Assembly (NCBI RefSeq): GCF_002310495.1
Contig: NZ_CP023344.1
Location: 1 to 64,000 of the forward strand
DNA: 64,000 nt
Direction: 5' to 3'
Source of the DNA: Nibricoccus aquaticus
GTDB taxonomy: Bacteria > Verrucomicrobiota > Verrucomicrobiia > Opitutales > Opitutaceae
Part shown: in pieces, positions 1-64,000 of the stretch
Layout: each line of letters begins with the position of its first letter
How positions within the stretch are numbered: position 1 is the stretch's first letter
Program-made: the position numbers and the translations under genes
Notes under the pieces: generated by a model
Database searches by the model: none
What the model was told of the DNA's origin: nothing
What the model saw: only the letters and a program-made list of their open reading frames with translations

Positions 1-1389
1 ATGCCTTCTGTTTCCTCGTCTCCCAGCCTTTGGGAAACCGTCAAAAGTGATTTCAAAACCCTTTTTCCCGAGGATGTTTTCAAGCTGTGGTTTGAACCCA
101 TCGTCTGCGTCGAATCCGCCGAAGACTCCCTGACCCTCGGCGTCCCCAACGACTTCGCCGCCATCTGGATTAACGACAACTACCTCGACCTCATCGTCCA
201 GCGCCTCCGCCTCAGCACCGGTCGCCTGATGACCGTGAAGCTCAAGAAGGTCGATCTCGACGGCTCCAGCGCTCCGTTCGCCTCCACCACCGATGCCGGC
301 AGCCGCATCAAAACCACCGCCGCACCTGTCCGCCGCGCCCCGCGTTACGACGAAAAAACCGGCATCGCCGGTGGCCTCAACCCCCGCAACACCTTCGAAA
401 CCTTCGTCGTCGGTAACAACAACCAGATGGCCCACGCCGCCGCCATGGCCGTCGCCCAGGCCCCCGCGCAAGCCTACAACCCCCTCTTCATCTACGGCGA
501 CACCGGCCTCGGCAAAACGCACCTGATGCACGCCATCGGCCACGCGATCCTGAAGAACAACCCGCACGCCAAGATCGCCTACCTCTCCACGGAAAAATTC
601 ACCAACGAGTTTATCCAGGCCCTCCAGGAAAACGCCCTTCCCAAGTTCCGCCAGCGCTACCGCCACGTCGACGTCCTCCTCCTCGATGACGTCCAGTTCC
701 TCGGCAACAAAGAGCGCATCCAGGAAGAATTCTTCCACACCTTCAACGATCTCTTCGAGTCCTCGAAACAGATCGTCCTCTCCAGCGACCGCCGCGCCTC
801 CGAGATCGAAAAACTCGAAGCCCGCCTCGTCTCCCGCTTCGAATGGGGCCTGCCCGCCGACATCCAGGCGCCCGACTTCGAAACCCGCGTCGCCATCCTG
901 CGCACCAAAGCCGCCACCCTGAAGTTCGAGCTGCCTCCCGGCGTCGCCACTTTCATCGCGCAAAACATCTCGAAAAACATCCGCCGCCTCGAAGGCGCGC
1001 TGATCAAAGTAGCCAGCTACTCCAGCCTCACGGGCAAACCCATCGACCTCGCGACGACCGAGATGCTCCTGCAGGACGTCCTCATGGAGCAGGCGCAAAA
1101 CCAGCTCACCATCGAGACGATCCAGAAACGCGTCGCCGATCACTACCAGATCCGCCACAGCGACATGACCAGCAAACGCCGCCCCAACAACATCGCCATC
1201 CCCCGCCAGATCGCGATGTACATCACGCGCACGCTCACCAAGCACTCCCTCCAGGAAATCGGCGACGCCTACGGTGGCCGCGACCACGGCACCGTCATCC
1301 ACGCCTGCAAAGCCGTGGACAACATGATGGAGCAAGACGCCTCCGTCCGCGGCTCCGTCGAATTCCTCAAAGCCCAGCTCAGCCGCTGA
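1..1389 (+). CDS. dnaA: Chromosomal replication initiator DnaA
   Basis: The 462-residue product is a normal full-length DnaA, the ATP-dependent initiator that binds DnaA boxes and melts oriC. Domain I covers about residues 1-85, followed by a short linker. The AAA+ domain has Walker A GDTGLGKTH at 166-174, Walker B LLLDDVQF at 226-233 and SSDR near 261. The C-terminal domain carries the DnaA signature from about residue 424 (YGGRDHGTVIHACKAV). The ATG is the first base of the window, so its promoter and any upstream origin lie outside. A hairpin terminator follows about 50 bases after the stop. Confidence 0.98.
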   Translation: MPSVSSSPSLWETVKSDFKTLFPEDVFKLWFEPIVCVESAEDSLTLGVPNDFAAIWINDNYLDLIVQRLRLSTGRLMTVKLKKVDLDGSSAPFASTTDAGSRIKTTAAPVRRAPRYDEKTGIAGGLNPRNTFETFVVGNNNQMAHAAAMAVAQAPAQAYNPLFIYGDTGLGKTHLMHAIGHAILKNNPHAKIAYLSTEKFTNEFIQALQENALPKFRQRYRHVDVLLLDDVQFLGNKERIQEEFFHTFNDLFESSKQIVLSSDRRASEIEKLEARLVSRFEWGLPADIQAPDFETRVAILRTKAATLKFELPPGVATFIAQNISKNIRRLEGALIKVASYSSLTGKPIDLATTEMLLQDVLMEQAQNQLTIETIQKRVADHYQIRHSDMTSKRRPNNIAIPRQIAMYITRTLTKHSLQEIGDAYGGRDHGTVIHACKAVDNMMEQDASVRGSVEFLKAQLSR

Positions 1390-1439
1390 GCTTTTCCTCG
1401 CAGGGCCGGACCTTGATCCGCGACTCGTCCATCCACCGA

Positions 1440-1466
1440 AGCCGCGCCCACCAGCGCGGCTTTTTC
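1440..1466 (+). terminator. Intrinsic terminator of dnaA
   Basis: An 8-bp stem AGCCGCGC/GCGCGGCT with a 6-base loop (CCACCA) is followed directly by a T run. It closes the dnaA transcript before the next gene. Confidence 0.85.
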
Positions 1467-1556
1467 ATGCCTATCGTCCACACTTCATCCACTCAAACTA
1501 AACAAGCTCTCGTCACTTCGCTTGCGCCGCCGCGAAAACCCATAGATTGGCCGCGC

Positions 1557-1805
1557 ATGAATCTCAGTGCCCTCATCGACGAAATCGCCGCCCAGGCCGA
1601 TGACTTCCTCGACGGTTTCACCGGCCGCGCCGACGCCCGCGCCGGTATCCAGGAACTCCTCACCGCTCAGCACAACTCCCTGACCGAGACAGAGCGCAAA
1701 CACGTCACCGACGGCGTCATGTCCATCCTCGAAGACGAGGGCTTCTTCGACGCCACGCCCGGAGCCGCTGAAACCGATGCTGACTCCAGCGCCGGCGAGG
1801 ACTGA
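1557..1805 (+). CDS. Small acidic hypothetical protein
   Basis: This is an 82-residue acidic protein starting MNLSALIDEI and ending in a D/E/A/S-rich tail. I do not recognise a family. It has no signal peptide or membrane segment. The open frame continues far upstream into dnaA, but that part is a shadow; the ATG at 1557 lies after the dnaA terminator and gives a sensible protein. It ends 11 bases before the AlkC-like gene, so the two are probably cotranscribed. Codon choice fits the neighbours. Confidence 0.7.
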   Translation: MNLSALIDEIAAQADDFLDGFTGRADARAGIQELLTAQHNSLTETERKHVTDGVMSILEDEGFFDATPGAAETDADSSAGED

Positions 1806-1816
1806 CTTCGCCGCCC

Positions 1817-2935
1817 ATGTCCGACGCCCCCGCCCTCAAAGAGTGGTTCAACGCCGCCCGCTACCGCTGGTTCGCCGACGAGCTCGCGTCCCTCACGCCT
1901 CGCTTCGATCGCAAAAAATTCCTCGCCCACACTCTCCCCGGCCTCGACGAGCGCAGCCTCCTCCAACGCATCCGCCGTACCTCCGAAGCGATGAGCGCCA
2001 CGCTTCCCGCCGACTACCCCAAAGCGCTCGCAGTTCTCAAAAAACTCGCTCCGCGCTTCGATCACAACTTCGTCACGCTTGTTCTCCCCGACTTCGTTGG
2101 CCTCTACGGTCACGACGATTTCGACGCGTCGATGGACGCGCTCGCATTCTTCACGCGCTTCGGCTCCGCCGAGTTCGCCATCCGCGAATTCCTCAAACGC
2201 GATCTCCCGCGCACACTCGCTGTCATGGAACGTTGGTCGCTCGATAAAAACGAACACCTCCGCCGCCTTGCCAGCGAAGGCTGCCGCCCGCGTTTGCCCT
2301 GGTCTTTCCGTTTGCCCGCGCTGATCGCCGATCCCTCTCCCGTCGCCCCGATCCTCGAAAACCTCCGCGCCGACGATTCCCTCTACGTCCGCAAATCCGT
2401 CGCCAATCACCTCAACGACATCACCAAGGATCATCCCGATTGGACGCTCGCCACGCTCCGCCGCTGGACCACGAAAAACCCGCACACCGCCTGGATCGCC
2501 CGCCGCGCCCTCCGCACGTTGATAAAAGCCGGCCACCCCGAAGCGCTCGCCCTCTTCGGCGTAAAACCCGGCGCATTCGTCCGCGTTGAAAACTTAACGC
2601 TCTCCGCCCCCGCCATCACCCTCGGCGACCGCCTGTCATTTTCCTACGACGTCACATCGACCAGCTCCCGATCCCAACGCATCGTCGCCGACTACGCCGT
2701 TCACTACGTGAAAAAATCCGGCGATCTCTCCCGAAAGGTTTTCAAGCTCTCCGAGTTCGACCTCCCCGCCCGCAGCCGGGTCTCGCTGAAAAAATCCCAG
2801 CGTTTCCAAAATTTCACCACCCGCACCCACTACGCCGGCGAGCACCGCATAGAGCTGCTACTCAACGGCCAGTCAGTCGCCAGCACGTCCTTCATGCTTC
2901 ATGTCACCTCCCCCAAATCCCGTCTTCTCACTTGA
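1817..2935 (+). CDS. AlkC-type DNA alkylation repair glycosylase with C-terminal Ig-like domain
   Basis: The 372-residue protein is built of HEAT-like helical repeats (about residues 1-250) typical of the AlkC/AlkD superfamily, which excises alkylated bases without flipping them. The stretch ASEGCRPRLPW, near residue 151, matches the conserved AlkC segment. The last ~115 residues are beta-rich (LSAPAITLGDRLSFSYDV onward) and look like the Ig-like domain found on some AlkC proteins. It follows the small acidic gene by 11 bases. Substrate (for example 3-methyladenine) is inferred from the family. Confidence 0.87.
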   Translation: MSDAPALKEWFNAARYRWFADELASLTPRFDRKKFLAHTLPGLDERSLLQRIRRTSEAMSATLPADYPKALAVLKKLAPRFDHNFVTLVLPDFVGLYGHDDFDASMDALAFFTRFGSAEFAIREFLKRDLPRTLAVMERWSLDKNEHLRRLASEGCRPRLPWSFRLPALIADPSPVAPILENLRADDSLYVRKSVANHLNDITKDHPDWTLATLRRWTTKNPHTAWIARRALRTLIKAGHPEALALFGVKPGAFVRVENLTLSAPAITLGDRLSFSYDVTSTSSRSQRIVADYAVHYVKKSGDLSRKVFKLSEFDLPARSRVSLKKSQRFQNFTTRTHYAGEHRIELLLNGQSVASTSFMLHVTSPKSRLLT

Positions 2936-2967
2936 TTTCTGCCATTTGGCACCCCATACTCCGCCAC

Positions 2968-3378
2968 ATGAAGAAAGTCGTTTATCCCGATGATTGGAGC
3001 ACCGCCAACAACGCCGAGCTCGCTATGCGCGTCGAGGAGGGCCTGCCCGTCCTCGATCTCGTCGAGTTCGGCCGCAAGGTCGGCTTCACCATCGATGAGC
3101 TCGCCAAGCTCGTTCACATTCCGCCCCGCACCTACGCACGCCGCGTCGCCAGCAAGGCCCGCCTTAATGTCCCCGAGGGCGAGCGCGCTGTGCGCATCAT
3201 GCGTCTGTACGATCGCGCGAAGCAGACCCTCGGTACCCACGAGAGCACGCGTGCCTGGCTTAATCGCAAGCTCCGCGTCCTCGGCGGCCGCACGCCCCTC
3301 GACTTCGCCAAAACCGAGCCCGGTGCCCGCGAGGTCGAGGCCGTCCTTGAGCGCTTTGAAGACGGCGTCTTCTCGTGA
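2968..3378 (+). CDS. Xre/DUF2384-type antitoxin of a RES-Xre module
   Basis: This 136-residue protein has an N-terminal helical DNA-binding region (FTIDELAKLVHIPPRTYARR) and the C-terminal DUF2384 (MbcA/ParS/Xre antitoxin) signature, including LGGRTPLDFAKTEPGAREVE and a terminal ERFEDGVFS. I chose the ATG at 2968 (MKKVVYPDD) over an upstream in-frame start because it begins at the usual family position. It overlaps the RES gene by four bases (GTGA), so the pair is translationally coupled. It should neutralise the toxin and autorepress the promoter. Confidence 0.93.
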   Translation: MKKVVYPDDWSTANNAELAMRVEEGLPVLDLVEFGRKVGFTIDELAKLVHIPPRTYARRVASKARLNVPEGERAVRIMRLYDRAKQTLGTHESTRAWLNRKLRVLGGRTPLDFAKTEPGAREVEAVLERFEDGVFS

Positions 3379-3839
3379 GTAACATCATCGTCTGGCGCCT
3401 GGCGTCGAAACGCCGTGCCGCCACGCTCTGGGATGGCGAAGGCGCCTTTCGCCGCGGCGCTCGCTGGAGCCCGCCGGGAGTACGCGCAGTTTATTGCGCC
3501 GAATCCCGCGCGCTCGCCGCGCTTGAGGTGCTCGTTCACGTCGAGGAGGTCAGCGATTTCGTCGCCCACGATTGGGTCATCGCCTCCGCCTTGATTCCGG
3601 AATCGCTCATCGAGCATCCATCCAAATTCCCCGCCGACTGGCGTGTGTATCCGTATGGCCACACCACGCAAAACTTCGGCGCCGAGTGGATTCGCTCCGG
3701 CCGGAGCGCCGTCTTGCGCGTCCCCAGCGCCGTCGTCCTCGGCGAGTTCAACTACCTTCTCAATCCGCAACACGTAGACTTCGCCCAAGTTCAGCTGACG
3801 AAGCATACCGCGTTTCAGTTCGATTCGCGTCTCGCCTGA
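3375..3839 (+). CDS. RES-domain toxin (NAD+-degrading)
   Basis: The 154-residue RES-domain protein is the toxin partner of the upstream antitoxin. Family members deplete NAD+ by glycohydrolysis or phosphorolysis. The conserved elements are visible: GARWSPPGVRAVYCAES, then ALAALEVLVHVEE, and the C-terminal LRVPSAVVLGEFNYLLNP. They contain the Arg, Glu and Ser residues that name the domain. The GTG start sits inside the antitoxin stop (GTGA overlap). Nothing suggests inactivation. The module lies less than 4 kb from dnaA in an ordinary housekeeping setting. Confidence 0.93.
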   Translation: MSNIIVWRLASKRRAATLWDGEGAFRRGARWSPPGVRAVYCAESRALAALEVLVHVEEVSDFVAHDWVIASALIPESLIEHPSKFPADWRVYPYGHTTQNFGAEWIRSGRSAVLRVPSAVVLGEFNYLLNPQHVDFAQVQLTKHTAFQFDSRLA

Positions 3840-3899
3840 CGCCTCACCGCGCACTCTCCGCTTGGCTCACTCGCGACGAGCTGCGATGAACTCCCCCCC

Positions 3900-4718
3900 A
3901 TGCTGACGCTCGCCCATTGGACACACGACTTGAGTCCATTCGTCCCGTTTCTCCAGTTTTCCGAAACGCGCGGCGTGCGCTGGTACGGCCTCGCCTATGT
4001 GCTCGGTTTCGTCTGCGCGCTCTGGCTCCTGCACCGCTACACACGCACCGGCCGCTCTCGGCTCACAACCGAACAAAACGGCGACCTCCTCCTCATCATC
4101 GTCATCGGCGTGATGCTCGGCGGACGCCTCGGCTCGTTCCTGCTCTACCATCCGGAGCTGCTCCTCTCCGATCCCCTGAGTTTTTTCCGTATCTGGGAAG
4201 GCGGCATGGCCAGCCATGGCGCGTTTATCGGCGTCACGCTCGCGCTGATTTGGTTCTCCCGGAAAACCAAAGTCTCATTCCTCCACCTCGGCGACTTGAT
4301 CACCTCCACCGCTGCGCTCGGCCTTATGCTCGGTCGCATAGCCAACTTCATCAACGGCGAGCTCTGGGGCAAAGAATCCACCGTGCGCTGGGCCGTCATT
4401 TTTGTGAACACCGATGGCGGCCCCATGCCGCGCCATCCGTCGCAACTCTACCAGGCACTCCTCGAAGGCGCATTGCTCTTCGCCTACATGCAGCACCGCG
4501 TCTGGAAAAACCGCGTGCTGCAAACACACCCCGGCCAGCTCTCCGGCGAATTTCTCATCGGCTATTCTATCATGCGTGTCATCGGCGAAGTGTTCCGCGA
4601 GCCCGATGCTTCCCTCGTCTGGAACACCTTCAGCCGGGGAACCTTCTACTCGTTCTTCGTCTTCATCGCAGGCGTGGCGCTGATTCTATTCGCACGCCGG
4701 CAGCCTCAGCGCGGGTAA
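3900..4718 (+). CDS. lgt: Prolipoprotein diacylglyceryl transferase
   Basis: Lgt moves diacylglycerol from phosphatidylglycerol to the lipobox cysteine of prolipoproteins in the inner membrane. The 272-residue protein has about seven hydrophobic segments, the GGMASHGAFIG segment at 101-111 and the Lgt signature GRIANFINGELWG at 145-157. Conserved arginines lie in the RHPSQLYQALLEG region and near IGEVFREPD. It follows the RES toxin by 60 bases and may have its own promoter. Lipoproteins seen in this window at 6685, 39588 and 41681 would be substrates. Confidence 0.96.
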   Translation: MLTLAHWTHDLSPFVPFLQFSETRGVRWYGLAYVLGFVCALWLLHRYTRTGRSRLTTEQNGDLLLIIVIGVMLGGRLGSFLLYHPELLLSDPLSFFRIWEGGMASHGAFIGVTLALIWFSRKTKVSFLHLGDLITSTAALGLMLGRIANFINGELWGKESTVRWAVIFVNTDGGPMPRHPSQLYQALLEGALLFAYMQHRVWKNRVLQTHPGQLSGEFLIGYSIMRVIGEVFREPDASLVWNTFSRGTFYSFFVFIAGVALILFARRQPQRG

Positions 4719-4781
4719 ACCCGAGGTAAATTCTCCCCGCTAGCCTCCCGAGGTTTTGCCAGCACACAGGCACTTCACAAA

Positions 4782-4799
4782 CTGAGGAAGATCCCTCAG
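4782..4799 (+). promoter_or_regulatory. Inverted repeat abutting the PEP-CTERM start codon
   Basis: CTGAGG (4782-4787) and CCTCAG (4794-4799) form a 6-bp hairpin whose right arm ends on the base before the ATG at 4800. The left arm holds the only purine-rich, Shine-Dalgarno-like run (GAGGAAG), so folding would hide it. A regulatory role is inference. Confidence 0.4.
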
Positions 4800-6638
4800 A
4801 TGCCCCTGCTCCACCTCAACCGCCCGCTCCCGACAGCCCGCCACCGTCACGGCAGCTCGGGCGTTCCGTTGCTGCTGGCGCTGCTCGCACCGCTCACCGC
4901 GAGCGCTCAAGTCACCATCGGGCTCAATTTCGTCGGCGGCTATTCCGGCGTATCCGTTTCCTCGATGGGCTCCGCCGAAAACGCGGGCGCGATCGCCCAG
5001 ACCAACTGGAACAACCTCACCAGCTTCAGCGGCAGCGACACGACGCTGGTCAACAACTCCGGCGCGACCGTTTCCGGGCTGAGCGTCAGCTACAACTCGC
5101 TCAACACCTGGGCCGATCCCGCGATCACGGACACCGCAGGCAACAACCGCCTCATGCGCGGCTACCTCGATTTCAACGTCAACGAAGGCTCCACCGGCAT
5201 CACCGTCAGCGGACTTTCTTCGCCGGTCTACGACGTCATCGTGTACACCAACGGCGACGAAAACGCCCGCACCGGCCTGTTCCAGATCGGCGCGCAATCC
5301 TACTGGGTCAAAGACAGCAGCAGCTTCACCGGCACATTCATCCAGGGAACGGCCACCGCCGATCCCGGCTCGCACGCCGCCGCGCAGTCGGGCAATTACA
5401 TGGTCTTCTCCGGACTCACGAGCAGCTCGTTCACGCTGTCCGCGACCGGCGAATACACCATCGACGGCGTCTATCGCGCTCCGGTAAACGCCATCCAGAT
5501 CGTCCAGCCCGCCACCACACTCTTCTGGGATCGCAACGGCACCTCCACCGGCGCTGGTACCACACCCAACGGCATCTGGGCCACCAGCGGCACCAATCGC
5601 AGCAACTGGACCAGTTCCGCCGCTGGCACCTCCACTCCCGGCAACTGGACCAACGGCGCGGTCGCCGTCTTCAGCGCGGGCACCAACGCCACCGGCACCT
5701 ACGTTGTCGATGTCGCCAGCACCAGCATCCAGACGGGCGCGATCTTCGTGCAGGAGGGCAACGTCACTTTCAACACCACGAACGGCGGCTCGATCCGTCT
5801 CTCCGATTCCACTCCCGACATCATCGTCGCAGGCGGCGCCTCCGCCACGGTCAACGTGCGGCTCGAAAACAACGTGACCGCCTCCACCGCCATCGGTCTC
5901 CAGAAACAGGGCACAGGCACGCTCACCCTCGGCAGCACCAGCAACAACTACGGCGGTAAAACCGTCATCACCGAGGGCACACTGCGCCTTGGCACCAGCG
6001 GCGTGATTCCCAACGGCAGCGCACTCACCGTAGCCAGCGGAGCTACCTTTGATCTCAACAACCAGACAGAGACCATCGGCTCGCTCGCGGGCGCCGGCAC
6101 CGTCGCCTTCGGCACCGGCACACTCATCGCGGGCGGCGACAACACCTCGACTCTATTCTCCGGCTCATTCACCGGCGCTGGCATATTTGAAAAAACCGGC
6201 ACCGGCACATTCACGCTCGGTACCGACCTCACGTACGCGGGCACGATGCGCCTCAGTGGCGGCACACTCGCGCTCAACGGCTACGATCTCAGCACCAGCG
6301 TGCTCCACATCACCGGCGACTCAGTCCTCGATTTCGGTGCCAACACCGCCTCGTTGCTCACCACCGGCAGCTTCCTGATAGACGTGGGCGTCACTCTCAC
6401 GATCAACAACTGGACCGATACCATCGACTACTTCTACGCGCTCACCAGTCCAGGCGGCGCTCAAGGCTCCGCGCCGCTCAACCAGATCGTCTTCTCCGGC
6501 TTCTCCGTCAACGACACGAAATGGCAGAGCTACGATAAACAGATCACGCCGGTCCCTGAGCCCGCGACCTACGGCGCATTGCTCATGCTCAGCGCAGGCG
6601 TGTTTGTATTTTGGCGACGCTCACGGCGCGTCACCTGA
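4800..6638 (+). CDS. PEP-CTERM surface protein with autotransporter-associated beta-strand repeats
   Basis: This 612-residue secreted protein begins with a signal peptide (charged start, then VPLLLALLAPLTASAQ). A Ser/Thr/Asn/Gly-rich beta region contains repeats of the autotransporter-associated type, for example KQGTGTLTLGSTSNNYGGKT and EKTGTGTFTLGTDLTYAG. It ends with a PEP-CTERM anchor: PVPEPATYG, a hydrophobic helix and an RRSRR tail. PEP-CTERM proteins are processed by an exosortase during export and are often linked to exopolysaccharide or biofilm. No exosortase gene is in the window. The target or ligand is unknown. Confidence 0.9.
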   Translation: MPLLHLNRPLPTARHRHGSSGVPLLLALLAPLTASAQVTIGLNFVGGYSGVSVSSMGSAENAGAIAQTNWNNLTSFSGSDTTLVNNSGATVSGLSVSYNSLNTWADPAITDTAGNNRLMRGYLDFNVNEGSTGITVSGLSSPVYDVIVYTNGDENARTGLFQIGAQSYWVKDSSSFTGTFIQGTATADPGSHAAAQSGNYMVFSGLTSSSFTLSATGEYTIDGVYRAPVNAIQIVQPATTLFWDRNGTSTGAGTTPNGIWATSGTNRSNWTSSAAGTSTPGNWTNGAVAVFSAGTNATGTYVVDVASTSIQTGAIFVQEGNVTFNTTNGGSIRLSDSTPDIIVAGGASATVNVRLENNVTASTAIGLQKQGTGTLTLGSTSNNYGGKTVITEGTLRLGTSGVIPNGSALTVASGATFDLNNQTETIGSLAGAGTVAFGTGTLIAGGDNTSTLFSGSFTGAGIFEKTGTGTFTLGTDLTYAGTMRLSGGTLALNGYDLSTSVLHITGDSVLDFGANTASLLTTGSFLIDVGVTLTINNWTDTIDYFYALTSPGGAQGSAPLNQIVFSGFSVNDTKWQSYDKQITPVPEPATYGALLMLSAGVFVFWRRSRRVT

Positions 6639-6684
6639 TCGCCAGCGCCCCGGCTGATCGAACTAGGCGCGCAAGCACTCATAA

Positions 6685-7149
6685 TCACTCCGCCGGCTGA
6701 GCCAGTGCCGCATCCAGATGACGAAAAAACACTTCGTACAACGGCGAGTCCGGCATCGGCGTCGATGTACCCGAGCCATCTCGCTTGCTGAACTCGTTCT
6801 CTAAAATCTCGAAGAACATCGCCGAAACCTCCGTGCCTCCATTGGCCGCCGGAGCCAGCTTCACGCTCAATGAAACCTGCCGGGCCGCACGCGGGCCTTC
6901 ACCGGTCTGAAGCGCACTGATCGCCTCCATCTTCCCTTGGGCCGCGCCGCCACTCGTGAACGTGAAATTCATCTTCTTCATAGCCACACGAGCCGCCTCA
7001 TACGCCGGCTTCTGCTCAGCCTTCACGACATGCGGCCGGAAGGTCGGCGAAATCCGCTCGCGAAATGCGGTTTGAAAACGGGAACCGGATTCGCAGCCAG
7101 TGACGGCGAGTACGATGGCGGCGAGAAGAAGCGCGGAGATTTTTTTCAC
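6685..7149 (-). CDS. Putative lipoprotein, unknown function
   Basis: The 154-residue product has a lipoprotein signal: start VKKISALLL, hydrophobic core, then LAVTGC as the lipobox. The remainder is a small mixed alpha/beta domain with no family I recognise. I chose the GTG at 7149 because the signal peptide starts there; the longer frame from 7227 would overlap the end of aguA and put 26 extra residues in front of the signal. It follows aguA by 29 bases on the same strand and may share its transcript. Confidence 0.75.
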   Translation of the reverse strand: MKKISALLLAAIVLAVTGCESGSRFQTAFRERISPTFRPHVVKAEQKPAYEAARVAMKKMNFTFTSGGAAQGKMEAISALQTGEGPRAARQVSLSVKLAPAANGGTEVSAMFFEILENEFSKRDGSGTSTPMPDSPLYEVFFRHLDAALAQPAE

Positions 7150-7178
7150 GAGTTTAAGAAGATGCGATCTGGGACACG

Positions 7179-8255
7179 TCAGGCGGGCTGCTGTTGCGAA
7201 ATACAATGCAGCGTCCCCAAACCCCACACGAGGTCGAGGCAGTCGATCGGGATGATCTCACGATCAGGGAAACAGTCAGCCAGCACTTCGAGTGCTTCAT
7301 CGTCCTTCTTCGGCTGGCGAAAAGCTGGCATCAGCACCGCGTCGTTGATGATGAGAAAATTCGCATAACTCGCCGGGAGTTGCTGCCCATCGCAGAACGA
7401 CGGCTTCGGCATCGGCAGTTCGACGATCTTGAACTTCTTCTTCGCCGGTGTGCGCAACATGTGCAGACGCTCCAGGTTTTCCTGAAGGATTTTATAGTTC
7501 TTATCGCGCTTGTTGGTTTCGACGACCGTCACAATACCGTCCTCGCGGAAGAAACGGCTCAGGTCGTCGATGTGTCCGTCCGTGTCGTCACCGATGATGC
7601 CATCTCCGAGCCAGAGAATCGTATGCACGCCGAGATAATCGCGCAGGTTCTGCTCGATCTGCTCCTTCGTGAGATCGGGATTGCGGTTCTTATGGAGCAA
7701 GCACGCCTCGGTCGTGAGCAGCAGCCCCGCACCATTCACGTCGATCGAGCCGCCTTCGAGCACCATCTTTTTTTCAAAGCGGCGCATCTTCAGCTTCTTC
7801 GCGATGCTCGGGGGGATCTCGTTGTCTTTGTCGAACGGCGGATATTTGCCGCCCCACGCGTTGTAGTCCCAATCGGTCACCGCGACTTCGCCGGTCTTGT
7901 CGTTCTTCACGAAGATGGGTCCATGATCGCGGCACCACGTGTCATTCGTCGGATGATCGTAGAACGTTACCTTCGACAGATCTGCGTTGGCTTTTTCGAT
8001 CAACGACCACGCGCGCTTCTGGAGCGGTTTCGCGATGTTGATGCGCACTTCTTGAAAACGACTGATCGTCGCGACGATCTCCGCAAACTTGTACGGGATC
8101 GGCCGGAAAAATCCCGGCCACGACGCGCGCTTATGCGGCCACGAAAGCCAGATTGCCGTCTGCGGCTCCCACTCGGCTGGCATCCGAAAGCCGAGCGAGG
8201 CAGGCGTGGCGGTTTCTTTAGTTTTCAACGTCTTCGAAGCAGAGGCGGCAGCCAT
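7179..8255 (-). CDS. aguA: Agmatine deiminase (peptidyl-arginine deiminase family)
   Basis: The enzyme converts agmatine to N-carbamoylputrescine and ammonia. The 358-residue protein has the family landmarks NDTWCRDHGP at 104-113, EGGSIDVNGAG, GDDTDGHIDDLSRF, and the catalytic cysteine near the C-terminus (GLGTLHCIS, Cys 351). It is eight bases downstream of the N-carbamoylputrescine amidase gene, giving both steps of the agmatine route to putrescine in one operon. The pairing makes agmatine rather than peptidyl-arginine the likely substrate. Confidence 0.94.
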   Translation of the reverse strand: MAAASASKTLKTKETATPASLGFRMPAEWEPQTAIWLSWPHKRASWPGFFRPIPYKFAEIVATISRFQEVRINIAKPLQKRAWSLIEKANADLSKVTFYDHPTNDTWCRDHGPIFVKNDKTGEVAVTDWDYNAWGGKYPPFDKDNEIPPSIAKKLKMRRFEKKMVLEGGSIDVNGAGLLLTTEACLLHKNRNPDLTKEQIEQNLRDYLGVHTILWLGDGIIGDDTDGHIDDLSRFFREDGIVTVVETNKRDKNYKILQENLERLHMLRTPAKKKFKIVELPMPKPSFCDGQQLPASYANFLIINDAVLMPAFRQPKKDDEALEVLADCFPDREIIPIDCLDLVWGLGTLHCISQQQPA

Positions 8256-8263
8256 GGGAAAAG

Positions 8264-9157
8264 TTAAAGCGGACGGTCGATAAAACGCTTGGTGAGATCG
8301 CCGTACGCATCGATGCGACGGTCGCGCAGGAACGGCCAGTGCGTGCGGGTCGTATCCACTTTCCCGAGCTCCACCGGGACGATGAGGACTTCCTCTTTAT
8401 CCACGCTGGCCTTCGCCAGAATCTGCCCGCTCGTGCCCGCGACGAAACTCTGGCCCCAGAACTCCAAGCCATCGCCACCAACGCTCTTAATCACCTCGTG
8501 GCCGATGCGGTTGATCGACGCGACGTAGCAACCATTCGCGACCGCGTGCGAACGCTGGATCGTCTCCCACGCGCCGTGCTGATTCACGCCGTACTCAGCC
8601 TTCTCCTTCGGATGCCAGCCAATCGCCGTCGGATAAAAAAGAATCTCCGCGCCCTGCATAGCCGTGAGGCGAGCGCCTTCGGGATACCACTGATCCCAGC
8701 AGATCAACACGCCTATCCGGCCGAACTTCGTATCCCACGCACGGAAACCCGTGTCGCCCGGCGTGAAGTAGAACTTCTCGTAGAACAGCGGATCATCCGG
8801 GATGTGCATCTTCCGGTAAATGCCGAGCAGCGAGCCGTCCGCATCGATAATGACCGCCGTGTTGTGATAAAGACCCGACGCCCGCTTCTCGAAGAGTGAC
8901 GCGATGATCACCACGCCATGCTTCTTCGCGATCTTCTGAAACGCCTTCGTGCTCGGCCCGGGGATCGGCTCTGCGAGTTTGAAATGCTCATGATCCTCGC
9001 TCTGGCAGAAATATTGCGAGCACAGCAGCTCCTGCGTGCAGATGATCTGAGCGCCCTGCTTCGCAGCCTTCTCGGCAAGCGCGATGGACTTTTTGAGGTT
9101 CTCCGCGGGATTCGCGGAGCAGGCGTGTTGAAGGAGACCGAGCGTGACTTTCGACAT
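8264..9157 (-). CDS. aguB: N-carbamoylputrescine amidase
   Basis: This nitrilase-superfamily amidohydrolase hydrolyses N-carbamoylputrescine to putrescine, CO2 and ammonia. The catalytic triad is visible: Glu 43 (CTQELLCSQ), Lys 116 (YRKMHIPDD) and Cys 153 (VLICWDQWYPE). The 297-residue length is normal for AguB. It is the first gene of the aguB-aguA pair and overlaps nothing upstream. The 109 bases between it and hisG hold no gene and no hairpin that I could find. Confidence 0.94.
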   Translation of the reverse strand: MSKVTLGLLQHACSANPAENLKKSIALAEKAAKQGAQIICTQELLCSQYFCQSEDHEHFKLAEPIPGPSTKAFQKIAKKHGVVIIASLFEKRASGLYHNTAVIIDADGSLLGIYRKMHIPDDPLFYEKFYFTPGDTGFRAWDTKFGRIGVLICWDQWYPEGARLTAMQGAEILFYPTAIGWHPKEKAEYGVNQHGAWETIQRSHAVANGCYVASINRIGHEVIKSVGGDGLEFWGQSFVAGTSGQILAKASVDKEEVLIVPVELGKVDTTRTHWPFLRDRRIDAYGDLTKRFIDRPL

Positions 9158-9266
9158 GAGAGTTTTGGTTTAGCGACCGCGTCGACACGCGACTCGGTCA
9201 GAGAGCATTCGCACAACAAACAAACCAGCCGTGCAGACTACGAACGAACGCAGCCCGCGCGCTTTT

Positions 9267-10169
9267 TCAATAGACGACCTTGTTCAGTGGATATTCCACG
9301 ATGCCCTCGGCGCCGAGCGACTTGAGCTGCGGAATGATTTCGCGGACGACGCTTTCGTCGATGATCGTCTCGAGCGCGATCCAGTCCGGATTGCTGAGCT
9401 GCGAGACGGTCGGATTACGCAGCGACGGCAACTTGCTGATTACGGACTCGAGCGCCGCCTTCGGAAGATTCAGTTTCAGGCCGACCTTCGAGTGCGCCTC
9501 CAGCGCACCAACGAGCAGCAGCGCGATGGTCTCGATTTTTTTGCGCTTCGCCGGATTCGCCCAGCTCGCCTTGTTGGCGATCAGCTTGGTGTTCGTGTAG
9601 AGGAGCGTCTCGACGATCCGGAGTTTGTTCGCGCGCAGCGACGACCCCGTCTCAGTGATATCCACGATCGCATCGACGAGATCGGGAACTTTGACCTCCG
9701 TAGCGCCCCAAGAAAATTCGATGTCGGCCACAACGCCCTTTTCGGCGAAGAAGCGCTTGGTCGTGTTCATCAACTCCGTCGCGACACGTTTGCCCGCGAG
9801 ATCCTTGATGGTTTTGACCGGCGATGATTCCGGTACGCACAGCACCCAGCGCGACTTGAGCGTGGATGCCTTGCTGTAGATCAGATCGCATACCTCAACC
9901 ACGTCGGAGTTGTTTTCGAGAACCCAGTCCTGGCCGGTCAGCCCGCAGTCGAAAAACCCATGCTCCACGTAACGGCTCACTTCTTGGGCACGCACGAAAC
10001 GTCCATCCAGCTCCGGGTCGTCGATAGACGGTTTGTAGGAGCGCGAACTCGTGGTGATTTTCCAACCTGCCTTGGCGAACAGGTTTTTCGTGGACTCCTC
10101 GAGGCTGCCCTTCGGCAGTCCGAGCATCAGAAGCGGCGTTTGATCAGACACAGCGGCCAAGGCACACAC
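9267..10169 (-). CDS. hisG: ATP phosphoribosyltransferase (long form)
   Basis: HisG catalyses the first step of histidine synthesis, joining ATP and PRPP. The 300-residue protein begins with the HisG motif [14 protein letters not shown], contains [10 protein letters not shown], and the PRPP-binding loop [18 protein letters not shown]. The last ~75 residues form a HisG_C-type regulatory domain, so this is the long, HisZ-independent form subject to histidine feedback. Two in-frame GTG codons are possible starts (10169 and 10151); neither has a clear ribosome binding site. No other his gene is nearby. Confidence 0.95.
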
Positions 10170-10275
10170 CGCTCACTTCTGCTTCAAGTCTATTTCACGC
10201 CGTGACCTGCCCGTCACCCAACAGGACAAAAAGTGCACTTCAGTTATATCACTCCTCGCCGATAGTTTGTTTGGC

Positions 10276-10319
10276 TTTTTACAACTTTCCTTTGACAGGA
10301 GGTCTGTCAGTTGTAAAAA
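10276..10319. promoter_or_regulatory. Long inverted repeat with nested hairpin between hisG and a response regulator
   Basis: Arms TTTTTACAACT (10276-10286) and AGTTGTAAAAA (10309-10319) are perfect 11-bp inverted copies. Nested between them is TGACAG (10293-10298)/CTGTCA (10304-10309) with loop GAGGT. The inner segment contains TTGACA, a consensus -35, and AGGAGGT, a textbook anti-16S sequence, although no usable start codon follows. It lies 31 bases before the response regulator ATG. It could be an operator, a structured leader or a terminator for the minus strand. Confidence 0.6.
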
Positions 10320-10350
10320 ACCCAAAGCGCTTTAAGCAGCGCCACACTTT

Positions 10351-11145
10351 ATGCGATCCGCTCCAAAGCCCCTGATCCTGATAGTGGAAGACGAGGAGGA
10401 ACTGGCCAAACTCATCACCATCCACCTCGAAGAAGCCGGCATGCAAACCCAGTGGTACAACCGCTGCGCCCTTGCCGCCCGCTTCCTCAAGAAGAACTTC
10501 GCCAACCTCCTGCTCCTCGACGTCAACCTCCCGGACCAGTCAGGCTTCCAGCTCCTCGATGAACTGAAGAAGGGCGACATCTCCATCCCCACCATCTTCG
10601 TCACCGGTAACGCCCTTGAGACGAATAAAATTCGCGGCCTCGATATGGGCGGTGACGACTACATCACCAAACCCTTCAGTTACCCCGAACTCGTCGCCCG
10701 CATCCGCGCAGTCCTCCGCCGCGCCGAATCGATGGCCGATCTCAACGTCACCAAAAACGCCAAGATCAGCGACGAGGCTTTCGACTTCTGCGGCGCCAAG
10801 GTCACGCCCATCCGCCTCGAAATCGAGTTCCCAAATAAAGTCGTCACCAAGATCGGCCGCAAGGAACTCGGCATCCTCTCCTACCTGAATCAAAACCAAG
10901 GCGTTGTCATCACGCGCAAGGCCCTGATTCACTCGGTCTGGGGCATCCACGCCGACGTGAAAAGCCGCTCCCTCGACCAGTACATCGTCAAGGTCCGCGA
11001 ACTCTTCCGCGCCAACGGCCTCAACCTCGACTCCTTCCGCACCGTTCACAGCGTCGGCTACATCTTCGACCCACAGGGCGTCTCTCAAGAAGGCCGCGAA
11101 GAAATCGCCGCACGGCAAACGAATCCGCCCATGGCGAAGAAGTAA
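10351..11145 (+). CDS. OmpR-family response regulator
   Basis: The 264-residue protein has an N-terminal receiver domain with acidic pocket VEDEEE, phospho-acceptor Asp 57 (LLLLDVNLPDQSG), Thr 85 and Lys 107 (ITKPFS). A C-terminal winged-helix DNA-binding domain follows (RKELGILSYLNQ ... SRSLDQYIVKVRELF ... HSVGYIF). It is a DNA-binding regulator with no kinase beside it, an orphan in this window. A large inverted repeat just upstream may be its operator. A strong terminator follows. Confidence 0.92.
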   Translation: MRSAPKPLILIVEDEEELAKLITIHLEEAGMQTQWYNRCALAARFLKKNFANLLLLDVNLPDQSGFQLLDELKKGDISIPTIFVTGNALETNKIRGLDMGGDDYITKPFSYPELVARIRAVLRRAESMADLNVTKNAKISDEAFDFCGAKVTPIRLEIEFPNKVVTKIGRKELGILSYLNQNQGVVITRKALIHSVWGIHADVKSRSLDQYIVKVRELFRANGLNLDSFRTVHSVGYIFDPQGVSQEGREEIAARQTNPPMAKK

Positions 11146-11190
11146 TCCGCGACGCCAGCAGCTTCGCGTTTCGTTCCAAGCTCATTCCAA

Positions 11191-11216
11191 GGCCGCGTCA
11201 TCCACGCGGCCTTTTT
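11191..11216 (+). terminator. Intrinsic terminator of the response regulator gene
   Basis: An 8-bp GC-rich stem GGCCGCGT/ACGCGGCC with loop CATCC is followed by TTTTT. The 3' flank closely resembles the dnaA terminator (CGCGGC, T run, CATGCC). Confidence 0.87.
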
Positions 11217-11274
11217 CATGCCCAGCCACAAGCGTTCAACCCAACGGCACAAACACATCAACCACACGCCCGGC

Positions 11275-12159
11275 TTAGAACAACTCACCCTGCCCACCAT
11301 AACGCTTCTGTGCTTCTGCCAGCGTCGATTTCATCTCCATCTCTTCGAGCGTGCGCAGCAACTCATCGGTCCGCACCGCCGTCTTCTCCGCCGCCACGGT
11401 CGGCAGCGCCAGATTGAGCGTCGTCAGTTTCAGATTCATCCGCAGTCGCTCGGCCTCTGCCACCACGACTTCGCGAAACCGGTCCGGCTTCAACTCCCCC
11501 GCCCGCGCGATCACGCCTTCGAGCGATCCGCAAAGCTCCAACCACTTCACCGCCGTCTTCGGCCCCACGCCGTTGAGTCCTGGAATGTTATCCGATGTGT
11601 CCCCAACCAGCGCCAGATACTCGGCGATTTGGCTCGGCGGCACGCCAAACTTCTCCACCACACCCACCACATCAAGCAGCCGCCAGCCCAGCTTCGGATT
11701 CGCCGTCGGCGGCGGCAGCATGATCTTGATACGCTCATTCACGATCTGTGCGAAATCCTTGTCCGAGCTCACAATAATCACGTCGTGCCCGGCCTTCGCC
11801 AACGCGACCGCTTGCGACGCCAGTAAATCATCCGACTCCACGCCATCCTGCTCGATTCCGACGAGGCCCATCGCCCGCGTCAGCGACTTGATGAGCGGCA
11901 GTTGTTTCACCAGCGGCTCTGGCATCTCCGCGCGCTGCGCCTTGTATTCAGGATGCAACGCCAGCCGGTCCTGCGAACCACCGAGATCGAAAAACACCAG
12001 CGTCGCCTCCGGCCGCTCCATGTCGTTCAGCTTCCACAACGACTTCACCCATCCATGCAGTGCGCCCGTGGGAAAACCGTCTGCGCGCGTCAGCTCCGGC
12101 AACGCGTGAAAGCAGCGATAAGCGAGGTTGAACCCATCGACCAGGAGCCATTTTGCCAT
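11275..12159 (-). CDS. FEN-like 5'-3' exonuclease (PolI 5'-nuclease type)
   Basis: A stand-alone 294-residue flap-type nuclease related to the 5'-nuclease domain of DNA polymerase I. The N-terminal metal site includes LLVDGFNLAYR; VESDDLLAS and VSSDKDFAQIV supply further acidic residues. The helix-three-turn-helix DNA-binding segment is DTSDNIPGLNGVGPKTA. I chose the ATG at 12159 (MAKWLLVDG) because the motif normally begins within ten residues of the start and GGAG precedes it. The family processes RNA primers or flaps. It converges with the response regulator gene. Confidence 0.9.
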   Translation of the reverse strand: MAKWLLVDGFNLAYRCFHALPELTRADGFPTGALHGWVKSLWKLNDMERPEATLVFFDLGGSQDRLALHPEYKAQRAEMPEPLVKQLPLIKSLTRAMGLVGIEQDGVESDDLLASQAVALAKAGHDVIIVSSDKDFAQIVNERIKIMLPPPTANPKLGWRLLDVVGVVEKFGVPPSQIAEYLALVGDTSDNIPGLNGVGPKTAVKWLELCGSLEGVIARAGELKPDRFREVVVAEAERLRMNLKLTTLNLALPTVAAEKTAVRTDELLRTLEEMEMKSTLAEAQKRYGGQGELF

Positions 12160-12253
12160 GATCTCCGCAGCCAACCTTTCGTCTCGTCCGGCGCAAACCT
12201 CAAAAAATCCTCAACTCATCCCCACCTCCCCATCGCTTTACTCACCTCTCTGT

Positions 12254-12282
12254 TTCCAGCCTTCCTGAGTTCCACATTCTTC
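12254..12282 (+). repeat. Dispersed TTCCAG..TTCCTGAGTTCCA repeat, copy 1
   Basis: This 29-base segment matches 24 of 29 positions at 63966-63994 and is related to 14168-14191. It lies between the exonuclease and NUDIX genes, just before the NUDIX start. Confidence 0.55.
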
Positions 12283-12301
12283 TCTTAATTCTTCACTGCC
12301 G

Positions 12302-12844
12302 ATGTCCGCTCCCGCCATTCCCTACAAAATCGCCGTCCTCGTCTTCATCGAAAACGCCGCCGGCGAACACCTGCTGCTCCTCCGCGCCAAGCCGCCGAAT
12401 CTCGGTGTCTGGAGCCCCATCGGCGGCAAACTCGAAACCGCCACCGGCGAATCCCCCTACGAATGCGCCGTCCGCGAGACGTACGAGGAAACCGGGCACG
12501 CCATAACCATCGCCGACCTCCACCTCTTCGGCATGATCGCCGAGCGTGCCTACGAGGGCGAAAGCCACTGGCTGCTCTTCCTCTTCCGCTGCCGCAAACC
12601 CATCGCCGCGCTCCCGCCCGAGATGCACGAGGGCCGCTTCGGCTTCTTCACTCGAGCCCAGATCGACGAAATCCCGCTTCCCGCCACCGACCGCACCGCC
12701 CTCTGGCCGATCTACGACAAACACAGCGACCGTTTCGTCGCCTTCCGCGCCAACTGCGATCCCGCTCAGCCACTCAAAATCGAAATAGAAGAAATCATCC
12801 CCACGCCTTCGTTTACCAATCGATCCGGTCCCGCCGCGTCATGA
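12302..12844 (+). CDS. NUDIX hydrolase
   Basis: The 180-residue protein carries a Nudix box ending ESPYECAVRETYEETGH, with the REtyEEtG core that binds the metal and pyrophosphate. The stretch GGKLETATGE has about two extra residues between the first Gly and Glu compared with the consensus GX5E. The region around VWSPIGGK and FFTRAQIDEIPLP fits a nucleotide-sugar or NTP pyrophosphohydrolase. Substrate cannot be read from sequence. It is divergent from the exonuclease gene and probably monocistronic. Confidence 0.9.
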   Translation: MSAPAIPYKIAVLVFIENAAGEHLLLLRAKPPNLGVWSPIGGKLETATGESPYECAVRETYEETGHAITIADLHLFGMIAERAYEGESHWLLFLFRCRKPIAALPPEMHEGRFGFFTRAQIDEIPLPATDRTALWPIYDKHSDRFVAFRANCDPAQPLKIEIEEIIPTPSFTNRSGPAAS

Positions 12845-12993
12845 ACTGTCCGCATAGCACCCGATGAAATTCATCACACCTGTAAGCTCCGCTTCAGCAC
12901 GCCACTTCCGACCCGTCCGCCGGGGACAATTCACTTGATTTATCCCCCCACCGACAAAAACTCCGCCTTTTGAACCCATTACCCACTTCGCCT

Positions 12994-14097
12994 GTGAGTA
13001 CCCAATCAACTGCCACCACCGATAAAAAGGACGCCGTCTCCACGAGCCGCAGCGCTCCAATCAACGCCAAGCTCAACGCCGAAGAGCGCATCGAGCTCTA
13101 CCGGAAAATGGTGCGCATCCGCCGCTTTGAAGAGCGCAGTCTCCGCTCTTATCAGGCCAAAAATAGCGCCGGCGGCACCAACATCGGCGGGTTCCTCCAT
13201 CTCTACATCGGCCAGGAAGCCGTCGCCGTCGGCTGCTGCTCGCTGATGGGCAAGAACGACCACGTCATCACCGCGTATCGCGATCACGGGCACGCCATCG
13301 CCGTCGGCATGGACACCAAGCCCCTCATGGCCGAGCTCTACGGCAAGATCACCGGTTGCTCCAAGGGCAAGGGCGGCTCGATGCACTACTTCGATCCATC
13401 GCGTAACTACTGGGGCGGCCACGGCATCGTCGGTGGACAAATCCCCCTCGGCACCGGCCTCGCCTACGCTGTGAAATACAAGGGCCTCAAAGGCGCTGCC
13501 ATGGCGTTCATGGGCGACGGCGCGGTCAACCAAGGCGCTGTCCACGAAGCCTACAATCTCGCCGCCCTCTGGAACCTCCCCGTCATCTTCGTCATCGAAA
13601 ACAACGGCTACTCCATGGGCACCAGCCAGGCCCGCTCCTCCGCCGGTGAACTCGCCCGCCGCGCCGACGCCTACGACATGGCGTGGGACGTCATCAACGG
13701 CCACGACCTCTACGAAGTCCGCGACAAGATGGATACCCTCCTCACCCGCGCCCGCGAGCAATCGCTCCCCGCCGTCGTCGAGATCAAGACCTACCGTTAC
13801 CGCGGCCACTCCGTCGCCGATCCCGACAAGACCTACCGCAACAAAACCGAGATCGAGGAGTACCAGCGCACGAAAGATCCGATCACGCTATTCCAGGAAA
13901 TGCTCGTCGCTGAAAACGTCCTCACTCCCGAGCTCATCGAGAAGATCAACACCGAGGCCCGTGCCGAGGCCGATCAAGCCGCCGACTTCGCCGACGCCAG
14001 CCCGTATCCGACCGTCGAAGACATCCAAAAGGATGTTTACTGGGAGATCGACAATCCCTCCGAGCGCAAATCCCAAGGCCGCCTCTTCTTCGACTAA
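12994..14097 (+). CDS. pdhA: Pyruvate dehydrogenase E1 component, alpha subunit
   Basis: This is the thiamine-diphosphate-dependent E1 alpha subunit, which with E1 beta decarboxylates pyruvate and acetylates E2. The thiamine-binding motif runs from GDGAVNQGAVHEAYN to IENN (about residues 174-204), and the phosphorylation-loop region YRYRGHSVADPDKTYR is present. I chose the GTG at 12994 (367 residues); an in-frame TTG at 12970 is possible. It heads an E1alpha-E1beta-E2 operon. The E3 (lipoamide dehydrogenase) gene is not in the window. Confidence 0.95.
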   Translation: MSTQSTATTDKKDAVSTSRSAPINAKLNAEERIELYRKMVRIRRFEERSLRSYQAKNSAGGTNIGGFLHLYIGQEAVAVGCCSLMGKNDHVITAYRDHGHAIAVGMDTKPLMAELYGKITGCSKGKGGSMHYFDPSRNYWGGHGIVGGQIPLGTGLAYAVKYKGLKGAAMAFMGDGAVNQGAVHEAYNLAALWNLPVIFVIENNGYSMGTSQARSSAGELARRADAYDMAWDVINGHDLYEVRDKMDTLLTRAREQSLPAVVEIKTYRYRGHSVADPDKTYRNKTEIEEYQRTKDPITLFQEMLVAENVLTPELIEKINTEARAEADQAADFADASPYPTVEDIQKDVYWEIDNPSERKSQGRLFFD

Positions 14098-14113
14098 AAA
14101 TCTTCTTCCGAAA

Positions 14114-14191
14114 TGCGGAAAACTGGAAATCAGGAACCTGAACTTAGACTTCTTTTCCTCCTGCCGATTCCAGCCTTCCAGCTTTCCACAT
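14114..14191 (+). repeat. Imperfect inverted repeat in the pdhA-pdhB spacer
   Basis: GGAAAACTGGAA (14117-14128) pairs with TTCCAGCTTTCC (14176-14187) with one mismatch. The right half (14168-14191) belongs to the same dispersed family as 12254-12282 and 63966-63994. It is likely a decayed copy of a hairpin repeat. Confidence 0.5.
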
Positions 14192-14214
14192 AAAATTTTC
14201 CGCCTCCCGCTCCC

Positions 14215-15192
14215 ATGCCACAGATCACTTACCGCGAAGCCATCCGCCACGCCCTCGCCGACGAACTCACCCGCGACGAAAACGTCGTCGTTCTCGGTGA
14301 AGAAGTCGCCAACTTCCACGGCGCCTACAAGGTCACAGAAGGCCTCCTCGAAAAATTCGGCCCCAAGCGCATCGTCGACACGCCCATCTCTGAAGCCGGT
14401 TTCATCGGCATGGGCGTCGGCGCCTCGATGCTCGGCATCCGCCCCGTCATGGAGCTGATGTTCTGGTCGTTCTACTCCGTCGCTTTCGACCAGATCCTCA
14501 ACAACGCCGCCAACGTCCGCTATATGTCCGGCGGCCAGATCTGCTGCCCCATCGTCATCCGCGGCCCCGCCAACGGCGGCACCAACGTAGGTGCCACCCA
14601 CTCGCACACCCCCGAGAACGTCCTCGCCAACCACCCCGGCGTGAAGGTCGTCGTCCCGTCCACCGCGTACGACGCCAAGGGCCTGCTCAAGTCCGCCATC
14701 CGCGACAACGACCCCGTCTTCTTCCTCGAGAACACCATCCTCTACGGCGAAAAGGGCGAAGTCCCCGACGAAGAATACCTCATCCCGCTCGGCAAGGCCG
14801 ACGTGAAACGCGAAGGCACCGACCTCACGATCGTCACCTACGGCCGCTCCGTCATCCACTCGCTCAAAGCCGCCGAGGTTCTCGAAAAAGAACACGACAT
14901 CTCCGTCGAGATCGTCGACCTCCGCACGATCCGTCCTTTGGACATCGATACCGTGCTCGCCTCGGTCAAGAAGACCAACCGCGTCCTCATCGTCGAAGAA
15001 CAAAAACCCTTCGCCAGTGTCGGCTCGCAACTCTCGCACATGATTCAGCGCGAAGCCTTCGATCATCTCGACGGCCCGATCCACCGCCTCGCCACTGTCG
15101 ATGCTCCCGCCATCTACAGCCCGCCGGTCGAAGTTGAGCAGCTGCCCAACCCCAACCGCATCATCAAAGCCGCCATCGAAGCGGTCGCCTAA
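14215..15192 (+). CDS. pdhB: Pyruvate dehydrogenase E1 component, beta subunit
   Basis: The 325-residue transketolase-like E1 beta subunit completes the E1 heterotetramer. Visible family segments are TYREAIRHALADEL, VLGEEVANFHGAYKVTEGL, the TPP-contact ISEAGFIGMGVGASM, and the C-terminal transketolase domain VEIVDLRTIRPLDIDTV ending with VEQLPNPNRIIKA. It starts 117 bases after pdhA, a spacer that contains an imperfect hairpin repeat, and precedes pdhC by 114 bases containing another dispersed repeat. Confidence 0.96.
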   Translation: MPQITYREAIRHALADELTRDENVVVLGEEVANFHGAYKVTEGLLEKFGPKRIVDTPISEAGFIGMGVGASMLGIRPVMELMFWSFYSVAFDQILNNAANVRYMSGGQICCPIVIRGPANGGTNVGATHSHTPENVLANHPGVKVVVPSTAYDAKGLLKSAIRDNDPVFFLENTILYGEKGEVPDEEYLIPLGKADVKREGTDLTIVTYGRSVIHSLKAAEVLEKEHDISVEIVDLRTIRPLDIDTVLASVKKTNRVLIVEEQKPFASVGSQLSHMIQREAFDHLDGPIHRLATVDAPAIYSPPVEVEQLPNPNRIIKAAIEAVA

Positions 15193-15237
15193 AAAATCCG
15201 ATCTCGATTCGCGAAGTCGCTAAGCTCACGAAAATCC

Positions 15238-15283
15238 TTCGCTCCGACCTTCGCCTCTTTGCGTCTTCGCGATTAACTTAACC
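15238..15283 (+). repeat. Dispersed leader repeat (TTCGCTCCGACCTT family), copy 1
   Basis: A 46-base segment shares TTCGCTCCGACCTT and the later TTTGCG/TTCGCGATT and TTAACC-like parts with 42817-42862. Both copies end within about 25 bases of a start codon, here that of pdhC. Confidence 0.6.
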
Positions 15284-15306
15284 TCCGTCCGCGTTAAACT
15301 CTCTCC

Positions 15307-16638
15307 ATGGCTCAAATCATCGAAATGCCCAAACTCAGCGACACCATGACGGTGGGCACGCTGGTCAAATGGCTCAAAAAAGAAGGCGACGTCATCACCG
15401 CAGGCACGATGCTCGCCGAGGTCGAAACCGATAAAGCCACGATGGAGCTCGAGTGCTTCTACGACGGCACGCTCCTGAAGATTTTCGCTCCCGCCGGCAC
15501 CCAGCTCGCCATCGGCGCCCCTCTTTGCGCCGTCGGAAAACCCGGCGAAAATGTCGAAGCTCCCGCTGGCAAACCCGCCTCTCCCGCAGCAGCCAAGGAA
15601 GAGCCCAAAAAAGACGCGCCCAAATCTGAGTCCGCTCCGGCCCCAGCCAAAGCCCCTGAGTCCGTACCACAGCCAGAGACAAAACCCGCCGCTGCCGCAC
15701 ACTCCGCCCCCGCTCGTGCAGACGGCGAACGCGTCAAAATCTCCCCCCTCGCGAAGAAGCTCGCCGCCGAAAAAGGCATCGATCCTTCCCGCGTCACCGG
15801 CTCCGGCCCCGGCGGCCGCATCGTCCGCGCCGACGTTCTCGCCGCCGAAAAATCGGGCTCCGCCAAAGCAGGCTCCGCAAAGCCCGCCGCCACTGGCGCT
15901 CCCTCCACCCCTTTCACCGGCGGCGCCGTTTCCCGCACCGGCCCGATTCAAGAAGAGCGCGCCGTGCCCGTTTCCAACATGCGCGCCGTCATCGCCAAGC
16001 GCATGGTCGAGTCCACGACCACGATTCCGTACATCTACGTCGATATCGAGATCGACGCCGAGCCACTCCTCGCCGTTCGCCAGCAACTCAACACCGGCCT
16101 CGAAAAGGAAGGCGTCAAACTCTCCGTCAACGACTTCGTCCTCAAAGCCTGCGCCGAAGCCCTCCGTCGCGTTCCCGCCGTCAACAGCTCGTGGGAAGGC
16201 AACCAGATCCGCTACTTCGGCGCCGCTCATGTCGCCTTCGCCGTAGCCCTCGACGACGGCCTCATCACACCCGTCGTGAAAGATGCCCACCAAAAGAGCG
16301 TCTTCCAGATCAGCATCGAGGCCAAAGCCCTCGGCAAAAAAGCCAAGGACAAGAAACTCGCACCAGCCGAATACACTGGCGGCACCTTCTGCGTCTCCAA
16401 CCTCGGCATGATGGGCATCCCGAAATTCACCGCCATTATCAACCCGCCCAACTCCGCGATCCTCGCGGTCGGCGCCGCCGTCGCCAAGCCCGTCATCAAA
16501 AACGGCCAGATCGTCTCCGGCCAGACCATGACCGTGACGCTCTCCGGCGACCACCGCGTCTTCGACGGCGCCGTCGGTGCCCAGTTCTTGAACGCGCTCA
16601 AAACGCTCATCGAAAGCCCCGCGCTCCTGCTCGTCTAA
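15307..16638 (+). CDS. pdhC: Dihydrolipoamide acetyltransferase (E2 of pyruvate dehydrogenase)
   Basis: E2 passes the acetyl group from E1 to CoA and forms the complex core. The 443-residue protein has one N-terminal lipoyl domain with lipoyl-lysine 43 (VETDKATMELE), an Ala/Pro/Lys-rich linker (about 80-140), a peripheral-subunit-binding domain (ISPLAKKLAAEKGIDPSRV), a second linker, and the catalytic domain with the HxxxDG motif (DHRVFDGAVG, His 416). It is last in the pdhA-pdhB-pdhC operon and is followed by a terminator. Confidence 0.97.
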   Translation: MAQIIEMPKLSDTMTVGTLVKWLKKEGDVITAGTMLAEVETDKATMELECFYDGTLLKIFAPAGTQLAIGAPLCAVGKPGENVEAPAGKPASPAAAKEEPKKDAPKSESAPAPAKAPESVPQPETKPAAAAHSAPARADGERVKISPLAKKLAAEKGIDPSRVTGSGPGGRIVRADVLAAEKSGSAKAGSAKPAATGAPSTPFTGGAVSRTGPIQEERAVPVSNMRAVIAKRMVESTTTIPYIYVDIEIDAEPLLAVRQQLNTGLEKEGVKLSVNDFVLKACAEALRRVPAVNSSWEGNQIRYFGAAHVAFAVALDDGLITPVVKDAHQKSVFQISIEAKALGKKAKDKKLAPAEYTGGTFCVSNLGMMGIPKFTAIINPPNSAILAVGAAVAKPVIKNGQIVSGQTMTVTLSGDHRVFDGAVGAQFLNALKTLIESPALLLV

Positions 16639-16667
16639 GTCGATACGCACTCGAATCATCCCTCACC

Positions 16668-16698
16668 AAGCGGCTCCCTCACCGGAGCCGCTTTTTTT
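16668..16698 (+). terminator. Intrinsic terminator of the pdh operon
   Basis: A 10-bp stem AAGCGGCTCC/GGAGCCGCTT with a six-base loop runs into a T7 tract, 30 bases after the pdhC stop. Confidence 0.9.
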
Positions 16699-16799
16699 GC
16701 GCCCGCCCCCACCCGCCTAGCGAACCTTTTACCCTCAAAACACCCCGCCCGTGCCGATAACTAAAGCCGGGCTTTCATGCCCGATTTTTCACTGCACGC

Positions 16800-19700
16800 A
16801 TGAACGCCTTTCTCGAAATAAATCAGGACTACCTGCTGTTTATTTCCGGCATCGCCTTTGCCCTGACCGGCTTCACCGCGCGCTCTCTCGGTCGCGTCGA
16901 TCAACAACCCGCCTGGCGCTGGCTCGGCTGGTTCGGCTTCAGCCGAAGCCTGCACGCCTGGTTCGAGATGCTCCGCCTCGTCGATCTGCGCATCTCCGAA
17001 ACTCTCGCCGCCGTTGAACCCCTCATCCTCGGCGTCTCCTGCCTTTTTCTTATCGAGTTCGCCCGCTGCCTCACCGCGTCACGTCACCGCGACCGCCCCG
17101 GCCGTTGGATTCACCTGCCGCTCCTCCTGATCGCGGCCGCCGTTTCTTTTTTGAGTTCCCGCTCGTCGCTCTACTGGGTTTACGTGCTGCTCAATCCACT
17201 CGGCGGTCTCTGGGCCTCGTACGCGCTCTGGCAATTACGCCGCTCCGCCACCACGCCCCAAGAACGCCTCCGCTGGAAAATCGCCGCCCTCGCGATGTTC
17301 GTGGGCATGACCGGCCTCACCGCCTGCGCGATCTTCACCGAAACCGCCGCCATCCTCCGCTCCGAAAGTATCATTCTGGCCGGTACCGCGCTCGCCGCAC
17401 TGATCTCCATCAGCCTCGGCTGGTGCTACGGACGTCGCGCTCAAAACAATCTCGCCGCCGAACGCGTCGCCGCCTGGCGCACCCGCCGCACTCTCTGGAT
17501 CACCATCGCCTGCGCCACCATCGCCTCCGGCTGGATCGCCGCCGAGGCCATCGGTCAGCGCCGCGATCAAGCCATGCGCCGCGACGTCCTCGCACGCTGC
17601 CAGCTCGTAGCCGCCGCCATCCCTCCCGCGCTCGCCCAATCGCTCGACTGGGGCGACCGCGACTTGGAAAACCTCGCGTATCAGGAACTCAAGGCGCGCA
17701 TGATCGCCCTGCGCAAAGCCAGCCCCGATCTCCGCTTCGTGCTCCTCGCCGGCCTGCTCGACGGCCAGTGCTACTTCGTCGTCGATTCCGAATCCCCCGA
17801 ATCCCCCGACTACTCCCCGCCCGGTCAGCTCTACACCGAAGCCGCCCCCGATTACGTCGCCGCCATGAGCTCCCGCCAGCCCTTCGTCCTCGGCCCCGTC
17901 CGTGATCGCTGGGGCCTGTGGATCATCGGCTCCGTCCCTCTCGCCGATCTCGGTCACGGCCGCGGCTCCATCAACGCCGAGCTCGACATCTCCGCCACCG
18001 ATTGGAACGCCGCCATCCTCCGCGAACGCCTCCCCGTCGCCCTCATCGTCCTGCTCATTCTCTCCCTCCTGCTCCTCTCCTTCCACGCCCAGGAACGCAT
18101 CCGCGACCAGATGGATAACCTCGCGCTCTCCGAACAGCGCAACACCACCCTCGTCGAAGGCTCGCCCGACTGTATCCAGATGCTCGATCTCGACGGCCGC
18201 TGCCTCACCGTCAACCAGCGCGGTCTCGTCGCCCTCGGCTGTCCCGCCTCCACGGTCATCGGCCGCCTCTTCGTCGAACTTTGGCCCGAATCCGTCCGCC
18301 CCCTCGTCGCCAACGCGATGCGCGAAACCGCCCTCGGCAAACCCGCCCACTTCGACGCCGATTACATCCGGCCCGACAAACGCCGGATCACCTGGCACGT
18401 CACCACCAATCCCGTACGCGACACCGCCGGCCGCGTCCGCAGCTTCGTCTGCATCTGCACCGACGTCACCCAGGCTAAAAATTACGAACGCACCCTCCTC
18501 GCAGCCAAAGAAGCTGCCGAGGCCGCCGACCGCGCCAAGAGCGAGTTCCTCGCCGTCATGAGCCACGAGATCCGCACGCCCCTCGGCGGCGTCATCGGCA
18601 TGTTGGAAATTCTCCGCCGTCAGAACCAGTCTCCCGACCAGCGCCGCCACACCGATATGGCCCACAGCAGCGCAGAAGCATTGCTGGAGATTCTCGACGA
18701 CATCCTCGACGCCGCGAAAGTCGAATCCGGCAAACTCCACCTCGAATGCATCGCCTTCCGCGTGCAGGACGAATTCCTCCGCGTGCTCGAAGTCATGAAG
18801 CTCCGCGCCGAGGCGAAAAAACTCTTCCTTCGCTGGACCTTCGATCCTGCGCTGCCCGTCGCCCTTCTCGGCGATCCCACCCGCCTCCGCCAGGTGCTCG
18901 CAAACTTTCTTAGCAACGCGATCAAGTTCACCGCCACCGGCGGCATCACCGTCGCGTTCCAACGCACCGCCGAGATCGGCGAGAAAATTCCCCTCAGCAT
19001 TCAGGTCACCGATACCGGCATCGGCATCTCCCCCGAAGCCCGCGCCAAACTGTTCGGCAAATTCGTCCAGGCCGATGCCTCCACCACCCGCAGCTACGGC
19101 GGCACCGGCCTCGGCCTCTCCATCGTCAAAGGCCTGATCGAGCAGATGGGCGGCGCCGTCTCCGTCGACAGCACGCCCGGCAAAGGCACGACCTTCTCCG
19201 TGCAAATCCCGCTCGCCGTCGCCTCGGAAAACCAACTCCTCGAGCTCGCCACGCCTCACAGCGACACCGCTTTTCTCCCTCCCCACGCGCGCACCCTCCG
19301 CCTCCTCTGCGCCGAAGACGACGCCGTCCAACGCGCCATCGCCGAAAGCCAGGCGCTGGAAATGGGCCACACCATCGCCTTCGCCCTCAACGGCGCCGAA
19401 GCCCTCGAAAAACTCGCCGCCGCCGACTTCGACGCCGTGCTTATGGATAACCGCATGCCAGTCATGGACGGCTTCCAGGCCACCCGCGCCATCCGCGCCG
19501 GCGAGCGCGGCGTCCGCCAGCCGCTGATTCCCATCATCGCGATCACCGCCAACGCCTCCATCGCCTACCGCGATGCATGCCTCGCCGCCGGCATGAACGA
19601 CTTCCTCGCCAAACCGCTCCGCCGCGCCGATTTTCACCGCGCCCTTGCCGACGTCATCCACGCCAGATTCGCCGCCGACCCCGGCGAGACCATCGTTCCC

Positions 19701-20075
19701 GCCGGCCTCACCGAAGCCGAGCTCCTCGCCATGCTCGAAGAGCCCGCCTCCATCCGCCGCACCGAAGAACCCGTGAGCCCGAAAATCGTCTCCCTGTTTT
19801 TCGAGGAAACCACCGGCCGCTTCGCCGAGATGCACACCGCGCTGAAGAACAAAGACGCCTCCACCTTCGCCCGCGCCGCCCACTCCGTGAAAAGCACCTC
19901 GCTCTATATCCACGCGCGCCAGCTCAGCGAAATCGCCGCGCAACTGGAAAAACTCGCCGACGCAGGCCAGCTTGCAGACTTGCTTGCCCCGCTCGCCCAC
20001 GCCGAAACTCTCTTCGCGGGACTGCTGGCCCGCCACCAACGCGACGGCTCGAACACTCCTTTTTCCGCCACATGA
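16800..20075 (+). CDS. Membrane hybrid histidine kinase with receiver and Hpt domains
   Basis: This 1091-residue kinase starts with about seven membrane segments (residues 10-250), an external sensor region between hydrophobic helices near 232-252 and 411-430, and a PAS domain (about 445-560). The kinase core has His 589 (SHEIRTPLGGVIG), an N box (NFLSNAIKFT) and G boxes (DTGIGIS, GGTGLGLSIV). A receiver domain with Asp 883 (LMDNRMPVMDG) and a C-terminal Hpt with His 1028 (ARAAHSVKSTSL) follow. This is a full His-Asp-His phosphorelay in one chain. Its stop overlaps the start of a double-receiver gene. The signal is unknown. Confidence 0.93.
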   Translation: MNAFLEINQDYLLFISGIAFALTGFTARSLGRVDQQPAWRWLGWFGFSRSLHAWFEMLRLVDLRISETLAAVEPLILGVSCLFLIEFARCLTASRHRDRPGRWIHLPLLLIAAAVSFLSSRSSLYWVYVLLNPLGGLWASYALWQLRRSATTPQERLRWKIAALAMFVGMTGLTACAIFTETAAILRSESIILAGTALAALISISLGWCYGRRAQNNLAAERVAAWRTRRTLWITIACATIASGWIAAEAIGQRRDQAMRRDVLARCQLVAAAIPPALAQSLDWGDRDLENLAYQELKARMIALRKASPDLRFVLLAGLLDGQCYFVVDSESPESPDYSPPGQLYTEAAPDYVAAMSSRQPFVLGPVRDRWGLWIIGSVPLADLGHGRGSINAELDISATDWNAAILRERLPVALIVLLILSLLLLSFHAQERIRDQMDNLALSEQRNTTLVEGSPDCIQMLDLDGRCLTVNQRGLVALGCPASTVIGRLFVELWPESVRPLVANAMRETALGKPAHFDADYIRPDKRRITWHVTTNPVRDTAGRVRSFVCICTDVTQAKNYERTLLAAKEAAEAADRAKSEFLAVMSHEIRTPLGGVIGMLEILRRQNQSPDQRRHTDMAHSSAEALLEILDDILDAAKVESGKLHLECIAFRVQDEFLRVLEVMKLRAEAKKLFLRWTFDPALPVALLGDPTRLRQVLANFLSNAIKFTATGGITVAFQRTAEIGEKIPLSIQVTDTGIGISPEARAKLFGKFVQADASTTRSYGGTGLGLSIVKGLIEQMGGAVSVDSTPGKGTTFSVQIPLAVASENQLLELATPHSDTAFLPPHARTLRLLCAEDDAVQRAIAESQALEMGHTIAFALNGAEALEKLAAADFDAVLMDNRMPVMDGFQATRAIRAGERGVRQPLIPIIAITANASIAYRDACLAAGMNDFLAKPLRRADFHRALADVIHARFAADPGETIVPAGLTEAELLAMLEEPASIRRTEEPVSPKIVSLFFEETTGRFAEMHTALKNKDASTFARAAHSVKSTSLYIHARQLSEIAAQLEKLADAGQLADLLAPLAHAETLFAGLLARHQRDGSNTPFSAT

Positions 20076-20893
20076 AAATCCTCCTGGCCGACGACGACAA
20101 AATCGAACGCACCGCCCTCCGCGAACTCATCGGCGAACAACCCAACCTCGAACTCATCGAGGTGGAAAACGGCCAGGCCGCCCTCGACACACTCTGCGAC
20201 GGCCTCAAGCCCGACCTCTGCATCTTCGACATCCGCATGCCCCACGTCGATGGACTCGAGCTCCTCCAACGCATGAGGCGCGACCCGCTCCTGCGCGGCC
20301 TCAAAGTCATCATGACCTCCGCCACGCGCGACAAGGAAACCATTCTCGCCCTCGCGAAACTCCAGATCGCCGGCTACCTCCTCAAGCCCTACGACCCCGC
20401 CAAATCGCGCGCCATTCTCCAGCCCTTCCTCGCCGCCGCCGCCGCCAACCCTCAGCTCGCCTCGCGTAACCTCCTCGCGAAAACCGCTCTGATCATCGAT
20501 GACGACGACATCGCCCGCACCGCGCTCGAAGCGATGATCAAAACCGAAGAAGGCTGGGAGGTCGTCTCCGCCAAAAACGGCCAGGACGCACTCACCCGCC
20601 TGCAACGCGGCCTCCGTCCCGACATCGTCATCGCCGACCTCGTCATGCCCGAGATGGACGGCGTCGCCTTCGTCGGCCGTGTACGTGAAGACGCGCATCT
20701 CCGTTCTCTAAAAATCATCGCCACCTCCGCCGCTCAGGATCGCGATAAAATCGTCGCCCTCGCCAATCTCGGTGTCCGCACCTACCTCGCGAAACCATTC
20801 GAACAAACAAAAATCTCCACCCTGCTCCGCACCGGCACACTCTCTGCCACTGAAGAGGAGAAAGAGAAGGAAAAGGAAAACACTAAACCCTGA
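20072..20893 (+). CDS. Double-receiver response regulator without output domain
   Basis: The 273-residue protein contains two receiver domains: Asp 53 (CIFDIRMPHVDG) and Asp 189 (VIADLVMPEMDG), each with an acidic pocket (ADDDK, IDDDD) and a conserved Lys (LLKPYD, LAKPFE). A short Glu/Lys-rich tail ends the chain; there is no DNA-binding or enzymatic domain. The ATG overlaps the TGA of the hybrid kinase (ATGA), so they are made together, and the Hpt of that kinase is the likely phosphodonor. It may be a phosphate sink or signal through protein contact. Confidence 0.92.
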   Translation: MKILLADDDKIERTALRELIGEQPNLELIEVENGQAALDTLCDGLKPDLCIFDIRMPHVDGLELLQRMRRDPLLRGLKVIMTSATRDKETILALAKLQIAGYLLKPYDPAKSRAILQPFLAAAAANPQLASRNLLAKTALIIDDDDIARTALEAMIKTEEGWEVVSAKNGQDALTRLQRGLRPDIVIADLVMPEMDGVAFVGRVREDAHLRSLKIIATSAAQDRDKIVALANLGVRTYLAKPFEQTKISTLLRTGTLSATEEEKEKEKENTKP

Positions 20894-20914
20894 TTACCAC
20901 TCTCTCTGACCGAT

Positions 20915-20946
20915 AAAAAAAGCGCGGCGATTCACCGCGCTTTTTT
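20915..20946. terminator. Bidirectional terminator between convergent genes
   Basis: AAAAAAAGCGCGG and CCGCGCTTTTTT form a stem with a 7-base loop; A and T tracts on either side make it work on both strands, between the response regulator gene and the phosphoglucomutase gene. Confidence 0.9.
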
Positions 20947-20965
20947 GTGCTTAAAAATCCGCCGC

Positions 20966-22927
20966 TCAGCCTTCCGCACGCTGCTTCGCTTCCGCTTCGA
21001 TGAACGCCTTCACGCGCTCCAACTCGGCCTTCACCTGCGTCTTGGTCGCTGCAAGTTCCGCCGCGTTTCCGGCCTTACCCGATGCGAACAGATAGAACTT
21101 CATCTTCGGCTCCGTGCCTGAGCCACGCGCCGCGAAGCTGTAGCCATTGGCCAGCGTCACGAAATAAAGATCCTGCGACGGGATCGTCTCGCCGTCCGCA
21201 TCGATGACCTTCTCGCGCCCGAAGTCCTGGAACTTCGCCACCGCCACATCGCCAAACTTCGCCGGCGGAGCCGAACGATACGTATCGAGGATGCGCTTGA
21301 TCTTCGCCGCACCGCTCGCGCCTTCATAGTAAAGGTTGATGACCCCTTCGAGGTAGAACCCATACTTCAGGTAAATCTCGTCGAGATACTCCGGCACCGT
21401 CAGCCCGCAGCTCTTCACGTACGCGCAAAGCTCCGCGAACATCAGACACGCCGCGTTGCCATCCTTGTCGCGCACATAGTCGTTGCCGAGATAGCCGTAG
21501 CTCTCCTCGCCGCCGAAAAGATAGAACGACGAGTACTTCTGAAGCAGCTTCGCACGCGTCTCAAACGGCGTGGCATCGTAATCGAGCGCGATGCCTTCCG
21601 TCGTCAGCAGCTTCGCCTTCAACTGTTCCTCGTAGCCGCGGATCTTCGCCGCGATCCACTTAAAGCCGGTCAACGTGTTCACGACTTTCACGCCATGCCC
21701 GTGTCCGATCGCATCTTGGAGCGGCGAGGTCACAAACGTCTTCACAAGCACAGAGGACGAGCCTCCATTCTGCGGAATCCAGCCGAGCTCCTTGTACTTG
21801 CCGATGCGGTACGCCGCCAGCATCGCGCCTATCTGGTTGCCCGTGAGCAGCTCGATCTTGCCTTCTTTATTCCGAACCGCGACGCCCATGCGATCGCAGT
21901 CCGGGTCGGTCGCCATCACGACATCCAATCCTTTTTCCTCAGCCAGCTTCACCGCGAGCGAAAGCGCCTCGGCGTTCTCTGGATTGGGCGATTTCACCGT
22001 TGGAAAACGTGGATCGAACGCCACCTGCGTCTGCACCTCATGTACCTCAGCGCCCGCATGAAGCAGCAGCGGCACCGAAGCAATTCCACCCGTGCCGTGG
22101 ATGTTCGTGAACGCCACCTTGAGCTTCGTCTTCTTGAAAACCTCGCCGTCGATCACAGCCTTCGCCGCGACCGCCAGATACGCATCGTCCGCCGCCTTCG
22201 TGAGCGTGATCACGCCCGCGAGACTCTTCTCCAAATACGTGCCCAGTTCCGCTAGCGGAACCGCGTTCACTTCAGAAACCACGCCCTTGTCATGCGGCGG
22301 CACCACTTGTCCGCCGTCCTCGAAGTACGCTTTGAATCCATTGTCATGCGGCGGATTGTGACTCGCCGTGATCACCACACCCGCGTGCGCCTTCAAGTAA
22401 CGCACCGTGAAGCTCAGCTGCGGCGTCGAGCGCGGTCCTTCAAAAATAAACGCGCTGCCACCGAGACGCGTCCAGGTGGACGCCGCCAGTTCGCAAAAAT
22501 GCCGCGAGAAATGCCGCACATCATGCGCGATCACGAGCTTCGGCACCTCGAAGCGATTCTCCTTCGCGAGGAATTTCTGCGTGTACCGGAAAAGCCCGAT
22601 CGTCGCGCGCACCAGCGTGAAATCGTTGAGCACATTGCTGCCCACCGCCGCATGTTCCGGCGTGCCCTGCGCGCTAAGCTTGCCCGTCTCTGCCGTGGCT
22701 GTGACCACGCCAACGGTCCGCCCGCGCATCCCGCCCGTGCCAAACTCCAGATACCGATAAAAGCGGTCGTTCAGCTCCGACCACGCCTGTTTATCGACAA
22801 GCTCGGCGATGCTGCCGCTCGCCCAACTAGGAAGCGCAGCGCTCAGCCACACTCCCAGATTTTCAGCGGTGCTGGGAAGCAGCTGATTGGATTTCGCGGC
22901 GGTGTTGATTTTTTCGAGCGTGGTCAT
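20966..22927 (-). CDS. Phosphoglucomutase/phosphomannomutase-family enzyme
   Basis: The 653-residue alpha-D-phosphohexomutase interconverts sugar 1- and 6-phosphates. The active serine is Ser 189 in GVVITASHNPPHDNGFK; the metal loop is DPDCDRMGV; the phosphate-binding loop is RGSGTEPKMKFY. The N-terminal EFGTGGMRGR and the long insert fit the larger PGM2-like group. I chose the ATG at 22927 (MTTLEKINTA); the frame upstream of it lies between genes. It follows the UDP-sugar pyrophosphorylase gene by 59 bases on the same strand, so the pair would make nucleotide sugars. Confidence 0.92.
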   Translation of the reverse strand: MTTLEKINTAAKSNQLLPSTAENLGVWLSAALPSWASGSIAELVDKQAWSELNDRFYRYLEFGTGGMRGRTVGVVTATAETGKLSAQGTPEHAAVGSNVLNDFTLVRATIGLFRYTQKFLAKENRFEVPKLVIAHDVRHFSRHFCELAASTWTRLGGSAFIFEGPRSTPQLSFTVRYLKAHAGVVITASHNPPHDNGFKAYFEDGGQVVPPHDKGVVSEVNAVPLAELGTYLEKSLAGVITLTKAADDAYLAVAAKAVIDGEVFKKTKLKVAFTNIHGTGGIASVPLLLHAGAEVHEVQTQVAFDPRFPTVKSPNPENAEALSLAVKLAEEKGLDVVMATDPDCDRMGVAVRNKEGKIELLTGNQIGAMLAAYRIGKYKELGWIPQNGGSSSVLVKTFVTSPLQDAIGHGHGVKVVNTLTGFKWIAAKIRGYEEQLKAKLLTTEGIALDYDATPFETRAKLLQKYSSFYLFGGEESYGYLGNDYVRDKDGNAACLMFAELCAYVKSCGLTVPEYLDEIYLKYGFYLEGVINLYYEGASGAAKIKRILDTYRSAPPAKFGDVAVAKFQDFGREKVIDADGETIPSQDLYFVTLANGYSFAARGSGTEPKMKFYLFASGKAGNAAELAATKTQVKAELERVKAFIEAEAKQRAEG

Positions 22928-22986
22928 GGTGAGGCGATAGAGGTTAAACTCAGGGGAAGTGATGAGGCGGAAATGCGCGGCGCGTC

Positions 22987-24411
22987 TTATTCGAGATAGA
23001 GCCCGTCGGTGATCGCAGGCTTCGTGGCTGCCTTCGCCCAGCGATCCGCAAACGAATCCTCGTCGTACCCAAACAGCGGCGACACCTCGACCGCCACGTT
23101 TGGCAGCCCGCTCGCATCGGTGGCCACCGCCGCGCCATTGGCTTTGAACCACCGCGCAAATTGACGCAGCTGGTCTTCGCGACAGGTCTTCGGCGAATCG
23201 AGTCCCTCGGCATTTTTCACCGGACTGAAATCGTCCGCGCGCTTCGCCTCGATGATCACGGGATTCTTCGCGAACGGCAGTGCGTCGAAGACAAACATCT
23301 CGAACTTCACGCCATTCGCCTTCTCCGGCTTCACCGCTTTGCCTGCGGCATCGACCGTCGGAATTTTCTTATCCGCACGGTGAAACGGCAGCGCCACACC
23401 TTCGCCACCAGCTGCCATGCGACGGATGAACGCTGCGTCGAAAATATGGATCGCCACGCTCCCCGCGATGTACCGCAGCTTCCCGGTCTTCTCGTCCACT
23501 TCCTTCTGATAACTCGCCGGAAGATCCGAATACTCCACGACCACGTTCTTCCCATGCTGCGTGCAGAAATGCCCGACCTTTTCCTCGGCATACGCCTTCG
23601 GCACCATCTTGCTGCTCATCTCCGAACCGCGCAGCAGGTGAAAGCCAATGAACGTCGGATCGATCACGCGAATCAGCGGATTATCCACCTGGAAATAGCT
23701 CAGCGTATCGATCCCTTCGCGCTTCATCAGATCGAGTGCGCCACTGCGATCGAGCGCACGCAGCGAACCGCCATGCCCGTCCGGGCTCATCGCAATCGTT
23801 CCCGTCGTTTCCAGCAAAATCTTCCCATTAAAATCCACCGCCGGCATCCGGCCCTGCCGAAAGAAATGCACCAGCGATGCATCGAGACCGAAGAACGTGT
23901 TCTCTTTGAAAAACCCTTCCGTCGCCTCGTGGTTCGCGTGACTCGTCATGATGAACCAGTGAATCGGTTTCCCATAACGAATCGCCGCCGCCCGGATCTT
24001 CTCCGCGAAGACCTGAAACAGCGTCTTCTTCTTCAGCGGCGTCACCGGATAAGTTCCCTTCGGCCCATCGTAACCGAGCCGCGTCCCCTGTCCGCCCGCG
24101 ACGGTGAACGCCGCCACCCGTCCCGCGCGCAGCGCCGCTTCGCCCGCCGCTTTCGCCTTCGCCCAGTCATCCGCGTTGCCACCATTCTCAGGCAGCGGCG
24201 CAAACGGCGCGGGCGCGAGTCCGTCGAGATTCACCGTCGCCGCGTTCTTTCCAAGCAACGTGCGGTTGAGTTGCTCCACTTCCGCGAGATCGATCTCGGC
24301 GGCTTCGGCGAGCAACCGCTGCTGCGCGGCTGCATCGAGTTGGGAGTAAAACGCGAAAACCTGTCCCTGTCCGGCGCGTTCGAAAGCTTCGATGATCGAG
24401 GGTGTGGCCAT
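22987..24411 (-). CDS. UDP-sugar pyrophosphorylase, UAP1-like (UDPGP family)
   Basis: The 474-residue nucleotidyltransferase belongs to the eukaryote-like UDPGP family rather than the GalU type. The nucleotide loop is VAGGQGTRLGYDGPKGTYP (from residue 104), and the TSHANHEATEGFF, MSPDGHGG and QVDNPLIRVIDP segments match UDP-N-acetylhexosamine pyrophosphorylases. It would form UDP-GlcNAc or UDP-Glc from the 1-phosphate made by the downstream mutase. Which sugar is used cannot be decided here. Confidence 0.9.
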   Translation of the reverse strand: MATPSIIEAFERAGQGQVFAFYSQLDAAAQQRLLAEAAEIDLAEVEQLNRTLLGKNAATVNLDGLAPAPFAPLPENGGNADDWAKAKAAGEAALRAGRVAAFTVAGGQGTRLGYDGPKGTYPVTPLKKKTLFQVFAEKIRAAAIRYGKPIHWFIMTSHANHEATEGFFKENTFFGLDASLVHFFRQGRMPAVDFNGKILLETTGTIAMSPDGHGGSLRALDRSGALDLMKREGIDTLSYFQVDNPLIRVIDPTFIGFHLLRGSEMSSKMVPKAYAEEKVGHFCTQHGKNVVVEYSDLPASYQKEVDEKTGKLRYIAGSVAIHIFDAAFIRRMAAGGEGVALPFHRADKKIPTVDAAGKAVKPEKANGVKFEMFVFDALPFAKNPVIIEAKRADDFSPVKNAEGLDSPKTCREDQLRQFARWFKANGAAVATDASGLPNVAVEVSPLFGYDEDSFADRWAKAATKPAITDGLYLE

Positions 24412-24494
24412 GAAAGAAAAACGATGTGCGCCGAAATTCAGGAACGCCCGCGCACTAGGGCAATGCTTATTCGGTCCCCTACACGACGATCAGG

Positions 24495-24812
24495 TCAGCG
24501 CTTAGGCTCCGTCCGGAAAAGCCGCTCGTCCTGCTCTGAAAAAAGAAAAATCTTCTCGCCCGGCTTCGCGTAGCCGAGCTGCCGGCGTATCACCATTTCC
24601 ACATACGCCGGATCGTTCCGCAGCCGCTCCAGCACCGTCTCCTGCTCCTTCAGTTTCTGCTGTGCCTCAGCCAGCTGCACTTTCGCCATCTGCTCCGCCT
24701 TGAGCAGATGCTGGTACTCCTCACGCGACCTCCAGAAAAACACGCCCGAGCCAATGGCGATGCCCACGAACAATAGCAGGTAGAGAACAACGATCAGTCG
24801 GCGCAAATTCAC
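24495..24812 (-). CDS. FtsB/DivIC-like septum formation initiator
   Basis: This 105-residue bitopic membrane protein has a short cytoplasmic start, one membrane helix (IVVLYLLLFVGIAIGSGVFFW), a coiled coil (about 35-70) and the conserved DivIC end RRQLGYAKPGEKIFLF. Such proteins hold the divisome complex together. I chose the GTG at 24812 (VNLRRLIVV); the longer frame adds 39 residues lacking family character and runs into the divergent promoter region of the ExeA-like gene. Confidence 0.87.
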   Translation of the reverse strand: MNLRRLIVVLYLLLFVGIAIGSGVFFWRSREEYQHLLKAEQMAKVQLAEAQQKLKEQETVLERLRNDPAYVEMVIRRQLGYAKPGEKIFLFSEQDERLFRTEPKR

Positions 24813-24943
24813 GGCGTTAGAGTGACGCAGATAAACGCCCGCCGCCCCGTGATGTAAAGGAGCTTTCAAAACCCAGCCCACTTCGCCCCTCGCACATGAA
24901 TTTAGCGTGCGTTTCCCGACGCCCGCCAATACTCCAAACCCAC

Positions 24944-25759
24944 ATGTATCAGAGCTTTTACGGATTCTCGGAGATGCCGTTCAACATCACCCCGGACCCG
25001 AAATTCCTCTACCTTTCACCCACCCACCAGGAAGCCCTCCAACACCTCAAATTCGGGGTCGAGCAGCGCAAGGGCTTCATCGTGGTCGTCGGCGAGGTCG
25101 GCTGCGGAAAAACCACCCTCTGCCGCCGCTTCCTCAACGAGCTCGATCCCGCCCGCTTCGACACCGCCCTTATCGTCAACCCGCGCGTCAACGAGACCCA
25201 GATGCTCCGCGCCATCCTCCAGGAACTCGGCGAAACCACCGACGCCGACGACCCCCACGATCTCGTCCTCCAGATGAACCGCATCCTCCTCGAACGCATC
25301 GAGCGCGGCCGCGACATCGTCCTCATCATCGACGAGGCCCAGAACCTCTCCTTCGAAGTCCTCGAACAAGTCCGCCTCCTCTCCAACCTCGAAACCGATA
25401 AACAAAAACTCCTCCAGATCGTCCTCATGGGACAGCCCGAGCTGAAAGACATCATCAAGCGCGACGAACTCCGCCAGCTCCGCCAGCGCATCCTCGTCCA
25501 CTGCGAACTCGAACCCCTCAACCCGTACGACCTCGCCCACTACGTGAACCACCGCATGACCAAGGCCGGCTGGAACGGCCGCCCCTTTTTCACCTCCTGG
25601 GCCATGCGCCGCATCCACGGATTCTCCCGCGGCATTCCCCGCGTCGTGAATAACCTCTGCGACAAGGCCCTCCTCTCCGCCTACATCCGAGAGTCCGACG
25701 AGATCTCCTACTGGGACGTCCGCCGTGCGATCATCGACGTGAAAAAACTCACCGACTAA
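24944..25759 (+). CDS. ExeA/GspA-type AAA+ ATPase
   Basis: The 271-residue ATPase starts MYQSFYGFSEMPFNITPDP, the typical ExeA opening. Walker A is GEVGCGKTT (50-58) and Walker B is IVLIIDEAQNL (from about 125). Such ATPases help secretin or export-complex assembly in type II secretion and are also found in PEP-CTERM/exosortase-linked exopolysaccharide loci. It is first in a run with a GspB-like protein, a polyprenyl glycosylphosphotransferase and an O-antigen ligase-like gene, which favours the polysaccharide role. Confidence 0.9.
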   Translation: MYQSFYGFSEMPFNITPDPKFLYLSPTHQEALQHLKFGVEQRKGFIVVVGEVGCGKTTLCRRFLNELDPARFDTALIVNPRVNETQMLRAILQELGETTDADDPHDLVLQMNRILLERIERGRDIVLIIDEAQNLSFEVLEQVRLLSNLETDKQKLLQIVLMGQPELKDIIKRDELRQLRQRILVHCELEPLNPYDLAHYVNHRMTKAGWNGRPFFTSWAMRRIHGFSRGIPRVVNNLCDKALLSAYIRESDEISYWDVRRAIIDVKKLTD

Positions 25760-25782
25760 ATTGCCCCACCCTTTCGCCCGCC

Positions 25783-26445
25783 ATGAGCCTCATCAACGAC
25801 GCCCTCAAAAAAGCCCAGAACCGGCACGGCGACACCACCCCGCCCCCATCCGGCGCCACCGGCCCTGCCTCGATCCCGTCCGCCCCGCGCAAAGGCAAAA
25901 CCCCCGTCGGCAAAATCGCCCTCATCTGCGTCGGCATCGCCCTGCTCTCTGCCGCCATCTCCACCACCGTCATCCTGTTGGTAGTGCGCAAAGACGAGCC
26001 CGCCCCGCTCCCCGCGCCTCCCGTTGCAACGCTCCCCCAACCCACACAACCGGCTCCACTCGCCTCCCCGGTCAGCGCCCCCACCACCGCTCCCGTAACC
26101 GCCGTGCCCGCGACTTCATCTCCCATCACGTCCACCGAAGCTTCATCACCGACAACCGCGCCCGTCGTCAGCGCACCTCCGGTGGCAGTCACTCTCCCCG
26201 CTCCCACGCCGCCCGAGCCCGCCCCCGCCATCAAGCTCGGCACGCGCATCCAGTCCTTCATCGACCGCCTCCGCGTCACCAGCATCCGCATCTCCGATAC
26301 GGGGAACAAAGCCATCCTCAACGACCGCCTCTTCCGCATCAACGATCTCGTCGAGCCCTCCCTTGGCCTCCGCCTCACCGACATCCAGCCCAGCCAGCTC
26401 ACCTTCACCGATGAGTCCGGCGCCACCTACCTCCGCCACTTCTAA
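25783..26445 (+). CDS. GspB-like bitopic membrane protein
   Basis: The 220-residue protein starts MSLINDALKKAQNRHGD, as GspB/ExeB partners of ExeA do. It has one membrane helix (about 45-68), a long Pro/Ala/Thr-rich periplasmic linker and a C-terminal GspB-like domain (NDRLFRINDLVEPSLGLRLT). It begins 23 bases after the ExeA-like gene. The pair probably forms an inner-membrane complex that energises assembly of an envelope channel. Confidence 0.83.
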   Translation: MSLINDALKKAQNRHGDTTPPPSGATGPASIPSAPRKGKTPVGKIALICVGIALLSAAISTTVILLVVRKDEPAPLPAPPVATLPQPTQPAPLASPVSAPTTAPVTAVPATSSPITSTEASSPTTAPVVSAPPVAVTLPAPTPPEPAPAIKLGTRIQSFIDRLRVTSIRISDTGNKAILNDRLFRINDLVEPSLGLRLTDIQPSQLTFTDESGATYLRHF

Positions 26446-26469
26446 GCCCCCGGCCCGCGGCTCCCGCCC

Positions 26470-27852
26470 GTGCTCTCCCACTCCCGGCAAAATCGCATCC
26501 TGCTCTTCAAGCTGAGCGACGGCGTGCTCTTCGCCCTCGCCCTCGGCTTCGCCTACCTGCTGCGCGCGTTCTTCCCCTTCTTCGACCTCCCCCAGATCGA
26601 AAGCTTCCAAGAGCATCTCTGGCTCTTCCCCGTCTTCGCCCTGCTCGCCCCGGTCACGCTCGCCTCGCAGGGTTTCTACCAGGATCTCCGCCTCAACGGC
26701 CGTCTCGGCACGATCCTCATCGTGATGCGCAGCGTCGTCTTCATCACGATCACGCTCATCTCGATCCTCTTCCTCGTCCGCACCCAGTTCGCCCGCTCCG
26801 TCATCATCCTCGCCTGCGGCTTCGGCGGCGTACTCGTTTACCTGCGACACGAATGGCTCGCCCGCTTCATGGCCGCGCGCCGCACCACGAAATCCTGGCG
26901 CCACCGCGTGCTCTGGGTCGGCGCCACCCAGGAAAACGCCCGCCTCCGCGAATCGCTTTCCCCCGCGGAGCGCGACCAGCTCGAAAGCGTCGGTGAATTC
27001 GACCCCGGCACCGAATCCGTCGGCCACCTCGTCAACCTCCTCCACGAACACTCCGTCAACGCCGTCATCGTCAACCTCGCCGGCATCGACAACACCCGTC
27101 TCCAGTTTCTCCTCTCCGCCTGCGAACGCGAAGGCGTCTCCGTCATCGTGCGCCCCGGATTTTTCGCCCGCTCTCCCTTCGGCATGAGCGTGGACTGGTT
27201 CGCCGGCGAGCCCGTCATCCACTACAGCGCACAGAGCGCCCCGGCCGTTCACCTGATCCTCAAACAACTCTTCGATTTCGCCGCCACCGCCGTCCTCCTC
27301 CTGCTCATCGCTCCGCTGCTGCTGCTCATTGTCCTCACCATAAAATTCACCTCCCCCGGCCCCGTCCTCTTTCGCCAGCAGCGCGCCGGTCTCAACGGCC
27401 GCCCGTTTCAGCTGCTTAAATTCCGCTCCATGCGCACCGGCGCCGAAACCGAACAAGCCGCCCTCGCCGCCAAAAACGAAATGACCGGCCCCGTCTTCAA
27501 GATCGCCAAAGACCCCCGAGTCACTCCCATCGGACGTTTCCTGCGCCGCCACAGCCTCGACGAACTTCCCCAGCTCTGGAACGTCCTCCGCGGCGAGATG
27601 AGCCTCGTCGGCCCGCGCCCACTACCGATCGAGGAGGTTAAACGTTTCAACGACGACGCCCACCGCCGCCGCCTCAGCGTCCGCCCCGGCCTCACCTGCC
27701 TCTGGCAGATCAGCGGACGCAACGACATCGCCCAATTCGAAGACTGGGTCCGCCTCGACCTCGCCTACATCGATCAATGGTCCCTCTGGCTCGATTTCAA
27801 AATCCTCCTCGGCACCATCCCTGTCGTCATCTTCGGCCGCGGCGGCCGCTGA
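26470..27852 (+). CDS. Exopolysaccharide polyprenyl glycosylphosphotransferase
   Basis: This 460-residue membrane enzyme moves the first sugar-1-phosphate onto undecaprenyl phosphate. There are four N-terminal membrane helices, a nucleotide-binding-like middle and another helix (about 265-290). The C-terminal bacterial sugar transferase domain has LLKFRSMRTGAE, RFLRRHSLDELPQLWNVL, GEMSLVGPRPLP and WQISGRND. The start is GTG at 26470, 24 bases after the GspB-like gene. It is the priming step for the polymer handled by this cluster. Confidence 0.92.
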   Translation: MLSHSRQNRILLFKLSDGVLFALALGFAYLLRAFFPFFDLPQIESFQEHLWLFPVFALLAPVTLASQGFYQDLRLNGRLGTILIVMRSVVFITITLISILFLVRTQFARSVIILACGFGGVLVYLRHEWLARFMAARRTTKSWRHRVLWVGATQENARLRESLSPAERDQLESVGEFDPGTESVGHLVNLLHEHSVNAVIVNLAGIDNTRLQFLLSACEREGVSVIVRPGFFARSPFGMSVDWFAGEPVIHYSAQSAPAVHLILKQLFDFAATAVLLLLIAPLLLLIVLTIKFTSPGPVLFRQQRAGLNGRPFQLLKFRSMRTGAETEQAALAAKNEMTGPVFKIAKDPRVTPIGRFLRRHSLDELPQLWNVLRGEMSLVGPRPLPIEEVKRFNDDAHRRRLSVRPGLTCLWQISGRNDIAQFEDWVRLDLAYIDQWSLWLDFKILLGTIPVVIFGRGGR

Positions 27853-27884
27853 CGCCAAACACCTCAGCCAATCTTCCTCCTCAA

Positions 27885-27910
27885 TGGAGGGACGACCTCC
27901 GTGTCGTCCG
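27885..27910. repeat. TGGAGG-hairpin repeat, GACGAC type, upstream copy
   Basis: GGACGAC (27890-27896) and GTCGTCC (27903-27909) form a 7-bp stem; GGAGG (27886-27890) can instead pair with CCTCC (27896-27900). A diverged copy in the same orientation lies at 29566-29591, so the O-antigen ligase-like gene is bracketed. Confidence 0.65.
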
Positions 27911-27933
27911 CAAAAACCTCTCCTCCGTATTGG

Positions 27934-27952
27934 CGTCCATTCGCGGTTAAAA
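27934..27952 (+). repeat. Dispersed leader repeat (GTGGTTAAAA family), diverged copy
   Basis: CGTCCATTCGCGGTTAAAA resembles the copies at 37019-37039 and 50843-50863. It lies in the leader of the O-antigen ligase-like gene, which argues against starting that gene at 27901. Confidence 0.45.
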
Positions 27953-28032
27953 AAACGCTCCCGACATCATTCTCACCCTGCGAACGACATTCGCGATTTA
28001 CGCATCCCGTCTTTCCCCGTTCCCTGCGCCCC

Positions 28033-29547
28033 GTGGAGCCTTCCGCAAAAATCCCCCAATCCCCCGCTCCCCCGTCCGTCGGTTCCCGACTCGGCTCGCG
28101 CAAAAAATCCACGCGCCTCCACCCGCTCGAAATCGCCTTCCTCGCGCTCATTTCCGCTCATCTCGTTTTTCTCCCGTGGGCGCTCGGCACAATGCACGTC
28201 TGGAGCCAGCTCGTCAGCTTCAGCCTCGCATTCGCCGGCTTCGCACTCGCACTCATCCCGCGCACCCACACCGAGGAGTTTTCCGACGACGGCCGTCGCT
28301 ACCGTTACATCCCGTCGCGCCGTCTCCTAGCCTTCCCCGGCTTCTGGCTCGGCCTCGCCGTTCTCTTTTACGCCTTCGTTCAAGCGCTGAATCCAGCGTG
28401 GAACTACGCCAGCTCCAGCGGCGATTGGTGGATGGAGGAAAAAGCTTACATCGCCTGGCTCCCGTCCGGCGCCACCGCACCCTTCGCCGACTCCAATCCC
28501 TGGCGCTCCCTTCTCGTCTGGAGCTCCGCCTGGATGCTCGCCTGCTCCCTCTGGATCGGCCTCACCCGCCGCGCCTCCATCCGCTCGCTTCTCGTCATCC
28601 TCACGATCAACGCCACCGCCCTGGCCCTCGTCGGCATTCTCCAGCACGTCGCAGGCAACGGCAAAATTCTCTGGCTCATCACGCCATCCACGCACTACTC
28701 CGTCGCCACCTTCCTCTACAAAAACCACGCCGGCGCCTTCTTTAACCTCATGCTCGCCGCCTCCGCCGCGACCGCCACGTGGTATTATCGCCGCTCCGAG
28801 CGGCGCCTCGAACGCACTAGCCCCGCGCCGCTCTTCACACTTTGCGCCGTCGCGCTTTCCCTGATCGTCGCGCTCAGTTTCTCCCGCGCCGCCACCGTCC
28901 TCATGATCGGCTTCGTCCTGCTCAGCCTCGTCCTCGGCGCGATCTACATGCTTCGCAGCGCCCGCCGCCCCAACCTCCTGCTCGTCAGCCTGCTCACCGT
29001 CTCGCTCACCATCCTCGCTTTCGTCAGCGCCCGCCAGCTCCGCCTCGAACAAGCCGCCGAGAAATTCCAGCAACTCTTCACCACCGATCGCGTTCAATCC
29101 TTCGAGTTCCGCCAGCTCTCCGCGCAAGCCACTTGGGACATGGCCAGCGAACGCCTTGCCACCGGCTGGGGCGCCGGCTGCTACCGTTTTCTCTTTCCGC
29201 TTTTCCAGCAAAACTACCCGCAGATCTACCAGCCTGCACCCAACGCCGACCGCAGCTTCCTCTTCGAGCACGCGCACAACGACTACCTCGAGTTCCTCGC
29301 AGAGCTCGGCCTCATCGGCTGCGCACCGCTCGTGATACTCCTCTTGCTCCTCGCGACCAAACTCATCCGCGGCCGCCTCTGGCAAAACCCGCCGCTGCTC
29401 TTCCTCGCGCTCGGCCTCCTCATCCTGCTCGCCCACTGCTGGATTGATTTCCACCTCCACTGCCCCGCCATTCTGCTCACCGCCTGCGCCCTCGCCGCGA
29501 TCGCCGGCCGCTGGTCCGAACTCGAATCCCGCCGCCGCTCCCCATAG
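28033..29547 (+). CDS. O-antigen ligase / polysaccharide polymerase-like membrane protein
   Basis: The 504-residue protein has about ten to twelve membrane helices and the Wzy_C/WaaL landmarks ALSFSRAATVLM and HAHNDYLEFLAELGLIGCAP in its large periplasmic loop. It ligates or polymerises lipid-linked glycans. I chose the GTG at 28033 (VEPSAKIPQ). The frame is open back to 27901, but that stretch consists of dispersed repeat sequence. It is the last gene of the export cluster. The gene is flanked by two copies of a TGGAGG hairpin repeat in the same orientation. Confidence 0.85.
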   Translation: MEPSAKIPQSPAPPSVGSRLGSRKKSTRLHPLEIAFLALISAHLVFLPWALGTMHVWSQLVSFSLAFAGFALALIPRTHTEEFSDDGRRYRYIPSRRLLAFPGFWLGLAVLFYAFVQALNPAWNYASSSGDWWMEEKAYIAWLPSGATAPFADSNPWRSLLVWSSAWMLACSLWIGLTRRASIRSLLVILTINATALALVGILQHVAGNGKILWLITPSTHYSVATFLYKNHAGAFFNLMLAASAATATWYYRRSERRLERTSPAPLFTLCAVALSLIVALSFSRAATVLMIGFVLLSLVLGAIYMLRSARRPNLLLVSLLTVSLTILAFVSARQLRLEQAAEKFQQLFTTDRVQSFEFRQLSAQATWDMASERLATGWGAGCYRFLFPLFQQNYPQIYQPAPNADRSFLFEHAHNDYLEFLAELGLIGCAPLVILLLLLATKLIRGRLWQNPPLLFLALGLLILLAHCWIDFHLHCPAILLTACALAAIAGRWSELESRRRSP

Positions 29548-29565
29548 TTGAAGACCGGATTTCCC

Positions 29566-29591
29566 TGGAGGAACGACTTCCCTATCGTCCC
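29566..29591. repeat. TGGAGG-hairpin repeat, GACGAC type, downstream copy
   Basis: This copy differs from 27885-27910 mostly by transitions and keeps TGGAGG, ACGAC and TCGTCC. It lies just after the O-antigen ligase-like gene. Confidence 0.55.
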
Positions 29592-29604
29592 TTCCGTCCC
29601 CGCG

Positions 29605-30309
29605 TCAGTCCTCAAACCCGCCCACGCTCAGCGGCTTCCCATTATCCTTCGGCCCGAGCTTCAGGATAAACGCCGCCGCCTTCTTCGCCCACACCTCAGC
29701 CTTCGGATAACTCGCCGCTCCCTCCGCCCAGCACTGGCGCAACATATCCGTGTCGATCACGCCCGGATTCAGCGGCACCGCCGCCAGCCCTTTCGGCAAC
29801 TCCGCCGCCAACGCTTGCGTCAGCCCTTCGATCGCCCACTTCGACGCGCAATAAGGCGCCACGTCGGGCGACACCGAACGCCCCCAGCCCGAGCTAAAAT
29901 TCACGATCACCCCGCGTTTCGCCTCGATCATCGCCGGCACAAACGCCCGCACCATATTCGCCACGCCTTTCACATTAACGTCGATCAACCGCGAAAACTT
30001 ATCCGCCGGCACTTTCCAGAGCGGTGCCGGCTCATTCATAAGCGCCGCATTATTCAGCAAAAAATCAGGCGCGCCGTGCACGGCCAGAACCTTCTCTGCC
30101 CACAAATCCACCTTCGCCGGATCAGCCACATCCACCACCGCGAAATCCTGCGGCGCCGGATGCGTGAACCGCAGATCGAAAATCTCATTCGCACTCCGCC
30201 CGCACCCGATGACGGTGTGCCCGCCCGCGATAAATGTCTCCGCCAGCGCGCGCCCCAGCCCCCGCGTGACTCCCGTGATGACGATCTTCAATGCGCCCGT
30301 GTTACTCAT
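29605..30309 (-). CDS. SDR-family oxidoreductase
   Basis: This 234-residue short-chain dehydrogenase/reductase has the cofactor loop TGVTRGLG, the structural NNAA motif, the catalytic Ser in NFSSGWG and the YCASK active site. It uses NAD(P)H, and the substrate is unknown. I chose the ATG at 30309 (MSNTGALK) over an upstream start that adds nine residues with no family match. It converges with the polysaccharide cluster and follows the sensor genes by 111 bases on the same strand. Confidence 0.9.
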   Translation of the reverse strand: MSNTGALKIVITGVTRGLGRALAETFIAGGHTVIGCGRSANEIFDLRFTHPAPQDFAVVDVADPAKVDLWAEKVLAVHGAPDFLLNNAALMNEPAPLWKVPADKFSRLIDVNVKGVANMVRAFVPAMIEAKRGVIVNFSSGWGRSVSPDVAPYCASKWAIEGLTQALAAELPKGLAAVPLNPGVIDTDMLRQCWAEGAASYPKAEVWAKKAAAFILKLGPKDNGKPLSVGGFED

Positions 30310-30420
30310 GATAATACGCCCGACCCTAGAAACCAAACCGCCCGACGCTAGCCCTGATTCCTGCCAACGATCTTCTTACGGTTCGCGCTCGCGCGACAAC
30401 GCTCCGACTACGCCCGCGTC

Positions 30421-32214
30421 TCACCACTGCCGGATCGACAACGAAATCTCTGGCCCATTCGTCCCCGTGCCCGCATCGATCGAGCCGCCGTGCAGATGGA
30501 CAATCTCCTTCGCGATAAAAACTCCGATACGCCCGTGCGTCGGCGTCGCTCCCGGCTGCGGCGCTGGCAAAATCCCTTCGAGCGCCAGTCCCGCGCCGCG
30601 AATCGACAACACCGCCGCCAGATTTTCTCCCGCGCCCGAAGTCCGCAGCGACATCACTAGATCGCGTTTGCCGAGACCCGGCCGGTTTTCCGCGATGCTT
30701 TCCAAAATCGATTCCAGCCCGAACTCGATGAGCTTCGGCGCCACATCCAGCAGGATTTCCTGAGAGCCTGTTTCCACCGTCACACCGCACTTCCGACCCA
30801 CCGAGTGAACCAGCGCGCGCAGATCGATGCTCTCCGCCTCCACTTCGCTGAACGTCGGCAGCGACGCCAGATGCCGGTTCACCGCTTCGAGCGAAGCGAT
30901 GTCGCGCTTGATCGCCGCAAGCAGCACCGGCGAATTCGTCTCCGCGCCCGGATTATGCCGCAGCGCCGCAAGCGACACGAGCGAGTTGCCCAGTTCGTGA
31001 TTCAGCGTGAGCGCCAGATCGTGCAACAACGCCAGCCGCTCCGCCCGCGCCCGCCGGTGATGCTCCTGCAACTCCGCCGTCGCATCCTCCCAGTTCACCC
31101 ACACACCCTGCGTCTCCGCGATCATGCCCGCGCTCGCGCGATAGTGCTGCCCCGCTCCCGGCACGATCCGCCGCGTGACGCGCAGCTGCCTCACCTCGGC
31201 GATCAACGCGCGCACCGCCGACGGCACCGCCTCCGAAGGCATTTCCCCCGCACCTAAAATCAAAGCCCCTGGCAGATATTTCCCCGCCAGCTGCCAGCGA
31301 TCGCTCGTCACCGGAGCGCCCGCACGAGGCGCAGCCGTCAGCATCTGCCGCAACAAACGCGCGATCCCCATCGCCCGCGCGCGATCCGCCGCCTCATACG
31401 TCTGCCCGTCATCGCGCAGCCCCAGTCCCATCCAGCCGGCCAGCCGCCCGTTGTCGTGCAGCGGCACGATCAAGCGCACCGACCACGCAGCCATGCGCTG
31501 CCGTATCGACAACTCCACCACGGGATTCAGGCTGTCCGGCCAGTTAACCCCGTCGATCACCACCGGATGATGCGCCAGATACTGACTGAGCGCGTCCGTG
31601 TTGGCGCAAAAATGATCGCCCCGGTCCGCCCGGTAGCCCGCGTCTTCCCTGAGAAAAAATACCACGTGCGCAGTCCGCAGAGCCCGTTTCGCCATGCGCC
31701 GGAACTCGCCCAAGAGATCCTCGCGGCTTCCCGCCGCTTCGACCGCGTCGCCCATCCAGTCCCACCACGAATCCACCGCCTCGCGGCTGCGATCCTCCGC
31801 GCGCGTCGAAAAACTCCCCGCGACCGCTTGCGGCTTCTTGTCCCACAGCAAACTCGCGGTCGCTCCGCGCGTCGCGATTTCTTCCATCAGCGGCAAAAAC
31901 TCCCCCAGCCGCGTGTGGCTGTCTTCACGGCTCAGACACACCCGCGCCGCGCCGGTCGTCTGCGCCAGACGCTCAAAAACTTCTCCCTGCTGGTCTCCGA
32001 CAAAAACCATCGGCGCCTGCACACACGCCCGGGGTAATTCCCCCACGACCGCTTCCTCCACCACCACAATCATCGGCAAGCCCGGAGGCAAAATCGCCTC
32101 CCCTTGCACAAGTTCGCTCAACGTCACCACCCTCGCTCCCGCCGGTACAAGCACCCACCACGCCCGAAGTAATTCGGGATCATGCGTGGCTAAGAGATAG
32201 GTGGTGGCGGACAT
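30421..32214 (-). CDS. Soluble sensor protein with degenerate histidine kinase core
   Basis: The 597-residue protein has a receiver-like N-terminus without an obvious phospho-acceptor Asp, a GAF-like middle (about 160-295) and a C-terminal kinase-like region. His 406 lies in TLNHELGNSLVSL, like a DHp helix. The ATP-binding domain is altered: the N box appears as LESILESIAEN and the G1 box as IRGAGLALE instead of DNGxGI. It may be a pseudokinase or phosphotransfer partner. Its start overlaps the end of the membrane kinase gene by 25 bases. Confidence 0.8.
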   Translation of the reverse strand: MSATTYLLATHDPELLRAWWVLVPAGARVVTLSELVQGEAILPPGLPMIVVVEEAVVGELPRACVQAPMVFVGDQQGEVFERLAQTTGAARVCLSREDSHTRLGEFLPLMEEIATRGATASLLWDKKPQAVAGSFSTRAEDRSREAVDSWWDWMGDAVEAAGSREDLLGEFRRMAKRALRTAHVVFFLREDAGYRADRGDHFCANTDALSQYLAHHPVVIDGVNWPDSLNPVVELSIRQRMAAWSVRLIVPLHDNGRLAGWMGLGLRDDGQTYEAADRARAMGIARLLRQMLTAAPRAGAPVTSDRWQLAGKYLPGALILGAGEMPSEAVPSAVRALIAEVRQLRVTRRIVPGAGQHYRASAGMIAETQGVWVNWEDATAELQEHHRRARAERLALLHDLALTLNHELGNSLVSLAALRHNPGAETNSPVLLAAIKRDIASLEAVNRHLASLPTFSEVEAESIDLRALVHSVGRKCGVTVETGSQEILLDVAPKLIEFGLESILESIAENRPGLGKRDLVMSLRTSGAGENLAAVLSIRGAGLALEGILPAPQPGATPTHGRIGVFIAKEIVHLHGGSIDAGTGTNGPEISLSIRQW

Positions 32215-34187
32215 GGCAGGACGATTCTAAAAGTCGCTCCCCGCCCGGCTTCGGGCGGATCTGCGGTGATGCTGGCCTGCAAACTAGAGAGGATGTCTTT
32301 GCAAATTGCTAGCCCTAAGCCGAACCCACTCGATTTAGTTGATTGAAATGGCTGAAACAGCCGCGCCCACGCTTCCGGTGCCAGTCCCGGCCCGCTATCT
32401 TCGACAGCAATCTCCACGTTATCAGCGACTTTCCGTGTTTTAAGACGCAGCCAACGCTCTCCTGTATGCCGCTCTAGGGCCTGAATCGCATTAAAGCCCA
32501 GATTCAACATAACCTGCTTGATTGCATTCGGATCAGTAAAAACTTGATCCGACTCCGCCTCGAACTCCACCAATAGCCGCACACCCTTATCTTCCGCCTT
32601 GGCAGCCATCAAATCTAGGCACGACCTCAACAATGGATGTGCTTCAACCTCGCGTGAGCTGAAAACCCTAGGAGCCGACAAATCCAGCAACTGCTCCGTC
32701 AACCGATCGATCCGTCCCACTTCATCGCCGATCAGCCGGAAAAATTTATCTCGAAATGTCGGTTCCTGATAATGATTCGGCAGCAGCTGCACAAAGGTTT
32801 TGATCGAGACCAGCGGATTGCGGATCTCGTGCGCGATGCTCGCCCCCAACAATCCCACCGTTGCGAGCTGCTCCGCATGCTGCGCCTTCATCAGATAGTG
32901 CGCGCGCGACAGCGAGTTCTCGATGATCGCCGCCAGTTGCAGCAACACCCCGACCTCTGGGTATGTATACGGCCGCTGCGATAGCGGCACACTCAATCCC
33001 ACCACGAGCGCAGGCGACGGCCCGATACTCGCCGCGATCACACCAAACCCGTGCTTCTCCAGCAGCCCCTGCAACGCCAGGCGCTCCGCCGTCGGTTTCT
33101 CCCGCGCCAGCCGCTCCGGCGTCACCCAGCGCAGCGCACTCAGCGCCTTCATCTCCGGCGAATCCACCGCGAACTCCAGTCCGTCTCCCGTGAGCCGCCC
33201 ATGCGAGCCCATCAAAATCACCACGCGCTCACACCCCGCCCACTCCTTCAATAACTTCACGAACGCCTCCTCCATCGCATCCGGCCGCAACTCTTCACGC
33301 GCCACCTCGAACGCCGCATGACGCACCCGGTTGCCCTTCGTCTGACGTTGAAACAGCTCCTGCATCCACGGCGAAATCTCAGCCGCAAACCAAAGCCCGA
33401 AAGCCAGCGCCAGCACGAACGCCACCGTCGGCCCCACGAACTGCGCCCCCAGCTGCTCGATGCCCCACACGAACAATCCCACCGTCGCCACGAGTCCGAT
33501 ACGCTCCAGGCAGAGCGCGAGGATATGCCGTGCGTCCAGTACCCGCGTCGTCACCACCGCCCACACCGTGCCCCCGCAGCACACCATCACCGCCAGCGGC
33601 ATGAGCCTCAACAACCCCGGCGCCACCAGCCACGAATCGATCAACACCATCGACAGCCCGCAAAACGCCGCCACCGCCCCGCCCAGCATCAACACCTGCA
33701 GCTCCAGCCTCCGCCCGCCCTGCAATCCCCGCATCGCCCAGAACGTCTGCCCCACCAGCCCCACGCAGCCCGTCAGAAACAAAACCGCGTACGCATAATA
33801 CGCCGCCCCATAAACCGTCCTGCCTGACCCCGCATCCACACCCACGAAATGCCCGCCAAACGTCACCGCCGCCAGCGCCGCCCAAAAAACCAGCCACGGC
33901 CACGAAGCCGCCAGCCGCGCGCCCGGCGTCATCACCGGTTTCAACACCGCCGACTTCAACAACCACAACTGCCACACGAGCCCCGCCGCCACCATCGCCG
34001 CCCGCTGCCTCCACTCGATCCCCGGATTCCCCACAAACGCGAAATGCAAACACCCCAGCCACACCGCCAGGTGTGCACATGTGCTCAACACCATCCGGTT
34101 GAGCAGCCGTCGCGGATTAACGCATACCGCCGCCACACCGATGATCAGTGCCGCGATGAGCGCCCAGAGTGCCGTGCTAAAAGTCAT
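32190..34187 (-). CDS. Membrane histidine kinase with GAF domain
   Basis: The 665-residue kinase has about seven to eight N-terminal membrane helices (residues 1-275), a GAF-like domain (about 295-430) and a complete kinase core. His 453 lies in GASIAHEIRNPLVSIKTF; the N box is MLNLGFNAIQAL; the G boxes are DSGPGLAPE and GFGLGLAICK. It is the middle gene of three sensor genes transcribed leftward. The stretch coding for the ATPase domain (about 32281-32580) is near 52% G+C, far below its surroundings. The layout recalls PrsK-like kinases of PEP-CTERM systems, but the motifs are not diagnostic. Confidence 0.88.
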   Translation of the reverse strand: MTFSTALWALIAALIIGVAAVCVNPRRLLNRMVLSTCAHLAVWLGCLHFAFVGNPGIEWRQRAAMVAAGLVWQLWLLKSAVLKPVMTPGARLAASWPWLVFWAALAAVTFGGHFVGVDAGSGRTVYGAAYYAYAVLFLTGCVGLVGQTFWAMRGLQGGRRLELQVLMLGGAVAAFCGLSMVLIDSWLVAPGLLRLMPLAVMVCCGGTVWAVVTTRVLDARHILALCLERIGLVATVGLFVWGIEQLGAQFVGPTVAFVLALAFGLWFAAEISPWMQELFQRQTKGNRVRHAAFEVAREELRPDAMEEAFVKLLKEWAGCERVVILMGSHGRLTGDGLEFAVDSPEMKALSALRWVTPERLAREKPTAERLALQGLLEKHGFGVIAASIGPSPALVVGLSVPLSQRPYTYPEVGVLLQLAAIIENSLSRAHYLMKAQHAEQLATVGLLGASIAHEIRNPLVSIKTFVQLLPNHYQEPTFRDKFFRLIGDEVGRIDRLTEQLLDLSAPRVFSSREVEAHPLLRSCLDLMAAKAEDKGVRLLVEFEAESDQVFTDPNAIKQVMLNLGFNAIQALERHTGERWLRLKTRKVADNVEIAVEDSGPGLAPEAWARLFQPFQSTKSSGFGLGLAICKDILSSLQASITADPPEAGRGATFRIVLPCPPPPIS

Positions 34188-34245
34188 CGCCAGATCACCG
34201 CTTCATGCGCCCCGCGCCGTCAACGCCTTTGCCCGCGTCCCGCGC

Positions 34246-35394
34246 TCACGTGCGCGCCAGGGGGAACACGATCCGCATCGTCGTGCCGCGCTTCGGCTCG
34301 CTCTCCAGCGTAAGCGTCGCGCCATGCGCCCCGAGCAGGTGCCGGCAGATCCCCAGCCCCAGCCCTGTGCCGTGCGTCTTCGTCGTGAACCCGCCCTTAA
34401 GCGCCTTGCGCGCCGTCTCCGCGTCCATCCCCGCGCCATTGTCCGTCACACAAATCTCCAGCTGATCCGCCGTCTGCGTGAAACTCACTGCGACCTTCGT
34501 CGCCGCCGCCTCCAGCGCATTCTTCAGCAGATTCTGAAACACCCGCGTCAGCTCGAACTGCGAACCCCGGATCATCGCGCTCTTCAAACCCGAGAACTGG
34601 ATGATCGCGTTGTTGAAAAAGATGACCTCTTTCACTTCGCGCACCAGCCCCACCAGATCCACATCCGTGAACTCCGTCGCCTTCCGCGTCGTCTGCTTCC
34701 AGTTGTCCGCGAGGTGATGACAATACTCCGAAGCCCGGCTCACCACATCCGCGTAGCTGCGCAACTTCTCCGCCTGCTCCGGATCGCGCCGCGCCGCCTT
34801 CTTCGCCTCCTGCACCAGCAGCGACGCGTATCCAATCATCACCGTCAGCGGATTCGCCAGATCGTGAACGAGCTCCACCGCCGCCCGCGCCTGCCAGATG
34901 TGCGGCTCCTTCTCGACGATCTCGCGCTTCAACGCCGCGTTCATCGACTCCATGTTCCGGTTGAGCTGCGTCTGATGCCGCCGCTCGCCCGACGCCTGCG
35001 CTTGCTTACGCACTGCTTCCATCAGCTCCGCGATATCCGGCGGCTTTCTCAAATACTGGTTCGCACCATGCACCATCGACTGCTGCGCCGTCTGCAAAGT
35101 CCCATACCCCGTCAACATCACCACCGACACATCCTTGTCGTACTCGCGGATCGTCTGCAGCGCCTTGATCCCATCCATCTCCGGCATCCGGATGTCCAAT
35201 AACACCACGGAAAACGCCCGCTCCTGAATCCGTTTGATCCCCTCCGACGGACGTTCTGCCGTCACCACATCGAACTCCGACGAGAGCGTGTAGGCGATGG
35301 ATTCGCGTGGCCCGTACTCGTCATCGACGATCAGGACCAGGGGTTTTTCGATCGTGTCCACCGGGGCGGCGGACGAAGCGGCTTCCTTGAACAT
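34246..35394 (-). CDS. Receiver-histidine kinase fusion protein
   Basis: This 382-residue soluble protein has an N-terminal receiver (VDDEYG pocket, Asp 67 in LLDIRMPEMDG, Lys in LRKPPD), then a kinase core. His 177 lies in LVHDLANPLTVMIGY, the N box is LLKNALEAAA and the G boxes are DNGAGMD and GTGLGLGICRHLL. Receiver-first kinases usually relay a signal from another kinase. The ATG at 35394 (MFKEAASS) was preferred to an upstream frame. It is the first of three sensor genes on this strand and has terminator-like hairpins in its leader. Confidence 0.9.
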   Translation of the reverse strand: MFKEAASSAAPVDTIEKPLVLIVDDEYGPRESIAYTLSSEFDVVTAERPSEGIKRIQERAFSVVLLDIRMPEMDGIKALQTIREYDKDVSVVMLTGYGTLQTAQQSMVHGANQYLRKPPDIAELMEAVRKQAQASGERRHQTQLNRNMESMNAALKREIVEKEPHIWQARAAVELVHDLANPLTVMIGYASLLVQEAKKAARRDPEQAEKLRSYADVVSRASEYCHHLADNWKQTTRKATEFTDVDLVGLVREVKEVIFFNNAIIQFSGLKSAMIRGSQFELTRVFQNLLKNALEAAATKVAVSFTQTADQLEICVTDNGAGMDAETARKALKGGFTTKTHGTGLGLGICRHLLGAHGATLTLESEPKRGTTMRIVFPLART

Positions 35395-35409
35395 ATTTGG
35401 GCTTACAAA

Positions 35410-35463
35410 AGCGGCCGGGGCGGACCGCTGCGCTGGCGTTAAAAAAGGCAGTCGGTATCTGCC
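35410..35463 (-). promoter_or_regulatory. Two terminator-like hairpins in the leader of the receiver-kinase gene
   Basis: Read on the minus strand, GGCAG/CTGCC with a 7-base loop is followed by T6 (35441-35463). Further on, AGCGG/CCGCT is followed by TTTT (about 35407-35429). Both lie between the divergent promoter region and the ATG at 35394, so they could attenuate this operon. Confidence 0.4.
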
Positions 35464-35579
35464 TCTGCACACAGTGCGTGTCAAGGGGCGCGGCGGTCAT
35501 CTCGCTAGAGAAACACACTGCCACTCTCGCCAGCATCGCAGCATTGCCACGCCCGCCACCGCCGCAAAACCTCCGCCGC

Positions 35580-36896
35580 GTGATCTCCGCGCTCATCGCC
35601 CTCGCCGCCGCCGCCCTCGCCGCTCTCCTCGTCTGGCTATGGGCCTCCGCCCGCCAAAGCACTCTTCACGAACGCCTTCGCGCCCGCGACGACGAGTCCA
35701 CCCGCCTCACCTCTGACCTCGCCACCACCCGCGCCGACCTCGCAAAACTCTCCACCCTCAACACCCGCCTCACCTCCGATCTCTCCGCCGAACGCGCCGC
35801 CTCCGAGGAAAAACTAAAAACCTTGGTCGACGCCCACACCCGCCTCACCTCCGAGTTCAAAGCCCTCTCCGCCGACGCCCTGAAAAGTAACAACACCGCC
35901 TTCCTCGAACTGGCCAAAACCTCCCTCGCCCAGTTCCAGCAAAAAGCCGAGGGCGACCTCGCCGCCCGCCAGCAAGCCATCGACCTCCTCGTCAAACCGC
36001 TCAAAGAGTCGCTCGAAAAAGTGGACACCAAGATCGGCGAACTCGAAAAAACCCGCGCCACCGCCTACGGCCAGCTCGGCCAGCAACTCGAAGCCCTCGG
36101 CTCCGCCCAACTCCGCCTCCAGTCCGAGGCCTCCAAGCTCTCCACCGCCCTCCGCTCCACCAGCTACGCCGGCAGCTGGGGCGAGCTCCAGCTCCGCCGC
36201 GTCGTCGAGCTCGCCGACATGCTCCCCTACGCCGATTTCGCCGAACAGGAAACCTCCGGCGCTCTCCGCGCCGACCTCGTCGTCCGCCTCCCCGGCGGCC
36301 AGCGCATCGTCATCGACGCCAAAACCCCCGTCCAGTCCTACCGCGACGCTCTCGACGCCACCGACGAAAACACCCGCGCCGCCCGCCTCGCCGACCACGC
36401 CCAAAAAATCCGCGGCCACATCGACGCCCTCGGCGCGAAAAACTATTGGGAGCAATTCCAGCCCGCCCCCGAATTCGTCGTCCTCTTCATCCCTGGCGAC
36501 CATTTCCTCACCGCCGCGCTCCAGACCGACAGCTCCCTCCTCGAACGCGCCATCGCCCGCAAAGTCCTCCTCGCCACGCCGATCACGCTCATCGCCCTCC
36601 TTAAAGCCGCCTCCTACGGCTGGCGCCAGGAAGCCGTCTCCAAAAACGCCGACGAAATCTCCCGCCTGGGCCGCGACCTTTACGACCGCGCGTCCAACTT
36701 CGCCGACCACCTCGAAAAAATCGGCCGCGGCCTCGAAGCCGCCGTCAAAGGCTACAACTCCGCCGTCGGCTCCTTCGAAACCACCGTCCTCCCCGGAGCC
36801 CGCAAATTCGCCGAACTCGGCGCCAAAGGCACTAAGGACCTCACTGCACCGTCCGCCGTCGAAACCGGCCTCCGCGATCTCACCAAACGCGCCTGA
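35580..36896 (+). CDS. rmuC: DNA recombination protein RmuC
   Basis: This 438-residue RmuC-family protein has an N-terminal membrane helix (VISALIALAAAALAALLVWL), a long coiled coil (about 30-150) and the RmuC nuclease-like domain (YAGSWGELQLRRVVELADML, LRADLVVRLPGGQRIVIDAK, FIPGDHFLTAAL). RmuC limits inversions at repeats in E. coli and acts in DNA-damage and phage responses. I chose the GTG at 35580, directly before the membrane helix; the frame is open from 35397. It is divergent from the sensor operon. Confidence 0.92.
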   Translation: MISALIALAAAALAALLVWLWASARQSTLHERLRARDDESTRLTSDLATTRADLAKLSTLNTRLTSDLSAERAASEEKLKTLVDAHTRLTSEFKALSADALKSNNTAFLELAKTSLAQFQQKAEGDLAARQQAIDLLVKPLKESLEKVDTKIGELEKTRATAYGQLGQQLEALGSAQLRLQSEASKLSTALRSTSYAGSWGELQLRRVVELADMLPYADFAEQETSGALRADLVVRLPGGQRIVIDAKTPVQSYRDALDATDENTRAARLADHAQKIRGHIDALGAKNYWEQFQPAPEFVVLFIPGDHFLTAALQTDSSLLERAIARKVLLATPITLIALLKAASYGWRQEAVSKNADEISRLGRDLYDRASNFADHLEKIGRGLEAAVKGYNSAVGSFETTVLPGARKFAELGAKGTKDLTAPSAVETGLRDLTKRA

Positions 36897-36906
36897 CCAA
36901 TTCTGT

Positions 36907-36931
36907 TGTAGGCGGGGTGCCCCCACCCCGC
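36907..36931. repeat. TGTAGGCGGGGTG hairpin repeat, intergenic copy
   Basis: GCGGGGTG (36912-36919) pairs with CACCCCGC (36924-36931) across a CCCC loop and is followed by TTT. It sits 11 bases after the rmuC stop and may also serve as its terminator. Related copies are at 44974, 46086 and 48564. Confidence 0.75.
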
Positions 36932-37018
36932 TTTCCGCGCCATCACGCGCAACTCCGAATCCAGACCATCGCTCGTGCGATACCACCTCGACTACGCTGC
37001 CGCCCATCCGGTTTGTCT

Positions 37019-37039
37019 CTGTGCCATCTGTGGTTAAAA
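37019..37039 (+). repeat. Dispersed leader repeat (CTGTGCCATCYGTGGTYAAAA), copy 1
   Basis: This 21-base segment differs from 50843-50863 at two positions, both C/T. It lies 74 bases before the TIGR03067 gene. Confidence 0.65.
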
Positions 37040-37112
37040 TTCCCCCTCTAAAAGGTCATCTACTGCACACCCACGACCCTCCATTTTCTCCACCAACCGT
37101 TCGTTCCTACTC

Positions 37113-37523
37113 ATGTCCGACACCACCGCCGCAACACCGCACTCCCTCGACGGCCTCTGGCAACCCACCCGAGCCGAACTCTCCGGCGAGTCCGCCCCGC
37201 CCATGGTCCTCGAGCGCATGACGCTCACCCTCCGCGCCGCCCGTTACACCGTCCACTTCGGCGGCGAGATCTCCGACCGCGGCACCTTCACCCACGTCGC
37301 CTCCGAACCTCACGCCACACTCACTCTTCGCGGCGAAGAAGGAGCCAACGCCGGCCGCACCATCCCCGCCATCTTCCAACTCGTCGGCGACCGCCTCCGC
37401 ATCTGCTACGGCCTCGACGGCCAACTCCCGTCCGCCTTCGTGACGTCTTCCGACTCCCGCCTCTACCTCGTCACCTACCGCCGTAGTTCGCCCCGAGCAC
37501 TAACTTCCCTGACACCCTCTTGA
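37113..37523 (+). CDS. TIGR03067-domain protein
   Basis: The 136-residue protein matches the TIGR03067 pattern known from Planctomycetes and Verrucomicrobia: an opening GLWQPTRAELSGESAPP, a beta-sheet middle (RYTVHFGGEISDRGTF), GRTIPAIFQLVGDRLRICYG and LVTYRR. The fold is lipocalin-like and the function is unknown. There is no signal peptide. The stop overlaps the next ORF (TTGA). Confidence 0.82.
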   Translation: MSDTTAATPHSLDGLWQPTRAELSGESAPPMVLERMTLTLRAARYTVHFGGEISDRGTFTHVASEPHATLTLRGEEGANAGRTIPAIFQLVGDRLRICYGLDGQLPSAFVTSSDSRLYLVTYRRSSPRALTSLTPS

Positions 37524-37840
37524 GCAGAATAAAAAATCGAGTATCTCAGACGCTTAGGATAAGCTTCGCCGTCGTCATTCTCCTTACAGGCATCAGCTTT
37601 TTCGTCACGGTCGCAAGCGGCCTGTCGCACGGAAAAATTGTCGCAGTAAAAACAAAAGGGAGCACCGGACGGGACATCCTCATCGTGAAATCCCAGGACC
37701 CATCGATGTATTGGGGAAATGTAGTGATCCATTTTTTCAGCGGCGTCACCATATCGGCGTTCGGAATATTCTGTCTGATCAAAATTCATAGCGACGCCAA
37801 GACCATCAGCCCGCCCAAGCCAACATCTCCTAAGCGTTAA
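37520..37840 (+). CDS. Small low-G+C membrane protein, unknown
   Basis: The 106-residue product has two likely membrane helices (about 12-33 and 68-88) around a short outer loop, with a Lys/Pro-rich tail. No family is recognised. The TTG start overlaps the preceding stop (TTGA), which supports coupling. By my count G+C is about 51% over 37561-37740, well below its neighbours, so it may be acquired. With no ATG start and no homologue I can name, the call is moderate. Confidence 0.55.
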   Translation: MSRIKNRVSQTLRISFAVVILLTGISFFVTVASGLSHGKIVAVKTKGSTGRDILIVKSQDPSMYWGNVVIHFFSGVTISAFGIFCLIKIHSDAKTISPPKPTSPKR

Positions 37841-37865
37841 TCATATTAGGACTGCCCGCTCCCCG

Positions 37866-38696
37866 ATGCACGTCTCCGGCCTCTTCATCTACCCCGTCAA
37901 AAGCTGCCGCGGCATCGCCCTCACCACAACATCGCTCGACACCCTCGGCCTCACCGGCGACCGCCGCTTCCTCATCGTCGACGCCGACGGCAAATTCATC
38001 ACCCAGCGCACCCACCTTGCGCTCATCCCCATCACCACCGCACTCGACTCCACCCACCTCACTCTCACTCACCCAAAACTCCCCGCCCTCCGCGTCCCAC
38101 TCACCGCCTCAACTAACGCCTCCACCAACACCACACCGCCCGCGTTAATCTCCGTCACCGTCTGGGGCACCACCGGCCTCCAAGCCGAAGACTGCGGCCC
38201 CGCCGCCAACGCCTGGATCAGCGAAGCCCTTGGTCAACACGCCCGCCTCGTCCGCATCGGCCCCGCCTTCCACCGCCCCGTCGGCGACCTCGGCGACGCC
38301 ACCGGTTTCGCCGACGGCTATCCACTCCTCGTCATCTCCGAAGCATCCCTCGCTAACCTCAACGACCGCCTCATCGAGCGCGGTGACGAGCCCGTCCCCA
38401 TGGACCGCTTCCGCCCCAACCTCGTCATCTCCGGCAGCGACGCTTTCGCCGAAGACACCTGGCCCCGCCTCCGCGTCGGTGAAGCCACCTTCCGATCCGC
38501 CGGTCCCTGCGCCCGCTGCACAGTGACGACCACCGACCAGCTCACCGGCGAACGCACCCCCGAACCCCTCCGCACCCTCGCCACCTACCGCCGCGATCCG
38601 CTCAAAAAATCCAACGTCAACTTCGGCCAGAACCTCATCAACGAAACGAAGTCCGCCACGCTCCACCTCGGCGACACCGTCACTCCGCTCGCCTGA
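37866..38696 (+). CDS. MOSC-domain protein with MOSC_N beta-barrel
   Basis: The 276-residue protein has an N-terminal MOSC beta-barrel domain (GLFIYPVKSCRGI ... GDRRFLIVDADGKFITQR) and a C-terminal MOSC domain with RFRPNLVISG, the conserved Cys segment SAGPCARCTVTTTD and FGQNLI. Relatives (YcbX, mARC) bind molybdenum cofactor through that cysteine and reduce N-hydroxylated compounds. A mogA/moaB-type gene lies at 51.7 kb. It is 25 bases after the low-G+C ORF. Confidence 0.93.
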   Translation: MHVSGLFIYPVKSCRGIALTTTSLDTLGLTGDRRFLIVDADGKFITQRTHLALIPITTALDSTHLTLTHPKLPALRVPLTASTNASTNTTPPALISVTVWGTTGLQAEDCGPAANAWISEALGQHARLVRIGPAFHRPVGDLGDATGFADGYPLLVISEASLANLNDRLIERGDEPVPMDRFRPNLVISGSDAFAEDTWPRLRVGEATFRSAGPCARCTVTTTDQLTGERTPEPLRTLATYRRDPLKKSNVNFGQNLINETKSATLHLGDTVTPLA

Positions 38697-38718
38697 TCTC
38701 TTCGCTTTCTTCGCCCGC

Positions 38719-39477
38719 TCAAAACGTCTTCAGCCGCACGTTCCGATATTCGACCTTCATCGGCGGACCCGAGTGAACCTGCACGCCAATAAATCCCTCC
38801 ACCGGATGATTCGCCTCATCGTCATCGATCACGACACACATCACGCGGCCATTGATGATGTGCGTGAAAACATTCCCCCGCGCGATCAAGTGCACTGAGT
38901 TCCAGCCATCCGTGATCGCCTGCGCCAGCTCCGCTTCCTCGCCTGTCCGCGCCAGCAGTGTCGGCGGACGCCCACCCGTCACCCGCGACACGCCTCCCCG
39001 CACACCGAGAAACAACCGCCCCTTCTCCTCATAATTTCCGCCAAAATACTGCTTCCGCCCATCGATATCCAACTGCGGCCCGCGCATCGCGAATGCATTC
39101 GCCGGTGTCACTTTATCCTCCGCCATCACGCTCCGATAGTTGATGCCGCTGTTACCCCGCTCGCTGATGCGACACTCCAGCCTCAGTTCAAAATCCTTCG
39201 GCCGTCCACCCTGCCACACGAGAAACGTATTACTCTTCATCAACGTCTCCGGCGTGATCTCCCCAACGATCGCACCGTCCTCCACACGCCAGTAAGTTTT
39301 ATTCCCCTCCCAGCCGTTCAGCGTCTTCCCATCGAAGATCGGCTGAAACCCCGGCTCCTCCTCCGTCAACGCCACCGGCCGGTCGCTTTGCTTCGGCGCA
39401 TAAGGCACCGCCGGTTGCTGTGCGAACAGCGTGACCACCCAACCGGAGAACAACGCCACCAAGGTAAGACGAATCAT
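38719..39477 (-). CDS. Secreted DUF1080 (3-keto-disaccharide hydrolase family) protein
   Basis: This 252-residue exported protein has a signal peptide (MIRLTLVALFSGWVVTLFAQQ) and one DUF1080 domain: FQPIFDGKTLNGWEGN, DFELRLECRISERGNSGINY and GFIGVQVHSGPPMKVEYRN. The domain is a concanavalin-like beta sandwich, abundant in Planctomycetes and Verrucomicrobia; characterised members act on 3-keto-glycosides. It converges with the MOSC gene 23 bases away. Substrate is unknown. Confidence 0.9.
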   Translation of the reverse strand: MIRLTLVALFSGWVVTLFAQQPAVPYAPKQSDRPVALTEEEPGFQPIFDGKTLNGWEGNKTYWRVEDGAIVGEITPETLMKSNTFLVWQGGRPKDFELRLECRISERGNSGINYRSVMAEDKVTPANAFAMRGPQLDIDGRKQYFGGNYEEKGRLFLGVRGGVSRVTGGRPPTLLARTGEEAELAQAITDGWNSVHLIARGNVFTHIINGRVMCVVIDDDEANHPVEGFIGVQVHSGPPMKVEYRNVRLKTF

Positions 39478-39587
39478 AGGAGAAATTGAGGTGTTTAACT
39501 AACTCTACAACACGCCGTCATAAACAACCGCGCGCTTCACCAACAGCCCACTCCCGATCCCGTCACAACCTTCCGGCCATCGGAGCG

Positions 39588-40109
39588 TCACCTCACCACC
39601 CGCGTCGCCCCTGCCGTCGTGAACCGGATCTCCGTCGGCACCTTGTCCAGCGTCGTCAGAACTTCCTCCACCGTCTGCGACGACTGCGCTTCATTCGCCG
39701 CGATAAACCGCACCTTGATCGACACCTGCTCCTTAAGGAATCCCCGCCCATTCGCCTGCACCACCACGCGGCACGGCGTCTTCCCGCACGGTTTGCCATT
39801 CACCACCACCGTCGCACCCGCCGGCTCTGACTCCACCATCAACGCATACTCGCCCTCCCTGAGCGCGGGCACCGTCGGCCCCGCCGGCCTCGGTTTCGCC
39901 GACGGCCCAGGCTTCTTCCGCATCACCGGCTCCGTCACAACCGGCTCAGCCACCACCGCGGGCTCAACCGCTTTCATCTCAGCGAGCGGCTCTGCGTTCA
40001 CCGGCTCGCGTGCCGGCGCTAGCGACTGGCCTGCACGCGGCGTACTCGCGCAACCCGCGAAAAACGCAGATCCGCTCAACAGACAAAAAACAACCAGTCT
40101 AAAAATCAT
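39588..40109 (-). CDS. PEGA-domain lipoprotein
   Basis: The 173-residue product begins MIFRLVVFCLLSGSAFFAGCAS, a lipoprotein signal with lipobox FAGC. A Pro/Val/Glu-rich spacer is followed by a PEGA-type domain (LMVESEPAGATVVVNGKPCG KTPCRVVV, with the usual Gly/Pro pattern), and the C-terminal ~50 residues are unassigned. I chose the ATG at 40109 since the signal begins there; the longer frame from 40196 overlaps the next gene. PEGA domains are common in surface proteins; function unknown. Confidence 0.8.
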   Translation of the reverse strand: MIFRLVVFCLLSGSAFFAGCASTPRAGQSLAPAREPVNAEPLAEMKAVEPAVVAEPVVTEPVMRKKPGPSAKPRPAGPTVPALREGEYALMVESEPAGATVVVNGKPCGKTPCRVVVQANGRGFLKEQVSIKVRFIAANEAQSSQTVEEVLTTLDKVPTEIRFTTAGATRVVR

Positions 40110-40188
40110 GGGGCGTGTGATAAGGACCGCCAAAAATCCCGCAGTTCCCTCCGCGCAACGCAACTCCCGCCCGGCCCGTCCGGCACTT

Positions 40189-40581
40189 TTATTCATCGCT
40201 CACTTTCCCCCGCAGCCCTTTCACGCCCGCGCGCTGCCGCTTCCCCGCCACTTGAATCGCCTTCTGTCTCCGGCTCTTCGGCCGGTTCTTCCGCTTCGCC
40301 TTCGCCATCGCCTGCTGGCGTTCCCGCTCCGCCGATTTCAGCCGCTCCAATAATTTCTCGCACAATTCCGCCCACGCCAGCTCCCGATTCGCCGCCTGTG
40401 AACGCTCCCGCTGCACGCGCACTTCCACACCCGTCGGCTCATGACGCAGATGCACCGTGGACGACGTCTTGTTGATTTTCTGCCCGCCCGGCCCCGACCC
40501 GCGCACAAACCGCTCCGTGATGTCGCCCGGCAGCACGCCCAGCGCATCGAGCTTGTCTTGAATTTGGGTTGGTAACTCCAT
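40189..40581 (-). CDS. Release-factor-like GGQ protein (ArfB/C12orf65 type)
   Basis: This 130-residue protein holds only the catalytic domain of class I release factors: RGSGPGGQKINKTSSTVHL with the GGQ that triggers peptidyl-tRNA hydrolysis, then RSQAANRE, and a strongly basic C-terminal tail (KAKRKNRPKSRRQKAI). It lacks the codon-recognition domain, so it probably rescues stalled ribosomes. A GTG at 40602 would add seven residues; I prefer the ATG at 40581. Confidence 0.88.
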   Translation of the reverse strand: MELPTQIQDKLDALGVLPGDITERFVRGSGPGGQKINKTSSTVHLRHEPTGVEVRVQRERSQAANRELAWAELCEKLLERLKSAERERQQAMAKAKRKNRPKSRRQKAIQVAGKRQRAGVKGLRGKVSDE

Positions 40582-40656
40582 CTGCCCGCGTTTTTTCTCC
40601 ACGAAACTCTTTCAGCGCAAGCGAGTCCTACCCGCCCTCCACCCTTCCGCTCCGGT

Positions 40657-40689
40657 TTCACCCTTCACTCTTCACCCTTCACTCTTCCC
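40657..40689 (+). repeat. Heptanucleotide tandem repeat TTCACYC, four units, abutting moxR start
   Basis: TTCACCC, TTCACTC, TTCACCC, TTCACTC run from 40657 to 40684, followed by a partial TTCCC and then the moxR ATG at 40690. Unit-number change would alter the spacing of anything upstream of the start codon. Confidence 0.85.
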
Positions 40690-41664
40690 ATGCTCACCGG
40701 TCCCACTTGGTCTCAAAAACTCCGCGAAGAAATCGGCAAAGCCGTCATCGGTCAGGACGCCGTCGTCGAGCGCCTGCTCGTCGCCCTCCTCGCCAACGGC
40801 CACGTCCTCCTCGAGGGCATGCCCGGCCTCGCCAAAACCCTCCTCGTCAAATCCCTCGGCACCGCCCTCGGCGTCCAATTCGAGCGCATCCAGTTCACGC
40901 CCGACCTCCTCCCAAGCGACGTCGTCGGCACCATGATCTTCCAGCCCAAGACCGGCGAATTCACCGCCCACCGCGGCCCCATCTTCGCCAACCTCGTCCT
41001 AGCCGACGAAATCAACCGCGCCCCCGCCAAAGTCCAAAGCGCCCTCCTCGAGGCCATGCAGGAACGCCAGGTCACCATCGGCGGCCAGACCATCATCCTC
41101 CCCAAGCCATTCTTCGTAATGGCCACCCAAAACCCGGTCGAACAAGAGGGCACCTACCCGCTCCCCGAAGCCCAGACCGACCGCTTCCTTTTCAAACTCC
41201 TCGTCGATTATCCCACCGCCGACGAAGAAACCCAGATGATGTCCCGCTGGGGCCAGGTCACCAAACAACCCGCCCTCACCCCCGTCTCCTCCGGCGAAGA
41301 ACTCCTCTCGCTCCGCACCGAGGTCGACAAAATCCACGTCGCCCCCGCCGTCCAAGCCTACATCCTCGCCCTCGTCCGCGCCACCCGCGCCCTCGCAATC
41401 GACCCGAAGAACCAGCTCAACCCCGGCGTCCGCCACCTCTCCTTCGGCGCCTCACCCCGCGCCTCGCTCGCCCTCTTCCAAGCCAGCCGCGCCCTCGCCT
41501 GGCTCCGCGGCCAGGACTTCGTGAACCCGGCCCTCGTCCAAGACATCGCCCCCGACGTGTTGCGCCACCGCATCGGCCTCACCTACGAAGCCGAAGCCGA
41601 GGAAATCACCACCGACAAAATCGTCGCCGGCGTCCTCGACCGCACCGCCGTTCCGAAGCTCTAA
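40690..41664 (+). CDS. moxR: MoxR-family AAA+ ATPase
   Basis: The 324-residue ATPase has Walker A GMPGLAKT (43-50), Walker B LVLADEINRAPAKVQ (from about 102), sensor 1 in MATQNPVEQEGTYPLPEAQ and a C-terminal lid. MoxR ATPases act as chaperones for the VWA-domain proteins coded beside them. It heads the moxR-DUF58-BatA-BatB-BatD series, here separated from DUF58 by two extra small genes. Heptamer repeats abut its ATG and no Shine-Dalgarno sequence is present. Confidence 0.95.
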   Translation: MLTGPTWSQKLREEIGKAVIGQDAVVERLLVALLANGHVLLEGMPGLAKTLLVKSLGTALGVQFERIQFTPDLLPSDVVGTMIFQPKTGEFTAHRGPIFANLVLADEINRAPAKVQSALLEAMQERQVTIGGQTIILPKPFFVMATQNPVEQEGTYPLPEAQTDRFLFKLLVDYPTADEETQMMSRWGQVTKQPALTPVSSGEELLSLRTEVDKIHVAPAVQAYILALVRATRALAIDPKNQLNPGVRHLSFGASPRASLALFQASRALAWLRGQDFVNPALVQDIAPDVLRHRIGLTYEAEAEEITTDKIVAGVLDRTAVPKL

Positions 41665-41680
41665 TTTCAGAGAGTGGTCA

Positions 41681-42106
41681 ATGATGCGAATACTGGCCAT
41701 CGTAGGCATCTGCACTGTGTGTGGCTGTTCCCAGCCTCGCAAAGTGGAGCTATGGCCAAACACAGGTGGAGGGATCAGCTATGGAACGCCAAGTGTTGAA
41801 GTGACGCTGAGTAACCTCACCAAAGTAGATCGTGCGCCTTCTCCGACCACTCCACTAGAATTGCTTTTCGTTTTTCCGCCCGAGTCAGCGGCATGGTTGG
41901 GTATGCCCTGCTCTGTAACAGCCGAAATCTCCATTCGATCCGATGGCACTGTGGACTCCGTGAGCGTAACGAATTCGTCCCGAAAAGAATTCGAGCATCT
42001 TGTTCAGTCCGCCGCCATGAATGCTCGTTTCACGCCTGCAATCCTGGGTAACCGACCTGTGAACTGCGTCGCTGAATATAGGTTCAGTTTTAACGGAGCA
42101 CGCTAA
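41681..42106 (+). CDS. Small lipoprotein with TonB-C-like domain
   Basis: The 141-residue product has a lipoprotein signal (MMRILAIVGICTVCGC) and a C-terminal half resembling the TonB C-terminal fold: ISIRSDGTVDSVSVTNSS, SAAMNARFTPAILGNRPVNC and AEYRFSF. It has no TonB membrane anchor or Pro-rich spacer. G+C is near 50% over much of the gene, well below moxR and the following genes. It sits 16 bases after moxR. A role with the Bat proteins is inference. Confidence 0.7.
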   Translation: MMRILAIVGICTVCGCSQPRKVELWPNTGGGISYGTPSVEVTLSNLTKVDRAPSPTTPLELLFVFPPESAAWLGMPCSVTAEISIRSDGTVDSVSVTNSSRKEFEHLVQSAAMNARFTPAILGNRPVNCVAEYRFSFNGAR

Positions 42107-42110
42107 CGCC

Positions 42111-42815
42111 ATGAAGTCCCGCTGGCTCCTCATCACCCTGCTTCTGGCGTTCCCCTTCGCCTTCGCGTTCTTCCTGACCGAAGCCCGCCTCGGCCAGCAA
42201 CGCACCGCCCGCCGCGTCCTGGTTATCCCTCCGCCACCAGCCGCCACCACCGCCGTCGAATCCGCACCTGATATAAGTCCTTCCGGTCCCATAAGCCCTA
42301 TTGGACCTATCTCCGAAAACCCCACGCCATCCACCGCCCCCGTCGCAGTCACCCCGCCTCCCTCAATCGTACCGAGCGAAGCGACAGGATCTACAAATCG
42401 AGAATCCAAAATCGAAAATTCCGCCACGCTCCTCGAAGGCACCGTCACCAAAGAATCCGACGCCCTCGTCTACGAATCCGACGCCAAGCTCCAGCTCCCC
42501 AACAACCTCTTCCTCTCCTCGCCCACCGGCGTGATGGTCTCTGACGAACAGCAAAAAATCTTCGCCGGCGACATGCAGCTCCTCTCCACCAAGCAGACCA
42601 TCTCCGCCAACGAAGCCGTCCTCACCCTCCAACCCGACGGCGGCTCCGTCCTCACCTCCAAAACCCTCAGCATCGCCGCCAACGACAACTCCACCCCCGC
42701 GATGGAACTCAAAGGCGACAACCTCACCCTCACCATCCCTGCCTCAAAAAAATCCGCCGTCCCCGCCTCCGAAACACTTACCGCCACCGCGTCACCCACC
42801 ACGTCCACGCCTTAA
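42111..42815 (+). CDS. Membrane-anchored or secreted protein with LptA/OstA-like region
   Basis: The 234-residue protein has an N-terminal hydrophobic anchor (WLLITLLLAFPFAFAFFL), a Pro/Ser/Thr-rich linker and a C-terminal repetitive beta region (LEGTVTKESDALVYESDAKL, IFAGDMQLLSTKQTISANEA) that recalls LptA/OstA-type jellyroll repeats; this likeness is weak. An in-frame heptamer array (42396-42422) falls in the linker and encodes NRESKIENS. It lies four bases after the lipoprotein gene. Confidence 0.68.
   Translation: MKSRWLLITLLLAFPFAFAFFLTEARLGQQRTARRVLVIPPPPAATTAVESAPDISPSGPISPIGPISENPTPSTAPVAVTPPPSIVPSEATGSTNRESKIENSATLLEGTVTKESDALVYESDAKLQLPNNLFLSSPTGVMVSDEQQKIFAGDMQLLSTKQTISANEAVLTLQPDGGSVLTSKTLSIAANDNSTPAMELKGDNLTLTIPASKKSAVPASETLTATASPTTSTP
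42396..42422 (+). repeat. Heptanucleotide tandem repeat AATCSAR inside a coding region
   Basis: AATCGAG, AATCCAA, AATCGAA and a partial AATTCCG lie in frame in the linker of the LptA-like gene. Confidence 0.75.
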
Positions 42816-42816
42816 C

Positions 42817-42862
42817 TTCGCTCCGACCTTAGCGCCTTCGCGTCTTTGCGATTCAACTAACC
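42817..42862 (+). repeat. Dispersed leader repeat (TTCGCTCCGACCTT family), copy 2
   Basis: The partner of 15238-15283, ending five bases before the DUF58 start codon. Confidence 0.6.
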
Positions 42863-42867
42863 ACCGC

Positions 42868-43809
42868 ATGCCGTCCGCCCCCGATCAACCCGCCGCCCCC
42901 CTCCAAAACCCGCTCGCCCTCCTGCGACGGCTGGAGTGGCGCGTGCGGCACGCCGTGGAAAACGTCCTCAGCGGTGAGTACCGCTCCGCCTTCCGAGGAC
43001 GCGGCATGGAGTTCGATCAAGTCGTCAAATACGCCTTCGGCGACGACGTCCGCGACATCGACTGGAACGTCACCGCCCGACTCGGTGAACCCTACCGCAA
43101 GAAATTCGTCGAGGAACGCGAGGTCACCTTGATGATCGTCCTCGAGGACACCCCCAGCCTCCAGTTCGGCTCCGGCGCGCAATCGAAACGCGAAGCCCTC
43201 CTCGAACTCGCCGGCCTCGTCATGCTCCTCGGCGCCGTTAACCGCGACCGCGTCGGCTGCATCCACGCCTCGCCCACCGGCTACACCTTCCGCGAACCCG
43301 TCCGCGGCCGCGGCCCCATCCTCCACGCCGCCGCCACCCTCCTCAGCCAGCCGCCGCCCGATCTCTCAACTCTCAACCCTCAACTCTCAACCGGATCGCC
43401 ATCGCCTGCGGCGACGGCGATCCCTTGGCGCCTCATCTCCAAAACCGCCCCCAAGCACAGCATCCTCATCTGGCTCGGCGATTTCGCCGCCCGCCCCGCG
43501 CCCGACGGCTGGCCGCTCATGCAACGCCGCTACCAAACGATGGGCTTCCGCGTCGACGACCCGTGGGACCGCGAACTCCCCGCCGGCGATTCCTTCGCCG
43601 CCTACGATCCCGTCAACGGCCGTCTCGTCACCATCGAAGGCTCCTCCGCCGAACGCGCCGCCCACGCCGAATGGCGCGACACCCGCGACACCTCCTTCCG
43701 CGCCCTCTTCCCCGATCCTCAAAGCCGCCTCGTCGTCGGCACCGACGAGCCCCGCCTCGAAGCCCTCGTGAAATTCTTCCACCGCCGCATGGCCGGAAGC
43801 TCCCGCTAA
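42868..43809 (+). CDS. DUF58 protein of the Bat/MoxR operon
   Basis: The 313-residue protein shows the DUF58 signature (GRGMEFDQVVKYAFGDDVRD IDW) followed by a VWA-like domain (LMIVLEDTPSLQFGS, HSILIWLGDF). DUF58 proteins regularly sit between moxR and VWA genes; the exact role is unsettled. Four heptamers of YCTCAAC (43364-43391) are in frame and encode STLNPQLST in a loop. A dispersed repeat ends five bases before the ATG. Confidence 0.9.
   Translation: MPSAPDQPAAPLQNPLALLRRLEWRVRHAVENVLSGEYRSAFRGRGMEFDQVVKYAFGDDVRDIDWNVTARLGEPYRKKFVEEREVTLMIVLEDTPSLQFGSGAQSKREALLELAGLVMLLGAVNRDRVGCIHASPTGYTFREPVRGRGPILHAAATLLSQPPPDLSTLNPQLSTGSPSPAATAIPWRLISKTAPKHSILIWLGDFAARPAPDGWPLMQRRYQTMGFRVDDPWDRELPAGDSFAAYDPVNGRLVTIEGSSAERAAHAEWRDTRDTSFRALFPDPQSRLVVGTDEPRLEALVKFFHRRMAGSSR
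43364..43391 (+). repeat. Heptanucleotide tandem repeat YCTCAAC, four units, in DUF58
   Basis: TCTCAAC, TCTCAAC, CCTCAAC, TCTCAAC are read in frame. Gain or loss of one or two units would shift the frame. Confidence 0.85.
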
Positions 43810-43834
43810 CCAGTCAACCCACCAACCACCCACG

Positions 43835-45043
43835 ATGCTCCCCGCCTCCGACATTGGTCACTGGTCATTGGTCACTGGTCATTCCCTCACAGCACCGTTT
43901 TCGTCCCTCGCCCTTAGCTCCGCGCCCTTCGCCCTCATCCCTCCCATCGACCTTCCCTCCGGCCTCCGCCTCGAATCCCCCATCTGGCTCTTCGCCCTCC
44001 TGCTGATCCCCTTCGCTATCTGGCTCCGTTCCCGCCGCTCCGTGCCCGTTTTGCTGATACCGTTCGCCGCCGCCTGGCACCGCCCCAGTCTCACGCAAAT
44101 CTCCCGCTTCCCGGCCATCCTCGCCTGCCTCGGCCTCGTCGCGCTCACGCTCGCCCTGGCCCGCCCGCAACGCGTCGAAGACAAACGCGAAGTCCGCTCC
44201 CAAGGCTACGACATCATGCTCGCAGTCGACCTTTCCGGCTCCATGCGCGCCGAGGACTACGAACGCGACGGCCAGCGCATCAACCGCCTCCAGGCCATCA
44301 AACCCGTCATCCAGGCCTTCATCAACCAGCGCCCCAACGACCGCATCGGCATCGTCATCTTCGGCGGCCGCGCCTACACCCTCGCCCCCCTCACCTTCGA
44401 CCACGCCTGGCTCCAGCGCCAGATGGAGCGTATCCGCATCGGCATGATCGAGGACAACACCGCCATCGGTGACGGCCTCGGTGTCGCCCTCACCCGACTC
44501 GAGCAATCTCAACGCGAATCCGGCGGCCGCCGACAGGGCGCGTTTGTCGTCCTCATGACCGACGGCGCCAACCGCACGGGCAACATGACCCCGGCCCAGG
44601 CCACCGAGATCGCCGTCTCCCGAGGCGTCCCTGTCTACACCATCGGAGCCGGCCGCGACGGCTTCGCGCCTTATCCTATACTCGACGACCAAGGCCGTCC
44701 CACCGGACGCTATCAACGCCAGCCGTCCGACCTCGACGAAGGCACCCTCCGCCGCATCGCCACCGCTACCAACGGTCGCTATTTTCGTGCCGACGACATC
44801 CGCACCGCCGAAAACGCCTTCGCCGCCATCGACCGCGCGCAGAAAATCGAATTTCAGGCCAAGTCCTACCTCCTCACCACCGAGCTCTTCCACTGGCCCG
44901 CCATCCCCGGCCTCGCCCTCCTCACCCTCGCGGCTCTCCTCATCCGCCAGCGCTCCGCAAGATCGTCCTCCGCTGGAGGCGCGGTGCCCTCACCGCGCAC
45001 AACCGTCGCAACTCCCAACGCTACGCCAGCCTCCGCCCGATGA
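43835..45043 (+). CDS. BatA-like VWA membrane protein
   Basis: The 402-residue protein has N-terminal membrane helices (LESPIWLFALLLIPFAIWL and FPAILACLGLVALTLALA), a VWA domain with the MIDAS motif DLSGSMRAED and MTDGANRTGN, and a C-terminal membrane helix (GLALLTLAALLI). Bat proteins protect envelope or oxygen-stress functions in Bacteroides and Leptospira; their biochemistry is unclear. Four TTGGTCA/CTGGTCA heptamers follow codon 6 and encode IGHWSLVTGHS. A hairpin repeat codes for GGAVPSPR near the end. It overlaps the BatB-like gene by ATGA. Confidence 0.88.
   Translation: MLPASDIGHWSLVTGHSLTAPFSSLALSSAPFALIPPIDLPSGLRLESPIWLFALLLIPFAIWLRSRRSVPVLLIPFAAAWHRPSLTQISRFPAILACLGLVALTLALARPQRVEDKREVRSQGYDIMLAVDLSGSMRAEDYERDGQRINRLQAIKPVIQAFINQRPNDRIGIVIFGGRAYTLAPLTFDHAWLQRQMERIRIGMIEDNTAIGDGLGVALTRLEQSQRESGGRRQGAFVVLMTDGANRTGNMTPAQATEIAVSRGVPVYTIGAGRDGFAPYPILDDQGRPTGRYQRQPSDLDEGTLRRIATATNGRYFRADDIRTAENAFAAIDRAQKIEFQAKSYLLTTELFHWPAIPGLALLTLAALLIRQRSARSSSAGGAVPSPRTTVATPNATPASAR
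43854..43881 (+). repeat. Heptanucleotide tandem repeat YTGGTCA, four units, in BatA
   Basis: TTGGTCA, CTGGTCA, TTGGTCA, CTGGTCA, starting 19 bases after the A of the batA-like ATG. Confidence 0.88.
44974..44998. repeat. TGGAGGCGCGGTG hairpin repeat, in-frame copy in BatA
   Basis: GCGCGGTG (44979-44986) pairs with CACCGCGC (44991-44998), loop CCCT. It encodes GGAVPSPR. Confidence 0.8.
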
Positions 45044-46986
45044 CCTTCCACTGGCCTCTCCTCCTCTGGCTTCTCGCGCTCCCGGTCCTCTGGCTCGCCT
45101 TCGACCTGCTCCGCCTCCGTCTCCACAAATCCACGACAGCCGCCTCCCCGTCGAAAATCATCCAGGCCGAAGCCACCCGTAGCGCATTGGTCATTGGTCA
45201 CTGGTCATTCCAGCGCGGTTTCGCGAAACCGCGCTGGCGCTTCTGCCTCGGCCTCGCCTTCGCCATCGTCGCCCTCGCCCGCCCGCAATGGGGCCGTCTC
45301 GATGAACCCGTCTTCGACCAGTCCCGTGAAATTCTCATCGCGCTCGATCTCTCGCGCAGCATGACCGCGCCCGACGTGAAGCCCAACCGCCTCGACCGCG
45401 CCAAGCTTCTCATCACCTCCCTCCTTGAACGCCTCCAGGGCGAACGCGTCGGCCTCGTCGTCTTCGCCGGCACCTCGTTTCTCCAGAGCCCGCTCAGCTC
45501 CGACTACGAGATCCTCCGCGACTTCCTCCCCTCGCTCAATCCCGACTTCCTCCCTCAAGGCGGCAGCAACTACCAAGCCCTCCTCGAGACCTCCCTCGAG
45601 TCTTTCGGCACCGAAGCCGCCGCCGACCGCTTCCTCATCATCCTCTCCGACGGCGAAGCCACCGACGACAACTGGAAATCCCTCACCGACGGCCTGAAAA
45701 AAAAATCCATCCGCGTCCTCGGCCTCGGCATCGGCACACCCGAAGGCGCCATGATCCCCGACAGCACCGGAGGCTTCATCAAAGACGAGCGCGGCGCCGT
45801 CGTTCTCTCCAAGCTCGAACCCCGCACCCTCCAGGAACTCGCCGAAACTACCACCGGCCTCTACACCGATGCTTCTTCCTGGGTCGATCTCGCCCAGATC
45901 ATCGAGTCCACCGTCGATGCCGGTCGCAAAGGCGCCTTCCTCGAACGCAACCGCGTCCGCCTCGCCGAACGCTTCCAATGGGTTCTCGCCCCCGCATTAC
46001 TCCTCTTCGCCTGGAGCTACTGGCGCGAATTCCCCGTCCGCCCCCGCCCCCGCGACATCCACTTGAAAACAAAAACTCCCTCCGATGTAGGCGGGGTGCC
46101 CTCACCCCGCATTCCAACCGTCGCTAATCTTATCACGCTCACTCTCACGCTTGCGCCACTGGTCATTGGTCACTGGTCATTCGCGGCGGAAGCCCCTTCC
46201 GCCGCCACTTCGCCGGACCCGGCGACGGCCATCGCCGCCCCCCTCAGCACCCTCGTCGGCAGCCTCGCCTCTCGCGAATCCCTCGCCGCCCGCGACTGCG
46301 CCCAGATCGCCACCACCACCATCACCTACGGCGAACGCCTCCAGTCCGCCAAACACCCCGTCCCCGAAGGCCCGATACGCGACGCCCTCCTCGCCGTGGA
46401 CCAGGGCGAAGCCACCGACGCCAAAGCCGCCGACTGGCCCGACCTCCGTGCTAAACTCAAAAAATTCCTGGAAAAACCCGAAGACCCGCAGAAGAAGGAC
46501 GACGAAAAAAAACAGGACGAGAAAAAAGACCAGCAGGACAAACAGGATAAACAGGATAAGCAGGACCAGAAACAATCCGGCCAGCCCGACGACAAATCCG
46601 AACAGGACAAAAAAGATCAGCAGCAAAAGTCCGACTCCCAGAAATCTGAAAACCAGCCCCAGTCGCAGCAAAACCAGCAGCAACAACAAGACTCCAAGCC
46701 CGGCGAAAAATCCAACGAACCGCCCAAGGAGCAGCAATCCGCCTTCGGCAAAATGGACGAAAAGCCACCCGAGCCAAAAACGCCGCAGGAAGTCCCCCAA
46801 CCCTCCGAAGAAACCCAGAAAATCGGTGGCACCCCCGACAACAAATCCACCGCTCCCGTCGATCCCTCACTCTCCGTCCCGCTCCAGAAACTCGATCAAG
46901 TCCGTGAACTCGATTCCCCCGGCCGCCTCTTTCAATTGATGCAAGACCCCAAGGCCCGCCCACCGAAAACCGGCAAAGACTGGTAA
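45040..46986 (+). CDS. BatB-like VWA protein with charged BatC-like tail
   Basis: The 648-residue protein has N-terminal membrane helices, a VWA domain with DLSRSMTAPD and LSDGEATDDN, another helix after the VWA domain, and then a long Lys/Asp/Gln/Glu-rich low-complexity tail (about 480-610) like that at the end of BatC proteins. The tail contains nine-base repeats encoding DKQ. It carries two in-frame YTGGTCA heptamer arrays (45187 and 46159), one hairpin repeat (VGGVPSPR) and A9 and A8 runs. It starts in the batA stop (ATGA) and ends six bases before the BatD gene. Confidence 0.88.
   Translation: MTFHWPLLLWLLALPVLWLAFDLLRLRLHKSTTAASPSKIIQAEATRSALVIGHWSFQRGFAKPRWRFCLGLAFAIVALARPQWGRLDEPVFDQSREILIALDLSRSMTAPDVKPNRLDRAKLLITSLLERLQGERVGLVVFAGTSFLQSPLSSDYEILRDFLPSLNPDFLPQGGSNYQALLETSLESFGTEAAADRFLIILSDGEATDDNWKSLTDGLKKKSIRVLGLGIGTPEGAMIPDSTGGFIKDERGAVVLSKLEPRTLQELAETTTGLYTDASSWVDLAQIIESTVDAGRKGAFLERNRVRLAERFQWVLAPALLLFAWSYWREFPVRPRPRDIHLKTKTPSDVGGVPSPRIPTVANLITLTLTLAPLVIGHWSFAAEAPSAATSPDPATAIAAPLSTLVGSLASRESLAARDCAQIATTTITYGERLQSAKHPVPEGPIRDALLAVDQGEATDAKAADWPDLRAKLKKFLEKPEDPQKKDDEKKQDEKKDQQDKQDKQDKQDQKQSGQPDDKSEQDKKDQQQKSDSQKSENQPQSQQNQQQQQDSKPGEKSNEPPKEQQSAFGKMDEKPPEPKTPQEVPQPSEETQKIGGTPDNKSTAPVDPSLSVPLQKLDQVRELDSPGRLFQLMQDPKARPPKTGKDW
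45187..45207 (+). repeat. Heptanucleotide tandem repeat YTGGTCA, three units, BatB first array
   Basis: TTGGTCA, TTGGTCA, CTGGTCA; 21 bases, seven codons, encoding part of LVIGHWSF. Confidence 0.85.
46086..46110. repeat. TGTAGGCGGGGTG hairpin repeat, in-frame copy in BatB
   Basis: GCGGGGTG (46091-46098) pairs with CACCCCGC (46103-46110), loop CCCT. It encodes VGGVPSPR. Compared with the copies at 44974 and 48564, one C:G pair is replaced by G:C. Confidence 0.8.
46159..46179 (+). repeat. Heptanucleotide tandem repeat YTGGTCA, three units, BatB second array
   Basis: CTGGTCA, TTGGTCA, CTGGTCA; again encodes LVIGHWSF, now after the VWA domain. Confidence 0.85.
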
Positions 46987-46992
46987 TCCGCC

Positions 46993-49518
46993 ATGCAACG
47001 TATCCGCATTTCTCTCTCGCTCGGCCTCCTCGTTTTCCTCGCCGCCTTCGCCCGCGCCCAGACCGTGCGCTGGGAACCCGCCAGCGGCAGCCTGGCCCAC
47101 AATCAAACCAGCGAGCTCTCTCTCATCTTCGAAAACTGCGAGCCCACCGCCGCTCCCGAGATCCCCGCCATCCCGGGCCTCACACTCCAGCGCGGCGGCG
47201 AGATCCGAAATACCTCCATCATCAACGGCCGTCGCTCGGAAAACGTCACGTGGATGTTCGCGGCCCGTCCCTCCCTGAAGCAGCGCATCTCCATCCCGGC
47301 CTTCGGTGTCGAGACCGACAAGGGTCGGCTCACCGTCGCCCCCGCCACCTTCGAAGTCGGAGAAGCCACCATCGGCGGTAATCTCTCCCTCGAATCCGTC
47401 GTCACCGCCCGCTTCCAGACGCCTCGCGAGGTATGGGCCGGCGAGATTTTTCCGATCACGTACAAGCTCAGCACGCTCCGCCGCTATTTTCATTCCTTCG
47501 GCAGCTATCTCGAATGGCCTCCCGCTCCTTTCGTCATCGAGGACTGGAGCAAGGGAGAACTGAAAGAAGCCGTGATCGCAGGAGAAAACCACGTGGTGCT
47601 CGAGCAAAACACCCGCGCCCTCGCCCGTACCACGGGCACTGTCACGCTCAACGCAGGCAACCAGCTCGTGAACGTCATCAAAGGCACCGACATGTGGGGC
47701 CGCGCCAACCTCGACCAGTTCGCCGTCACCAGCGACCGCCCGTCTGTCACCGTTAAGCCACTACCCACCGGCGCCCCCGCCGCCTTCAACGGCGCCGTCG
47801 GCCAGTTCACGCTCCAATCCAAAATCGTCCCCGTCAGCGCCAACGTCGGCGATCCCATCACCTGGACACTCACGCTCTCCGGCGCAGGAAACTGGCCCGA
47901 CCTCCCCGGCCTCCCCGCCCGCGAAGCCTCCAAAGATTTCCGCGTCGTCCAGCCCCAGGCCAAACGCACCAACAAAGAGGGCACGCTCTTCGAAGCCACC
48001 CTCGTCGAAGACGTCGTCCTCATCCCCACCAAACCCGGCACCTACACCCTCGGCCCCGTCACCTTCGCCTACTTCGATCCCGCCAAAGGCACCTACCAGA
48101 CCGCCACCGCCCCGCGCACGACCGTCACCATCGCGCCAGCCGCCACCAGCGCCCCCACAGCCTCCACGCAAAACACGCCTGCCTCCACAGCCAGCGCCGC
48201 CACACCCGCCAAAACCCTCACGCCTCCCGCCGCACCCGCCGCCATCCCGCGCGACCCGCTCCCCGGCTCCGCCGAAGCCCCGCTCCCCCTCAGCCCGCGC
48301 ACGCTCCTGCTCGCCGCCCTCTCGCCGCTCCTTCCGCTCCTCCTCTTCTGGTTCATCCTCGCCCTGCGCCGCGCCAAACAAACCGACCCTCTCCGCCCTC
48401 AACGCGAAGCCCGCGCCCGCCTCGCCGCCACGATCGCCGAACTCCGCACCGCCAAAGACCGCGCCCAGATCGTCGCCCTCCTCCAAGCCTGGCAACGCGA
48501 CACCGCCGCCCTCTGGCCCCTCGCCCGCGCCGTCCCCTCCGCCACCGACTTCGCCGCATCCGATGGAGGCGCGGTGCCCTCACCGCGCGTGCCCGATTCA
48601 TCCTCCCCTTGGTCCACCCTCTGGCTCGAAGCCGAACGCTGTCTCTACCGTTCCGATACACCGCTCCCCGCCGACTGGACCGCCCGCGCCGAAGCCGCCC
48701 TCGCCGCCCGCCCGGTGAAATCCTTCAGCGCCTTCTCCCTCTTCCTCCCGCGCAACCTCCTCCCCTTCGCCGCCGCCCTCGCGCTCGTCCTACTGTCTTT
48801 CCCCGGCTCTCTCTCCGCCCAAGACGCCGCCAAAGCCGCGTACGACCGCAGCGACTTCACCACCGCCGAAAAAACCTGGCGCGACCAACTCGCCAAAACG
48901 CCGACCAACTGGATCGCCCATCACAACCTCGCCCTCGCCCTCGCCCAGCAAAACCGCTGGCAGGAAGCCGCCGCCCATTCCGCGACCGCCTTCGTCCAAC
49001 ACTCGTCCGACGCCTCCGTCCGCTGGCACCTCGCACTCACGCTCGATAAAGCCGGGTACGCGCCCACGACGATCTCCGCCTTCATCAACCCATCGCCGCT
49101 CCACAACCTCGCCCGCCGCTTCTCCCCCGCCGAATGGCAGCGCGTGATCATCGCCGCCTCCGCCCTCGCCGCCCTCGCCCTCGCACTCGCCCTGCTCCGT
49201 CTCCACGGCTCCTGCTCCCGCGCGCTAAAACCCGCTGCCTGGACCCTCGCCCTCCTCTCGCTCCTCGTCCTCGCCACCGGCCTCCTCAGCCTCCGCCTGT
49301 ATTCGCCAACCAGCGACCTCCGCGCCGCCCTCGTCTGGAAACAAACGACTCTTCGCTCGATCCCCACCGAAGCCGACACCGCCCAGAAAACGACGCCACT
49401 CGCCGCCGGCTCCATCGCCGTCATCGACAAAACCTACCTCGGCTGGTCCCGTCTCGCCTTCAAGAACGGTCAGACGGGCTGGGTACGTCACGAAGATCTC
49501 CGTCAGCTTTGGCGCTAA
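46993..49518 (+). CDS. BatD-BatE fusion protein
   Basis: The 841-residue protein begins with a signal peptide (ISLSLGLLVFLAAFARAQ) and the BatD oxygen-tolerance domain (VRWEPASGSLAHNQTSELSL, beta-sandwich repeats to about 380). A membrane helix (about 437-455) follows, then a cytoplasmic stretch with a hairpin-repeat-encoded GGAVPSPR and another helix. After that come TPR-like helices (YDRSDFTTAEKTWRDQLAKT, IAHHNLALALAQQNRWQEAA), two more helices and a terminal SH3-like domain (LGWSRLAFKNGQTGWVRHED). TPR plus SH3 is the BatE layout, so BatD and BatE are joined here. Confidence 0.87.
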   Translation: MQRIRISLSLGLLVFLAAFARAQTVRWEPASGSLAHNQTSELSLIFENCEPTAAPEIPAIPGLTLQRGGEIRNTSIINGRRSENVTWMFAARPSLKQRISIPAFGVETDKGRLTVAPATFEVGEATIGGNLSLESVVTARFQTPREVWAGEIFPITYKLSTLRRYFHSFGSYLEWPPAPFVIEDWSKGELKEAVIAGENHVVLEQNTRALARTTGTVTLNAGNQLVNVIKGTDMWGRANLDQFAVTSDRPSVTVKPLPTGAPAAFNGAVGQFTLQSKIVPVSANVGDPITWTLTLSGAGNWPDLPGLPAREASKDFRVVQPQAKRTNKEGTLFEATLVEDVVLIPTKPGTYTLGPVTFAYFDPAKGTYQTATAPRTTVTIAPAATSAPTASTQNTPASTASAATPAKTLTPPAAPAAIPRDPLPGSAEAPLPLSPRTLLLAALSPLLPLLLFWFILALRRAKQTDPLRPQREARARLAATIAELRTAKDRAQIVALLQAWQRDTAALWPLARAVPSATDFAASDGGAVPSPRVPDSSSPWSTLWLEAERCLYRSDTPLPADWTARAEAALAARPVKSFSAFSLFLPRNLLPFAAALALVLLSFPGSLSAQDAAKAAYDRSDFTTAEKTWRDQLAKTPTNWIAHHNLALALAQQNRWQEAAAHSATAFVQHSSDASVRWHLALTLDKAGYAPTTISAFINPSPLHNLARRFSPAEWQRVIIAASALAALALALALLRLHGSCSRALKPAAWTLALLSLLVLATGLLSLRLYSPTSDLRAALVWKQTTLRSIPTEADTAQKTTPLAAGSIAVIDKTYLGWSRLAFKNGQTGWVRHEDLRQLWR
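48564..48588. repeat. TGGAGGCGCGGTG hairpin repeat, in-frame copy in BatD
   Basis: GCGCGGTG (48569-48576) pairs with CACCGCGC (48581-48588), loop CCCT. It encodes GGAVPSPR, in the same frame as in BatA. Confidence 0.8.
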
Positions 49519-49519
49519 G

Positions 49520-49534
49520 CTGCTGACTCAGCAG
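49520..49534. other. Interrupted palindrome at convergent gene ends
   Basis: CTGCTGA and TCAGCAG around a central C lie between the BatD-BatE stop and the last codons of the NUDIX gene. No T tract follows, so terminator function is uncertain. Confidence 0.35.
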
Positions 49535-50079
49535 TCAGCGGTCTTCCGCGCCATCCTTAGCATCGACTCCTCCGTGCTGAAATCGCTCATCCGCGCGATC
49601 TCCACCCAGCGCAGATCTTTCGATTCCTGCGTGATCACCAGCGGCTCCGCATCATCCGCCTCGATCATGAAACGCACATCATAGTGCCAGTGCCCCGGCT
49701 CACTTTTCCGCTCCGGAATCCAGTGCCGGTCCACATCGAAAATCTCTGGAGTCACCAGACGCAGCCGCGTCAACCCTGACTCTTCCTGCGCCTCGCGCAT
49801 CGCCACACCCGCGATGTCCAGATCCCCATCCGCGTGCCCGCCCAGTTGAACCCAGATTCCCAGCTTTGCATGATGCGTCAGCAGCGTCCGTTTCCGCTCC
49901 GCGTCCACAATCCACGCCGATCCCGTCAGATGTCCGACCGCCAGCGAACGCTCCGCGCACCACGGATTCTCCTCCACGAAGCGAATCATCTCCCCCGCCA
50001 TCGCCGCCTCGTGCGCATCCAATCCCCGCGCCGCATGCGCCCGCAACTTCCCCAACAACACTTCCCTCGGATCGTTCAT
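49528..50079 (-). CDS. NUDIX hydrolase
   Basis: The 183-residue protein contains GGHADGDLDIAGVAMREAQEESG. It keeps REAQEESG of the Nudix box but has Leu where the first conserved Glu would be, as is common in the GGHADGD subgroup. The N-terminal ~40 residues are helical. It is convergent with the Bat operon (nine bases apart). Substrate unknown. Confidence 0.88.
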   Translation of the reverse strand: MNDPREVLLGKLRAHAARGLDAHEAAMAGEMIRFVEENPWCAERSLAVGHLTGSAWIVDAERKRTLLTHHAKLGIWVQLGGHADGDLDIAGVAMREAQEESGLTRLRLVTPEIFDVDRHWIPERKSEPGHWHYDVRFMIEADDAEPLVITQESKDLRWVEIARMSDFSTEESMLRMARKTADC

Positions 50080-50117
50080 AAAATAGTCTCACTCTTCGCC
50101 AAACTTGCACGCCCTCT

Positions 50118-50189
50118 TCGCCCACGCCCGCTTTCGCGTCTCTGTGCTCTCTTTGTCATAGCTCTGTGTTCTCTGTGCCCCACTCCGGC
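50118..50189. repeat. CTCTGTG-rich dispersed sequence in a spacer
   Basis: The spacer between the LOG and NUDIX genes has repeated CTCTGTG/TCTCTGTGC words (50139-50180) resembling the leader-repeat families elsewhere in the window. No gene is seen. Confidence 0.35.
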
Positions 50190-50768
50190 TCATTTCGTCT
50201 CGAACCACTTCGTCTCCGCCTTCACCACGCCGCCCTCCAGCTGCTCGAAAATCTCCGGCACCGTCTTCGCCACCGAGAACAATTCCAGATTCGACGGCTT
50301 GTTAAATTTCTCCGCCACCATCCGCCGGAAAAAACTCAGCAGCTCATCATAGAAACCATCCTGATTCAAAAACACGCACGGCTTCCGCAGCACATCCAGC
50401 TGCCGGAGCGTGAGGATCTCCATGATCTCCTCCAGCGTCCCCCAGCCGCCCGGCAGTGTGAGGAACGCATCGGCCCGCGTTTCCATCAGCAGCTTACGCT
50501 CGCGCATCGTCACCACCGTCACGAGTTCATCCGCCTCGGTGAACGCCAGCTCCTTCACCTTCATGAATTCCGGGATCACCCCGATCACCTGCCCACCCGC
50601 CTGCTTCACCGACCGCGCCACCGCGCCCATCAACCCCGTTTTCCCTCCGCCATAAACCAGTCCCCACCCGCGCCGCACCATCTCCCGACCGACTTCCTCC
50701 GTCGCCGCATAATACTTCGGATCGAGCCGATCACTGGAGGAACAATAAACGCAAAGCAGCTTGGACAT
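50190..50768 (-). CDS. LOG-family protein (cytokinin-activating phosphoribohydrolase family)
   Basis: This 192-residue Rossmann-fold protein has the LOG motifs GGGKTGLMG and PGGWGTLEEIMEIL. Family members release the base from nucleoside 5'-monophosphates (cytokinin ribotides or AMP/PPn). In bacteria the physiological substrate is often unclear. It starts MSKLLCVYCSSSDRLDP, the usual family opening. It is divergent from gluQRS. Confidence 0.92.
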   Translation of the reverse strand: MSKLLCVYCSSSDRLDPKYYAATEEVGREMVRRGWGLVYGGGKTGLMGAVARSVKQAGGQVIGVIPEFMKVKELAFTEADELVTVVTMRERKLLMETRADAFLTLPGGWGTLEEIMEILTLRQLDVLRKPCVFLNQDGFYDELLSFFRRMVAEKFNKPSNLELFSVAKTVPEIFEQLEGGVVKAETKWFETK

Positions 50769-50842
50769 ACCTCCTCAAAAACCACGCCCGCCTCCTCATC
50801 GCCACTAATTTTTGGCTGATACTTTCCCCCATCCGTGCCCAT

Positions 50843-50863
50843 CTGTGCCATCCGTGGTCAAAA
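50843..50863 (+). repeat. Dispersed leader repeat (CTGTGCCATCYGTGGTYAAAA), copy 2
   Basis: This matches 37019-37039 at 19 of 21 positions. The GTG at 50854, the likely gluQRS start codon, lies inside it. Confidence 0.65.
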
Positions 50864-51732
50864 ACTCCTCCACCTATCGCGGCCGCCTCGCCCCCTCGCC
50901 CACCGGGTATCTGCATCTTGGGCACGCCCGTACATTCTGGATCGGCGCCGAGCGCGCCCGCCACGCCGGCGGCGCCCTCATCCTCCGCAACGACGACCTC
51001 GACTCCACCCGCTTCCGCCTCGATTTCGTCGACGCCATGCTCACCGACCTCCGCTGGCTCGGCTTCACCTGGCAGGAAGGCCCCGACCTCGGCGGCCCGC
51101 ACGCGCCCTACAACCAACAAGCCCGCCGCCCGCTCTACCGCGACGTCCTCGAAAAACTCCACGCCGCCCGCCTCATCTATCCCTGCACCCGCTCCCGCCG
51201 CGACGTTCTCGAAGCCGCCGGCGCCCCCCACGAAGGCTCTCCCGACGACGAGCCCGTTTACCCCGACTCCTTCCGTCCGCCGCTCGACGCACCGCTCCCA
51301 CCTCTCCCCGCGCCCGATCAACCCATCACGACCAACTGGCGTATCCGCGTTCCGGATGGCGAAACCGTCTCATTCACCGACAACCGCCTCGGTCTCCAAA
51401 GCGCCGTCGCCGGCCGCGACTTCGGCGACTTCCTCGTCTGGCGCAAAGACGACGTCCCCAGCTACCAACTCGCCTGCGCTGTCGATGACGCGACCATGCA
51501 CATCACCGAAGTCGTCCGCGGCGACGACCTCGTCCGCTCCACCTTCCGCCAGCTCCTCATCTTCCGCGCCCTCGGCGTCACGCCGCCCGCCTTCTATCAC
51601 GCCCCGCTCATGAACGACGACAACGGCGTCCGCCTCGCCAAGCGCCACGACGCCCTCAGCCTCCGCGCGATGCGTGAACAGGGCGTCAATCCCGCCGCCA
51701 TCCTCGAAAAATTCTCCGCCTCTCTCACATGA
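50854..51732 (+). CDS. gluQRS: Glutamyl-Q tRNA(Asp) synthetase
   Basis: The 292-residue protein is a GluRS catalytic domain without an anticodon-binding domain, and it charges queuosine of tRNA-Asp with glutamate. It has RLAPSPTGYLHLGHART (HIGH-type motif HLGH), IYPCTRSRRDV, and a KMSKS-type VRLAKRHDAL. Only one of the zinc-binding cysteines seen in the E. coli enzyme is evident. I chose the GTG at 50854 (VVKNSSTYRGR), which lies inside a dispersed repeat; a TTG at 50812 would translate the repeat. It overlaps the next gene by ATGA. Confidence 0.9.
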   Translation: MVKNSSTYRGRLAPSPTGYLHLGHARTFWIGAERARHAGGALILRNDDLDSTRFRLDFVDAMLTDLRWLGFTWQEGPDLGGPHAPYNQQARRPLYRDVLEKLHAARLIYPCTRSRRDVLEAAGAPHEGSPDDEPVYPDSFRPPLDAPLPPLPAPDQPITTNWRIRVPDGETVSFTDNRLGLQSAVAGRDFGDFLVWRKDDVPSYQLACAVDDATMHITEVVRGDDLVRSTFRQLLIFRALGVTPPAFYHAPLMNDDNGVRLAKRHDALSLRAMREQGVNPAAILEKFSASLT

Positions 51733-52259
51733 CCCTCGTCAAAATCGGCGTCCTCAACATCTCGGACCGTGCCAGCGCCGGCATCTACGAAGACACGCCC
51801 GGCAAAGCCTGTGTCGCCCTCCTTCGCGAGTGGCTGGTCACACCTTTCGATGTCGAGTACCGCATCATTCCCGACGAACAGCCGCAGATCGAAGCCGCGC
51901 TCCGTGAACTCGCCGACAATGCCGGCTGCGCACTCATCGTCACCACTGGCGGCACCGGTCCCGCCCTGCGCGACGTCACCCCCGAAGCCACCGAAGCCGT
52001 CTGCGAAAAAATGCTCCCCGGCTTCGGCGAACTCATGCGCGCCACCTCGCTCAAGTATGTCCCCACCGCGATTCTCTCACGCCAGACCGCCGGCATCCGG
52101 GGAAAAACGCTCATCGTCAATCTCCCTGGCCGCCCCAAAGCCATCCGTGAAAACCTCGAAGCCGTCTTCCCCGCAATTCCTTACTGCATCGACCTCATCG
52201 GCGGCCCGCGTCTTGAAACAAACGCCACTGCAATGAAAGCGTTCCGGCCTGCCTCCTAG
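51729..52259 (+). CDS. mog: MogA/MoaB-type molybdopterin adenylyltransferase
   Basis: This 176-residue protein activates molybdopterin with ATP before molybdenum insertion. It shows KIGVLNISDRASAGIYED, the MPT-binding TTGGTGPALRDVTPEAT, and NLPGRPKAI. The ATG overlaps the gluQRS stop (ATGA). The MOSC protein at 37.9 kb is a possible user of the cofactor. Whether MogA or MoaB is the better name is not decidable here. Confidence 0.92.
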   Translation: MTLVKIGVLNISDRASAGIYEDTPGKACVALLREWLVTPFDVEYRIIPDEQPQIEAALRELADNAGCALIVTTGGTGPALRDVTPEATEAVCEKMLPGFGELMRATSLKYVPTAILSRQTAGIRGKTLIVNLPGRPKAIRENLEAVFPAIPYCIDLIGGPRLETNATAMKAFRPAS

Positions 52260-52276
52260 CCTGCACGCCTGCTCCG

Positions 52277-53221
52277 TCAGAATCCAAAAAACGCCGCCGC
52301 TTCCTGCCGGTCCTTCGAAATCTGATCGGTCAGCCCCGAGATCGACGAAAACTTCGTCTCCGGCCGGATGAATTTCAGCCACTCCACACGCACCGAATCA
52401 CCTTCCACAAACGGACAATCGACGAGCAGGTGCGCCTCGATGCGCGGCTGATTGCTGCGCTCCACCGTCGGGCGCAGTCCGTAATTCGCCACCGCCGGCA
52501 AAAACGCATCCTTCGATTTAGGTCCGCTCACGCGCACCGCATACACGCCGAAACGCGGACGCAACGCCGGCTCCCACGCTATGTTCAACGTCGGAAACCC
52601 GATCGTGCGCCCCAGCCGTTTCCCCGCCGCGACCACGCCATCAGCGAAGTACGTGTAACCGAATAACTCATTCGCCTCTTCGATCCTGCCCGCCTCCAGA
52701 CAGGCGCGGATGCGCGTGCTGCTGATCGGCTCGCCATTGTGATTGATGCGCTGCGCGCTCACCACGCCGATATGCTGCTTCTTCCCCTCCGCCACCAGCA
52801 TCGCGATATCACCGCGTCGTCCCTGACCAAAGCGCCAGTTCTCACCAACGTACACCGTGCTCAACGTCGGGAGCTTTTTCTTGAGATACGGCAGCACCCA
52901 CTCCGCCTCAATGGCCGCAAACTGCGGCGTGAACGGCTGCGTGATCACCAAGTCCACGCCCGTCTCGCCCAGCAGCCGCGCGCGCAACTCCGGTCCTGCG
53001 ATCAGCCGCGTGGCCTTCTCCGGATTGAACAACGCGCTCGGGTGCGGCCAGAACGTGAGCACGCCCGCCAGCCCGCCGCTGCGGCGTGCAGACTGGATCG
53101 CCGCGTCGATCACCGCGCGATGGCCGAGATGCACGCCGTCGAACATGCCGATGGCCAGATGCAACGGGCGCGCGGGCAACTGCGCGTGATCTAATCCATC
53201 GATCTGCCGGGCGGTGTTCAC
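52277..53221 (-). CDS. ribF: Bifunctional riboflavin kinase/FMN adenylyltransferase
   Basis: RibF makes FMN and FAD from riboflavin. The 314-residue protein has an N-terminal adenylyltransferase domain ([37 protein letters not shown]) and a C-terminal flavokinase domain ([31 protein letters not shown]). It is last in the nusA operon and starts inside the truB stop (ATGA). No FMN riboswitch fits before it, as expected for an internal operon gene. Confidence 0.95.
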
Positions 53222-53943
53222 AGCGCGAAGGTCGGAACCGCGTCACGCACCGGCACGAGCCGTCGCTCCAGCTCAGGAGTGGAAAAAGCCTGGATCTGCT
53301 CCAGCGTCAGACATTGCGAGATCGTGAACTTGCCCGTCGCCGTGCGCCGCAACGACGAGAGATGCGCGCCGCAGCCAATCTTCTGGCCCAGATCATGCGC
53401 CACCGTGCGCACATAGGTGCCCTTCGTACAGCGGAGCACGAAGTCGATTTCCGGCGAAGCGAAACGCGTCATATCGAATGACGACACGCGGACGAAACGC
53501 GGCTCGCGTTCCACTTCCTCGCCTTTGCGCGCCTGTTTATAGAGCGGTACGCCATCGATCTTGATCGCGGAAAACATCGGCGGGAGCTGGTACTGATCGC
53601 CCACAAACGTGGCCATGAATGCCTTCGCTTCCGCCTCCGTCAGTGGCGGCACCGGCCGCGTCTCCAGCACTTCGCCCTCGGCATCCTGCGTGTTGGTCAC
53701 GCTGCCGAGCTTGATCGTGCCAATGTACTCCTTGTCCAGGCTCATCAGGTACTGCGACGCCTTGGTCGCTTTGCCGAGCAGCACGACAAGTACACCCGTC
53801 GCCATCGGATCGAGAGTGCCCGCATGGCCGATACGGCGCATCTTCAGAATGCCGCGAAGACGAGCGATGACGTCATGCGACGTGTGATCGGTGGGTTTAT
53901 CGACGAGGAGCACGCCCTCGAGTTCTTTAGGCTGAACGAGCAT
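53218..53943 (-). CDS. truB: tRNA pseudouridine(55) synthase
   Basis: TruB forms pseudouridine 55 in the T-loop of tRNAs. The 241-residue protein has the catalytic Asp 45 in [14 protein letters not shown], the family start [16 protein letters not shown], and [16 protein letters not shown]. It is on the short side, ending without a clear PUA domain. It lies between nrnA (nine bases) and ribF (ATGA overlap). Confidence 0.95.
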
Positions 53944-53952
53944 CGGGAAAAA

Positions 53953-54969
53953 TCAGGAAGCGGACTTTGCAGTTTTCGAAACGTTCGCGATCTGCGCCGC
54001 GAGTGCGCCGAGGAGCTTCGGGCGGAACTCCGCCACCGGAATATTTTTAAGATTAAGCCCCGCCGCGCAGGCATGGCCGCCACCGCCGAATTGGGCGGCG
54101 ACTTGATCGACGCGGTAGATCGGGTTCTTGCAGCGCAAACTCGCCTTGATCGCGCCTGAGCGTTCCTCGATGAGCACGCCGATCTCCACGCCATCGATGG
54201 CGCGCGCATAATCCACGAGCCCTTCGGTGTCTTCGACGCTCGTCCCCGTCTCTTGAAAAATACCGTCGGGCAGCGATCCGGTGCAAACGAGCCCGCCACA
54301 ATCGAGCGTGAGCGAGGCGAGAAACCGCTGAAGCAGCTGAAGTTTTCCGAGCGATTCGCGCTCGTAGATTTCACCGCCCGCTTCGGACGGACTCGCGCCA
54401 AGCGCGACGAGTTCGGCCGAGAGCAGAAACGTGCGATGCGTGGTGGAGTTGAAGCGAAACTGGCCGGTGTCCGTCATGATACCCGCGAAGAGCGCCTTCG
54501 CCGCGAGCGCATCGACCGGCAATTTGTTATCGGCAAAAATTCCCGCGAGAATCTCAGCGGCGGCGGCGGCACCGGCGTCGATGAAGTTGTGCTCGGCGTA
54601 GCCGTTATTCGAAAGATGGTGATCGATGTTCGCGAACGGCTTCGGGAAACGCTCGCGGGCTTTGTCACCCGCGCGACCGGCATCCGCGCAGTCGACCCAC
54701 AACGATACCCAATCCTCAGTAGCCGGGACTTCATGCGGACGCACGAAACTCAAATCACCGACGAGATACTCCAATCGACGCGGCACCGGATCGGTGTTCA
54801 CGCAGATCACCTCGTGCCCCAGCGCGCGTAGCACGCGCGCAAGCGAGACTTGTGAACCGATGCAGTCGCCATCGGGCCGGGCGTGGCCGACAACCGCGAG
54901 ACGACGGCCTTTGAGCGCGGCGAGCGTCCGTGCGAATTCAGCGGAGAGCGCGGGAAAGTATTTCTCCAC
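53953..54969 (-). CDS. nrnA: DHH-family phosphoesterase (NrnA-like)
   Basis: The 338-residue protein has a DHH domain (GHARPDGDCIGS with Asp 33 and Asp 35, WVDCADAGR, NIDHHLSNNGYAEHNFID) and a DHHA1 domain ending in GGGGHACAAG. NrnA-type enzymes degrade nano-RNAs and 3'-phosphoadenosine 5'-phosphate. It stands between rbfA (two bases) and truB (nine bases), the usual place in this operon. Confidence 0.92.
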   Translation of the reverse strand: MEKYFPALSAEFARTLAALKGRRLAVVGHARPDGDCIGSQVSLARVLRALGHEVICVNTDPVPRRLEYLVGDLSFVRPHEVPATEDWVSLWVDCADAGRAGDKARERFPKPFANIDHHLSNNGYAEHNFIDAGAAAAAEILAGIFADNKLPVDALAAKALFAGIMTDTGQFRFNSTTHRTFLLSAELVALGASPSEAGGEIYERESLGKLQLLQRFLASLTLDCGGLVCTGSLPDGIFQETGTSVEDTEGLVDYARAIDGVEIGVLIEERSGAIKASLRCKNPIYRVDQVAAQFGGGGHACAAGLNLKNIPVAEFRPKLLGALAAQIANVSKTAKSAS

Positions 54970-54971
54970 GA

Positions 54972-55364
54972 TCAGGCATTCCCCTTTTTATCGTCAGCCT
55001 CCGGTGCAACGGCGGGCTTCGCTTTTTCCTTCGCATCGATCTCGTCCAGAATGCCGAGGATGCGGTTGCCGCGCGCCGTGGAAATATCGAGCTCGTAGGT
55101 AAACTTCGGCATGTGCTTCAGCACGATCGTGCGGCCGAGTTCGAAGCGGATTTCCTGAGAGTTCTTGCGCAGCCAGCGGAGTTTTTTCTCGGCCTCGTCG
55201 TCGCCACCGAGCACGGAGACATAGACTTTGGCTTCGAGCAGATCAGGCGTGACATCGATCGAGGCGATGGTGATCGCCAGGGACTCGGCCTGATAGCGCT
55301 TGCGGAGGATGCTGCTCATCTCGCGCTGGATGAGTTCGTTTACGCGAAGGGTGCGGTTGGACAT
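54972..55364 (-). CDS. rbfA: Ribosome-binding factor A
   Basis: RbfA matures the 16S rRNA 5' end of 30S subunits. The 130-residue protein starts MSNRTLRVNELIQREMSSIL and contains LLEAKVYVSVLGGDDEAE and ELGRTIVLKHMPKFTYELD, with a short Lys-rich tail. It is 111 bases downstream of infB, and that spacer contains an intrinsic terminator on this strand, so part of the upstream transcripts may stop before it. Confidence 0.94.
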   Translation of the reverse strand: MSNRTLRVNELIQREMSSILRKRYQAESLAITIASIDVTPDLLEAKVYVSVLGGDDEAEKKLRWLRKNSQEIRFELGRTIVLKHMPKFTYELDISTARGNRILGILDEIDAKEKAKPAVAPEADDKKGNA

Positions 55365-55392
55365 GGCGGCGGGAGTTGAGGACTCAGGATTA

Positions 55393-55433
55393 TTAAAAAA
55401 GGAACGGGCGCAACGCGGAGGCGCGGCGCCCGT
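55393..55433 (-). terminator. Intrinsic terminator between infB and rbfA
   Basis: On the minus strand ACGGGCGC/GCGCCCGT (8 bp) encloses an inner CGCG/CGCG and is followed within a few bases by T6 (plus-strand A run at 55395-55400). It is internal to the nusA-ribF operon. Confidence 0.75.
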
Positions 55434-55475
55434 GATCTCTCGTCCCGGGAATTAAATCGCGAAGACGGCGGAGGC

Positions 55476-58052
55476 TTAGAGCGAAGCGCGCACTTTTTGA
55501 ATTTCAAGGCACTCAATGATATCGCCGGTCTGGTAACCGTTGAAATCGTCGAGCTTGATACCGCACTCGAGGCCGGCGCGGACTTCGTTGGCGTCGTCCT
55601 TGAAGCGCTTGAGCGTGGAGATCTTGCCTTCGTAAACGATCTCTTTGCCGCGGCGCAGACGCGCGGAGTTGTTGCGGGTGATCTTGCCTTCGGTGACGAG
55701 ACAGCCGGCGACGAAGCCCTTGCCTTGCGGGAAGGTGGCGCGGATCTCGGCGGCGCCGAGCTTGATCTCCTTGAGATCGGGATCGAGCAGGTCGGCCATC
55801 ATCTCTTTCACCTTGTCGGCGAGTTCGTAGATGATGCCGAAGGTCTCGATGCGGACGTTGTGATGCTTTGCCAGCGGCGTGACGCCATTCTCCAGCTTGG
55901 TGTTGAAACCGATGACGATCGCACCGCCTGTGCCGGCCATGAGCACGTCGTTTTTTGAGACAAGCCCGACGTCGGAGGAAACGACTTCGAGCGAGACCTT
56001 GGTGCTCTTGATTCCTTCGAGCACGTGGCGCACGGCTTCAGAAGAGCCGAAGACATCCGTCTTGAGGATTACCTTGAGCGTCTTCTGCTGTGTAGCGGCA
56101 ATGTTGGCGAAGAGGCTTTCCACCGAGATCTGCTTCGGAGCGGCATCGCTCGTGGTCGTGATCTTCTTGAGGCGATGCTCCTCTTCTTCAGCCATCTTCT
56201 CGGCATCGCGGGCATTCTTCACGACCTTGAAGGACGCACCGCTGTCAGGCGCACCGGACCAGCCGATGACGCGAACCGGTGTGGCGGGCGGAGCCTCTTT
56301 GAGGTTCTTGCCTTGATCGTCGAACATCGCGCGGACGCGGGCCCATTGAGCGCCGCAGACGATCGCGTCGCCGACACGGAGCGTGCCGCGCTGGACGATG
56401 ACGGTCGCGAGAGGACCGCGACCGACGTCGATCTGAGATTCGATAATCGCGCCGCTGGCCTCAGCCTTCGGGTTGGCCTTCAACTCGAGAACTTCGGATT
56501 GGAGAATGATCATCTCCAGAAGTTCGTCGATGCCGGTGCCCTTGATCGCGGAAACCGGAACGGTGACTGTTTCGCCACCCCAGTCTTCAGGGGCGATGTT
56601 GCGCTGCTGCATCTGGTTTTTGACCTGATCGAGGTTGGCACCTTTGACGTCCATCTTGTTGACGGCGACGATGAGCGCGAATTTCTCGGGCTGCTGCTCT
56701 TTCACGCCGAGCGCAATTTTCAGCGCTTCATCTGTCTGCGGCATGAAGCCGTCGTCGGCGGCGACCACAAGGATCGCAACGTCGGTGACGCTGGCGCCGC
56801 GGGAACGCATCTTGGTGAACGCGGCGTGGCCGGGCGTATCCAGGAAGGTGAGCTTCTTGCCTTTGAATTCGATCTGGTAGGCGCCGATGTGCTGCGTGAT
56901 GCCGCCGGCTTCGCCCGAGGCGACGTTGGCTTTACGGATCGTGTCGAGCAGCGAGGTCTTTCCGTGGTCAACGTGGCCGAGGATGCAAATAACCGGAGGA
57001 CGCGAGACGAGATTCTTAACCTCTTCTTCGTCGGGATTAGCCTTGGCCTTGGCCTGTTTTTCCTTGGCGGCCTGCTGCGTGGAGGCGTCGCCGCGGTGTT
57101 TGATCTCAAGCAGGAAGCCGTGTTTCTCTGCGACTTTGACGGCAACCGTCTCGTCGATGTTTTGATTCATCGACGCGAAAATCCCCATCTCCATGAGCTC
57201 GGAGATCAGCTTGAATGGCTTAAGGCCCAGAGCCGGGGCAAAGTCGCGGACGATGATCGGCGGCTTCAGGTGAATGGTTTTCACATCGCCCTGAACGGTG
57301 ACGATCGGCGCGTTGGTCGCGCTGCTCGGAATCGCGGGAACGGCGCCGGGTGCGGAGACCGGGAGCGGCTTGGGCGCAGACGCGAAGGCCGGCGAGGAAG
57401 GAAACGGCGGTGGCGTAACCGGACTCGCGCTGCGCGCAGGAATCGGCGGTGGCGCGATCGGGCTCGGCGCGGATGAGCGTGGCGGGACCACGGCTGCGGG
57501 CGGTGAAACCGGGCGCGGAGCCGATACGGCGGCCGGCGCGGAGGGCGCTGGCTTCGGAGCAGAAATAGGTGCCGACACAAATGGAGGGGACGTCGGTGCT
57601 GGACGCGGCGCAAACGAGGTGGGGCCGGGCATCGGTGGGCGCGGTGGCGGGCTGGCTGGGCGCACGGGAGGCACCATGACCGAGGGAGCCGGTTTATTTT
57701 GTTTCGCTGCCGCTTCTTCCTTCTCGCGCACGATGTCCTGCGCGCTCTTCACCATGATTCCGGCGGGCTGCTTGGTGGTGAACACGGCAGGCGCGACACC
57801 CGAGGACACTTGATCGGCGACGGCCGATTCAACGGGCGCGGCAGCCGCAGGCGTTTCCGCCACGGGAGCGGGAGCACTCGCCGGCTTTTTGGCCGCGATG
57901 TACTTCTCGAACTCTTCCTCGTAGATCTTACTGACGGTGCTCGAGACCGACTTCGTGTCTGCGGCGACGAAGTTGAGCTCCTTGAGCAAGGTCAGCATGT
58001 CCTTGCCCTCCATATTGTGGCGTTTGGCGAGTTCGTGGATGCGGATGCTCAT
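55476..58052 (-). CDS. infB: Translation initiation factor IF-2
   Basis: The 858-residue GTPase delivers initiator tRNA to the 30S subunit. It has an IF2_N-type domain at residues 1-50, a long Pro/Ala/Ser-rich linker (about 55-255), a second N-domain ([20 protein letters not shown]), the G domain with G1 GHVDHGKT (359-366), DTPGHAAF and NKMD, and the C-terminal beta-barrel domains. It follows nusA by 46 bases. Confidence 0.97.
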
Positions 58053-58098
58053 TCAGTCTTGGTAAGTAAAAGGATTCTTGGCGCGTGGAGAAGACAGG

Positions 58099-59322
58099 TT
58101 AGCGAACGATGCGAGCCAGCAGGGCCTGAGCCTCCTCCTCCGAGAAGCCAGCCTCCTGAAGATCGTTGAGCTCCACGCCTTCGAAGGCTGCGGGCGAATT
58201 GATGCCGATGCCGAAGAGACGTTCCGCAGTCGGGCGGTCGATGCCGAGAGTCGTGACCATCGATGACAGCGCCACTTCGCGCGGATCGCTGGAAACCACT
58301 TTCAACTCTTCCACTTCCAGGCGCCAGCCGAGCAGGCGCGAGGTGAGGCGGACATTTTTTCCACCTTTGCCGATGGCCACCGCGAGCTGATCCGGGATAA
58401 CCTTCACAACAATGCGGTGATTTTTTTCGTCGAGGATGATGTCCTTCGGCTCGGCGGGTTTAAGCGCCTCCTTGGTCATCTCTTTGACGTCGGCGTAGTG
58501 CTTGATGATGTCGATTTTCTCACCGTTGAGCTCACGCACGATGGTCTTCACGCGAGCGCCACGGGCACCGACGCAAGCGCCGACGGGATCGACCTTCGGG
58601 TCTTTCGTGGAGACAGCGATCTTAGTACGGTAACCCGGTTCACGGGCAAAGGCCTCGATCTTGACGGTACCGTCAGAGATCTCGGTGACTTCGACTTCAA
58701 ACAGGCGGCGGACAAATTTCGGGCTGGCTCGGCTGAGAATGATTTCAGGTCCGCGTGGCGACGAGTCGATCGACGTGAGCAAGCAGCGGATGCGATCACC
58801 AGCCTGGTATTCTTCACCGGGGACTTGTTCTTTGCCGGGAAGCAACGCCTCGGCTTTGCCGAGATCGACGAAGATGTCGTTGCGCTCTTTGCGACGCACG
58901 GTGCCGGTCACAATGTTGCCAACCATGTCCTTGAAGTCGTCGTAAATGCGGTCCTTCTCGAACTGCCGCAGCTTCTGCATCACTGCCTGACGCGCGGTCT
59001 GGGCGGCGATGCGGCCGAGCGTGGCGGGATCGATTTCTTTTTCGATCAGTTCACCCATCACAGCACCGGGCTTGAGCGACTGGGCTTTTTCGATGTGGAT
59101 CTCCGCGCGTGGGTTGCTGACGGAATCGACGACCTTGAGAACCGACCAAGCCTTGAGCTGACCGTTCTTGGGGTTGATCTCGATTTTGATTTCCTGACCC
59201 GAGTTAACTCCCTTGAGCGCGGCAGTCTTGATCGCGTTGACGATCGCGGAAATCATGTCGGCACGACTGATCCCCTTCTCCTTCTCCATATACTCAAGGA
59301 CGGATAGAATTTCGCTGCTCAT
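58099..59322 (-). CDS. nusA: Transcription termination/antitermination factor NusA
   Basis: NusA binds RNA polymerase and nascent RNA to modulate pausing and termination. The 407-residue protein has the N-terminal polymerase-binding domain (about 1-130), an S1 domain ([20 protein letters not shown]), KH domains ([19 protein letters not shown] and [18 protein letters not shown]) and a short C-terminal helix-hairpin-helix segment ([20 protein letters not shown]). rimP, its usual upstream neighbour, is absent here. Its leader has a terminator-like hairpin overlapping a palindrome. Confidence 0.97.
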
Positions 59323-59340
59323 AGGTGGATAAATTTAGGG

Positions 59341-59369
59341 AAAAAAAAAGCGGGCCAGAGGCCCACTTT
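59341..59369 (-). terminator. Intrinsic terminator or attenuator in the nusA leader
   Basis: On the minus strand GGGCC/GGCCC with a TCT loop, extended by AAAG/CTTT across one mismatch, is followed by a T tract of nine. It lies about 20-47 bases before the nusA ATG and after the stop of the DUF2851 gene, so it may end that transcript or attenuate nusA. Confidence 0.75.
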
Positions 59370-59379
59370 CCGGAAAGTG
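59364..59379. promoter_or_regulatory. 16-bp perfect palindrome overlapping the nusA leader terminator
   Basis: CACTTTCCGGAAAGTG is self-complementary and shares its first bases with the terminator stem, so the two structures are partly exclusive. It could be a protein site or an alternative fold. Confidence 0.5.
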
Positions 59380-59424
59380 AACGATGAATGAAAGGATCAA
59401 AATAGCTTCCGCCCGAAAAGCTTG

Positions 59425-60684
59425 TCAAGTCCTGCGCCCCTCTGCGCTATCGCCAAAATCCTGCTTTTTCTCCTCGGCGAGCAACCAACCGAGCAAACCT
59501 TGCGAGGAACCATGACACGCAGGCCAGTCGCGACCGCCGATGACGCGAAGTCCGCGCAGCAACGCGAGCCACTTCTCCGGAACGTCTCCGGAAAACCAAT
59601 GACGCCACCACACGCCTATCTCGTCGGCCCGTGAATCATCGCGTGCGGCGAGCAGCGGCCAGAAACCATCGCAGATCAAAGTGTCCAAGCGTGAACCACC
59701 AACAACCTCCGCGCAGATCTCGTCCGCGAAACGGGTTCTCGATGCACGAAAGTCCCCGCGTTTACGGAGCTGGGCGGTGCAGGTCGGCGCGGAGGCTTTG
59801 TCGGCGAGCTTAGGCAGTTGGGCAAAAAGAGCGATCAAGCGTTCGGGCCATCCGGGGCGCGCACTCACCCACTCCGCATACTGCCGCAGCCGCGTACGCG
59901 GATGATTCGCTGGGCGCACGCCTTGGGCGCTCCAACGCCACGAGGCTTCAGGCTCGCTCAAAATCCCGAAAACGAATGCTTCACGGTCCGGAGCTGTCGT
60001 GAGTTTTACCCAAGTCTCCAGTGGATGAACCGCCGCCAACGCGAGCATCGGGGCGCGGTTCGCACGGTAGCCAAGAATCTCCAGCGCGGTGTGATGGCAC
60101 GCGCCAGACCAGCCGAGCCGGTCGATGCGGGTCTTCGCATAATGGATTTTTTGCCGCCAACGTTCCCGCGAGTGCCGGTCCAACTCCTCACGCAACGCGG
60201 ACTCGCTCAGCGCCGCCAGCGCCTCGTGCGCACGTGTCAGCGGATGATTTGCCAGCCGCTCCACCGCCGCATCAGCCGCGTACTCTTCGAGATCGTGATG
60301 CAGCAACGGTAATAAAACCAGCAGCGGGAGCTCACGTCCGCCGACGCCGGGCGTCACGCGTTCCGCACCGGGGAAAAGCACGACGTGGAGAACAACATTC
60401 GCGTACGCTGGATCGCTCGCGTGGCCGTGCGCGCGCCAGTCGGCCGCGTGGAGATGCAGTTCGACATCGCCCGTCGTCAGGGAATCGCCGATACGCAACC
60501 GGGCGCCCTTGAAGTCAGGGCCACCGAGCAGATTCCAGCGACCGGGATGCAGGATTTCGATGTGCCGGCCGTCAGCCGTCCGGAGTTCGCGCGCGTCGAA
60601 TTCCCCGCGCAGCCAGATTTGTTGAAGGAGTTTTTCAGGAAAGGAGAACGCGCCGTAGAGTCCTTGGATCTCCGCCACGGCCAT
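59425..60684 (-). CDS. DUF2851 family protein
   Basis: The 419-residue protein matches DUF2851: LLQQIWLRGEF near the start, GRWNLLGGPDFKGARLRIG, GDVELHLHAADWRAHGHASD and YANVVLHVVLF, then RERWRQKIHYAKTRID. The function is unknown; the Asp, Glu and His residues in the first half recall restriction-type nuclease folds, which is speculative. I prefer the ATG at 60684 (MAVAEIQG), preceded by GGGGAGG; starts up to 60735 would overlap the NYN gene. It precedes nusA by about 100 bases on the same strand. Confidence 0.85.
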   Translation of the reverse strand: MAVAEIQGLYGAFSFPEKLLQQIWLRGEFDARELRTADGRHIEILHPGRWNLLGGPDFKGARLRIGDSLTTGDVELHLHAADWRAHGHASDPAYANVVLHVVLFPGAERVTPGVGGRELPLLVLLPLLHHDLEEYAADAAVERLANHPLTRAHEALAALSESALREELDRHSRERWRQKIHYAKTRIDRLGWSGACHHTALEILGYRANRAPMLALAAVHPLETWVKLTTAPDREAFVFGILSEPEASWRWSAQGVRPANHPRTRLRQYAEWVSARPGWPERLIALFAQLPKLADKASAPTCTAQLRKRGDFRASRTRFADEICAEVVGGSRLDTLICDGFWPLLAARDDSRADEIGVWWRHWFSGDVPEKWLALLRGLRVIGGRDWPACHGSSQGLLGWLLAEEKKQDFGDSAEGRRT

Positions 60685-60713
60685 GCCCTCCCCGCCCCCG
60701 CCGGAAGTTTTTC

Positions 60714-61190
60714 TCATGATTTGGGACGCCGCCACTCCCGCTCATTCTCGCGGCGCAGTCCAGACACTTGTGTACGCTGTCGCTCGTCTGCGCGACCGAT
60801 CTGCGCCAGCAGCTCATTCGAGGAAATCCCCGCCGCTCCCAGCGCTTCGATTGTCTGGCGCTCGGCGCGATCATCGGTCGCGACCAGACAGAGGGAAGCG
60901 TCCACCGAGTTTCCCACGAGTTGCTCGATCACATCATCGGCCGTCGTGCCGCTGGGTGTGTAAAGATGCGTGAACGTCGCGTGCCCCGACGGCCGCTCGA
61001 TGACGAGTTCGCCGCCACGACCGTCGAACACGAGCGTCACCCGCAGCTGCTCAACATCGTGGAGCACACTCACACGTTGCGAGAGCGTGGCGCGCGCGGC
61101 ATCTCGGTCACGTTTCAATAACGCCCGCAGCTCCGGCCACGCGTGCAGGCTATTCGATCCGTCGATGAGCAGATGTTTCTCAAAGGCCAC
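60714..61190 (-). CDS. NYN-domain RNA-binding/nuclease protein (YacP-like)
   Basis: The 158-residue protein has a PIN-like NYN domain: LLIDGSNSLHAW at the start, VTLVFDGRGGE, TTADDVIEQLV and CLVATDDRAERQTIEALG. These supply the acidic residues of the nuclease centre. YacP/Rae1-type proteins cut mRNA on the ribosome in Bacillus. It lies 29 bases upstream of the DUF2851 gene and is divergent from the MFS gene. Confidence 0.88.
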   Translation of the reverse strand: MAFEKHLLIDGSNSLHAWPELRALLKRDRDAARATLSQRVSVLHDVEQLRVTLVFDGRGGELVIERPSGHATFTHLYTPSGTTADDVIEQLVGNSVDASLCLVATDDRAERQTIEALGAAGISSNELLAQIGRADERQRTQVSGLRRENEREWRRPKS

Positions 61191-61330
61191 GCAACACAGG
61201 ATCGCCGATCAATTCGCGCAAAAGCAAACGACGAAAGCTTTCCTCCAGCTGTCATCCTCTGCGGCATCGGGCACTGTATTATAGGGAGTCACTGCCAGTT
61301 TGCGAAGCGCGTTTTTGCCGTGCCAAAGTA

Positions 61331-61350
61331 AGCGGATGTCCGCATCCGCT
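61331..61350 (+). promoter_or_regulatory. Start-codon hairpin of the MFS gene
   Basis: AGCGGATG (61331-61338) and CATCCGCT (61343-61350) are a perfect 8-bp inverted repeat with a 4-base loop. The left arm contains the ATG at 61336, so folding would hide the start codon. Confidence 0.5.
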
Positions 61351-62553
61351 CTGCCGAAAATAGAACGCTCTCCTGCCGTTGAAGGCGCCGCGATGCACGT
61401 GCTGGTCGCACTCAGCTTTTCCCACCTGCTTAACGACATCATCCAGGCGCTGCTGCCATCGATCTATCCGCTGTTGAAAGACTCGTACGACCTCAGCTTC
61501 ACCCAGATCGGTTTTCTAACATTCACCACTCAAGTCACCGCATCGCTGCTGCAACCGGTGGTCGGCGTATACACCGACAAACGTCCGCTGCCCTACTCTC
61601 TTCCCATCGGAATGAGCATAACGCTGATCGGCTTGGTGCTGCTTTCGCTGGCGGGAAGTTTTTCCATGCTGCTGATCGCATCTGCGCTGGTGGGCTTGGG
61701 CTCTGCTATCTTTCATCCCGAGGCGTCCCGGCTGGCGCGCATGGCTTCGGGCGGCCGACACGGGTTCGCTCAGTCGCTTTTTCAAGTGGGGGGAAACTTG
61801 GGGACTTCGCTCGGCCCACTCGCGGCCGCGTTTGTCGTGATGCCACGCGGACAGATTCACATGCTCTGGTTCACCGCGCTCGCGCTGCTAGGCATTGTGC
61901 TGCTTCACCGCGTCGGTAGCTGGTATCAACAACGCCTGACTTCTGCAAAACAGCGGGCAACCACCAGCCTGTCCCATCGAAGCGCATGGCCCCGACGCAC
62001 AGTGATCCAGGCCATCGCGGTGCTGATCGTACTGGTTTTTTCCAAGTACGTTTATCTCACCAGCCTGACCAGTTACTACACGTTCTATCTGATCGAAAAA
62101 TTCCAGCTCACGGCGTCGCAAGCGCAGATCTACCTCTTCGTATTTCTCTTCGCAGTCGCGGCTGGCACGATCATCGGCGGACCGGTGGGCGATCACTTCG
62201 GGCGAAAGTGGGTCATCTGGATTTCCATTCTCGGCGTGGCGCCGTTCGCGTTGTGGATGCCGCACACGAACCTCGCTGGAACCGTAACGCTCAGCGTGGT
62301 CATTGGCGTGGTTCTCGCGTCCGCGTTTTCCGCGATCCTCGTGTATGCGCAAGAACTCGTACCCGGCAAAGTCGGCCTCATCAGCGGGCTGTTCTTCGGT
62401 TTCGCGTTCGGCGTGGCCGGCATCGGTTCCGTGGCGCTGGGCAAACTCGCCGACCACACGAGCATCGAGCACGTGTTCGACGTGTGCAGTTACCTCCCGC
62501 TGATCGGGCTGCTCACGGTGTTCCTGCCTGATATCGAACGCCGGCGCACCTGA
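61336..62553 (+). CDS. MFS transporter, fosmidomycin-resistance (Fsr) type
   Basis: This 405-residue twelve-helix transporter has the opening ALSFSHLLNDIIQALLPSIYP and GFLTFTTQVTASLLQPVVG, both typical of Fsr proteins, and the MFS loop GDHFGRKWVIW between helices 8 and 9. Fsr relatives export fosmidomycin and other compounds; the natural substrate here is unknown. I chose the ATG at 61336; a TTG at 61300 is an alternative that would avoid the start-codon hairpin. A terminator follows. Confidence 0.9.
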   Translation: MSASALPKIERSPAVEGAAMHVLVALSFSHLLNDIIQALLPSIYPLLKDSYDLSFTQIGFLTFTTQVTASLLQPVVGVYTDKRPLPYSLPIGMSITLIGLVLLSLAGSFSMLLIASALVGLGSAIFHPEASRLARMASGGRHGFAQSLFQVGGNLGTSLGPLAAAFVVMPRGQIHMLWFTALALLGIVLLHRVGSWYQQRLTSAKQRATTSLSHRSAWPRRTVIQAIAVLIVLVFSKYVYLTSLTSYYTFYLIEKFQLTASQAQIYLFVFLFAVAAGTIIGGPVGDHFGRKWVIWISILGVAPFALWMPHTNLAGTVTLSVVIGVVLASAFSAILVYAQELVPGKVGLISGLFFGFAFGVAGIGSVALGKLADHTSIEHVFDVCSYLPLIGLLTVFLPDIERRRT

Positions 62554-62556
62554 AAT

Positions 62557-62586
62557 GAAAAAGACCACGAGTCATCGTGGTCTTTG
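62557..62586. terminator. Bidirectional terminator between the MFS gene and lepB
   Basis: AAAGACCACGA (62560-62570) and TCGTGGTCTTT (62575-62585) form an 11-bp stem with loop GTCA between convergent genes. Confidence 0.85.
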
Positions 62587-62610
62587 AAACTCGTTCGCCT
62601 CGCTGACGCT

Positions 62611-63879
62611 TCAGCGCGCCGGTCCCCAGCGTTTCGTGAACGGGTAATAGATGAACAACGGGCGACCCACGATATCCTTGTACGGGACTTCGCCCCAGTA
62701 ACGGCTGTCGAGACTGTTGCCGGAATTATCGCCCATCGCATAATAACCCTGCGTGGAAACTTCGACCTGCTTTTTCTCAAGCAGCGCTTCTTGATTCTTA
62801 TAGCCGCGATAAAGCCCCTCTTGGCGGGCGTTCTTATCGAAAGCAAGTGATCCCGTGATTGGCTCGCCGTTGCGCAGCAAAGCGGAATCACGCACTTCGA
62901 GCTTATCCCCAGGTGTCCCGACCAAGCGCTTGATGTAGTACGACTCCACGGGACGTCCGCCCGCATCGACCAAATAAGGACTGCGAATGTTATCTGTTCG
63001 AAAAACAAAGCCAGAGCCCACCTGCGGGCGCACGAAATGGTAGGACATGCGATCAACGAAAAGCTGATCGCCCGTCATCACATCGAACGAAAGAACGCGC
63101 TCTCCTTTTTTCACATGCTTGCCCGTGTTGATCCATCTAACCGGGATGTTTTGACCTGCACGCGACGAAGGCAAAAAGCCGGCTTCAACCTGTTGTGTCC
63201 GCGGAGCACCTGCACTGAAAAACGCCTCTTCGATGACCTCATCCATTTTGAAGTCCAACGGTACTTGCACCGTCACCAACTCGCTACCGACGCGTAACGT
63301 GATCTGCTGCACTCGGGATGGAAAAACAAACCAAGTACGACCAGGAACCACCGCAGAAGGAATCCGGTTACCCGAGACAGGCACCCAAACATCGCCATCC
63401 ACCGGCGCATCCACCGAACGACGCGTCGCGCCAAAAGCGACCAGCCGTGCCGCGCTCGCAACGACACCAGGCTCTTCCTTCTCTGAAGCGAAAACCTCGC
63501 CGGTCATACCGTAATAAGTCGGCCACATCGAGTTCGTCGGGATCTTAAACGGCTGCACGAAGTACGCGCGCAGTCCGAGGATCACGATCGCGGCGACGAC
63601 GAAAAACTCCACGTACTCCTGGATCGTGGAGCGTGGATAAAACTTTCCGCCTGCGCGGCGCACGGCCGGTTCAAGTGCCTCGATGCCGAGCTTCAGTTTG
63701 CTGGCGTCGGCTTTATCGCGGAGCTGGGCACGGAGTTGCTCGCTCTTCTGCTGGAGATCGGCCCGGTCGGCGGCGGAGATCTCGTCACGGCGGTAGTTGA
63801 AAATTTTGTCGGCGAGCTCGAGCCAGTTCGTGGCATTGGCGCGCATCTGTTTTTCGACCGACGAGAAAAGTCCGAACAT
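62611..63879 (-). CDS. lepB: Signal peptidase I
   Basis: LepB removes signal peptides from exported proteins at the inner membrane. The 422-residue protein has a long N-terminal cytoplasmic helical region, one membrane helix (about 89-106), the Ser 117 nucleophile (IPTNSMWPTYYG), the Lys 317 general base (YYIKRLVGTPGD) and box E (MGDNSGNSLDSRYWG). About 200 residues separate Ser and Lys, far more than in short enzymes, so there is a large periplasmic insertion. Its upstream region carries a long inverted repeat. Confidence 0.95.
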   Translation of the reverse strand: MFGLFSSVEKQMRANATNWLELADKIFNYRRDEISAADRADLQQKSEQLRAQLRDKADASKLKLGIEALEPAVRRAGGKFYPRSTIQEYVEFFVVAAIVILGLRAYFVQPFKIPTNSMWPTYYGMTGEVFASEKEEPGVVASAARLVAFGATRRSVDAPVDGDVWVPVSGNRIPSAVVPGRTWFVFPSRVQQITLRVGSELVTVQVPLDFKMDEVIEEAFFSAGAPRTQQVEAGFLPSSRAGQNIPVRWINTGKHVKKGERVLSFDVMTGDQLFVDRMSYHFVRPQVGSGFVFRTDNIRSPYLVDAGGRPVESYYIKRLVGTPGDKLEVRDSALLRNGEPITGSLAFDKNARQEGLYRGYKNQEALLEKKQVEVSTQGYYAMGDNSGNSLDSRYWGEVPYKDIVGRPLFIYYPFTKRWGPAR

Positions 63880-63921
63880 GGTGGGATGTGGAAATCAGGA
63901 AGACGGGAACGGAGCCAAACT

Positions 63922-63990
63922 AATCTGGAACTCAGCAATTCTGGAAAATCCGACCGTTTTTTTCCGTCCAGAGTTCCTGAGTTCCAGATT
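63922..63990. repeat. Long inverted repeat upstream of lepB
   Basis: AATCTGGAACTCAG (63922-63935) and CTGAGTTCCAGATT (63977-63990) are perfect 14-bp inverted copies. Inside, CTGGA (63941-63945)/TCCAG (63967-63971) extends the stem imperfectly. The right half belongs to the TTCCAG family also at 12254 and 14168. Confidence 0.75.
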
Positions 63991-64000
63991 CATCAAAATG

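Follow-up and report, generated by a model that had tools for sequence, protein, structure and literature searches.

Palindromic REP copies in three Bat genes of Nibricoccus aquaticus follow a general frame restriction and a chromosome-arm polarity

The bat operon of Nibricoccus aquaticus carries the same hairpin in three genes, and the question was why all three copies are read on one strand and in one frame. The operon lies in the window, by which the whole analysed stretch of 64,000 nt is meant (contig NZ_CP023344.1, positions 1 to 64,000; Table 1). An initial annotation had described same-strand, same-frame copies encoding GGAVPSPR, VGGVPSPR and GGAVPSPR in BatA, BatB and BatD, and this was confirmed, the copies being 24-nt hairpins, all on the + strand and in phase 0. 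The additional statement that each copy adjoins a membrane segment held for BatA and BatB but not for BatD, where the nearest hydrophobic segments lie about 55-65 residues away, distances being estimated by visual inspection of the sequence and translations. With up to three mismatches allowed, the window holds four occurrences of the hairpin where 0.36 would be expected, and a chance origin was rejected, since four copies were reached in 0 of 100 shuffles. Copying of one bat gene segment was also rejected, since the copies share little past the core and the first flanking bases. In a comparison across relatives all three sites proved to be length-variable parts of the proteins (for BatA, the rows of L237 and L248 were too short or empty and were left out), and a search of 20 Bat loci from relatives, some of them partial, gave no match to the exact core pattern. 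An empty site was not recovered at the DNA level, the best relatives having about 50-54% protein identity in BatD.

Table 1. Bat genes, REP copies and heptamer-type repeats in the window
Feature	Position	Strand	Description
REP copy, fourth in window	36908..36931	+	Intergenic by in-house gene calls, 11 bp past called gene end
BatA-like VWA protein gene	43835..45043	+	ORF; Pfam VWA
Heptamer-type repeat ATTGGTCACTGGTCATT, BatA	43853..43883	+	Two overlapping copies; reads IGHWS
REP copy, BatA C-terminal tail	44975..44998	+	GGAG tag; GGAVPSPR; phase 0
BatB-like VWA protein gene	45040..46986	+	ORF; Pfam VWA
Same heptamer-type repeat as ATTGGTCACTGGTCATT, BatB	45186..45209	+	Reads LVIGHWS
REP copy, BatB linker	46087..46110	+	GTAG tag; VGGVPSPR; phase 0
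Same heptamer-type repeat as ATTGGTCACTGGTCATT, BatB	46165..46181	+	Reads LVIGHWS
BatD protein gene	46993..49518	+	ORF; Pfam BatD
REP copy, BatD variable segment	48565..48588	+	GGAG tag; GGAVPSPR; phase 0

The element consists of a GTAG or GGAG tag 5' of a hairpin with an 8-bp stem and a 4-nt loop. The conserved unit begins at a T preceding the tag and ends about two bases past the stem; in N. aquaticus its 5' side is longer. Two complete chromosomes were compared, that of N. aquaticus, with GTAG and GGAG tags, and that of another genus (G039), with GTGG and GTAG tags. The 4.73-Mb chromosome of N. aquaticus holds 67 copies with up to three mismatches, and a reversed-pattern control gave none. 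A set of 68 copies was also analysed, made up of these 67 minus the copy at 2326109 plus the one-base-indel copies at 327688 and 2635473. At stem pair 8-21, 41 of these 68 have GC and 24 have CG; the stem covaries and is kept by compensatory change. The single-stranded DNA fold of the element has an energy of -10.8 to -11.7 kcal/mol (z about -4.2). The copies are mostly extragenic, 11 of the 68 lying inside called ORFs. The repeat is a REP element of the GTAG/GGAG class, and its kind is already known, intragenic GTAG REPs of Opitutus terrae having been published in 2013. The O. terrae GTAG families described there, GTAG-17, -19 and -20 being among the names, include copies inside ORFs, and insertion into flexible linkers or loops was suggested to be neutral (Di Nocera et al. 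2013, PMC3733652). Like the present element they have a tag and a short stem-loop and occur as singles, dimers and in-ORF copies, a likeness at the level of description (PMC3733652).

In a Lacunisphaera MAG (L189), a RAYT gene lies between inverted copies at 1018-1041 and 1506-1529, and its product matches the NCBIfam model REP_Tyr_transpos with an E value of 6.7e-21 and 74.7 bits, below the 80-bit cut-off. A RAYT gene between two inverted REP copies is a textbook REPtron. No REPtron was found in N. aquaticus, where stretches of about 3.2 kb around the genome's three Y1_Tnp matches contained no copy with up to seven mismatches, so that mobility in this genome may be past. Not all copies are independent events, as one MAG site recurs (L176, L200); a protein that we take to be HrpB carries a copy at the same site in two genomes.

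The reading frame of the in-gene copies was determined in a strict set (n = 37) with coding sequence on both flanks, the frame being taken solely from the flanking DNA; the requirement for 150-nt flanks excludes copies near gene ends, that of BatA included. Rather than being spread at equal rates over all frames and orientations, 36 of the 37 copies lie in two frames, sense-0 or antisense-2. An equal chance for every open frame would put 15.2 copies there (P about 1e-13 on the assumption of independent copies). Avoidance of stop codons alone was rejected as the cause, given 15.2 expected and 36 seen. Control positions were uniform across phases within each orientation. The result was weaker with looser gene calls (46/53, with four of the seven exceptions in ORFs of 81-105 codons), gene calls throughout being those of our own unbenchmarked finder. 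The shared frame of the Bat copies is real and general among in-gene copies. Six-frame translation of four variants showed that sense-0 and antisense-2 alone are without stop, Cys and Trp in all four, the peptides being VGGVPSPR-like in sense-0 and RGEGTPP-like in antisense-2. Within 15 residues of in-gene copies, polar and small residues (0.77 vs 0.68) and Pro (0.11 vs 0.07) are richer than 20-50 residues away, and the KdpB of N. aquaticus has a 12-residue insertion at its copy relative to the KdpB of PDB 6hra. The frame rule offers a way for a palindrome to enter proteins without breaking them.

The shared orientation of the Bat copies is not special to Bat and mainly reflects a rule of chromosome arms. 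The orientation set by the arm is found in 62 of 67 copies in N. aquaticus and 69 of 73 in G039, the tagged strand being nearly always the C-rich strand of each arm, with arm limits set from sampled GC skew (2.19 and 4.46 Mb in N. aquaticus, about 2.05 Mb in G039). Since the operon is on the + strand and the copies follow the arm, all its copies have one orientation. Gene direction was rejected as the cause: where surrounding genes point the opposite way, 32 of 34 copies keep the arm orientation (17 opposed copies are from 13 sites of G039, two of them in one possibly spurious 105-codon ORF). A second, unrelated REP hairpin family in one genome has the same polarity (15/17). The skew of N. aquaticus is messy at 2.10-2.28 Mb, and an inverted copy pair lies at 2.278 Mb.

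The G-rich strand is likely the leading strand, with the tag on the opposite, lagging-sense strand: rpoB is on the G-rich strand and mnmE-mnmG lies in the skew-flip zone. Running against this assignment, the C-rich strand carries more coding DNA in unselected samples of the N. aquaticus genome. The 16S rRNA, tried as a replication marker, had no match in this genome and was given no weight. Of the matches to a parS search, one alone was a perfect palindrome, in the mnmG coding sequence of both genomes and in the same codons by offset; as this may be coding conservation, it was not counted and the gene neighbourhood was used instead.

Most probably, then, these are RAYT-type elements that land in variable linkers, with purifying selection keeping the benign frames. 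The element would be a non-autonomous hairpin moved as single-stranded DNA by RAYT (TnpA-REP) transposases, landing mostly between genes with its tagged strand on the C-rich strand of the arm. Within genes, the copies that persist would be chiefly those in polar segments of variable length and in two of six frames, where the stop-free peptide, having no Cys or Trp, would be harmless and flexible. The anatomy and copy number of the element, its association with a RAYT in a relative, the arm polarity in two genomes and the restricted frames are observed, whereas we infer that a RAYT moves it and that purifying selection restricts the frames. Of the two possibilities raised in the initial annotation, the first, in which linkers tolerate a mobile hairpin and selection acts on its frame, is supported by the REP anatomy, the RAYT-flanked pair, the length-variable sites and the frame restriction.

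Alternatively, frame and orientation could both be fixed at insertion rather than by selection, by a transposase preferring a pyrimidine-rich target that lies mostly on the C-rich strand and in a fixed codon phase of strongly C3-biased genes. Published TnpA-REP enzymes cut at CT or CA, and at CC with the tag changed to GTGG (PMC8266576). Flank models were built from intergenic copies with a random-flank control. The sequences around 55 intergenic copies in G039 favoured the C-rich strand by 5.7:1 and so exceeded random flanks, which had a mean of 1.95 and a range of 1.26-2.58, whereas the 5.3:1 of 57 intergenic copies in N. aquaticus fell within the random range of 2.6-5.9. The observed polarities, 62:5 and 69:4, exceed a flank ratio of 5-6:1. 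Target composition might explain much of the arm polarity. Target sequence was rejected as an explanation for the frame: the G039 model assigns a share of about 0.25-0.46 of in-gene insertions to one sense plus one antisense phase, varying with the assumed junction phase, against 13/13 seen in the two frames. As a whole, fixation at insertion is unlikely. Still less probable is that the hairpins work as polar sites, whether KOPS-like, Chi-like or linked to transcription, whose orientation on each arm is maintained by selection. Such sites would agree with a polarity that overrides gene direction; however, there is about one copy per 70 kb, the unrelated REP family and the non-hairpin heptamer-type repeat show the same polarity, and 47 of the 61 family genomes examined, N. 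aquaticus included, are without the element within one mismatch. The other possibility raised at the outset, use of the peptide as a protein element, is very improbable and found no support. On this reading GGxVPSPR would serve the cell as a linker or as a motif for processing or interaction, and copies would be kept because it works. Nearly all sense copies retain the peptide, but 14 of the strict set of 37 are antisense and give an unrelated one, the hosts look unrelated (KdpB and, presumably, helicases, a U32-like peptidase and a ModA-like protein), and the exact core had no match in the 20 relative bat loci, some of them partial.

REP, BIME and REPIN sequences with their RAYTs share the GTAG/GTGG tag, the hairpin and the copy-flanked RAYT gene (PMC2817692, PMC8266576, PMC6006769), whereas the copies here are mostly not inverted pairs, show strong arm polarity in two complete genomes and in N. 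aquaticus often carry GGAG. Rickettsia palindromic elements are also palindromic repeats inside genes but differ in sequence; the intragenic RPE-4 and RPE-6 of R. conorii are counted as CGTC repeats and listed without transposase association, and RPE-1 is called longer (PMC3733652). The arm polarity and the frame restriction seen here were not found for the O. terrae families in the sections consulted (PMC3733652). Of the findings, the polarity along the arms has the greater novelty, and no report of REP arm polarity was recognised in literature searches among the matches listed. IS200/IS605 elements transpose as single strands with related Y1 HUH enzymes (PMC6006769). For replication-coupled insertion of this type, orientation following the arm would be the expected signature, and it is found here with arms taken from GC skew. 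In contrast to the simplest lagging-template model, which the direction of the polarity appears not to fit, the tagged strand here appears lagging-sense.

How REP elements spread is still described as poorly understood (PMC8266576). It is possible, though less likely than not, that REP copies in Opitutaceae are inserted strand-specifically at replication forks, giving a chromosome-wide polar map that overrides gene direction. They would also be a recurring source of in-frame linker peptides, since each strand offers exactly one frame in which the element is benign. If true, the tag on the lagging-sense strand would imply a route unlike IS608-type insertion into the lagging template. The arm-following orientation in two genera and in a second hairpin family makes the link between REP spread and replication testable.

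The bat genes also carry a heptamer-type repeat (Table 1), for which no report was found in a literature search. It is not a hairpin, and it has the same arm polarity as the GTAG/GGAG REP copies.

The three hairpins that the initial annotation placed in BatA, BatB and BatD were confirmed at their positions, on the + strand and in phase 0, and the hairpin count in the window is above chance expectation. Gene calls from a small purpose-written codon-model gene finder put 53 copies inside ORFs: 11 of 68 in the host's own genome, 24 of 144 in MAG stretches and 18 of 73 in G039, a genome from a different genus assembled as a single contig. Sense phase 0 accounted for 29 of these and antisense phase 2 for 17, with 7 in other frames. 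Circularity was avoided by reading the frame solely off the 150-nt flanks; this strict flank-only procedure retained 37 of 285 copies, 22 in sense 0, 14 in antisense 2 and one in sense 2. The number expected in the two favored frames was 15.2, with each copy's stop-free frames equally likely, and P for the restriction was ~1e-13 if the copies are independent. At control positions the phases were uniform within each orientation.

Six-frame translation of four variants, with an assumed consensus for the surrounding bases, gave Cys or Trp in sense 1, a stop or Cys (once also Trp) in sense 2, a stop or Trp in antisense 0 and Cys in antisense 1, so that only sense 0 and antisense 2 were free of stop, Cys and Trp. 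We infer that purifying selection lies behind the frame restriction. G039 is the most telling genome here and matters most: its eight strict sense copies carry GTGG, GTTG or GTCG tags, and because these lack TAG the tag closes no sense frame, yet all eight are in phase 0. Sense and antisense together, 13 of 13 strict G039 copies are in the two frames. In the own genome and in the fetched stretch L145, an antisense copy occupies apparently the same site of a helicase gene interpreted as HrpB. Part of the in-gene insertions thus appear to be old, since this site looks common to two genomes.

The three bat positions align to length-variable or missing stretches among 20 relative bat loci, some ending early at contig ends, and the exact core pattern of the element was absent from these partly incomplete loci. 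Polar residues and Pro are enriched within 15 residues of in-gene copies compared with positions 20-50 away, and KdpB has a 12-residue insertion at its copy relative to 6hra. The 5.7-kb bat operon alone holds 3 of the 11 in-ORF copies of the own genome and 4 of 22 exact ATTGGTCACTGGTCATT repeats, a clustering for which we offer no explanation beyond tolerant linkers. In the accessible portion of Di Nocera et al. (PMC3733652), Opitutus terrae is described as having GTAG REPs and, among the genomes surveyed, the largest number of intragenic GTAG copies; an element that lands in a flexible linker or loop is proposed there to be possibly neutral. Because of these published elements, the present one belongs to an already known kind of REP, as a new family or possibly one described before. 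No earlier account of the frame rule or the arm polarity was found in the literature searched on REP elements, as far as its accessible text goes.

In anatomy the element is a GTAG-type REP. The 4.73-Mb single-contig own genome has 67 places matching GKAGGCGSGGTGCCCYCACCSCGC with up to 3 mismatches and none matching the reversed-pattern control; slight adjustment gave the 68 copies analyzed. The stem covaries, as the two main subtypes carry different matched halves: GTAG with CGGGG/CCCCG (34/68) and GGAG with CGCGG/CCGCG (19/68). Single-strand folding gave a 4-nt loop on an 8-bp stem. Across three data sets, T precedes the tag in 94-96% of copies, bases are also biased at the first positions 3' of the stem, and in the own genome the 5' side is additionally conserved.

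Exact copies were found in at least 120 stretches of a genome collection, all MAGs; among the matches listed, 112/120 titles named Opitutae, Opitutia, Opitutaceae, Lacunisphaera or Opitutus, 5/120 Kiritimatiellia or Kiritimatiellae and 3/120 Verrucomicrobia only. Within the host's family, 14 of 61 genomes (own included) have the element within 1 mismatch. In genome G026, 11 of the 15 copies among the matches listed are on a single contig, C27, and fall within ~62 kb. The 144 MAG copies include 14 close opposite-orientation pairs with starts 34-55 bp apart. One Lacunisphaera MAG stretch, L189, has a RAYT gene enclosed by two inverted copies (~0.5 kb), and another, L210, has one side of such an arrangement; the unit or its end adjoins the end of a gene read as hemA-like in both, which suggests descent from a common old REPtron. 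Three Y1_Tnp matches were found in the own genome; the stretches fetched around them contained no copy of the bat-type element. Two (L031, L033) were scanned with NCBIfam and scored above its RAYT cut-off; a GTAG hairpin of another kind flanks L033.

The initial place list was mostly + in the first half of the chromosome and mostly - in the second. When the arms are delimited by GC skew, 62 of 67 own copies and 69 of 73 in G039 obey the arm rule, as do 61 of 66 own copies with fetched surroundings under a local-skew version. Where the host gene or both neighbors oppose the arm, 15/17 own copies still follow it, and in G039 17/17, from 13 sites. The tag is mostly on the C-rich strand. A model of flank composition gave a 5-6:1 strand preference, but random own-genome flanks gave one nearly as strong; much of the polarity, though not clearly all, may thus come from composition. 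GC skew is about -0.3/+0.3 by arm in the own genome, a very strong asymmetry, and about 0.2 in G039. Own third codon positions have C 0.67 and G 0.16 on one strand versus C 0.29 and G 0.49 on the other.

The G-rich strand is probably leading, because in both genomes rpoB is on it and the skew-flip zone contains mnmE-mnmG (together with dnaN in G039). Against this, own dnaA is ~2.1 Mb from that zone, and own coding DNA is greater on the C-rich than the G-rich strand, both in the window (32.9 vs 23.2 kb) and in a second unselected sample (23.0 vs 14.9 kb); G039 shows the reverse (27.0 vs 38.8 kb). Given its distance from the mnmE-mnmG cluster, own dnaA probably lies a long way from the origin. 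Should the G-rich strand be the leading one, the tag falls on the lagging-sense strand rather than the lagging template, a placement at odds with the simplest way of extending the IS608 model in the accessible part of PMC6006769.

Coordinates of repeats and landmarks
Feature	Position	Sequence
Copy against arm	295067	own genome
Copy against arm	2277797	own genome
Copy against arm	3631379	own genome
Copy against arm	3634923	own genome
Copy against arm	4020354	own genome
Antisense copy in HrpB-like gene	4174924	own genome
dnaA	376	own genome (G000)
mnmE-mnmG cluster, skew-flip zone	2.147-2.163 Mb	own genome (G000)
ATTGGTCACTGGTCATT repeats	43853-43883	window
ATTGGTCACTGGTCATT repeats	45186-45209	window
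ATTGGTCACTGGTCATT repeats	46165-46181	window
Second REP family with RAYT	around 1148-2032	L033

Two other repeats of the own genome were noted. ATTGGTCACTGGTCATT, a heptamer-type direct repeat and not a hairpin, occurs at 22 places, and in the window is read in frame (IGHWS) in BatA and BatB; 20/22 copies go with the arm as delimited here, and each of the 16 copies for which DNA was fetched is on the locally C-rich strand. A second, GTAGGGACAATGCTCCGCATTGTCC-like REP family with its own RAYT had no match in the G039 search and occupies 17 places in the own genome, 15 of which follow the arm.
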